28,433 nucleotides of DNA, taken from a virus. The notes below the pieces were generated by a model. It worked only from the letters and a program-made list of their open reading frames with translations, searched no databases and was not told the origin of the DNA. Both the position numbers and the translations under genes were made by a program. Below, one piece after another: positions 1 to 28,433 of this stretch. Every line of letters begins with the position of its first letter. Position 1 is the stretch's first letter. Where the stretch lies: positions 1 through 28,433 of IMG/VR virus record IMGVR_UViG_3300025120_000395. One strand, 5' to 3'.

Positions 1-299
1 ACTTCTTCTATGTTAAAGCAAGTGGTGCAGTAGCAGGTGCGGTTTCTATTAGTTTAGCTAAACCAGTAAACGGAGTAGTAGGTCAAACAGGTGCTATTTA
101 TATGGTGAATGGTACAAGTTCTGGTAGTTCTACATTTAATTTTCAAACAAGTGCTTGGAAGTTTCCATCAGGAGTAACACCAAGTAAAACTGCTGCTGCT
201 GATTCAGTTGATTTATTAACATACTTTGTTAGAGATGTAAGTTCAAACGGAGCATTAAACGCCATAGACGTTGCTGTATTAAATAATTTTAAGAGTTAG
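1..299 (+). CDS. Tail/virion structural protein, C-terminal part (5' end outside window)
   Basis: The frame is open from base 3 to a TAA at 297-299 and codes about 98 C-terminal residues; the true start lies upstream of the window. The ATG at 102 is internal because the frame continues upstream without a stop. The visible part is rich in Ser, Gly, Ala, Val and Thr, as in beta-rich tail proteins. It begins with FFYVKASGAVAGAVS, which resembles the closing strand of the repeat domains in the next gene, and ends with a pattern (SAWKFPSGVTP, then LLTYFVRDVSS, then AVLNNF) that I associate with the C-terminus of phage tail fibre or minor structural proteins. The gene lies 6 bases before the next + strand gene, so it belongs to the same structural operon. 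The role as tail protein is inference from composition and context. Confidence 0.75.
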   Translation, partial: FFYVKASGAVAGAVSISLAKPVNGVVGQTGAIYMVNGTSSGSSTFNFQTSAWKFPSGVTPSKTAAADSVDLLTYFVRDVSSNGALNAIDVAVLNNFKS

Positions 300-305
300 A
301 GTATA

Positions 306-2471
306 ATGTCTACTGAAACGAGAACAGTTAAATACGATTTCCGTCCGGGCATTATGCGTGAGTCTACAGAGTATGCTGCTGAAGGTGGATGGTTTGATGG
401 TAACCGTATTCGTTTTAGAGACGGTAAACCAGAAAGTATAAGAGGGTGGCAGAAAAGAATTACATCTTCTTTTATAGGAACAGGAAGAGCCATAAAAACT
501 TGGGCTGCTCTTGACGGTAAAGAGTTTATTGGTTTTGCTACTGAACATAAAGCATATATAAATTATGGTGGTAGTCTTTATGATATTACTCCTTATGATG
601 TAACCGTATCACAAGCCCGTGACACATGGTATACAACTGTTACAGGGGCATTTAACACAGTAGACGGTTCTAGTGTTATTACAGCAAGTGTCTCTGCACA
701 CGGATTAAACACAGGCTCATATATAACTGTAAGTGCTTGGAGTCCCACAAGTGGTGGAACAGGTGCAGGTACGTATCCGGGTGGCATTACATCTGTAAGA
801 GGAGACTATAGAGTAAGTGTTGTTAATGCTAATGCTTTTAATTTTGTAGCTGGTAGTGTTGCAGGTGCTACTAGTGTAAGTAAAGGAAAGGCTACTTATG
901 CTGTACGTCTACCGTCTGGTGCTTCTGTAGCAGCAGGAGGATTAGGGTATGGAGCTTCTGAGTATAATGCACAGCCTTTCACAATGACAGCATATTCTAG
1001 TGTGTTTAATTTTGTAAACACAAAGACAACTATAACAGTAAGTATTACAAACCATAATAGAGCAACAGGTAGTTATATAAATGTTAGTGCGTGGCCCGGA
1101 GCAGGATTAGCAGGTATAACTTCTGTTAGTGGTTTTTACGAGGTCAGTGCTATAACATCCAACTCGTTTCATTTTGTAGCAGGAAGCGCAGCAACAGCCA
1201 CAGAATCAGGTAAAGGAACAAACATATTTTTAAATGTTGTACCAGTCACAGCTTCAGATTATAGAGGATGGAGTGATCCTGCTTCAGAAACTGGTATACA
1301 GTTAGACATAAGAGAATGGTCTTTAGATAACTTTGGAGAAAACTTTATAATAAATCCTTATCCGCAAGGCGGTATCTATGAATGGAATAAGTCGGATGGA
1401 TTTACAGAAGTAGCATTACTTGTATCAGGTGCTCCAGCAGCAGCAAATGGTTTTCTTGTTAGTCCTATAGCTCGTCAAGGTATGTGTCTAGGAGTAACAG
1501 ATGCAACTGGTACATTTGATCCAATGTTGGTTAGATGGTCAGCTAATGAAAACATTACAGACTGGGTTGACTCTGCTACAAACACGGCAGGAAGTATTCG
1601 ACTATCTAATGGATCAGAAATAATAGGAGGACTTGCTTCTGGTAACTTAGTACTTGTTTGGACAGATACAGCATTAACAGGTCTTGAGTTTGTAGGTGAG
1701 CCTTTTGTTTTTGGTACAAGACAACTTGGAACAAACTGTGGATTAATAGCTAAACACGCTATGTCAGAGTTTGACGGTAGAACGTATTGGATGGGTGATA
1801 GTAATTTTTATGTTTATTCAGGACAAGTTCAGGTTCTCCCGTGTACTGTAAGAAAGTATGTGTTTGATGATTTTAACTACACAAATAGTAGAAAAGTTTA
1901 CTGTGGAGTTAACTCAGAGTTTGGAGAAGTTACTTGGTTGTATCCAAGTGCTAACTCATCAGAGTGTAATAGATATGTAACATACAGTCCATCACAGAAT
2001 TACTGGACATACGGAGAAGCTATCTGGACAACATGGACAGATAAGAATATAATAAACACAGTACTAACAACTGGTGCTTCTGTATCGGCTCCTTTAGAAA
2101 GTACTGACACTCATTTTCTTTTTGATAATGAACCATTCAATGTACATACAGCAGATGGTCAGGACATGCCTGTATTTATTGAGAGTGGGGAGTTTGATCT
2201 TGGCGATGGTGACGATATACTATTTATAGATAGAATTATACCAGATATAAAAGTAAGTGTTGGTAACTTACAACTAAGTTTAAAAACAAAGTATCATCCT
2301 AATGATACAGTAATAGAGAAAGGACCGTTTGAGATTAGTGGTAATACTTCTTATATCAGACCTAGAGCAAGAGGAAGAACTGCTAAGATAAGAGTTTCAA
2401 CTGGTACTCCTAATACTCGATTTAATGTTGGTTCTATTAGGATGGACGTAATGGCTGATGGTAAGAGGTAA
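306..2471 (+). CDS. Large virion structural protein, probable tail-hub/DNA-stabilisation type
   Basis: This 721-residue protein starts with a segment around residues 15-50 (REST, WFDGNRIRFRDGKPE, RGWQKR) that is typical of a family of podovirus structural proteins often labelled packaged-DNA stabilisation or tail proteins. Residues about 115-194 and 233-305 are two copies of one beta-rich module (shared SYI.VSAW, AGITSV.G.Y.VS, FVAGS). The rest (about 320-721) has alternating hydrophobic and aromatic beta pattern, consistent with a propeller-like fold, without recognisable catalytic motifs. No signal peptide or membrane segment is present. The ATG at 306 follows a weak AGAG-type ribosome site and a 6-base gap from the preceding gene; the next gene starts 3 bases after its stop. 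Structural role is well supported by context; the exact position (adaptor, nozzle or tail) is not. Confidence 0.75.
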   Translation: MSTETRTVKYDFRPGIMRESTEYAAEGGWFDGNRIRFRDGKPESIRGWQKRITSSFIGTGRAIKTWAALDGKEFIGFATEHKAYINYGGSLYDITPYDVTVSQARDTWYTTVTGAFNTVDGSSVITASVSAHGLNTGSYITVSAWSPTSGGTGAGTYPGGITSVRGDYRVSVVNANAFNFVAGSVAGATSVSKGKATYAVRLPSGASVAAGGLGYGASEYNAQPFTMTAYSSVFNFVNTKTTITVSITNHNRATGSYINVSAWPGAGLAGITSVSGFYEVSAITSNSFHFVAGSAATATESGKGTNIFLNVVPVTASDYRGWSDPASETGIQLDIREWSLDNFGENFIINPYPQGGIYEWNKSDGFTEVALLVSGAPAAANGFLVSPIARQGMCLGVTDATGTFDPMLVRWSANENITDWVDSATNTAGSIRLSNGSEIIGGLASGNLVLVWTDTALTGLEFVGEPFVFGTRQLGTNCGLIAKHAMSEFDGRTYWMGDSNFYVYSGQVQVLPCTVRKYVFDDFNYTNSRKVYCGVNSEFGEVTWLYPSANSSECNRYVTYSPSQNYWTYGEAIWTTWTDKNIINTVLTTGASVSAPLESTDTHFLFDNEPFNVHTADGQDMPVFIESGEFDLGDGDDILFIDRIIPDIKVSVGNLQLSLKTKYHPNDTVIEKGPFEISGNTSYIRPRARGRTAKIRVSTGTPNTRFNVGSIRMDVMADGKR
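649..887 (+). repeat. Repeat domain copy 1 inside the 721-aa structural protein
   Basis: Codes residues about 115-194. It shares with copy 2 the ordered signatures SYI.VSAW, GITSV.G.Y.VS, FxFVAGS and a closing GKG. The similarity is at protein level; the DNA has diverged, so it is an old duplication and not a recent tandem array. Confidence 0.7.
1002..1220 (+). repeat. Repeat domain copy 2 inside the 721-aa structural protein
   Basis: Codes residues about 233-305, spaced by a roughly 38-residue linker from copy 1. The shared pattern (TGSYINVSAW, AGITSVSGFYEVS, FHFVAGS) resembles the short beta modules repeated in many phage virion proteins. Confidence 0.7.
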
Positions 2472-2474
2472 GTA

Positions 2475-2777
2475 ATGGCATATTATCCCGTGTTTCCTAG
2501 ATTTCCTTTTTCTTTTAATGACAACACAACTAGACAGATGTGGACATTAACAGAGAACTGGGCTAATCAATTAAAAGGATCTCTTGATTCTCAACAGGTA
2601 ACAACAGAAGAAAGAAAAGTAGAGATAGATCAGAACTCTAGTATTCAGATTGAAGGGAGAGTAAGGGTCGGAGAAGTAACAACAAGTGTTACACCAGTAG
2701 CAGGAGATATAAGGTTTAATAGTTCAACTAATAAACATCAAGGATTTAACGGAACAGTGTGGCAGGATTTTTATTAA
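2475..2777 (+). CDS. Small virion-associated protein (100 aa), unknown function
   Basis: I do not recognise a named family for the whole protein. The N-terminal 35 residues are aromatic and polar (YYPVFPRFPF), followed by a charged middle (EERKVEIDQ). The last 40 residues (GRVRVGEVTTS, then GDIRFNSSTNKHQGFNGTVWQDFY-like end) match a pattern common at the C-terminal ends of phage tail and fibre proteins, where a short beta segment ends with GxxWxxFY. The start is supported by AGAGG just upstream, overlapping the stop of the previous gene, and the next gene begins one base after its TAA. It is most likely a small tail or fibre-attachment component translated with its neighbours. Function is inferred from the end motif and position only. 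Confidence 0.65.
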   Translation: MAYYPVFPRFPFSFNDNTTRQMWTLTENWANQLKGSLDSQQVTTEERKVEIDQNSSIQIEGRVRVGEVTTSVTPVAGDIRFNSSTNKHQGFNGTVWQDFY

Positions 2778-2778
2778 A

Positions 2779-4551
2779 ATGAATAGATCAAATGTAGGTA
2801 GACAAATGGTTGGGGATTTGAGTAGACTCGTTGGCAGAAATGTTGGTGATCAATTCTCTAATAAAAATCAAGCATACGCAGATGGTGATGTAGTTACACT
2901 AGGGCCAGATCTTGCAGAAGTAAGTTATACAGATGTATTTGGTAAAGTAAAAAAATATCAATATAACCCTAATACACATGACAAGCCACAACCTAGTGGA
3001 CGTATGCGTAAACTGTCTACTGGTTTAGGTGGTACTGTTGACTATAAGAATGCATCACGACTTCCCGGACAAAGATTTTTTGATTACTTAACTCCTGTTT
3101 CTGTAGAAGCAGAAACAGTAGTATCTGCTCCAGTATCTATTGCACCTCCTAAGAAAGAAATTAATGAAGGATCAGGTGGTAATGAGAAAGAAGAAGATAA
3201 AATAGATCCAATTATGACAGATCCTAAATCTGTAAGAGACCAGCTTGATCAAGTAAAAGCAATGGCAGGATTAATAAGCATGGCTCCGCTTGGATCATTC
3301 TTAGGTCCAGCATTTTACAAGTATGGAGTACAGAATGTTAAAAATTCCTTACTTGAAACTGCTGATTTAGCAAATCAATTAGGATATGATGATGAAGGAA
3401 AAGTAAAAGACGATCCCGGTCTTGGAACAACAGCAGGACTTCTTGCAACAGGAAAAATAGATTATGACGATACTTCAGCAGATGGTAAAGTTGAAGGTAT
3501 AGCAAAAGGAGTTACCGCTCAACAGAATATGACAGCATTTGGTTTAAGCGTTGACAAAGACGGTAATGTTACTCGTGGTAGTGAAAAAGTAGGTTTAACA
3601 TTAAATGATCTTGCGGAAAATAACATGACTAGAGGACAGCTTGCTAGTTGGATTGATTCAAATCTAGATCCAGTCCCAAATACAGGTATGACTTTATTTG
3701 GTGGGCCTAATCCTGAGTTTGGAGGTAATGCCGGTTTTGAAGCACCAGATTTGGGACCTTTTGATCCTGATAATCCTTCATTAAATGCTGTTAATTTTTT
3801 AGCTCAACAAACTATTGATAATCTTCCTGATAATACTGGATCAGACGATGATGATACTTTTTCTTTTAGCTCTGAAGACTTAGAGGGTTTTGGAGGTATG
3901 GATGATTTTGGTGGTTTTGGTGCTGCTGGTGGAGCAGTTACTGAAGGAGGAATTACCTCTTTATATGAAGGAGGACCAGCAGAAGCACCAGCAGACAGAC
4001 CCTTAGACGCTGGATCATTTGTTGTGTCAGCAGATGTAGTATCTGGTGTAGGAGATGGATCAACAGAGTCAGGTATAGAAAGACTATCAGGATTACTTGG
4101 AATACCTTTAGATGGATCAATGGATGGCCCTAACGGTACGATGGCTGGAAGAGTTACAACAGCAGACGGTGGACCAGTTCCCGGAACAGGGTTGAGTGAT
4201 AGTATTAATACTGTTATAACAGGAGCATCTGGAGGGTCAGTTAATACATACGCAAGAGGACTATCAGTTAACAACCCATTACAACAGGCCACACGATCTG
4301 GAACAACAGCAGCTAGGATAGCAAGAGATGAGATTGTTATTCCTACAACGGCTCTTGCAAAACTTCCTGTTATGTTTGGTGGAGATAAAAGACCGAACCT
4401 AGCTAAAGGCCAACAAATGATGACGAACTTTATGGAAAATGTAAGAGCACGGAAAACAAATACAGGTGGAGAACAACCGGGACCACTAGTACCAGAAGGA
4501 GAAAGTGTGGTAAAAGGATTAAGTTCTTTAATGTTTAAAAGGCCGAAATAA
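2779..4551 (+). CDS. Virion-operon protein with ADVVS-type motif (590 aa), unknown function
   Basis: No catalytic domain is visible. Residues 1-110 are mixed and basic, about 130-155 charged and probably disordered, and about 350-400 an acidic, Gly/Phe-rich low-complexity stretch (DDDDTFSFSS, then MDDFGGFGAAGG). From about 395 the protein carries a segment (LYEGG, then GSFVVSADVVSGVGDGS at 412-428, then SGIERLSGLL) that I recognise as a recurrent module in marine-phage virion-operon proteins; a degenerate second copy follows, with DEIVIPT near residue 518 and a closing helix around 545-555. The ATG is one base after the stop of the previous gene and the next gene starts 3 bases after the end, so translation is probably coupled. 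A structural or assembly role is inferred from location; the biochemical role of the module is unknown. Confidence 0.65.
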   Translation: MNRSNVGRQMVGDLSRLVGRNVGDQFSNKNQAYADGDVVTLGPDLAEVSYTDVFGKVKKYQYNPNTHDKPQPSGRMRKLSTGLGGTVDYKNASRLPGQRFFDYLTPVSVEAETVVSAPVSIAPPKKEINEGSGGNEKEEDKIDPIMTDPKSVRDQLDQVKAMAGLISMAPLGSFLGPAFYKYGVQNVKNSLLETADLANQLGYDDEGKVKDDPGLGTTAGLLATGKIDYDDTSADGKVEGIAKGVTAQQNMTAFGLSVDKDGNVTRGSEKVGLTLNDLAENNMTRGQLASWIDSNLDPVPNTGMTLFGGPNPEFGGNAGFEAPDLGPFDPDNPSLNAVNFLAQQTIDNLPDNTGSDDDDTFSFSSEDLEGFGGMDDFGGFGAAGGAVTEGGITSLYEGGPAEAPADRPLDAGSFVVSADVVSGVGDGSTESGIERLSGLLGIPLDGSMDGPNGTMAGRVTTADGGPVPGTGLSDSINTVITGASGGSVNTYARGLSVNNPLQQATRSGTTAARIARDEIVIPTTALAKLPVMFGGDKRPNLAKGQQMMTNFMENVRARKTNTGGEQPGPLVPEGESVVKGLSSLMFKRPK

Positions 4552-4554
4552 GTA

Positions 4555-4986
4555 ATGACATATGAAGTATCGGGTGTACCTCACTCAGACATACACAGAA
4601 TAATGCCACTGATAGATAAGTATTTAAATAATGTTATTCCGTATACAGGTGGCAGATACGAGAAACAAGATATAATAGAAGGAATAGAAAGTAAGCTATT
4701 TGATTTATGGATACCAATAAACACAACAACAACTGATGTTGATGGGGTGGTTATTACACATTTTACAGTGTATCCTAGAAAGAAAGTTTTCACTATTTTA
4801 TTGTGTTGTGGTGATCACTTAAACAAATGGTATCCTTTAATGTTTGATATGTTGTATAAGTTTGCAAATTTAAATCAATGTGACCTTGCTGAAGTAGTAG
4901 GAAGAAAAGGTTGGGTACGTAGATTAAAAGATGACGGTTTTAAACAAAGTGTTTGGATAGTAGAAAGAGAATTTAAAAATGGGTAG
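4555..4986 (+). CDS. GNAT-like / T7 gp13-like internal virion protein
   Basis: This 143-residue protein has the layout of the small acetyltransferase-like proteins placed just before the ejection-protein genes in T7-like and marine podoviruses: an N-terminal helix pair (HRIMPLIDKYL, then DIIEGIESKLFDLWIPI), a central beta pair (VVITHFTVYPRKKVFTILLCCGD), a helix (WYPLMFDMLYKFANLNQCD) and a closing strand containing GRKGWVRRLKDDGF. In GNAT folds the beta pair followed by CCGD and the helix would sit at the cofactor site, but the classical Q/RxxGxG/A loop is not seen, so acetyltransferase activity is doubtful. Its last 8 bases overlap the next gene. By position it resembles T7 gene 13, whose product is needed for virion assembly or infectivity. 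Fold assignment is inference from pattern memory. Confidence 0.6.
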   Translation: MTYEVSGVPHSDIHRIMPLIDKYLNNVIPYTGGRYEKQDIIEGIESKLFDLWIPINTTTTDVDGVVITHFTVYPRKKVFTILLCCGDHLNKWYPLMFDMLYKFANLNQCDLAEVVGRKGWVRRLKDDGFKQSVWIVEREFKNG

Positions 4987-7225
4987 TTCAAGATCAGCAC
5001 CAACAAGTACAGTCACAAGTCAGGTAAGGCAGGAATATCCTGATTTCTTTCAGCCTTATCTTGAAGATGTATTAGAAAGCTCACAGGAACAGTTTGCAAG
5101 AGAGTATGATCCTTTTCCTGAAGCAAGGTTAGTTGAAACACCACAAGCTAGAACAGATGCTTTAACCTCACTACAGGATACAGGTTTGGCAAGCATGAGT
5201 CAGCAAGGATATGCAGACGCTATTCAAGGAACTAAGTCTGCATCAACTGCTTTTCCAGAAACTGATCTATCTTCTTATATGAATCCTTATCAAGATCTTG
5301 TAACAGATCAGTTACTAAGGAACGCAAAAGAAAGAAGAGATATTAAACGTAAATCTATAGGAGATCAAGCTGCACGAGTAGGTGCGTTTGGTGGTAGCAG
5401 ACAAGCAGTAACTGAATCATTGTTTGATAGAGACACGCAAAGAGAACTCACTGATCTAGAAGAACGTAGTCAAATGGCTAACTTTGCTAATGCTCTAGCA
5501 GCATCTTCAGCAGATAAAGAAAGAGGACTGAAGGGATCACAGCAGTTAGCAGGATTAAGTCAAGCGCAACAAGCAGCTTTAACAAGTGGATTAGTGGGTG
5601 TCGAGAAGGCAGCAACAGCAGAGCAAGCTATTGATCAGCAAATCAGAGATGTAGCTTTTCAAGAGTTTATGGATCAGTCAAACTTTGATCAACAAAAACT
5701 CGCTGAGTACTCTGCTATCATTCGTGGTGCAACTCCACCTGCTAATCAATTTATTACTAAAGAAACAAGCACACCTAAAAGTGGTCTACAGCAAGCAGCA
5801 GGTTTAGGATCTATTGCTAGTGGTTTATTCGGTGGTGGTGGCGGAGGCGGTGGATTGTTTGGTGCATCGGGAGGAGTTGCTGGTTATAAACAAGGAGGAA
5901 CAACAGAGGATGTAGTTGATTCTGCTATTAAGAAGTTAGCAGGTATAGGAAGTGGTAATATAGAAATGGGATCAGGACAACGGGCATTAAAAAATGCTAT
6001 TGCTCCTAAAAAAGACGAAATCAAATTCATGGAAGAAGAGATAACAGTTGAAGGAGGTGGTCTACAAAATCTCATGCCGAATGATGGAGGTCAGTTTGAT
6101 ATGGCTACATTAGTTGAGCAAGGAAATGAAGACATGATGATGCCACAACAGCAACAGCTTGCATACGGTGGTGTTCCGGGACAACCATACACAGAAGACA
6201 TCGGTATGATGGGTGGACTTGCTTCAGTTGCTGGACCTCAGATGAGGTTTGCAGAGGGTGATAGAGTTGCTGATTCAAGAACTCTTATGGAAGATATGAG
6301 AAAAATACAAGAATTTAATAAGAAAAAAAATATACAAAGAAAAGCGGAACAAGTTGAACAGGCAAAGAAGTTTAGTAAAGAATTTAGTGAAACAGGTAAA
6401 AAGTTTGATAAGGCAGTTATAAACACAGCAGGAGATATGGTGTCTGGAGAATTTATAGGTATTCCAACACTTTCAAAATATCTTACAGGAAGTGATTTTA
6501 ATTTAGGTAAAAAAATTGTTAGTGGTTACGAGACACAAGATGAACGAGAAAAAAGAATAAGGGAAAATAGACCAAAAGAAATAGAAACAGAAGTAGAAGA
6601 TGTAACAGTTAATGATTCTGGTTTTGGAGATGATGTAAATCAAACTGTTTTTGGTGAGATGGAAATGGAGACTCAACCACAAGCACCTCAAAAGAAACCA
6701 GAAGTAAAAACACCTCTACCGACAAAGAAAAAACCAGTTGGAGAATCAGAATTAGCTAAATACTTAAAGACATTAGATAGAGATCAAGGACTGTCTAGTA
6801 GAGATAAAGTTGCAATGGGTCTTGCTTTGTTAACAGGTAGAGAAGAAGGTTTGACACAAGCATCACGAGCAGTTGCTGCTGGTACAGATCCAGCATCTGA
6901 TCTTAAAGTAGAGTTAGATGCTATAAAAGCATCAAACGAAACAGAAGCTAACAAAGCTAAACTTGCTGAAGCATTACGTAAACGTGCTGCTGATATAGCT
7001 AAAAAAACTTTTGAGGCAAAAAAGAGTGGTCTTGAGATAGTAAAACTTCAACAACGAATACAAGAAGCAGATGATCAAGCAGCTATAAAACTATGGGAAT
7101 CTGCTGGCATAATAGGTCAAAATAATTTATTAAAGATAACAAAAGAAGAGAGAAAAACTATGACTCCTGAGTTATATGCTCAAAAAATAAGGCAAGCAGT
7201 AGCTAGTTTAAAACCAAGAAGATAA
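4979..7225 (+). CDS. Internal virion-like protein with glycine run and coiled-coil C-terminus (748 aa)
   Basis: The family is not one I can name with certainty; position between the gp13-like protein and the giant ejection protein suggests an internal core or ejection component. Residues 1-270 are helical and rich in Gln, Ala and Asp (SSQEQFAREYDPFPEARL; DRDTQRELTDLEERSQMANFANALAASS). A run of Gly around 284-291 marks a hinge, followed by three short aromatic-GG or EGD patches (GYKQGG, LAYGGVPGQP, MRFAEGDRV). Residues 420-560 are highly charged and 650-745 form a long Lys/Glu/Ala-rich helix likely to be coiled coil. It starts inside the previous gene (overlap 4979-4986), which favours translational coupling. 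No enzyme motif is visible. Confidence 0.65.
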   Translation: MGSSRSAPTSTVTSQVRQEYPDFFQPYLEDVLESSQEQFAREYDPFPEARLVETPQARTDALTSLQDTGLASMSQQGYADAIQGTKSASTAFPETDLSSYMNPYQDLVTDQLLRNAKERRDIKRKSIGDQAARVGAFGGSRQAVTESLFDRDTQRELTDLEERSQMANFANALAASSADKERGLKGSQQLAGLSQAQQAALTSGLVGVEKAATAEQAIDQQIRDVAFQEFMDQSNFDQQKLAEYSAIIRGATPPANQFITKETSTPKSGLQQAAGLGSIASGLFGGGGGGGGLFGASGGVAGYKQGGTTEDVVDSAIKKLAGIGSGNIEMGSGQRALKNAIAPKKDEIKFMEEEITVEGGGLQNLMPNDGGQFDMATLVEQGNEDMMMPQQQQLAYGGVPGQPYTEDIGMMGGLASVAGPQMRFAEGDRVADSRTLMEDMRKIQEFNKKKNIQRKAEQVEQAKKFSKEFSETGKKFDKAVINTAGDMVSGEFIGIPTLSKYLTGSDFNLGKKIVSGYETQDEREKRIRENRPKEIETEVEDVTVNDSGFGDDVNQTVFGEMEMETQPQAPQKKPEVKTPLPTKKKPVGESELAKYLKTLDRDQGLSSRDKVAMGLALLTGREEGLTQASRAVAAGTDPASDLKVELDAIKASNETEANKAKLAEALRKRAADIAKKTFEAKKSGLEIVKLQQRIQEADDQAAIKLWESAGIIGQNNLLKITKEERKTMTPELYAQKIRQAVASLKPRR

Positions 7226-7239
7226 AAGAGTAAAACAGT

Positions 7240-10200
7240 ATGGCTCTTCCTCCACAGCAGCAACCACAACAACAGGTAGAATCTTTTGATGATCTTGTAC
7301 CTGACAGTGGTCCTCAAAACTTTGATGAACTCATAGCACTTCAGCAACAAGAGTTAGCTGCTCCTGATGATATCGATAGACAGATAAATGAACAGGTTGC
7401 TTATCTAGATAATCTTTTATATGGAGCACAGCAACGAAGAGAAGAAGCTCCAATCAAAACTCCAGAGCCAGTTCCTGATCGTGGTTTGTTTATGGAAGCA
7501 CTTGCAGGTATAGGATCAGGTGCTTTAGGTACACTTGGTTCAGGGTTATCAGGTATAGAAAGAATAGCAGAACGGCTCGAAATTGATCCAACTGGAGATG
7601 ATGCAGGTTGGTTTAGACAAGCTGGTGAAGCTATGAAAAAAGGTGCTGAAGAAATAAAGGCATCTCCTGATAAAGAAATTTATTTTAAAACATTTAATGC
7701 TTTTGGTTCTATATTAGGATTTGCTGCTCCTGCTGTAGTAGCTGCGCCTTTTAGTGGTATTGCTGCGTTAGGAATAGGAGCAACACTTGCTGCTGGAACT
7801 GGTGCAGATGAAGCCTATGATAGAGCTATAGAAGGAAAGGCAACTGAAGAACAGATAGATCAGTCTGTTGGTCTTGGTACTGCATTAGGTTTAACAGAGA
7901 TACTTGCACCAATTAAGATTATAAAAAGTCTTGGAAAGGTTATGCCTGACTGGGACTTTACAAGAAAGTTTATTAATAAAGATGGTCTTAATACAACATC
8001 TACTGAAGAGTTAATTAATAAGACAACTAAAGAAGCACAGTCTGGTAGATTAAATAAAATACTTAGTGTTAACGATACAGGTATAAAAGAGTTTGCAAAA
8101 CGTGTTGGCAGTACGGTAGGTCTTGAGGGGTCACAAGAGTTTCTTGCAGCAGTTGGTCAGAACGCTATTGAAAGATACATATATAAACCTGATGCAGACT
8201 TGTTAAATGCAGATGCTATCGAAGAAGGTCTGTATGGTGGTGGTGCTGGTGGTATGTTGCAAGGAATTGTTTCTACGTTTTCCATGCGTAAGTCTAGACA
8301 GTATCGAAAAAAGATGGAGAAGTTTTTAGAGTCAGACGAGTACGGTCAAATAAGAACAGAAGCAGAACAAGCATCAGATCAAATTGAAGAAGCAGATGCA
8401 CGTATAAAAGAACTACAAGAAAAAGATGAGGTATTCTTTCCATCAGCTAAGAGCACAAAAAAACAAATAGAGAATGCTGTTAGAGATAGAGAGAAAGCAG
8501 GAATCAGATTACAAAGAGCAAATGCATTAGCAGAGAAAGCTCTTAATGATAAGGTCTATACGTCTAATGAAGTTCTAAGTTATTTATCTGGTCAAGTAGA
8601 TGAGGATGGTAGATCTCTTTACTCACCAGAATATTTAAAGTCATTGCAAAAGTCTGATAGAGAGAAGGGAACTTCTTATCTTAAAGCTGTGTATAGTGGA
8701 CACGTACAAGACACTAGAACAAAACACGAGCAAGAATCAGAAGAGAAGTTCTTAAATACAATTAACACAACAGCTACTATTGAAAACGGAATACCTGTAT
8801 ATAATACAATTGATGAAGTAGAACAGGTAAAAGAAGGACGAACTCCTAAACAGTTTGAAGTAGAAGTAGATGCCAGAATAGAAGACAGCATTAAACATCC
8901 TGATAATATTGAGGTACAGGATGAAAAACTTATTTTAAGAAAGGGAGGTTTAAGTGTTCAGTCTGTTAATAACTTATTTGATAATTTTTCTATAGAAGAT
9001 AGTAATAATAAATATTTAAATAGTATTAAGTATATACTTCTTGCTGATAAAAAAAACATAAAGCAAGTAACTGAGATAATAAACTCAGATAAAAAAATAG
9101 GTCTAAAGAAAAACAATATAAACAACTTAGCTAAGAAGATAAGAAAAGACGCAGATGCAGTTATAGAAGCAAAGAAGGTAGCAGACCAGAAAAAAACTCA
9201 AGCTGAGAAACAAGAAGATATTATTGCAGAAACAAAATCTAAAGAAGAACAAGATAGATTAGCAAAAGAAAGTGATAACTATTTAACAGAACAAAACAAA
9301 AGTCTTGAAGGAAATGAAGAACTTGGTGATGTTCAAACAGAAGAAGGTGTTGATTCAAACACAGCACAACAAGAGATAACAGATGTTCAAAACACTGAAG
9401 CAAGTGATATAGAGAAGAATGCAGAAATATTTAGTGATGATGTAAGTAGAGAAGAACTTGCTGTAGAAACAAAACCTATAGAAGAAGAAATAAGTACAGC
9501 AGTAACACTAATAGATATACCAGATAAGAATGTAATAGAAGCTAAAGATCAAGACAATATTAAAGATGATATTGAAGGTAGGTTATTTAGTGTTATAGAA
9601 GAAAGTTATACAGATATTGATGGAGCATATGGTGAGGTATCTGCCGAATTAGTAGACTATGGATTTGATGCATCTGATATTGTTGCCGATATAAAACAAT
9701 TTGGATCTGGATATACAACCTCTCTTGATGAAAGTTTAAAGTCAATACCTGAGAATAGAAATGATTTACGAAAAGCAGCAAGTGCGTTAACTAATAGAAT
9801 AAAGAAAAGAATTAGAGATGATAAGATAGAGAATAAAGATTTAGATGTTATTAGAGATGCTTCTAATGCTGAGATAGCAGAGACTTATCTTTTTAGTATA
9901 AGTGAAAAAGAATCTATAGAAAGTATAGAGAATGAAGTTGATCCTATTCTTTCTGAAATGGGTCCAGTTAAGTATAGAGAGTTAGCAAACGCAGTAGCAA
10001 CAATGCTAGGCGTAGCTGGCTCATCTAAAATTGTTGATAGAGTTTTAACAAAAGGTTCAAACGGTGGTCGTGAATATATTTATAAATTTAAAAATCTTAA
10101 CGACAAAGATATATCTGTTGTGTTTAAAAATATACCTAATCAAACAGAAGGCAATGTAAAAGGTGGTTTATTTAATCTTAAAGATGGAACAATAACCATT

Positions 10201-13200
10201 GATCCAAATGTTTTAACATGGTCTGACGCACTAGGAGTAACAGCACATGAATCCTTCCATGCTGCTAAAAGACTTTTGTTTAAAAACACAGAAGTAGATA
10301 GCGTGTTTGAAACTGTTTTAAGTCGTGACATGGCTAGAAAAAATGGATGGAAACAAAATAAGTATGAAGAATTTTTTGATAAAGTATATAAGAAAGAAGA
10401 AGGAGCTACTAAAGAAGTAGAAGACGCAAGGCTAGAAAAAATAGGAAAACTTCTAAACGAAGAAGCACAAGCATACCTATATGAGCAATGGTACAAAGGA
10501 GAAAACATAGTTGGATTAACTCCTCCTGCTCGTAATTTGTTCAGTATTATGAGAGACTTTTTTAGACAGTTTAATAACTATATAAGAAGACAAGTTCTTA
10601 ATCAGGACGTAGAAGTAAAAGAAGATTTAAATAAAGTTGTGTTAGGTCAGATGAGAGATATGGCTAGTGGTGAGTTAGCTAGAAGAGCAGGAGCATTACC
10701 TCCAGCCAATGCAGCAAACTTAGCTGCTGAACACATACCAGAAAATACCGAATCTATTTTAAAAGCAACATGGGCAGAGATTACTCGTGGTGCTGTTCCT
10801 GTAGGTAAAGATAAAAACGGTAATGATATTATGAGAGACATTACTGTGTTAGGTAGAATCTTTAGCCACTTGTCTGCTGTGTCAGAAAGAAGTGAATCAT
10901 TTAAAAAGTTTTATAATAAACTTCAAGATCGTATTGCATTACGTAACTCTATAAAACAAACAGCAGAAATATTTTTAGAAAAGATAGGACCATATTCAGG
11001 TATCTTTAGATTAAGTAATTCTGATTTTGTTGAAGTACAAAAAATAAGTTTATTTGCAGATGAAGCAAACCAAGATCCTGTGTTTGAGAATGAAGGAACT
11101 GAACAAGCAACAGCTACTGTTACAATTACTGAATCAACTTTAGATATGATAACTAAAAGATATCAAACACTTTCTAATTTTTATAGTGATCTAGGAATAA
11201 AAGAAGGAGACGTTACATCCTTTCAAGATGGTGATGTTATAAAGTATCAAATGAGACTTGAAGATCCTAGACTAGCTAATGCTTATGCAGGTTCTCATAC
11301 AGCAATTAAACATGTAGGTGAAAATGTTTATGCTGGATTAATACATAACTTTCTAAACCAACCTGCTTTAAAAGAAACTAGTATAAAGATAAGAACAAAA
11401 GGAGTAGACGGTTCTGGTAAGAATGCTTATCGAACAGCGATTAATGATTTTAAAGAATTAAAAAAAGAATTAAAGGCTAATGGTTTATTAGATTCAGAAG
11501 GTAAACTAGACTCAGCAGCATATGAAAACTATCAGAAAGAAATGAGTGAGCAAGGAGTTCCTGCTGAAGATCGTGTTTTTGGTGGTCTTTCTTTTGGAGA
11601 TAAAGGAGGTCTTAATATAGGAGCAGATAAAGTATGGACAGTTCTCGAAGCTATTACTGCTGATAAAAGAAGTGGATACTTTCCTCACTATAGATATGGA
11701 TCTCACGTTGCTGCTGTGTACGACATATCTGGTAACTTAGTAAGAATGGAATCTGCTGAATCAGCAATGGCTGAACGACTAGGCAATGTACCTGTAATAG
11801 GAGATAGGGCAAGACAAGGTGTTCTTAGGAAACAAGATGAGTTAGTTAAAGAATTACAAACACAGTTTGGTCCTAACTATACAGTCGAGCCTTTACAGTT
11901 AACAATAGAAGCAGCAAGAATTGGTAACGATAGATCAAAGAAAACTATTATAGATGCGTTGGGTAAGTTAAATGTTTTGTCTGAAGCATATACCAGAAGA
12001 TCAACAGACCAAGAAAAAATACAAAGAGTAAATACATTTGTTGATATGATTAAAGCAGAAGCTATAGGAAGCAGAGTAGACTCTTTAGTTAGAGATAGGA
12101 AAAATGTTCCCGGTTATATTAGTAAAAGAAATAATGATGGCAGATACTACAAGCAAGCAATACAAAGATACGTAGATGAAGGATCTAACACTGCGTCTTC
12201 TTTGTTTGAAGAACCAGAATTACTAGAAGCAAAAGAAGAAATAGCACAGTCTGTTCAAGGTGGAATAGACTCAAATCTTTATAGACTTGCAGATAAGACT
12301 TTTGATTATGTAAACAATCCAAACAACGAAGCAACTTTTATACGAAGCTATGCATTCCATGCGTATCTAGGATTTAACTTTTCTTCTGCTGTTGTTAACT
12401 TAACTCAAACAGTACAAGCAACTTATCCTATTCTTTCTTCTATTACAGGAATGACTAAAGGAACAACAGGTCTTATTAAAGCTTCCGCAGATGCAGTAAA
12501 ACTGTCTAAACATATGACCTTTGCAGAAAAAGGAGATGCTCCTAGATTAGGTAAGTATGGTTTTGAGTTTTTTACAACAGAGGTTGTAGATGGAGAACCA
12601 ACAGTTGTTGTTGATCCAAAACGAAAACCATCTTGGATGGCAGATGATGAGTTTCAAATGTTAGCTAAGTTATTTCAAAAAGGAACTATACAACCAATTC
12701 AAAATATGGATCTAGGTGCAGGCATACTATCACAAAGTTTAGATAAACCAGTCGCACGTACACTAGCTGACTCATCTGGTTTTGCATTTGGATATGTAGA
12801 GAACTTAAACAGAATAACAGCAGCTTTATCTTTCTATCGTGCTGCTAAAAAAGATGCACAAAATAATAATAGAGATAAGTTTAATGCGTTTGCTTCAAGC
12901 ACTCGTTTCTCTGAGCCTCTTGTAGATGATAGTGGTAACAGTATAGAGACTGATACTGAAGAAGGTATAAATGCTTTTGCTGAACGCATGGCAGAGATGG
13001 GTGTAGAGAAGACACAGTTTTTTATGGGAAAAGAAAATAGACCAACTCTATTTCGTGGTCCTGTTATGAGTGCAGTAACACAGTTTCAAAGTTTCTTATT
13101 TCAAATGGTTGGTACATATGCAACAGCATTTAGAACATCAGTTGGTGCTAAGTTAGATCAGTATCCACCAGAAGAAGCAAAGCTCCTTGCAAGTATGGCA

Positions 13201-14133
13201 CGTAAGCAACTTGGTATGATGACCATGACAATGATGGCATTTGGTGGTGCTATGGGTCTTCCGTTTATGGAGAACTTTAAAGAACTATTTAAGTTTATAA
13301 CAGAAAACTTTGGAGATGAGGTTGGTGAAGATCTTGAAGCTGGTACACGAGAAGTTCTTGGTCCTATATTAGGATACAATGCAACTGATATGTTACTAAG
13401 AGGATTGCCAAGAAGTCTTGGAATAGATATATCAAGACGAACTGGGTATGGTGATGTTATTCCTCTGAGGCTTTTGATGGGTGGAGATCCTGTAGACTTT
13501 GCTGGTCCCGGTATAGCTAGATTAGTAGATCAAGCTCAAGGTATTAACAACGCTATGGAAAGAAGTACTGGCGTGTTAAGTACTGTAGGTAACTTAGCTC
13601 ACGCACTTGCACCAATTGGTTTTGGTAATGCTATAGAAGGTTTTATATCAGAGCCAACTAGAGGAACACTGACACGAAGAGGACAGCAGTTGTTACCAGC
13701 AGGAACTTTAAGCAATAGTCAGAGAGTAGCAAGAGCTTTAGGATTTACACCTACTCAAGTTTCTAGAGCACGAGAAAGAAAAGGAATGGAGAACTACTAT
13801 CAGTATCGTTCTAAAAATGGTAAAGAAAGATACACAAATAGAATGGCTGTTTCTTTAAGTAATTATATAAAATCTATGCAAGAAGGTGACTTTGATACAG
13901 CGATGGATAACTATCAAGAGTATTTAAAAGATTACTTACATGTTATGAACCATGATTTAGATAACATGTCTACTCCTTCAAAGCAATATAATATTAATCC
14001 TAGTACAGTTGAGAAACGTGCAATGAGAGCACAAGATCCTATGGGTGTTCAAACATCCTCAAGAGTTAGAAAGTCTGTACGTCCTGAGATACAACGATTA
14101 ATACAAGAAGGTGTCATTCCTTCTGACGAGTAA
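7240..14133 (+). CDS. Giant internal virion / large polyvalent protein with embedded HExxH metallopeptidase
   Basis: At 2297 residues this is by far the largest gene. Residues 1-80 are Gln/Pro/Asp-rich with FDDLVP and FDELIA short repeats. A Gly/Ala-rich hydrophobic segment at 153-187 and another near 210-228 could insert in membranes. Residues about 350-920 are charged and largely coiled-coil or disordered. A zinc-peptidase signature HESFH occupies 1003-1007, with NEEAQAYL at 1073-1080 giving a plausible third ligand (E1074 or E1075), as in gluzincins. The C-terminal part from about 1930 (RPTLFRGPV at 1934, then QFQSFLFQM) resembles the LPD38-type domain of large polyvalent proteins. Such proteins are packaged and injected with phage DNA; here its place after the core-protein genes supports an ejection role. 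The ATG follows the previous stop by 14 bases with a weak AAAGAG site. Peptidase activity is unproven. Confidence 0.75.
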   Translation: MALPPQQQPQQQVESFDDLVPDSGPQNFDELIALQQQELAAPDDIDRQINEQVAYLDNLLYGAQQRREEAPIKTPEPVPDRGLFMEALAGIGSGALGTLGSGLSGIERIAERLEIDPTGDDAGWFRQAGEAMKKGAEEIKASPDKEIYFKTFNAFGSILGFAAPAVVAAPFSGIAALGIGATLAAGTGADEAYDRAIEGKATEEQIDQSVGLGTALGLTEILAPIKIIKSLGKVMPDWDFTRKFINKDGLNTTSTEELINKTTKEAQSGRLNKILSVNDTGIKEFAKRVGSTVGLEGSQEFLAAVGQNAIERYIYKPDADLLNADAIEEGLYGGGAGGMLQGIVSTFSMRKSRQYRKKMEKFLESDEYGQIRTEAEQASDQIEEADARIKELQEKDEVFFPSAKSTKKQIENAVRDREKAGIRLQRANALAEKALNDKVYTSNEVLSYLSGQVDEDGRSLYSPEYLKSLQKSDREKGTSYLKAVYSGHVQDTRTKHEQESEEKFLNTINTTATIENGIPVYNTIDEVEQVKEGRTPKQFEVEVDARIEDSIKHPDNIEVQDEKLILRKGGLSVQSVNNLFDNFSIEDSNNKYLNSIKYILLADKKNIKQVTEIINSDKKIGLKKNNINNLAKKIRKDADAVIEAKKVADQKKTQAEKQEDIIAETKSKEEQDRLAKESDNYLTEQNKSLEGNEELGDVQTEEGVDSNTAQQEITDVQNTEASDIEKNAEIFSDDVSREELAVETKPIEEEISTAVTLIDIPDKNVIEAKDQDNIKDDIEGRLFSVIEESYTDIDGAYGEVSAELVDYGFDASDIVADIKQFGSGYTTSLDESLKSIPENRNDLRKAASALTNRIKKRIRDDKIENKDLDVIRDASNAEIAETYLFSISEKESIESIENEVDPILSEMGPVKYRELANAVATMLGVAGSSKIVDRVLTKGSNGGREYIYKFKNLNDKDISVVFKNIPNQTEGNVKGGLFNLKDGTITIDPNVLTWSDALGVTAHESFHAAKRLLFKNTEVDSVFETVLSRDMARKNGWKQNKYEEFFDKVYKKEEGATKEVEDARLEKIGKLLNEEAQAYLYEQWYKGENIVGLTPPARNLFSIMRDFFRQFNNYIRRQVLNQDVEVKEDLNKVVLGQMRDMASGELARRAGALPPANAANLAAEHIPENTESILKATWAEITRGAVPVGKDKNGNDIMRDITVLGRIFSHLSAVSERSESFKKFYNKLQDRIALRNSIKQTAEIFLEKIGPYSGIFRLSNSDFVEVQKISLFADEANQDPVFENEGTEQATATVTITESTLDMITKRYQTLSNFYSDLGIKEGDVTSFQDGDVIKYQMRLEDPRLANAYAGSHTAIKHVGENVYAGLIHNFLNQPALKETSIKIRTKGVDGSGKNAYRTAINDFKELKKELKANGLLDSEGKLDSAAYENYQKEMSEQGVPAEDRVFGGLSFGDKGGLNIGADKVWTVLEAITADKRSGYFPHYRYGSHVAAVYDISGNLVRMESAESAMAERLGNVPVIGDRARQGVLRKQDELVKELQTQFGPNYTVEPLQLTIEAARIGNDRSKKTIIDALGKLNVLSEAYTRRSTDQEKIQRVNTFVDMIKAEAIGSRVDSLVRDRKNVPGYISKRNNDGRYYKQAIQRYVDEGSNTASSLFEEPELLEAKEEIAQSVQGGIDSNLYRLADKTFDYVNNPNNEATFIRSYAFHAYLGFNFSSAVVNLTQTVQATYPILSSITGMTKGTTGLIKASADAVKLSKHMTFAEKGDAPRLGKYGFEFFTTEVVDGEPTVVVDPKRKPSWMADDEFQMLAKLFQKGTIQPIQNMDLGAGILSQSLDKPVARTLADSSGFAFGYVENLNRITAALSFYRAAKKDAQNNNRDKFNAFASSTRFSEPLVDDSGNSIETDTEEGINAFAERMAEMGVEKTQFFMGKENRPTLFRGPVMSAVTQFQSFLFQMVGTYATAFRTSVGAKLDQYPPEEAKLLASMARKQLGMMTMTMMAFGGAMGLPFMENFKELFKFITENFGDEVGEDLEAGTREVLGPILGYNATDMLLRGLPRSLGIDISRRTGYGDVIPLRLLMGGDPVDFAGPGIARLVDQAQGINNAMERSTGVLSTVGNLAHALAPIGFGNAIEGFISEPTRGTLTRRGQQLLPAGTLSNSQRVARALGFTPTQVSRARERKGMENYYQYRSKNGKERYTNRMAVSLSNYIKSMQEGDFDTAMDNYQEYLKDYLHVMNHDLDNMSTPSKQYNINPSTVEKRAMRAQDPMGVQTSSRVRKSVRPEIQRLIQEGVIPSDE

Positions 14134-14136
14134 AGG

Positions 14137-14165
14137 TTGACATAACAATACTTTATTCCTATAAC
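14137..14165 (+). promoter_or_regulatory. Strong sigma70-type promoter for the glycosylation-lysis block
   Basis: A perfect -35 TTGACA (14137-14142) is followed after exactly 17 bases by TATAAC (14160-14165, 5 of 6 to consensus). It fills most of the 38-base gap between two + strand genes. The expected start of transcription, about 7 bases downstream, falls on or beside the ATG at 14172, so the transcript would have essentially no leader. It would drive the two sugar-modification genes, a small unknown gene and the holin. Confidence 0.75.
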
Positions 14166-14171
14166 TAACCT

Positions 14172-14969
14172 ATGAAACAACCAATCAATGTATATATCGG
14201 ATACGACTCTCGTGAGCCTGAAGCATACGAGGTCTGTAGCCATTCGTTACTGAAGTTTAACAATGAAGACTTCAGTGTAAACACAATTCCTTTGAAGCAT
14301 CAAGAGCTAAGAGACTGTGGTCTATTTGAAAGACGATGGGTTATAGATGAGGAAGGACAGTATTGGGACGAGCTAGACGGTAAGCCTTTCTCAACAGAGT
14401 TTTCCCATAGTAGATTTGCAATACAGGAATACGCAAAGACAATACAAAAGCAGTCAGGATGGACAATGTTTGTTGACTGTGATTTTTTATTTCGTAGACC
14501 TGTTAAAAATCTTTTTGATTTAATTGATGACAAGTATGCTGTGATGTGTGTCAAGTTTGATTGGCAACCACGTAGCACTGTTAAGATGGACAATAAAATA
14601 CAAACATCTTATCCGAAGAAACTATGGTCATCTCTTATGCTGTGGAACCTAGACCATCCAGCAAATAAAAAGATGGGATACATAAAATTAAATAACGCAT
14701 ACGGCATAGACTTCCATACATTCACATGGTTAGAAGATGATAATCTTATAGGAACTATTCCTGATGAATGGAACTATGTACCCGGTGTCTCACTGTCTAA
14801 TAAAGATCCACATGCTGTCCACTTCTCAGAGGGTGGCCCGTGGTTCAAAGGATATGAGTCAGTAGAATTTGCATACGAGTGGCGTGATGAAAACGTAAAG
14901 TCAATGTATGATAAATGGGACATGATTAGAAATGCTACATGCATGAGAAAAACAATAGCAGGAAAATAG
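14172..14969 (+). CDS. GT-A type glycosyltransferase (GT8-like)
   Basis: The 265-residue protein opens with NVYIGYDSREPEAYEVC, a nucleotide-sugar-binding start seen in a common family of marine phage and cyanobacterial glycosyltransferases, and carries FVDCDFLF, whose D102-x-D104 is the metal and sugar-nucleotide DXD motif of GT-A folds. A second conserved zone (HAVHFSEGGPWFKGY, about 220-235) resembles the His-containing metal-binding end of GT8 enzymes. No membrane segment or signal peptide is seen, so it should act in the cytoplasm on a soluble acceptor such as a virion protein, a lipid-linked sugar or DNA. No Shine-Dalgarno site precedes the ATG; the promoter described at 14137 places the start of the transcript on it. 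The next gene, another sugar enzyme, begins one base after its stop. Acceptor and sugar are unknown. Confidence 0.8.
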   Translation: MKQPINVYIGYDSREPEAYEVCSHSLLKFNNEDFSVNTIPLKHQELRDCGLFERRWVIDEEGQYWDELDGKPFSTEFSHSRFAIQEYAKTIQKQSGWTMFVDCDFLFRRPVKNLFDLIDDKYAVMCVKFDWQPRSTVKMDNKIQTSYPKKLWSSLMLWNLDHPANKKMGYIKLNNAYGIDFHTFTWLEDDNLIGTIPDEWNYVPGVSLSNKDPHAVHFSEGGPWFKGYESVEFAYEWRDENVKSMYDKWDMIRNATCMRKTIAGK

Positions 14970-14970
14970 A

Positions 14971-17370
14971 ATGAGTATCGTAACTGAAAATCCTATAAAC
15001 GTTGTAACAAGTTTCCCAGTTAAAGCATGGGATCTTTATGCTAAAGAGTTCCTAACTTCTTTTGATAAGAAGTGGAATAAAAATATACACCTAGCTGTGT
15101 ACTATGACGGTGGTGATCTACCAGAAGATAAAGTAGAGAGTGATCGTATCTCCTATTTTAAATTAGAGAAAGATAAAGAATGGGCTGAGTTCCAAGATAC
15201 ATATGGTGAGAACAATGGTAGACCAGACGGTTATGATGAACTAGATGAATGGCCTCCTAAGAACTTTGTTCAGAGTGACACATACAATTACAGAATGGAT
15301 GCTGCAAGGTTCTCTCATAAAGTTTTTGCTATGACAGGTGAAGCTCAAAGGTTAATGCACAAGGCTCATAGTGATACAGCTAAAGCTGGTATAAACCCTC
15401 TTCATGCAAGCATAGGACATATGGTTTGGATTGATTCTGATTCAATAACTAAACAAGACCTAGCATATGAAAAGGCAGAAGAAATAATATGTCAGGGAAA
15501 TAATATTACGATGACTGACATAAGTCATTTAGGTCGTACTGCAATTGACTATAGCTGTACATCTTTTATTTCTTTTTACTTAACAAGCCCCCGTGTTCAA
15601 GAGTTTATAAATGATTTCAGAGGGATCTATGTAAGTGGTGAAGTATTTGGATACAGAGAGTGGACTGATGCTTTTGTATTTACTCGTTTACTTACAATGT
15701 ATGCCGTTCACGGTCTAGAGATTTGTAATCTATCTGAAGGATGTAAAGATCTAAATGCTTTTGAGTACTCTCCTATCGGTAAATACATGGTACATAATAA
15801 AGGTAATCAAAAAATTACAGGTGAACTACCGCCAGATGTAGAAGGACCGCAACGTAACTCAATGATACCTCAGATTGTTACTCACTATAAGTTTAATAAT
15901 CTTCTTGAGATAGGTACATGGAGTGGTGCAAGAGCTATCAAGATGGCTACTGCTTTGTTTCAATCAGGTATTGATAAGGTTCACTATAGTGGTTTTGATT
16001 TATTTGAAACAGCTACGCCTGAAGATGATGAGGTAGAAAAAAATGTTAAGAAGCATTACAGTGAGGAGGAAGTCAAAGGTTATCTAAATAATTTCTCAAA
16101 GGCTGTGGCTAAAGATGGTAAAGAATTTACCTACGCTATATTCAAAGGTAATACTCGTGACACCTTAAAGATATTAAAGAATAAAGATTACTGTAATACT
16201 CATAACATTAAGCCACAGTTTGCATACATTGATGGCGGTCATAGTGTTGAAACAATCAGATCAGATTACGAAGCACTCAAGCATCTGCCTGTTGTTTTGT
16301 TTGATGATTTCTACACGCCAGACCCAGCTACTCAAGAAGGTCCAGACGTTACCAAGTATGGATGTAATGAAGTCTTTGATAAAGACATAGATAAGAAATT
16401 CACAAAAGCTGTGTTGTCTACAAGTGATAGAGTTATGGGTGGTGGTATAACAAACTTAGCTATTGTTGTAAGTGATGACAGTCTAGGACTACCTCCAAAG
16501 ATTACTCCCAACCGTGTTCCTATTAAAGTAAGTCCTCAAGACTGTATGCCTAAAGAACATATAAAAAATAATATTGAAACGAACACACCAAAGATGGATC
16601 GTTGGATAAACGAGCGTGGTCTGATTAACTCAGAGGATATAGTTGTTGCATCTGCTGGTCCTTCTCTAGTTAAGTATCTTGATGAGATAAAAGAACGGCA
16701 GAAGAAAGGTGCGAAGGTTATATGTGTTAAGCATTCTCTTCCAACTTTAATTAAGAATGGAATCATACCACACGGTTGTGTGATATTAGATCCTAGATCT
16801 ATTGAAGGCGAATCGACTCACGGTGTTTTACGTAAAAGTTTATTTGAGAATATACCTAAAGAAACAATTATGTTTGTAGCAAGTATGACAGACACGACTG
16901 TATTAGATTACGTCTTAACTAAAACAGATAACATCGTAGGGTTCCATGCATTCTCTAACGCTGTATCTAAGTATGAGTTTCTAAACGGTAAGTATTTAAT
17001 AACAGGTGGGACATGTGCTGCAACTAGAGCAGTAGGTATCTTTCATACACTTGGATTTAGAAACTTTGATCTGTATGGTTTTGATTCGTGTCTAACAGAA
17101 AAGCCAAAAAACTATAAAGATAAAAGAGAAGACGGTGCTCCGTTGTTTATGAATGTCGGTGTAGAGAATGGAGATCCAGATGAAGAAAAGTTCTGGACTA
17201 CAGGCGAACTACTGGCACTGGCTCAAGATGTAGAAGCTATGTTAGATAGTGATGTACTTGATCTTAACATTGATATACACTGTGAAGGACTTGTTAATGC
17301 GGTCTGGAAGGATCGTCTACGAAAAGGATATAAGAGAAGACATTACAATGAGATAATAAAAGGAGATTAA
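14971..17370 (+). CDS. Three-domain fusion: glycosyltransferase, SAM methyltransferase, DUF115/MptE-like
   Basis: Three modules can be read in 799 residues. About 1-275 is a GT-A-like domain with HMVWIDSDS (D155-x-D157 as DXD). About 295-505 is a class I methyltransferase of the Methyltransf_24 type: SAM-binding LEIGTWSGA (312-320), an acidic GFDLFE after strand 2 (341-346), and FAYIDGGHS with the following DYEAL helix (418-436), then VVLFDDF. About 545-775 is a DUF115 (6-hydroxymethylpterin pyrophosphokinase MptE-like) domain with VASAGPSL (559-566), VICVKHSLP and ITGGTCAATRA with FDLYGFDSC; that family also includes the Maf flagellin-glycosylation proteins. The start has AGGA 7 bases upstream. 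Adjacent to a separate glycosyltransferase and under the same promoter, it likely builds and methylates a glycan. The substrate is unknown; domain limits are estimates. Confidence 0.8.
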   Translation: MSIVTENPINVVTSFPVKAWDLYAKEFLTSFDKKWNKNIHLAVYYDGGDLPEDKVESDRISYFKLEKDKEWAEFQDTYGENNGRPDGYDELDEWPPKNFVQSDTYNYRMDAARFSHKVFAMTGEAQRLMHKAHSDTAKAGINPLHASIGHMVWIDSDSITKQDLAYEKAEEIICQGNNITMTDISHLGRTAIDYSCTSFISFYLTSPRVQEFINDFRGIYVSGEVFGYREWTDAFVFTRLLTMYAVHGLEICNLSEGCKDLNAFEYSPIGKYMVHNKGNQKITGELPPDVEGPQRNSMIPQIVTHYKFNNLLEIGTWSGARAIKMATALFQSGIDKVHYSGFDLFETATPEDDEVEKNVKKHYSEEEVKGYLNNFSKAVAKDGKEFTYAIFKGNTRDTLKILKNKDYCNTHNIKPQFAYIDGGHSVETIRSDYEALKHLPVVLFDDFYTPDPATQEGPDVTKYGCNEVFDKDIDKKFTKAVLSTSDRVMGGGITNLAIVVSDDSLGLPPKITPNRVPIKVSPQDCMPKEHIKNNIETNTPKMDRWINERGLINSEDIVVASAGPSLVKYLDEIKERQKKGAKVICVKHSLPTLIKNGIIPHGCVILDPRSIEGESTHGVLRKSLFENIPKETIMFVASMTDTTVLDYVLTKTDNIVGFHAFSNAVSKYEFLNGKYLITGGTCAATRAVGIFHTLGFRNFDLYGFDSCLTEKPKNYKDKREDGAPLFMNVGVENGDPDEEKFWTTGELLALAQDVEAMLDSDVLDLNIDIHCEGLVNAVWKDRLRKGYKRRHYNEIIKGD

Positions 17371-17371
17371 T

Positions 17372-17680
17372 ATGAGTGATAATATTGTTGAGTTCCCATC
17401 TACTCCAATGGTTAGGTTAAACAAGACTGAGTTATTAGATCACGAATTAGAAGAGAAACGAAAGTCTCTTCTGATCTGCTTAGAAGATGCTATACTTAAA
17501 GTGAAAGAAAATAAAGAAATCATAGGTGGTGTTTGTTTATTATTTGAAGATGATAACACAATGCATGACTCTATGGGTGGTGACATAGGAGCATCTAATC
17601 TATACGTAATGTTAGACAGGCTAAAAGCTGATCTCATGCGTATCATATGTGGTGCTATGGGATATGATGGAGAAGAATAA
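17372..17680 (+). CDS. Small conserved-looking acidic protein (102 aa), unknown function
   Basis: I do not recognise a named domain. The sequence begins with NIVEFPSTPMVRL, has a predicted helix with heptad character at about 20-48 (LDHELEEKRKSLLICLEDAILKV), a short hydrophobic strand (IIGGVCLLFED), and a second helix at about 77-96 (NLYVMLDRLKADLMRIICGAM). It is acidic and cytoplasmic. A strong AAAGGAG site lies 6-8 bases before the ATG, one base after the stop of the three-domain gene, and its own TAA directly abuts the holin ATG, so it is co-translated with both. Similar small proteins are common in marine phage genomes in my recollection, without known function. Confidence 0.65.
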   Translation: MSDNIVEFPSTPMVRLNKTELLDHELEEKRKSLLICLEDAILKVKENKEIIGGVCLLFEDDNTMHDSMGGDIGASNLYVMLDRLKADLMRIICGAMGYDGEE

Positions 17681-18097
17681 ATGTTAGGATTATTAGGATC
17701 TCTTTTACCAGTAGCGACAAGTATTATCGACAAGGTAGTGCCTGATAAGAATGCTGCAAAAAAAGCAAAGCTTGATATGGAGAAAGAGTTAACAACTGCT
17801 TTCAATAAAGCTAACCTTGCTCAAATAGAAACCAATAAGATTCAAGCATCTCATCCCTCCATTTTCGTAAGTGGAGCTAGACCAGCTATCATGTGGATAT
17901 GTGCGTTTGGTTTAGGGTGGCAGTTTGTATTTCAACCTGTAGCAGTTTGGGTTCTCGCGTTAACTGCGAGTGATGTTGTTCTTCCTATTATTGAGACAGA
18001 AGGATTGATGTCGTTAACACTTGCTCTCTTAGGATTGGGTGGAATGCGTAGCTTTGAAAAATCAAAAGGTGTTCAAAGAAACAATATGAAACGGTGA
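17681..18097 (+). CDS. Holin, GTA-type 3TM family
   Basis: The 138-residue protein has an N-terminal amphipathic/hydrophobic segment (MLGLLGSLLPVATSIIDKVVP), a charged linker with helical KKAKLDMEKELTTAFNKANLAQIETNKIQ, then HPSIFVSGARPAIMW leading into two membrane helices (about 75-95 and 105-125) and a basic tail. The linker-SGARPxxMW pattern is diagnostic of the GTA_holin_3TM family (holin of 3 TMs for gene-transfer release). Holins open the inner membrane at the end of infection so that endolysin reaches the cell wall. The gene is the last of the + arm; the start codon directly follows the previous stop with GGAG about 9 bases before. No endolysin gene is visible beside it, so the partner enzyme must lie elsewhere in the genome. 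Confidence 0.8.
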   Translation: MLGLLGSLLPVATSIIDKVVPDKNAAKKAKLDMEKELTTAFNKANLAQIETNKIQASHPSIFVSGARPAIMWICAFGLGWQFVFQPVAVWVLALTASDVVLPIIETEGLMSLTLALLGLGGMRSFEKSKGVQRNNMKR

Positions 18098-18222
18098 AGA
18101 GAAGATAAAATCTCCTTCATACAGCCCCTTAGAAAGCATGTAAGGGTACTATATAACCCAATACACATGAAAGATACTGATTTCTCTCAGTCATTCTTAA
18201 AAGGCTGTACAAAGGAAATGGC
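18098..18222. terminator. Convergent junction with inverted repeats; possible two-way terminator
   Basis: The two gene arms end here. Three inverted repeats are visible: a bulged stem 18096-18106 with 18110-18118 directly after the holin stop; CCCTTA (18126-18131) with TAAGGG (18141-18146); and ACTGA (18176-18180) with TCAGT (18187-18191), extendable with bulges. None is followed by a clear T run on either strand, so classical rho-independent termination is not established. Only a 20-codon open frame without ribosome site is present on the + strand (18168-18230). Confidence 0.35.
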
Positions 18223-18393
18223 TTATTGAAGGGTGTCTAACTGGCTTTGTAAGCTATCTATCTGGGATTTAATCCTGTTTACCCTCAACTCTCGCCTATC
18301 TTCTTCAATGATTGATAATATTTGATCCTTTGCTTCTTCCGACACGTTAGAAAGATCAACTAAGTTGTGTTTGTTTTGGTAATAATACATCAT
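18223..18393 (-). CDS. Small coiled-coil protein (56 aa), unknown function
   Basis: An open frame from ATG at 18393 to TAA at 18225-18223 codes 56 residues beginning MMYYYQNKHNLVDL and ending QIDSLQSQLDTLQ. The second half is strongly helical with heptad spacing of Ile/Leu (ILSIIEEDRREL, then IKSQIDSLQSQLDTLQ), so a coiled coil is expected. AAAGG lies about 8 bases upstream of the ATG, which supports translation. It is the last gene of the - strand arm, facing the holin. No family is recognised. The short length makes a chance ORF possible, but the ribosome site, coding-like composition and the way it fills the gap argue for a real gene. Confidence 0.6.
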   Translation of the reverse strand: MMYYYQNKHNLVDLSNVSEEAKDQILSIIEEDRRELRVNRIKSQIDSLQSQLDTLQ

Positions 18394-18431
18394 AAAAATA
18401 ACCTTTTAATGTTAAGCGTTAAGTAAAACAT

Positions 18432-18453
18432 GGAACCTTATCATAAGCATTCC
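18432..18453 (-). other. Imperfect hairpin between membrane protein and coiled-coil genes
   Basis: GGAA-c-CTTA, loop tca, TAAG-ca-TTCC forms a stem with one internal loop in the 88-base gap 18394-18481. On the - strand it is followed by atgttttac, a weak T stretch. It might attenuate transcription into the 56-aa gene or protect an mRNA end; function is not demonstrated. Confidence 0.3.
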
Positions 18454-18481
18454 ATCTGTACATATTAACATATTAATTATT

Positions 18482-18727
18482 TTATTTCAAGATGTAAGTA
18501 AGAAGTCCATTTATAAATATGGATATAGATACAGCATTGACAACTATCAAAGCCCTATCGTTCCAGATCAGTGCAACAACCATCCATCCTATTACTCCAA
18601 TCAAATGAAAGATTAGATTAAGAGGATAGATGTTATGAGTTGTAAGTAGCATACCAATTAAAAGAATTATGGACGACACCCACTTTATGTACCAGTCTTT
18701 AGTGTAAGTGGGTGTTGTCTTTTGCAT
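18482..18727 (-). CDS. Small two- to three-helix membrane protein
   Basis: The ATG at 18727 gives 81 residues and is preceded by AGAGG 9 bases upstream; a longer frame from a TTG at 18763 lacks such a site, so the shorter form is preferred. After a polar start (MQKTTPTYTKDWYIKW) there are hydrophobic segments at about residues 18-30, 37-52 and 57-79, with HNIYPLN and WNDR as short polar turns. Small membrane proteins of this layout are frequent in marine T4- and podo-type phages, often next to nucleotide metabolism genes, with no known role. It lies downstream of the ribonucleotide reductase after a 79-base gap that contains no gene. A second holin or antiholin is possible but unsupported. 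Confidence 0.7.
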   Translation of the reverse strand: MQKTTPTYTKDWYIKWVSSIILLIGMLLTTHNIYPLNLIFHLIGVIGWMVVALIWNDRALIVVNAVSISIFINGLLTYILK

Positions 18728-18806
18728 AATCAATGACCTCTGTAATGTATTGTGTGTCTCCAAAACATTCTACAAGCCCATCTTAGTTTTATAGTAAACT
18801 TTTTAA

Positions 18807-20492
18807 TCAAGACCCACATGTTCCTCCGTGTCCTGATAGGTCGCATATGTCATGTGTTTCAACTGACTCCTCAAACTCTTCTCCAAGTTTGTCTTTGGCT
18901 TCGTTGTAGCTGACCTTAGTTAAAGGCTGACCACCACGACTACCATTAGGATAAACAGTGAACCCACGCAGATTGCCAGAATATCTGGCGAGTGTTTCAG
19001 CGAATGAGTCAACCATGTCTTCATTGTTTAATTTACTCCCCCATTCAGGTAAGTTAATTGTACTTGATATAGACATGTCCACGTAGCTTTGAACGTCTGC
19101 TTGAAACTTAATTCTCCTTTCATAATCTTCTGCTAGATCTAAAGCAGATTCAATACTATCTGGATCTGTTCCATACGTTTCTATTATTTCTTTTGCAGCA
19201 GCATCAACAACATATTGATAGTGCCATCTGTTCCCATTCTTTAGATACCTTCTCTTGTAAGCTACAGCAAAGATAGGTTCAATGCCTGTACTTGTACCAG
19301 CTAAGATACCAATAGAACCAGTGGGAGCAATGGCTCTGTTTGCTACTGGTCTACTCAGTGATAGTTCATCTGAAAACTCTTTAGATACTTTATCACTCAC
19401 TCCTTTGTAAACACTTAACCATGCATGTAGTTGAGGTGTTACTTCATAACGATCTCCTTGTTTAAGTAACCACTCATGTACACCCATGATACCCAGTCCA
19501 AGTCTCCTGTTCTTTTGTCTTACGTCATATACTTTTTCATAAGGAAGCTTGGCTTTCAACGTACCACATATTAAAAACTTTGTGGCTAACTTAATGACAT
19601 CATGTAGTTCAGTAATGGAATCGATACGGGCAAAGTTAATGCTACCCAAATTACAAACGTCACTGTCATCGGAACTTGTAACTTCGGTACAAGCATTTCT
19701 GAGTGTCTCTTGTTCCTTTTCAAAGAAGTTAAACGAGAAACCCGGCTCTCCATTTCTAAGAGCCTGACGTACATTAGTCCTAAATACATCTCCAATATCT
19801 CCAGTTTCGTAGTAGTTAAGTAACCACTCAGTGTCATAATTAATACTTATGTTTGTCATGTCTAGTGGTGCAGGAAAATTAAAGTCATCTGTTTTTATGT
19901 CAGCAAGTGTCTGTCCTGTCTTACCGACTGGCATCTCATCCCAGTTCTTGCACGTAAGAAAATCTTGTACATCAGAATGCTTCCAGTTTAATGAAGCATA
20001 GATAGCTGATCTTCTGCTACCGCCTTGCATCACTCGTCTGCCTATTTCGTTAATCATCTGCATCTTAGGTATAGGGCCAGACGCTGTACCACCTGTTCCT
20101 TTTAACGTAGCACCTGCACCACGATATACAGAATAGTCAATACCGATACCACCACCTGTCATAAGACATGACTCTGTTTTCCAAGACAAATTAGCCCAGT
20201 CTTCTCTGGTGTCTTCCTCTGCTCTCAATAAAAAACAATTGTTAAAAAACTTATTACTTCTCCCAGCATAATAAAGATAACGTCCACCGGGAATGAACTT
20301 TAAATCAGTTATCATGTTGGTAAGTTCTTTTACTTCATCAGATGATAGGTGGTCTCCACAGACATCCTCTGCAAGTGTGTGTGCTAGATCCTGCCAAGTC
20401 TCACAACCATCATGCATATACTTATGTTTAAAGATTGTTTCACTGAACTCAGATCTGAACATAGGGTTTTCGTTGCTACGCCATGTAGACAT
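18807..20492 (-). CDS. nrdJ: Adenosylcobalamin-dependent (class II) ribonucleotide reductase
   Basis: This 561-residue enzyme converts ribonucleotides to deoxyribonucleotides for phage DNA synthesis. Motifs in order: FIPGGRYLYYAGR (66-78), NNC (84-86) with the first redox cysteine, GGGIGIDYS (113-121), GGSRRSA (157-163), the active-site NACTE (266-270: thiyl-forming C268 and E270), C280 in the SDVCNLGSIN segment as disulfide partner, PTGSIGILAGTSTGIEP, and a C-terminal cysteine pair C550/C559 for reduction by thioredoxin-like donors. No ATP-cone is present and no small radical-subunit (nrdB) gene neighbours it, which supports class II, using host- or environment-derived B12. It is compact, as usual for phage enzymes. 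AAAGGAGAG lies just before the ATG. The class call is by motif memory; a class I alpha subunit is less likely. Confidence 0.85.
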   Translation of the reverse strand: MSTWRSNENPMFRSEFSETIFKHKYMHDGCETWQDLAHTLAEDVCGDHLSSDEVKELTNMITDLKFIPGGRYLYYAGRSNKFFNNCFLLRAEEDTREDWANLSWKTESCLMTGGGIGIDYSVYRGAGATLKGTGGTASGPIPKMQMINEIGRRVMQGGSRRSAIYASLNWKHSDVQDFLTCKNWDEMPVGKTGQTLADIKTDDFNFPAPLDMTNISINYDTEWLLNYYETGDIGDVFRTNVRQALRNGEPGFSFNFFEKEQETLRNACTEVTSSDDSDVCNLGSINFARIDSITELHDVIKLATKFLICGTLKAKLPYEKVYDVRQKNRRLGLGIMGVHEWLLKQGDRYEVTPQLHAWLSVYKGVSDKVSKEFSDELSLSRPVANRAIAPTGSIGILAGTSTGIEPIFAVAYKRRYLKNGNRWHYQYVVDAAAKEIIETYGTDPDSIESALDLAEDYERRIKFQADVQSYVDMSISSTINLPEWGSKLNNEDMVDSFAETLARYSGNLRGFTVYPNGSRGGQPLTKVSYNEAKDKLGEEFEESVETHDICDLSGHGGTCGS

Positions 20493-20523
20493 ATTCTCTC
20501 TCCTTTAGATGTTAAATTTAATA

Positions 20524-20736
20524 TTATAAGTCGTAAAGTCTTTGTGCTATGTTACTTCTTACAACCCATATGTAGCTGTCACCAATTGTTTCTCTTTCTG
20601 ACCAGATACTAAAGCCTGTTTTACAGCCACGTTTTTCATAATACCTTGTTATGTTATCAATCAAAAGCTCTGTTCTTCTTTTTGATTCTAAATAATTATA
20701 CTTAGGATTAGGGTTTGCATTCAAAGAGTTATTCAC
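20524..20736 (-). CDS. Small unknown protein (70 aa), GTG start
   Basis: The frame starts with GTG at 20736, inside the last 8 bases of the DUF3310-like gene, with AAAAGG about 9 bases upstream. The protein is basic and polar: ESKRRTELLIDNITRYYEKRGCKTGFSIW, then SYIWVVRSNIAQRLYDL. The pattern helix-beta-beta-helix is suggestive of a small DNA- or RNA-binding fold, but no family is recognised. It fills the space between DUF3310 and the reductase in a tight - strand operon. A perfect TATAAT-like hexamer on the - strand sits at 20528-20523 at its 3' end, but without a matching -35 box. Confidence 0.6.
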   Translation of the reverse strand: MNNSLNANPNPKYNYLESKRRTELLIDNITRYYEKRGCKTGFSIWSERETIGDSYIWVVRSNIAQRLYDL

Positions 20737-21031
20737 TTTCTTTTACCTTTTCTATTAAGAGATTTAAATAGTATTTTGATTTCTCCAAATCTTCTAAAGG
20801 CTTACCCTTGTAGTTATAACGCCACAAGTATTTAAGTATGTTTCCTTTTAAGTAACCACAAAAATCTGAGTCTTCCATGCTGGCTTCTATTGCACGTATA
20901 GCCTCAACATTCTTACGATTATAATGGGGTGGTTGGTTAACCATATCTACTGTGTCATCTTTATTATTATTACTGTAAGGCGATAACATAGTATCTTCTT
21001 TCATTTTATTTAAGTAGTAATCTGAACTCAT
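20729..21031 (-). CDS. DUF3310 protein (T7 gp1.7-like)
   Basis: The C-terminal two thirds carry the DUF3310 signature: VNQPPHYN (31-38), EAIRAIEASM, DFCGYLKGNILKYLWRYNYKG and KPLEDLEKSKYYLNLLIE. The first 30 residues are polar and variable. T7 gp1.7, a member of this family, has been described as a nucleoside-monophosphate kinase, so a role in nucleotide supply next to ribonucleotide reductase makes sense; whether this 100-residue form is catalytic cannot be told because it lacks a P-loop. GGAGAG precedes the ATG by about 6 bases. Its end overlaps the next small gene by 8 bases. Confidence 0.85.
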   Translation of the reverse strand: MSSDYYLNKMKEDTMLSPYSNNNKDDTVDMVNQPPHYNRKNVEAIRAIEASMEDSDFCGYLKGNILKYLWRYNYKGKPLEDLEKSKYYLNLLIEKVKESE

Positions 21032-21046
21032 TTACTCTCTCCAGTT

Positions 21047-21439
21047 TTAAGTTTTAGTAGCGTTTAAAAGAATATTAATTCTTCTATATGTAAACTCTCT
21101 TTCTCCATTCATTATCATTTTAAAATACCTACGTGCATAGTATGGATCTATTCCTGCAAGTTCACATATAGGTTCAAAAGTTGATGCGGTTACACAGTCA
21201 GGAATAGTAAACCATTTAATTGCACAGTCTCTGTCTGCTACTGCTGTCTTTGGTTCTCCTTCATACTCTGGTTTAGTTGCATCTAATAAAGACTGTAAAA
21301 ATACTGCTATAAACATTACCCTTTCTGGGCTTGATCTCTTTAGTTCTTCTTGTCCTTCGTTGAAAATATATGTAGAAGAGAAATGATCCCATGTATTATT
21401 ACTACCAAGATGAATATCCTCCATACTTTGATCCGACAT
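21047..21439 (-). CDS. Conserved-type phage protein of unknown function (about 130 aa)
   Basis: The open frame extends up to 21556, but that stretch lies inside the endonuclease I gene. I chose the ATG at 21439 (130 residues, MSDQSMEDIHLG), although no good ribosome site precedes it; the ATG at 21424 with GGAT 7 bases upstream is an equal candidate. The body contains SSPERVMFIAVFLQSLLDATKP, CAIKWFT and FEPICELAGIDPYYARRYFKMIMNG, a pattern I recall from many alphaproteobacterial and marine phages, where the last part reads like a helix-turn-helix. It might bind DNA. It overlaps the end of the endonuclease gene by tens of bases, which suggests translational coupling. Confidence 0.65.
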   Translation of the reverse strand: MSDQSMEDIHLGSNNTWDHFSSTYIFNEGQEELKRSSPERVMFIAVFLQSLLDATKPEYEGEPKTAVADRDCAIKWFTIPDCVTASTFEPICELAGIDPYYARRYFKMIMNGEREFTYRRINILLNATKT

Positions 21440-21869
21440 ACTTACGGTGGTCGTGATCCTCATGTGTTGTTCTGTGTCTAGCTTTCGGTTCATTGATCCA
21501 TTTCTCAGGAACAATACGACTTGCCCACTGAAATCCTGTGTTAGTAGCCCAGTCACCTAATGTAGTAGGGCTATTCTTTCTTATCTTTACTGTAGCATCC
21601 ATAAAAATGAACCTAATGTCAAGTGTTGGGTTACTGCTTCTTACAAAGATCATCTTCTGTCTGTCCTTTAAAGGAAACCATCCCTTACATTCAAGTATAA
21701 TTCCATTAGGTAATACTATGTCAGGTGTATACCTTTTACTTATCTCAGGAACCCTATAGTCAATCTTGTATGGCTCATACTCAAAGTCATCTATCTCTCT
21801 TTCTTTGAGATCAAGATACACATTCTTTTCAAAGCTGGATCTAAAAGTTGGGAGTGAGTTCTTCGACAT
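21402..21869 (-). CDS. T7 endonuclease I-like Holliday junction resolvase
   Basis: This 155-residue protein aligns by eye along the length of T7 gp3: FRSSFEKNV, FEYEPYKIDYRVP, YTPDIVLPNGIILECKGW, DIRFIFM, KNSPTTLGDWATNTGFQWA and VPEKWINEPK. The catalytic residues of the PD-(D/E)XK nuclease are all present: E14, D50, E60 and K62. It resolves branched replication and recombination intermediates and in T7 also degrades host DNA. After residue 130 there is a His/Lys/Tyr-rich tail (HEDHDHRKY) that T7 lacks in this form. The start overlaps the exonuclease end (21841-21869), with AAGGAAG a short distance upstream. Identification is firm. Confidence 0.93.
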   Translation of the reverse strand: MSKNSLPTFRSSFEKNVYLDLKEREIDDFEYEPYKIDYRVPEISKRYTPDIVLPNGIILECKGWFPLKDRQKMIFVRSSNPTLDIRFIFMDATVKIRKNSPTTLGDWATNTGFQWASRIVPEKWINEPKARHRTTHEDHDHRKYVGSKYGGYSSW

Positions 21870-22695
21870 TGGGAAGCTTCCTTACCTCAGTTAAATACCG
21901 TGTACCATTAGCGTAATTAAAACCACGTAAACCAATACCATCATTAGCATCTTCCCAACATTCAAATTTAAATCTACAATACGAACACCCAGTAGCCAGC
22001 TTTCTATTCCCTGATTGACCATCTGCTGTATCATCATAACATCTTTGAGGTGGAGTATCTTTTGATAGTGCTTGTTTTAATTCTTTGACTCTATCTTCAG
22101 GGTCAATCATTTCCATTCGATGTAAGGGCATCACAGTTACTTGACCTGTTTGTTTATCCATTACAATGAAAGCTGTTTCCTGATCGTTGTTCTTGTGTGC
22201 ATATGCAGACATCTGTCCTACGTATCCAAAGGGATCGTCTTCTGTAAGTGTTTGGTTCTTAAACTTACTAAAGGATCTACCTGATGCTGATTTAAAATCT
22301 ACTAGAACACCATCAACTCTAGCGTCTTGGTGTCCCTTAACTCCATCTATATCGTGTTCTTCTTGTTGATCTTCTACAGAATGTCCTGCCATCTTAACTA
22401 ATAAAACAAGTAGTTCTTCTATCATGTGACCATAAAGAAACTTTAATCTTGTGGAATAGTCTAGCTGTTCAGGTTCTGTACTGTCCCTAGACTCATACCA
22501 TAACTGTCTTGCTGGCTTACCGAGAGAAGACATTCTTAATACAGTTCGCTTCTCTTTGCTAACAGCTTCTGTAAAAGAAGAGGTGATAGCATCAGAAACA
22601 TTATCACAAAATACTTTTAGTAGTTCAGGGTCTGGAGAGGAACCCTTCTGCCACAACTGTTCAAGATCATGTGTTAACGTGGAGATATTTTTCAT
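21841..22695 (-). CDS. Cas4/RecB-like PD-(D/E)XK exonuclease
   Basis: The 284-residue protein has the RecB-nuclease motif series: GHQDARVDG (D124) followed by VLVDFKSA (D133-x-K135) and FGYVGQMSAY (Q161xxxY165). Near the C-terminus C219, C237, C240 and C246 could hold an iron-sulphur cluster as in Cas4 and AddB enzymes; the usual N-terminal cysteine position (here GKPARQLWY) lacks one, so C219 may substitute or the cluster may be absent. In podoviruses this protein takes the place of T7 gp6 exonuclease in primer removal and recombination. It is placed between ssDNA-binding protein and endonuclease I, which overlaps its last 29 bases. AAAGGTGAT precedes the ATG. A CRISPR role is not suggested, as no other cas gene is near. 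Confidence 0.85.
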   Translation of the reverse strand: MKNISTLTHDLEQLWQKGSSPDPELLKVFCDNVSDAITSSFTEAVSKEKRTVLRMSSLGKPARQLWYESRDSTEPEQLDYSTRLKFLYGHMIEELLVLLVKMAGHSVEDQQEEHDIDGVKGHQDARVDGVLVDFKSASGRSFSKFKNQTLTEDDPFGYVGQMSAYAHKNNDQETAFIVMDKQTGQVTVMPLHRMEMIDPEDRVKELKQALSKDTPPQRCYDDTADGQSGNRKLATGCSYCRFKFECWEDANDGIGLRGFNYANGTRYLTEVRKLPNVEELTPNF

Positions 22696-22721
22696 AATGC
22701 TATCACCTTTCTTATGCTAAG

Positions 22722-23225
22722 TTATATAGGAGAATCCTCAATGCGTTCTTCACTGAACCCACCTTCAACAACTGGGAAATCTTCTGAGTCTCCTGCGTTA
22801 GGATTATCATATTCAACAAGGTCAACTAACTGAACACCTTGTAAAAGGAACATATCAAATCCTGTCTTCGTAGTCTTGGAGACAAACTTAGCATTAACAA
22901 CTGAACCATTGCCCAACTTTTGATACATAGAATCATCAAGTTGTTTATTAGAACCATCGACTAATGGTGGCTTCGGGTTCAGATTACCATTGTAATCGTA
23001 TCCATATGCTTTTAATGTTACGAACTTACCTTTCATTCCAGCATTGGCTTTACCTGACTCAGGATCATCTGTCTTAACATTTAATCCTGCACTCTTGGCA
23101 GCCTCAACATTCTTCTTGTCAAGATTACCAATCTCAATGGAGTAACGTTTGTCATCAGGTGACATAGGTGTACCCATCGGGGTGTGTAGTTTAGGCCAAT
23201 AAGCTTTTCCAGAAATAACTGGCAT
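22722..23225 (-). CDS. T7 gp2.5-like single-stranded DNA-binding protein
   Basis: This 167-residue protein has the features of the marine-phage gp2.5 family: an N-terminal strand region with SGKAYWPKL and DDKRYSIEIGNLD, a KFVTLKAYGYDYNG segment, GNGSVVNAKFVSK and FLLQGVQLVDLVEY typical of the OB-fold core, and an acidic, flexible tail (from about 142: NAGDSEDFPVVEGGFSEERIEDSPI region) that in T7 contacts polymerase and helicase. It protects ssDNA and coordinates the replisome. The start has AGAGGA 8 bases upstream, after a 76-base gap from the next upstream gene that contains a candidate promoter. It is positioned directly before the exonuclease gene. Confidence is good for function, less for precise subfamily. 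Confidence 0.8.
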   Translation of the reverse strand: MPVISGKAYWPKLHTPMGTPMSPDDKRYSIEIGNLDKKNVEAAKSAGLNVKTDDPESGKANAGMKGKFVTLKAYGYDYNGNLNPKPPLVDGSNKQLDDSMYQKLGNGSVVNAKFVSKTTKTGFDMFLLQGVQLVDLVEYDNPNAGDSEDFPVVEGGFSEERIEDSPI

Positions 23226-23276
23226 AGTTTTTATCCTCTTCGTTTTCTATAGGTTTCAAAAATTTAGTACTCACTA

Positions 23277-23305
23277 CAAATAAAGCAACCGATATCGATA
23301 GTCAA
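23277..23305 (-). promoter_or_regulatory. Weak candidate promoter upstream of ssDNA-binding protein
   Basis: On the - strand TTGACT (23305-23300) is followed after 17 bases by TATTTG (23282-23277). The -35 box is 5 of 6, the -10 box poor. This is the longest gap within the otherwise overlapping replication genes upstream of the ssDNA-binding protein, and it also holds the palindrome CGATATCG (23290-23297). A protein expressed in large amounts would benefit from a separate promoter, but the assignment is tentative. Confidence 0.3.
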
Positions 23306-23790
23306 GAAAAAAATTTAATATCGTGTAACTTTTTTATAGGCAGGTTGTAGCAGTCTGCCTTAATAATAAATCCGTTGTCTCCTTCCTTTTCTCCTTTCTT
23401 ATAAAATGTTGCTTCATCAAAATACTTTTCTTTCTCTATCCATCCTAGCACCCAACCCTTTGACAGGTCATGTAACATTCGGACGAATACATAGACATCA
23501 CATGTTTGTTTTGTGTTATAAGCTGACACACTACACATGTAATAATCTAATGGTTTAACACCGCATCGTTTAGTCTTCACATCTATCGTGAACTTGGGTG
23601 TCTTAATATCATAGTCATAAGTGTTTGATATCTCACTATCTTTTAGCATATCGTTAACACCTATCTCACCTAAGAAACCTATCACATTGCCAGTTCCTTT
23701 TGAGATAGAGTTGTTTAGTATTCCCATCTCCTCTGACTTCTTGTTAGCCAAAGTGATCCAATCTTCTTTGATATTAAATTCATCTATCAT
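23302..23790 (-). CDS. Small PD-(D/E)XK nuclease-like protein (162 aa)
   Basis: The N-terminal half reads as a restriction-endonuclease fold: a helix with GFLGEIGVNDML (E42 as the first acidic residue), NTYDYDIKTPKFTIDVKTKRC with D70-x-K72 as the catalytic core, then YYMCSVSAYNTKQTCDVYVFVRM as the following beta-alpha element. This order is common in phage and restriction nucleases acting on double-stranded DNA. Cysteines at 76, 86, 97 and 147 are scattered and do not form a clear zinc site. The ATG lies inside the last 11 bases of the preceding PD-(D/E)XK gene, so the two are probably translated together. Substrate is unknown; it could be a resolvase, a host-DNA nuclease or a catalytically altered partner. 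Confidence 0.65.
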   Translation of the reverse strand: MIDEFNIKEDWITLANKKSEEMGILNNSISKGTGNVIGFLGEIGVNDMLKDSEISNTYDYDIKTPKFTIDVKTKRCGVKPLDYYMCSVSAYNTKQTCDVYVFVRMLHDLSKGWVLGWIEKEKYFDEATFYKKGEKEGDNGFIIKADCYNLPIKKLHDIKFFS

Positions 23791-24079
23791 TTACATCATC
23801 TTCCCAGTAAAATTTATGTTCAATCTTTTCATAGTAAAGCATACGTACACCTAACTTTAATTGCATATCGGTCTTACGTGGAGGAGAGAATTTATTTTTA
23901 ACGTTAAAAGTTCTGGTCTTAACATCAATCAGTATTCTTTCTCCCGTTTCTGAGTCCACTGCTACTAAATCAATAGGCCCAGTACATGTTGAGTTTATAA
24001 ACACTTCATACCCTTTTTCTAACAACCACACTACAGCTTTATGTTCTGAGATATCACCAGTTCTATTTGCACTAAACAT
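23780..24079 (-). CDS. Small PD-(D/E)XK nuclease (99 aa), PDDEXK_5-like
   Basis: I place the start at the ATG at 24079, one base after the polymerase stop, giving 99 residues; a longer frame from TTG at 24127 lies inside the polymerase gene and has no advantage. The motif set is complete: GDISEHKAVVWLLEKGYEV with E12, GPIDLVAVD with D37, and ILIDVKTR with D52-x-K54. This arrangement resembles the group-I-intron/archaeal resolvase-like PDDEXK_5 family. It is close to the minimal size for the fold, so it presumably works as a dimer or with its overlapping neighbour. Its role in the phage is unknown; candidates are junction resolution or host-DNA degradation. Confidence 0.75.
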   Translation of the reverse strand: MFSANRTGDISEHKAVVWLLEKGYEVFINSTCTGPIDLVAVDSETGERILIDVKTRTFNVKNKFSPPRKTDMQLKLGVRMLYYEKIEHKFYWEDDVNDR

Positions 24080-24080
24080 C

Positions 24081-25724
24081 TTAATGTGTCTCTGCCCAGT
24101 TCGATCCAATCTTTGCTTCACTATCAAGAGGGCATCTGACAGCTAAACTTTTCTCTGTATCTTTCATTGCTATCTTAGTGATAGAACAGAACTCTTCTGC
24201 ATCATCTTTGTGTACCTCAAACTGTACCTCATCATGTATATTGGCTACAGGTTTTGCATCTAAACCTTTTGCCTTTACATATTTAATTATGTGAACAAGC
24301 CACTCCTTACAGATGATAGCACCTGCTCCCTGTAGTAGCGTGTTAACTGCGGAGTGAGAAGACTTGATATGAAAGTACCTACCATCTAATCCACGAACCA
24401 TTCCAGTTGATTCAGCTTCGATGATTGTCTTCTCTCTGAACCTGTTTAGCTTTGGCATGGAACTTAGAAACTTATTGATAAGTCTCTGTCCTGCATTGGC
24501 ATCTTTACCTACAACAGAACCTATCTTGGTTGCACCAGCACCGTAAAGAAATGCATAGATAAAAGTCTTTGCTTGATCTCTTGTCTCAAGTCCAGCCATC
24601 CTTTGATTAGCTGAGTGTATGTCACCGTTAAGTATCTCGTGAATATAATCATCATCGTTAATGTAGTGAGCTAAACACCTGAGTTCTAAACCAGATGCAT
24701 CCGCACCAACCAGTCTATGTGTTAGTGGGTTCTCAATTGTCCAACAAGACCTACACTCATTACCGTAAGGAGAATAAACAGCAGGTATCTGTGCCATGTT
24801 AGGAGAGTTATGACTCATCCTGTTTGTTACTGCACCTATTGTACGTACATCACCATGTACTCTGCCTGTCTCTTGATTGATTGCTTTGACCCATGAAGAT
24901 GCTTGAGAGCTACGCTTACGTAACAACATAAACCTTTGTATGTCTCTTGCTTCAGGTAGGTCACAGTTTTCTAGCGTACCTTCATTGACAACAGGTAGCC
25001 CTGTCTTCTCAGTAAATTGTGTAGGCTTCCATCCTTTCTTCATAAGACGATCACCTATCTGCTGTCTGCTCTGAGGATTGAACGGTATTATTTTTGTCTT
25101 TGTCTTCATCTCTTTGATCGTAGGATCAAATGTATTAACTAACTTCTCTTCAAGTGTTCCTGCTTCATCGTCAAGCATAGCAAGAAGACCAAGTACTTTC
25201 TCTTGATCAATAAAGAAACCATTATTCTTTTGTATATCAAGTAGTCTTCTAACTGTATGCTCAAGCTTAACAGAATGTTTAGACCATCCACGCATCGCGT
25301 CACGTAGATGTAGATAAAGTTTCTCAGTAACCTCAACATCTCTGATACAATACTTGTGCATCTCAGGGGTGTAGTGTTCAAACGAGTCGGGTTGTTTCAT
25401 CTTAGGAAACTTTAGGATGTCACCCCAGTTACCAAGACTGTTACCACCCTCTCGTATTGGATTGTTTAACTGAGCAACTATCAATGTATCTAATATCTGT
25501 GCATATGGATACTTGATGCCCCAAAGTTTTTCTAACTGAGGGAGATCAAATGATATACCATTGTGCATAATAAGAGTATCAGTTCCATCAAGGAGCGACT
25601 GTAGTTTGTCCTTATCTCCTTCACGAAAAGAATACAACTCACCTGTGTTTATGTTCTTACAAACAACAAGGTGAACACACTTGGCATCCAGTCCATCTGT
25701 TTCTATGTCAAGTACTAGTTTCAA
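24081..25724 (-). CDS. Family A DNA polymerase with 3'-5' exonuclease (T7-like)
   Basis: The 547-residue enzyme replicates the phage genome. Exonuclease motifs: LDIETDG (D6, E8), HNGISFDLPQL (54-64) and YCIRDVEVT (125-133). Polymerase motifs: GADASGLELR (A, catalytic D342), RDQAKTFIYAFLYG (B, R382, K386 and Y390) and ANIHDEVQFEV (C, H497-D498-E499). Tyr390 corresponds to T7 Y526 and E. coli Pol I F762. At 547 residues it is shorter than the 704-residue T7 enzyme, and the thioredoxin-binding insert seems missing or reduced. The start codon is TTG at 25724: an in-frame TAA lies 9 bases upstream and the exonuclease motif begins at residue 5, so no other start is possible. The start overlaps the HNH gene by 17 bases. 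Confidence 0.95.
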   Translation of the reverse strand: MKLVLDIETDGLDAKCVHLVVCKNINTGELYSFREGDKDKLQSLLDGTDTLIMHNGISFDLPQLEKLWGIKYPYAQILDTLIVAQLNNPIREGGNSLGNWGDILKFPKMKQPDSFEHYTPEMHKYCIRDVEVTEKLYLHLRDAMRGWSKHSVKLEHTVRRLLDIQKNNGFFIDQEKVLGLLAMLDDEAGTLEEKLVNTFDPTIKEMKTKTKIIPFNPQSRQQIGDRLMKKGWKPTQFTEKTGLPVVNEGTLENCDLPEARDIQRFMLLRKRSSQASSWVKAINQETGRVHGDVRTIGAVTNRMSHNSPNMAQIPAVYSPYGNECRSCWTIENPLTHRLVGADASGLELRCLAHYINDDDYIHEILNGDIHSANQRMAGLETRDQAKTFIYAFLYGAGATKIGSVVGKDANAGQRLINKFLSSMPKLNRFREKTIIEAESTGMVRGLDGRYFHIKSSHSAVNTLLQGAGAIICKEWLVHIIKYVKAKGLDAKPVANIHDEVQFEVHKDDAEEFCSITKIAMKDTEKSLAVRCPLDSEAKIGSNWAETH

Positions 25725-26016
25725 GTCTCTTTATCCTATCGTGCTCAATCCTATGACAGTTAGCGCATAGCATGAGACATTTGTCTAGTTCTTTTTTTAC
25801 TTTATCCCAAGAACAAGTAATGAACTGTCCTATGTTAAAGTCTTTTTCAGAAGGATCTTTATGATGAAACTCAAACACATCAAGAACCTCAAAGCACCAG
25901 CCACAGTGATGACACTTTGATCCCATATACTCAACGGCCTTTTCTTTTGATAACTTTCTTTTGTTTCTAAACTCTACTCTTCTATCTCTATATGGTCTTT
26001 TATTGAATGGATACAT
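25708..26016 (-). CDS. Free-standing HNH endonuclease
   Basis: The 102-residue protein has a basic N-terminus (FNKRPYRDRRVEFRNKRK), a zinc pair CHHC (35-38), the HNH core FEFHHKDPSEKDF and a second zinc pair with the last His (LMLCANCHRIEH). This is the complete HNH fold of phage-borne homing or nicking nucleases. It sits exactly between primase-helicase and DNA polymerase, a favourite insertion site for homing endonucleases in T7-like phages. It has GGAG 7 bases before the ATG, 4 bases after the primase-helicase stop, and its 3' end contains the polymerase start. An alternative role in packaging or DNA repair is possible, but the position favours a mobile or nicking nuclease. Confidence 0.85.
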   Translation of the reverse strand: MYPFNKRPYRDRRVEFRNKRKLSKEKAVEYMGSKCHHCGWCFEVLDVFEFHHKDPSEKDFNIGQFITCSWDKVKKELDKCLMLCANCHRIEHDRIKRLETST

Positions 26017-26020
26017 GTAC

Positions 26021-27697
26021 TTACTCCATCACACTGTCAAAGATTGATGATGTGTCTTGTGGTTGTGGGTACTCATCATCGTCATCATCGTTGTTCATCT
26101 CAGAAGAGTCTATCTCAAACTGTCTTCCAGTTTCCCTGTCGTATCTAAGGTAACTAGCTGGGCCAGTATCACCACTGAACCTGTTCTTTAGAACACGTAT
26201 GAGTGTAGTGTTTCTTACTTCTTCGTTCTCGTTCTGACTATCGCGCTCCAGTCCAAGAACCATATCGGAAAGCTGTGCTATGCCTTGACTACCTCTGAGA
26301 TGACTAAGAGATACTTGACTGCCACCTTCATGCCCGTCACCAGAGATACGTTTGAGGTGAGTAACAACTCCAAGATGTATGTTGAGTTCTTGTACAAGCA
26401 TACGTAGCTTGGTCATTACCTCATCAATAGCTCTTCGTTCATCGCCATACTCTTGAGAGGAGACAACGATTGATATGTGATCAAGGAATATAAACTTACA
26501 GTCCAATCCCTTTGCCATAAATCTTACTCTAGAAAGAAGCTGATCAATACCCCAAGACCCAAAATGATCAAAAAGAAATACTCGTCTATCCATAGATAAA
26601 GCATCAAATGACTCCTTAAACTCTGCGTCAGAATACTGACAGGTTGGTAGATGTAATGGTTTGTTTGCATGTATACCCATGAGTGCCAAGCCTGTACGCT
26701 TAACGCTTTCCTCAAGAAACAACATGCCAACATTGTATTCACTTTGTGTCAGTACATGGTAAGCTAACTCTCTTACAGTTGTAGATTTACCTGCACCAGT
26801 TCCGGCAGCAAATGTACATAACTCACCAAGTCTCATGCCATATGTTAGTTTCTGTAATCCTTCATATGGATAGTCTACCGAAACTATTTCTTCTTTCTCA
26901 CTGAGAGAATCCCACATGTCAGAGAGACAGACGATGCCTTCTGGTGCGTACTGTTTCTTGTTGTTGAACCACTCAGAAACAAAGTCTTTCGATTTATTTT
27001 TAGCTAAGTATTCACATGGATCTTTGAGAGAAGTTGTAAGTATGTGACACTTTCCCGGAGTGAATAGATCAGCTACTTCTTGGGCTGACTTTCTTCCAAC
27101 ACTATCTGAGTCAAAACATATAACAATATTCTCAAAGGAATCTAGAAACTCAAGTGATCGTTTACAGTCTTTCAAAGCTGAACCAGCACCGTTGCGTATT
27201 GATACAACAGGATAGTTACCTAGCATCTGATGAGTAGCCATTGCATCTAGCTCACCTTCACACACAGTAATAAACTTGGAAGGACTATTGAAAAGCTGTT
27301 GCCCAAACAGACTAGTGATAGGCCAGCTTCCAGATGTTCTGAACTCTTTGTTCTCTATCTCTCTTATTTTGTAGGCAGATAAAGAGTTGTTCTTGTCGTA
27401 GTAAGGATAGTTATGATGTGTAATCTCACCATCAAAGTCTTTGGTTACAGTTACGTTGTACTTCTTACAAGTCTCAAGAGTAATACCTCTATCAGTTATA
27501 GCTTCAAATGATCCTTGTTGTGTTGCTACAGTGTTAGTCTGTAGTGTCTTGGCTACTGATGCCATGTCGTTATCTCCTTCTTCTTTTTTTGTATAAGTGT
27601 GGCAACTAAAGCACCACCATGAACCATCTTCGTACTGAGAATTAGCATCAGATGATCCACAGTTAGAGCATGTGGAATGGTTTAAAAACTTACCCAT
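26021..27697 (-). CDS. T7 gp4-like primase-helicase
   Basis: The 558-residue bifunctional enzyme has an N-terminal zinc-binding domain (C10, C13, C29, C32) for primer template recognition, a TOPRIM primase domain (CEGELDAMA about 145-153; CFDSDSVG about 194-201), and a RecA-like ring helicase: Walker A AAGTGAGKST (about 298-307), LFLEES motif, FIFLDHISIV Walker B, and GGSQVSLSHLRGSQGIAQLSD. A C-terminal acidic tail (NNDDDDDEYPQ, ending SIFDSVME) is as in T7 gp4, where it contacts the polymerase. The full-length ATG at 27697 has no clear Shine-Dalgarno site, whereas an internal in-frame ATG does (separate entry). It heads the core replication genes, followed after 4 bases by the HNH gene. Confidence 0.95.
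   Translation of the reverse strand: MGKFLNHSTCSNCGSSDANSQYEDGSWWCFSCHTYTKKEEGDNDMASVAKTLQTNTVATQQGSFEAITDRGITLETCKKYNVTVTKDFDGEITHHNYPYYDKNNSLSAYKIREIENKEFRTSGSWPITSLFGQQLFNSPSKFITVCEGELDAMATHQMLGNYPVVSIRNGAGSALKDCKRSLEFLDSFENIVICFDSDSVGRKSAQEVADLFTPGKCHILTTSLKDPCEYLAKNKSKDFVSEWFNNKKQYAPEGIVCLSDMWDSLSEKEEIVSVDYPYEGLQKLTYGMRLGELCTFAAGTGAGKSTTVRELAYHVLTQSEYNVGMLFLEESVKRTGLALMGIHANKPLHLPTCQYSDAEFKESFDALSMDRRVFLFDHFGSWGIDQLLSRVRFMAKGLDCKFIFLDHISIVVSSQEYGDERRAIDEVMTKLRMLVQELNIHLGVVTHLKRISGDGHEGGSQVSLSHLRGSQGIAQLSDMVLGLERDSQNENEEVRNTTLIRVLKNRFSGDTGPASYLRYDRETGRQFEIDSSEMNNDDDDDEYPQPQDTSSIFDSVME
27563..27580 (-). promoter_or_regulatory. Internal ribosome binding site and start for short helicase form
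   Basis: On the - strand GAAGGAGATAACGACATG contains an ideal AAGGAG with 8-base spacing to ATG at 27565, codon 45 of primase-helicase. Starting here gives a 514-residue protein without the zinc domain, the counterpart of T7 gp4B. The full-length start has only A-rich sequence upstream. Confidence 0.75.
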
Positions 27698-27698
27698 T

Positions 27699-27914
27699 TC
27701 ATTTTTCTTTTTTTAGTAATTCAAGTGTGCTCTCTATCTTCCACTGAACTGAGCAAAGCTTTTGGTAGTCTGACATGTACATATCACCATCCATATCATA
27801 CATATTTCTAACAACTTCAGCTACGCATCTGTTTAGATCAGTAAACATCTCAAGCATACTGACATCTTCATGTCCCCATCTAACCATTGTCTTTGGTTGT
27901 TTGATCTTTCTCAT
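27699..27914 (-). CDS. Small unknown protein (71 aa) before primase-helicase
   Basis: The ATG at 27914 follows GGAGATACAAG, a good ribosome site. The protein begins with basic residues (MRKIKQPKTMVRWG) and continues as an acidic helical protein rich in Met (SMLEMFTDLNRCVAEVVRNMYDMDGDMYMSDYQKL), ending in a helix with LELLKKEK. No family is recognised. The stop abuts the primase-helicase start (one base between), and its start lies within the end of the 51-aa basic gene, so it is part of the same coupled operon. A regulatory or accessory role is only a guess. Confidence 0.65.
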   Translation of the reverse strand: MRKIKQPKTMVRWGHEDVSMLEMFTDLNRCVAEVVRNMYDMDGDMYMSDYQKLCSVQWKIESTLELLKKEK

Positions 27915-28035
27915 CTTGTATCTCCTTTGCTTTAATTTTTTTACGATTGTAACTGGCCCTTCCTTTCTTGGGTGGGATAGCTCTATGTGTCAATGCTCTC
28001 AACCATTTCCACGATGGATCACGTTTCTTCGTCAT
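27880..28035 (-). CDS. Small basic protein (51 aa), unknown function
   Basis: I chose the ATG at 28035, which gives MTKKRDPSWKWLRAL; the longer frame from 28146 runs through the zinc-ribbon gene and is unlikely. AGAAGAG lies 5 bases upstream. The protein is very basic, with KRDPSWKWLRALTHRAIPPKKGRASYNRKK, then a charged tail. The segment resembles a short basic protein I recall from many marine podoviruses, function unknown; nucleic-acid binding is plausible from charge. It overlaps the zinc-ribbon gene at its start and the 71-aa gene at its end. Confidence 0.65.
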   Translation of the reverse strand: MTKKRDPSWKWLRALTHRAIPPKKGRASYNRKKIKAKEIQDEKDQTTKDNG

Positions 28036-28174
28036 ATGTTCTCTTCTCTTTCCTATCAAAAAACTTAGTAGGATCGTCATAAAATGTGCCGTTGTTACAC
28101 ATGATGCATGATATGGGTTCCTGTTCTTCCATGTGTATACATCCACATCTAGAACAAGTCCAACTGTCCATCAT
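28019..28174 (-). CDS. Zinc-ribbon micro-protein (51 aa)
   Basis: The frame from ATG at 28174 to TGA at 28021-28019 codes 51 residues. WTCSRCGCIH is followed after about 12 residues by SCIMCNNG, so C7, C10 and C23, C26 form a two-CxxC zinc ribbon of the rubredoxin-like kind; the tail (DDPTKFFDRKEKRTYDEET) is charged. A full AAGGAGG ribosome site lies 6 bases before the ATG. It starts inside the end of the 67-aa gene and ends inside the start of the 51-aa basic gene, an unbroken coupled series. It may bind RNA, DNA or host polymerase, as small phage zinc ribbons do, but this is inference. Confidence 0.75.
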   Translation of the reverse strand: MMDSWTCSRCGCIHMEEQEPISCIMCNNGTFYDDPTKFFDRKEKRTYDEET

Positions 28175-28352
28175 CTTTTTCCTCCTTTCTTTTCTCTACT
28201 GTTAGAGTGTAAGCATACTCACCATTATCACTTACATAATCTTCTATAAACTTATACTCTAAATGTAAACCAAGATTAATCAATATTTTATTAGCTTCTT
28301 TTATGCCTATCTCAAATCCTTCTGACTTGTAGCTATCATTAAATACTATCAT
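28149..28352 (-). CDS. Small unknown protein (67 aa)
   Basis: The ATG at 28352 is preceded by GGAGGGGAG and sits in the ATGA overlap with the stop of the gene upstream. The protein has a helix (GFEIGIKEANKILINLGLHLEYKFI) followed by two strands (NGEYAYTLTVEKRK) and ends DDGQLDLF. That QLxLF end resembles the clamp-binding motif (QLxLF) of proteins that bind the beta sliding clamp, which is of note in a replication operon; it may be chance. No family is recognised. Confidence 0.65.
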   Translation of the reverse strand: MIVFNDSYKSEGFEIGIKEANKILINLGLHLEYKFIEDYVSDNGEYAYTLTVEKRKEEKDDGQLDLF

Positions 28353-28433
28353 TCTCCCCTCCTTATTATTGCAAAGTCTACACGAAATCCTAGTGTAGCT
28401 TCGTCATCCCATGTATCTTCGATAGACCAGAAC
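28349..28433 (-). CDS. Partial CDS at window edge, C-terminal 27 residues
   Basis: An open - strand frame enters from beyond the window and ends at TGA 28351-28349, overlapping the next ATG as ATGA. The visible end is WSIEDTWDDEATLGFRVDFAIIRRGE-like. Too little is present to identify it. The overlap and the ribosome site (GGAGG) for the next gene inside its last codons support that it is a real gene in the same operon. Confidence 0.55.
   Translation of the reverse strand, partial: FWSIEDTWDDEATLGFRVDFAIIRRGE

What the first reader, a model, noticed from the sequence alone, without database searches (positions are those of the whole stretch)
10240..10484. HExxH metallopeptidase signature buried in a 2297-aa ejection protein
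HESFH (residues 1003-1007) with an appropriately placed NEEAQAYL is a gluzincin-type site in the middle of a giant protein with membrane-active Gly/Ala segments and an LPD38-like C-terminus. An injected protease could process virion proteins or cleave host defence proteins on entry.
Basis: partly seen in the sequence, partly recalled or inferred. Interest (0 to 1): 0.6.

Follow-up and report, generated by a model that had tools for sequence, protein, structure and literature searches.

The report
Metallopeptidase domain in phage ejection protein
A very large, probably virion-packaged phage protein carries a conserved zinc-protease-like domain in its middle, a known theme in phages; the one unusual point is that two distant relatives keep the domain but have lost one of its metal-binding histidines.

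Summary
HESFH lies at residues 1003-1007 (10246-10260) of the 2297-aa ORF 7240-14133, with NEEAQAYL at 1073-1080. It is not chance: about 0.011 HExxH motifs are expected in this protein. H1003, E1004, H1007 and E1075 are invariant in seven colinear family members (window included), and the active-site segment is under purifying selection beside a fast-evolving linker. E1075, the second Glu of NEEAQAYL, is the third-ligand candidate.

A low-confidence model puts these residues on two better-predicted helices behind strands; its best structural neighbours are zincins (lethal factor, PprI/IrrE, ArdC, jannalysin), all at Z below 8. A homologue's model did not reproduce this.

The C-terminus is the PLxRFG 'tail-700' module (NF032893), not LPD38. 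The upstream gene resembles a DNA ejection protein, and phage H66's relative is annotated as found in virions. This matches the 'polyvalent proteins' of Iyer et al. 2017: a new member of a known kind, in a subfamily Pfam does not detect.

Unexpected: two divergent homologues have Glu for the first His (EExxH), so peptidase activity is probably not universal. Substrate and timing are unknown; cis-processing is my best guess.

The parts
7240..14133 (+). 2297-aa giant protein (PLxRFG-type polyvalent / ejection protein)
   Evidence: ORF; colinear homologues L001, L004, L012, L013, L019, L020; NF032893 match
7486..7809 (+). Gly/Ala-rich, possibly membrane-active N-terminal segments (residues ~83-190)
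   Evidence: Read from the sequence; 62-76% identical to L004 over residues 101-200; membrane activity is inference
9157..9939 (+). Divergent linker before the domain (residues ~640-900); possible cut region
   Evidence: 8-34% identity to L004 and L001 in 50-residue blocks; the equivalent linker in L012/L013/L019 has dN/dS 0.58-0.79; cutting here is inference
9952..10569 (+). Zincin-like metallopeptidase domain (residues ~905-1110)
   Evidence: Alignment A8; model m31dbc87614b8; structural neighbours
10246..10260 (+). HESFH, residues 1003-1007
   Evidence: conserved HExxH in seven family members, EExxH in L023 and L024
10456..10479 (+). NEEAQAYL, residues 1073-1080; E1075 (10462-10464) is the third-ligand candidate
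   Evidence: E1075 invariant in all nine aligned family proteins and in A8; E1074 varies
12037..13839 (+). PLxRFG 'tail-700' C-terminal module (residues ~1600-2200)
   Evidence: phrog_11358 residues 1600-2200, E 8e-28; NF032893 E 6e-50; 60-77% identical in L003, L004, L001
4979..7225 (+). Upstream gene, weakly similar to a DNA ejection protein family
   Evidence: phrog_4287, E 1.4e-5

Best explanation
The region is a gluzincin-like metallopeptidase domain inside a giant PLxRFG-type polyvalent protein that is packaged in the virion and ejected with the DNA. H1003 and H1007 on one helix and E1075 on the next would hold a metal ion, and E1004 would activate water. Most likely it acts in cis, around packaging or ejection: it cuts the long polypeptide, perhaps in the divergent linker before it, and separates the N-terminal membrane-active part from the C-terminal module. 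Shown here: the motif, its conservation and purifying selection, and the gene context. Supported but weak: the predicted zincin layout. Inferred: metal binding, proteolysis, the cis substrate and the timing.
For: HExxH plus E1075 invariant in seven colinear family members and among 17 of 180 invariant positions. Active-site segment dN/dS 0.07-0.10 against 0.58-0.79 in the linker, L012/L013 against L019. Window model has helix, strands, HExxH helix, Glu helix, and its top structural neighbours are zincins. PLxRFG module; H66 relative annotated as verified in the virion; neighbouring gene resembles a DNA ejection protein. Other phage proteins with this C-terminal module also carry HExxH or HExxxH motifs upstream of it. 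PMC5512222 describes zincin MPTases as the commonest polyvalent domain, proposes processing, and reports that P1 DdrB is processed before packaging.
Against: No sequence-profile match for the domain itself. Structural Z at most 6.2, and the model of homologue L012 did not give zincin neighbours. L023 and L024 have EExxH. The N4 vRNAP, which also has an HExxH domain, is packaged uncut (PMC5512222). No cut site is known.
Confidence: 0.5

Rival explanations
1. The domain is an active metallopeptidase effector: after ejection it cleaves one or more host proteins, such as defence or regulatory proteins, rather than its own chain.
For: Ejected giant proteins are proposed to carry effectors, including peptidases (PMC5512222). 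The site is intact in the window and its closer relatives.
Against: No substrate is known, and no host-directed evidence was found here.
Confidence: 0.22
2. The domain keeps a zincin fold but its main role is not proteolysis: it is structural, regulatory, or binds a metal for another chemistry. The EExxH relatives are members that have gone furthest this way.
For: EExxH in L023 and L024 with the rest of the site kept. N4 vRNAP is packaged uncut although it has a conserved HExxH domain (PMC5512222; PMC12633501), and its C-terminal domain, of which the HExxH-bearing C1 is part, is reported to autoinhibit the polymerase. An HExxH domain of an alpha-ketoglutarate oxygenase is also among the weak structural neighbours (8s5f, Z 3.6).
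Against: Full HExxH...E set kept in all seven closer family members, under purifying selection, which suggests catalysis in them.
Confidence: 0.25
3. The HESFH motif is a chance match without functional meaning.
For: No Pfam or PDB sequence match to the region.
Against: 0.011 motifs expected; ligand set conserved across homologues; purifying selection.
Confidence: 0.02

Closest known systems
Zincin-like MPTase domains of phage polyvalent proteins (Iyer et al. 2017, PMC5512222)
   Same: HExxH helix and a second helix with a Glu, in the middle of a giant, probably injected phage protein; variable insert between the two helices
   Different: Not detected by Pfam MPTase-PolyVal (PF18818); which of the paper's 12 clades it belongs to was not tested
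PLxRFG 'tail-700' proteins (NCBIfam NF032893), e.g. Pseudomonas phage H66 gp60 and other F116-like phages
   Same: Homologous C-terminal module; H66 gp60 also has HExxH motifs upstream of it
   Different: H66 gp60 is 3787 aa and carries LPD23, LPD3 and methyltransferase-like domains; its HExxH regions were not matched by the window family's profile
Phage N4 virion RNA polymerase C1 domain (PMC5512222, PMC12633501)
   Same: Giant ejected phage protein with a conserved HExxH domain next to a large C-terminal part
   Different: The N4 protein is an RNA polymerase; no polymerase domain was found in the window protein; homology of the two HExxH domains was not tested
IrrE/PprI, ArdC, and minigluzincins jannalysin and selecase (solved structures)
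   Same: Zincin layout, found as structural neighbours of the window model
   Different: No sequence match; weak Z (3.2-5.0); the window has 68 residues from H1007 to E1075, and homologue L012 has 45

Membership tests
Polyvalent-protein zincin-like MPTase (PMC5512222) | HExxH on one helix and a conserved Glu on the following helix | tested here: met
   Conserved in seven family members; both on predicted helices
Polyvalent-protein zincin-like MPTase (PMC5512222) | Core fold: N-terminal helix, three-stranded sheet, two C-terminal helices | tested here: inconclusive
   Window model shows the elements in order, but strands have low pLDDT and neighbours have Z below 8; the L012 model lacks a clear sheet
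Polyvalent-protein zincin-like MPTase (PMC5512222) | Lies in a large multidomain phage protein delivered to the host | tested here: inconclusive
   Size, PLxRFG module and ejection-protein neighbour fit; delivery is inferred from H66's virion annotation
Polyvalent-protein zincin-like MPTase (PMC5512222) | Metal binding and peptide-bond cleavage | not testable with these tools
   Needs biochemistry; ligand distances in the model were not measured
Pfam MPTase-PolyVal (PF18818) | Match to the family profile | tested here: not met
   No match at E 10 in the window, six homologue records or H66
PLxRFG 'tail-700' (NF032893) | Profile score over the curated cut-off of 100 bits | tested here: met
   170.4 bits, E 5.9e-50
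LPD38 (PF18857) | Match to the family profile in the C-terminus | tested here: not met
   No hit by hmmscan of the protein, its C-terminal relatives or H66 gp60; the genome search also found none but had no positive control

The most novel reading that the evidence does not exclude
Within one family of ejected giant proteins, a metallopeptidase site has changed into an EExxH...E site (L023, L024) that keeps the base, one His and the third ligand: a natural shift to a non-proteolytic or different metal-binding role inside a virion protein, alongside relatives with the intact site.
Probability: 0.25. Interest if true: 0.45.

Novelty: new member of a known kind. Interest (0 to 1): 0.3.

Why it matters
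Zincin domains are reported as the most common domain of polyvalent proteins (PMC5512222), yet their roles are mostly predicted. This family offers a natural comparison: relatives with the intact site, two with EExxH, a conserved C-terminal module, and a fast-evolving linker as a possible cut site. It would let one ask whether such domains process their own protein, act on the host, or are structural.

Tried and rejected
Pfam, PHROGs, NCBIfam and PDB sequence searches found nothing for the peptidase region itself. A weak Tox-MPTase4 match in L001 (E 0.03, 14.7 bits against a cut-off of 25) was not used. The LPD38 reading was rejected. HTVC115P gp40, from the named phage with the closest primase/helicase and with a giant gene at the end of its structural genes, is not detectably related by hhalign or by the domain profile. 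A genome-contig scan with the C-terminus confirmed no relative. The second model, of homologue L012, gave no clear zincin match. Chance was rejected. A family missing from the structural lists is not taken as absent.

Full report
What is there. The ORF 7240-14133 (+) encodes 2297 residues. HESFH lies at residues 1003-1007 (10246-10260) and NEEAQAYL at 1073-1080 (10456-10479). It is the only HExxH in the protein; composition predicts 0.011.

Relatives. Scans of viral contigs with the domain and with the conserved C-terminus found colinear homologues: L001/L005, L004, L012, L013, L019 and L020, plus the more divergent L023 and L024; L003 and L008 hold only the C-terminal part. With the window, seven colinear proteins have HESFH, HEAYH, HEAFH, HEGFH or HETWH at the aligned place, and NEEAQAY, TEEAQAW, LEEAQAQ or LDEAQAH downstream. 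H1003, E1004, H1007 and E1075 are among 17 positions of 180 (residues 951-1130) invariant in six of them. E1074 is Asp in L020 and Met or Leu in L023 and L024, so E1075 is the better third-ligand candidate. Between L012 or L013 and L019, dN/dS is 0.07-0.10 in the active-site segment, 0.07-0.08 in the C-terminus and 0.58-0.79 in the linker; the closer pair L012/L013 gives 0.39, 0.14 and 0.64. Synonymous distances in the L019 pairs are near saturation, so those ratios are rough.

Exception. L023 and L024 carry GEEVYH and GEEAFH: Glu replaces the first His, while the residues matching E1004, H1007 and E1075 are kept. A profile built only from the HExxH members finds both at the same place (E 3e-12 and 5e-18 with Z set to 50; the best shuffled control shown had E 0.23). 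The two come from different metagenome records and are about 46% identical in the C-terminus, so a sequencing error is unlikely. Other giant proteins, L015, L030 and L031, hold a more distantly related HE[AS]FH domain.

Fold. The window model (12-sequence alignment, mean pLDDT 56) has a helix, several strands, the HExxH helix (model residues 114-133) and the Glu helix (178-205). Ten-residue blocks over model residues 121-220 average 61-87, and the strand region mostly lies below 60. VIA-align neighbours are led by anthrax lethal factor (Z up to 6.2 over the whole list; the rows aligned to its catalytic end reach 5.9), then PprI/IrrE (4.2-5.0), ArdC (4.8), and selecase and jannalysin (3.2-3.6). 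All are below the Z of 8 that the tool gives as a caution, and Foldseek alone had no E under 0.001 in the PDB or viral library. The model of homologue L012 (pLDDT 64) has confident helices at the site but poor strands, and gave mostly unrelated helical neighbours. I treat the fold as likely, not shown. Distances between the ligands were not measured.

Context. The C-terminus matches NF032893, PLxRFG 'tail-700', and phrog_11358; LPD38 is not found. Named phage relatives of the C-terminus include F116-like Pseudomonas phages such as H66, and Rhizobium, Agrobacterium, Sinorhizobium, Vibrio, Shewanella and Pseudoalteromonas phages. H66 gp60 is annotated as verified in the virion by mass spectrometry and carries LPD23 and LPD3. 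These relatives show HELQH and HEMVH (H66), HEATH (RHph_TM3_14A), HELITH (douglas 12A4) or HELGGH (Y7), while PBC5 gp21 and Atu_ph08 gp21 show none; the domain profile from the window family did not score these above shuffled controls in the part of the output read, so shared ancestry of those motifs is not claimed. The window gene 4979-7225 weakly matches a DNA ejection protein family. The primase/helicase is closest to Pelagibacter phage HTVC115P at 51%, so a marine podovirus-like phage is likely; the host is not established.

Mechanism. Polyvalent proteins are described as injected multidomain proteins, with zincin-like MPTases as their most common domain; processing of the polypeptide is proposed, P1 DdrB is processed before packaging, and N4 vRNAP is packaged uncut (PMC5512222). 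The N4 C1 domain also has an HExxH motif (PMC12633501). Given the conserved intact site, the central position and the fast-evolving linker before it, cis-processing is my first choice (0.5), a non-proteolytic role second (0.25), and a host-directed effector third (0.22). None of these was tested here.

Verdict. The finding is a new member of a known kind, in a subfamily Pfam does not detect. The EExxH relatives are the most interesting part.

Noticed in passing
L023 protein residues 494-498 (EEVYH); L024 protein residues 1536-1540 (EEAFH): Two divergent homologues keep the domain but have Glu in place of the first zinc-binding His; the base Glu, second His and third-ligand Glu are kept.
   Followed up: partly
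window 4555-4986 (+): 143-aa ORF without a family match; similar-sized genes annotated as N-acyltransferase (RHph_TM3_14A) and toxin-activating lysine-acyltransferase (HTVC115P gp46) sit among the structural genes of other phages, upstream of a giant gene. Homology was not tested.
   Followed up: no
window 14172-17370 (+): Two genes directly after the giant ORF: 265 aa (phrog_28018, unknown function) and 799 aa with MptE-like and Methyltransf_24 domains. The 799-aa protein has no match in the named phages but is kept next to the giant gene in L001, L003 and L004.
   Followed up: partly
window 18807-20492 (-): 561-aa ribonucleotide reductase large subunit with a class II (B12-dependent) insertion-domain match, where HTVC115P has separate alpha and beta subunits.
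   Followed up: no
L015 2375-14989 (+): A 4205-aa open frame in another viral contig carries a distantly related HEAFH...EE domain; Pfam finds no family in it.
   Followed up: partly
window 10140-10508 (-): A 122-aa antisense ORF covers the HExxH site; probably a by-product of the coding strand, not tested.
   Followed up: no
L012 9028-9177 against window 10246-10464: The distance from the second His to the third-ligand Glu is 68 residues in the window and 45 in L012, L013; an insert of variable length sits between the two helices.
   Followed up: partly

Follow-up and report, generated by a model that had tools for sequence, protein, structure and literature searches.

A conserved marine phage protein combining predicted glycosyltransferase, sugar O-methyltransferase and MptE-like domains

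A 799-aa protein encoded by a tailed phage genome combines, in one chain, a predicted GT-A glycosyltransferase, a predicted O-methyltransferase and an MptE-like (DUF115) domain. This triple fusion represents a conserved family under purifying selection, and its gene is directly preceded by one for another glycosyltransferase, here named gt2. We propose, with a probability of about 0.6, that the fusion is a soluble cytoplasmic trifunctional enzyme which, together with gt2, builds a phage-specified O-methylated oligosaccharide, a virion protein being the likeliest acceptor. The stretch of DNA analyzed (the window) comprises 28,433 bases of an IMG/VR virus record; end repeats were not found, so it is possibly a fragment.

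Domain composition of the fusion protein and its partner

The initial annotation had described a 799-aa chain carrying a DXD motif, the SAM-binding sequence LEIGTWSGA and an IDGGHS motif, and the ORF and its sequence agreed with this description in full (Table 1). The three domains it had named were also recovered: GT-A by fold, and Methyltransf_24 and PF01973 by Pfam as well as by fold. An AlphaFold2 model of the fusion, for which a 30-member family alignment served as input, reached a mean pLDDT of 83 and a pTM of 0.45, a value at which the single domains are well predicted, while their mutual arrangement and any channelling lie outside the model. No transmembrane segments were found in the fusion or in gt2. 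A PHROGs search with the fusion protein gave no match, and comparison of the whole protein with PDB sequences returned nothing useful.

Table 1. Location of the cassette, its motifs and neighboring genes in the window
Feature	Coordinates	Strand	Remarks
Probable large internal virion/ejection protein, 2297 aa	7240..14133	+	Upstream of the cassette; phrog_11358 (unknown), E = 8e-28
gt2, 265 aa, GT8-like GT-A fold	14172..14969	+	Stop codon 1 nt before the fusion start
Fusion protein GT-A/O-methyltransferase/MptE-like (DUF115), predicted trifunctional	14971..17370	+	ATG, 799 aa, single intact frame
Domain 1 (residues 1–288), predicted GT-A glycosyltransferase	14971..15834	+	Foldseek; best matches are retaining-type folds
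DXD motif D155-S156-D157	15433..15441	+	Directly after predicted strand 150–154 (AlphaFold2)
H275-x-x-G278-x-x-K281	15793..15813	+	HxxGxxK-like; C-terminal part of the GT domain
Domain 2 (residues 292–505), predicted class I SAM-dependent, probably metal-dependent sugar O-methyltransferase	15844..16485	+	Profile and fold
SAM-binding motif I, LEIGTWSGA (312–320)	15904..15930	+	Sequence
IDGGHS (420–425) to DD (445–446)	16228..16308	+	Candidate metal triad D421/D445/D446
Domain 3 (residues 513–799), predicted MptE-like/DUF115, Maf/sialyltransferase-type fold	16507..17367	+	Pfam match 533–710 (16567–17100)
Conserved 102-aa protein, cluster c21	17372..17680	+	Follows the fusion in the closest relatives; clustering
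Holin (lysis)	17681..18097	+	GTA_holin_3TM, E = 5e-16; phrog_3427

Of the two terminal domains, DUF115 was supported by both profile and structure, and GT-A by fold and not by profile. No Pfam glycosyltransferase profile matched residues 1–290 (the window protein and 30 family members were scanned), and a profile of the GT domain found nothing significant among PDB sequences. In a Foldseek search of the PDB with the fusion model, the GT domain matched bovine alpha-1,3-galactosyltransferase (1g93, family GT6; E = 6.5e-7), as well as LARGE1 and COLGALT1 (each at ~1e-5). The modelled fold thus points to a GT-A glycosyltransferase. With the retaining GT8/GT6-type enzymes (LgtC, the N-terminal domain of WbbM, alpha-1,3-GalT) the domain shares the GT-A fold, the DXD motif and, toward its C-terminus, the residues H275, G278 and K281, which we take to resemble the HxxGxxK motif of GT8-type enzymes, but the sequence identity to them is only ~10%. 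Stand-alone homologues of the domain were found in MW202713.1 and as Mosig_00189.

The Pfam family Methyltransf_24 was matched at residues 312–439 (E = 2e-6), with 29 bits against a cut-off of 26.3, and was detected in all 30 family members (E ≤ 0.1). The TylF profile matched 11 of the 30, the window protein not being among them. The best PDB profile match of the domain was MycF, the mycinamicin 3''-O-methyltransferase (E = 0.006, with DDY aligned), and the fusion model matched TomG/COMT-type O-methyltransferases in Foldseek (~3e-5, against the PDB). Domain 2 is predicted to be a Methyltransf_24/TylF-like sugar O-methyltransferase, probably metal-dependent. It has the class I fold, motif I and the D...DD metal-type residues in common with the metal-dependent sugar O-methyltransferases TylF and MycF, and differs from them in being embedded between two transferases.

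The match of the C-terminal domain to the MptE-like family (PF01973, the DUF115/Maf_flag10 family) was strong (E = 1.2e-21; 77.6 bits, cut-off 34.6), and 28 of the 30 family members were matched, the remaining two being without the domain. The top PDB fold match was Maf of Magnetospirillum (5mu5; Foldseek E = 5.7e-9), in an alignment that may extend beyond domain 3; HPPK of Methanocaldococcus (MjHPPK, 8sd5) was matched with E = 2.2e-6. A DUF115 profile run against the PDB gave 0.034 for Maf 5mu5 and 0.85 for HPPK 8sd5. The sole NCBIfam name obtained for the region was PseD of the Maf family (NF050051, FlagModPseD; E = 1.1e-8), with a score of 34.2 bits that lies far below the cut-off of 670. 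By profile and modelled fold, domain 3 appears to be of the MptE-like/DUF115 type and more closely related to Maf than to the archaeal HPPK.

In Maf proteins, Maf_flag10 comes after a degenerate Rossmann domain, whose methyltransferase-like motifs are weak, and before a C-terminal helical domain (PMC11339370). The order of the first two is reminiscent of MT-DUF115 in the fusion, and the MptE-like/Maf_flag10 domain and its fold are common to both. However, the fusion has an intact methyltransferase and an additional GT-A domain, and it is without the helical flagellin/chaperone-like domain of Maf: the 89 residues that follow the PF01973 match are modelled by AlphaFold2 as mixed strands and helices, not as a helical bundle. 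The relation to Maf flagellin glycosylation proteins suggested by the initial annotation therefore stands as a likeness in fold and a weak one in profile, while membership of the Maf family was ruled out by the PseD score and by the lack of space for the C-terminal helical domain. The linker between the methyltransferase and DUF115 (approximately residues 518–554) gave a profile match to AcrIIA7 (E = 0.19), which was judged to be at chance level and was not used.

The neighboring gene, already recognized as a glycosyltransferase from its sequence, was assigned to phrog_28018 (E = 5e-70). Its AlphaFold2 model (pLDDT 91) is of GT8 type, and Foldseek matched it to WbbM (6u4b), a GT8 protein (3tzt), LgtC and the first domain of PBCV-1 A064R (A064R-D1, 2p6w), in the last case a kinship at fold level only. 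D102, D104 and H217 with GGPW are invariant in gt2.

Conservation and modularity of the family

Scans of viral contigs found 16 and then 78 loci, and a scan with the GT domain yielded 193 relatives, 80 of which were kept. To call architectures, every ORF of the retrieved loci was scanned with domain profiles derived from our own alignments. The order GT-MT-DUF115 was found in 145 ORFs, 92 of them distinct in their C-terminal 500 residues; these counts depend on pattern-seeded scans and on partly redundant metagenome contigs. Single-linkage clustering placed the distinct fusions in 43 groups at 90% identity, 16 at 70% and eight at 50%. A scan of genome contigs gave no match at first and, with a broader alignment, returned five loci (L093–L097) along with many methyltransferase-only matches.

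The residues expected to form the three active sites are nearly all unchanged across the family. D155 and D157 were conserved in all 61 distinct members with sequence at that place, and H275, G278 and K281 in 64 of 64. The motif I residues E313, G315, T316 and G319 were likewise present in 64/64 distinct members, as were D445 and D446 of the candidate metal triad, with D421 found in 63/64. In the DUF115 domain, S561, G563, K587, H588, D607, R609, S615, T616 and H617 were identical in all 58 members with sequence there, and H659 is a further invariant residue. The dN/dS ratio, calculated against close relatives with unsaturated synonymous change, was 0.06–0.13 and alike in the three domains. 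Together with the invariant residues, these low values suggest that all three active sites are maintained. An origin of the fusion by chance or as an assembly artefact was ruled out by the low dN/dS and the 92 distinct fused sequences.

The association with gt2 is equally regular. Wherever the preceding sequence is available (89 distinct cases), gt2 is the gene immediately before the fusion, and the distances among gt2 proteins correlate with those among the fusions (r = 0.93 for 81 pairs; matched in 0 of 2000 permutations).

The modularity of the parts is the strongest argument on function. In one locus (L094), gt2, GT and MT-DUF115 are encoded by separate genes in the order gt2, GT, MT-DUF115; its contig was binned to Myxococcales, yet carries terminase-like and SU10-type portal genes and is thus phage-like. 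On a 92-kb viral contig (L090), the MptE-like protein, MT, gt2 and GT are separate ORFs within a larger glycan cluster. In Pelagibacter phage Mosig, the GT-domain homologue Mosig_00189 adjoins a gt2 homologue, Mosig_00188, and methyltransferases. Two alphaproteobacterial MAG contigs (L096 and L097) have the reverse order MT-GT, and five contigs (L083–L087) encode GT-MT without DUF115, plus gt2. Directly upstream of the DUF115-less GT-MT lies a gene of the Glyco_transf_29 (sialyltransferase) family, matched above the Pfam cut-off (E = 7e-7 in L083 and 3e-6 in L087). To judge from these sequences, the GT29-like enzyme looks like a substitute for DUF115, and this replacement is the best hint that the DUF115 domain of the fusion transfers a sugar.

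Of the 69 distinct fusions with enough sequence, 27 have a gene for GDP-mannose 4,6-dehydratase (Gmd; Pfam E = 4e-141) at most 1 kb downstream, on the same strand in 25 of the 27; no Gmd gene was found in the window. The product of Gmd, GDP-4-keto-6-deoxymannose, is the precursor of GDP-rhamnose and GDP-fucose. In phages with Gmd beside the fusion, at least one of the transferred sugars may therefore be a 6-deoxyhexose. The nonulosonic donor that had been suggested is plausible for the DUF115 step, since the GT29-sialyltransferase-like gene adjoins fusions without DUF115, but none of the window genes scanned was seen to belong to nonulosonic-acid synthesis, and the sole recurrent donor gene, Gmd, points to a 6-deoxyhexose in one step or more. 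The broader idea of a self-contained cassette for glycan assembly and methylation found good support in the conservation, in the split and permuted versions and in the neighboring sugar genes.

Phage and gene context

The window encodes DNA polymerase A, a T7-type primase-helicase, ribonucleotide reductase, a DUF3310 protein, an endonuclease, an exonuclease, a head-and-packaging virion protein and a holin, a gene content that indicates a tailed phage of T7-like replication type. The primase-helicase is nearest to those of Pelagibacter phages HTVC115P (51% identity) and HTVC103P (47%), which makes a SAR11-like marine host plausible.

Within the window, the virion-protein genes are followed by the cassette and then by the holin gene, a position consistent with late expression. 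Late placement does not hold for every lineage, however: in a different one the cassette is flanked by genes for ribonucleotide reductase and the small terminase. The 2297-aa protein encoded upstream, in which no Pfam domain was found, is similar to a protein of Pseudomonas phage Epa33 that carries the annotation "structural protein"; as an acceptor of the glycan it is disfavored, because it looks like an ejection protein inside the virion and not like a surface-exposed one.

Proposed function and alternative explanations

The presence of two sugar transferases and a methyltransferase in one protein, always beside a third transferase, suggests that these phages probably build and cap a short sugar chain of their own. 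Beyond the observed domains, conserved residues, linkage and purifying selection, we infer the following scheme for activity, reaction order, donors, timing and acceptor. Late in infection, the initial sugars would be attached by gt2 and/or the GT-A domain. The DUF115 domain, of Maf/sialyltransferase type, would then add a further one (up to three in all), and the TylF-like domain would O-methylate one sugar, capping the chain. Within the fusion, the growing glycan may be passed between active sites, as in A064R (GT-GT-MT). The donors would be made by the host, with a GDP-6-deoxyhexose presumably used in one step or more by those relatives that encode Gmd, and the acceptor would be a virion protein that receives its glycan in the cytoplasm, ahead of assembly. 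We give about even odds to a virion protein as the acceptor, which is favored by the absence of transmembrane segments and by the location of the cassette between the virion genes and the holin gene.

To our knowledge, virion glycosylation by phage enzymes is established mainly for mycobacteriophages, and there with single glycosyltransferases. These phages glycosylate capsid and tail tube proteins by their own GTs (PMC12363180). A closer parallel in architecture is the 638-aa protein A064R of the chlorovirus PBCV-1, whose two rhamnosyltransferases and 2-O-methyltransferase finish the N-glycan of the capsid (PMC9614988). Like the fusion as predicted here, A064R is a viral protein in which two glycosyltransferases and a SAM O-methyltransferase, each some 200 residues long or longer, are joined in a single chain. 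A064R builds and methyl-caps a short glycan (PMC9614988), and by analogy the fusion may play a like role. However, A064R belongs to a eukaryotic virus, has the order GT-GT-MT and carries no MptE-like domain, whereas the order in the fusion is GT-MT-DUF115.

As the main alternative, the same enzymology could act on a surface glycan of the host (LPS/O-chain or capsule), adding sugars and a methyl cap to nascent chains at the cytoplasmic face, so that the receptor is changed and superinfection or re-adsorption of progeny is blocked. Methyl caps do terminate some O-antigens, and gt2 has fold matches to the LPS-type enzymes LgtC and WbbM. In pelagimyophages (SAR11 myophages), moreover, the GTs are mostly of GT8 type and have been interpreted as modifiers of the O-chain of host LPS (PMC7029224). 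We nevertheless consider a host acceptor less likely than a virion protein. Neither a GtrA/GtrB-type membrane partner nor a flippase was recognized among the window genes scanned (on the GtrA/GtrB result, a Gtr-type O-antigen seroconversion cassette was rejected), the fusion and gt2 are without transmembrane segments, and the gene adjoins lysis genes in the window, which would be late for exclusion.

Two further explanations dispense with the oligosaccharide altogether. PF01973 is named after MptE and the model matches MjHPPK in fold, from which DUF115 might be a pterin pyrophosphokinase of MptE type and the fusion an enzyme of cofactor or nucleotide metabolism unrelated to glycans. This is highly improbable: Maf is the better match in both fold and profile, on which ground an MptE/HPPK function was rejected, and the NCBIfam name was PseD; two glycosyltransferases are always nearby and often Gmd as well, and a GT29-like gene stands in place of DUF115 in some relatives. 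Modification of the phage's DNA, with glycosylated or methylated hypermodified bases, has a precedent in T4, whose DNA is glucosylated by phage GTs, but it is the least credible of the readings considered, given that no base hydroxymethylase or base-modifying partner was found among the window genes scanned, that the methyltransferase resembles TylF/MycF, which are O-methyltransferases of small-molecule sugars, and that partners such as Gmd and the GT29-like protein suggest the chemistry of oligosaccharides.

The preferred reading, a methylated glycan destined for the virion, can be extended to a wider and more tentative proposal, to which we lend limited confidence: widespread marine phages may use a Maf-related glycosyltransferase, fused to a second one and to a sugar O-methyltransferase, to decorate their virions with a methylated glycan, possibly of nonulosonic or 6-deoxyhexose type, as a prokaryotic counterpart of A064R. 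Should virions indeed be the target, an entire class of ocean phages would produce a capped glycan by itself, using an enzyme organized like an assembly line, and current views on the chemistry of virion surfaces, on adsorption and on competition among marine phages would have to change. Should the host envelope be the target, the cassette would be a compact tool for receptor remodelling. The occurrence of the parts in split, permuted and GT29-substituted form also suggests that the DUF115/MptE-like domains of phages, so far poorly understood, act as transferases, and the two-gene unit of gt2 and the fusion is small enough for expression and assay.

In the open-licence literature (searched for DUF115, MptE-like, pelagiphage and phage glycosylation) no description of a GT-MT-DUF115 fusion was found, which is weak evidence of novelty. 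Among database proteins, A0A6J7X5Q0 from an uncultured member of Caudovirales (714 aa; BFVD) is 28% identical to the fusion over 792 columns (E = 2.6e-61) and apparently has the same three-domain architecture, although its database name is only "Methyltransferase domain containing protein".

Linker and methyltransferase domain of the fusion

The linker joining the methyltransferase (MT) and DUF115 domains of the 799-aa fusion protein carries the strikingly conserved motif V-x-PQDCMPK-x-HI-x-NN. Its weak profile similarity to AcrIIA7 (PDB 8kbi; E=0.19) is probably due to chance. Stand-alone relatives of the MT domain (25-32% identity) were found on many Pelagibacteraceae chromosomes (loci L102, L119-L121 and many of L123-L172), and these proteins may represent the cellular source of this domain.

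Related fusions and glycan genes

In two alphaproteobacterial MAG contigs, the MT and GT-A domains are joined in the opposite order (MT-GT, ∼499 aa); one of them, L096, also contains genes judged by eye to be of the iron-sulphur-cluster housekeeping type. In marine-type phage contigs, GT29 (sialyltransferase) family proteins are encoded directly upstream of GT-MT fusions, the relatives without DUF115. The 92-kb viral contig L090 contains a dense glycan cluster, comprised of genes for MptE-like, Coq4-like, Methyltransf_23, GT29-like and Methyltransf_24 proteins, two homologues of the GT8-like partner glycosyltransferase gt2, a stand-alone GT and an FkbM methyltransferase.

Locations of the described features
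Feature	Sequence	Position	Strand	Remark
MT-DUF115 linker	window	16522-16632		∼residues 518-554
MT-GT fusion	L096	5992-7488
MT-GT fusion	L097	1396-2895
GT29 family protein	L083	7346-7996
GT29 family protein	L087	4208-4852
Glycan cluster	L090	4951-10552
Metallophosphoesterase (example)	L077	10172-10915
HNH endonuclease	window	25708-26016	-	between DNA polymerase and primase-helicase genes

Other neighbouring genes

A metallophosphoesterase gene (cluster c11) follows the fusion in ∼22 relatives, all of one lineage. The HNH endonuclease gene of the window is possibly a homing insertion. The DNA polymerase ORF, as listed, starts with TTG.
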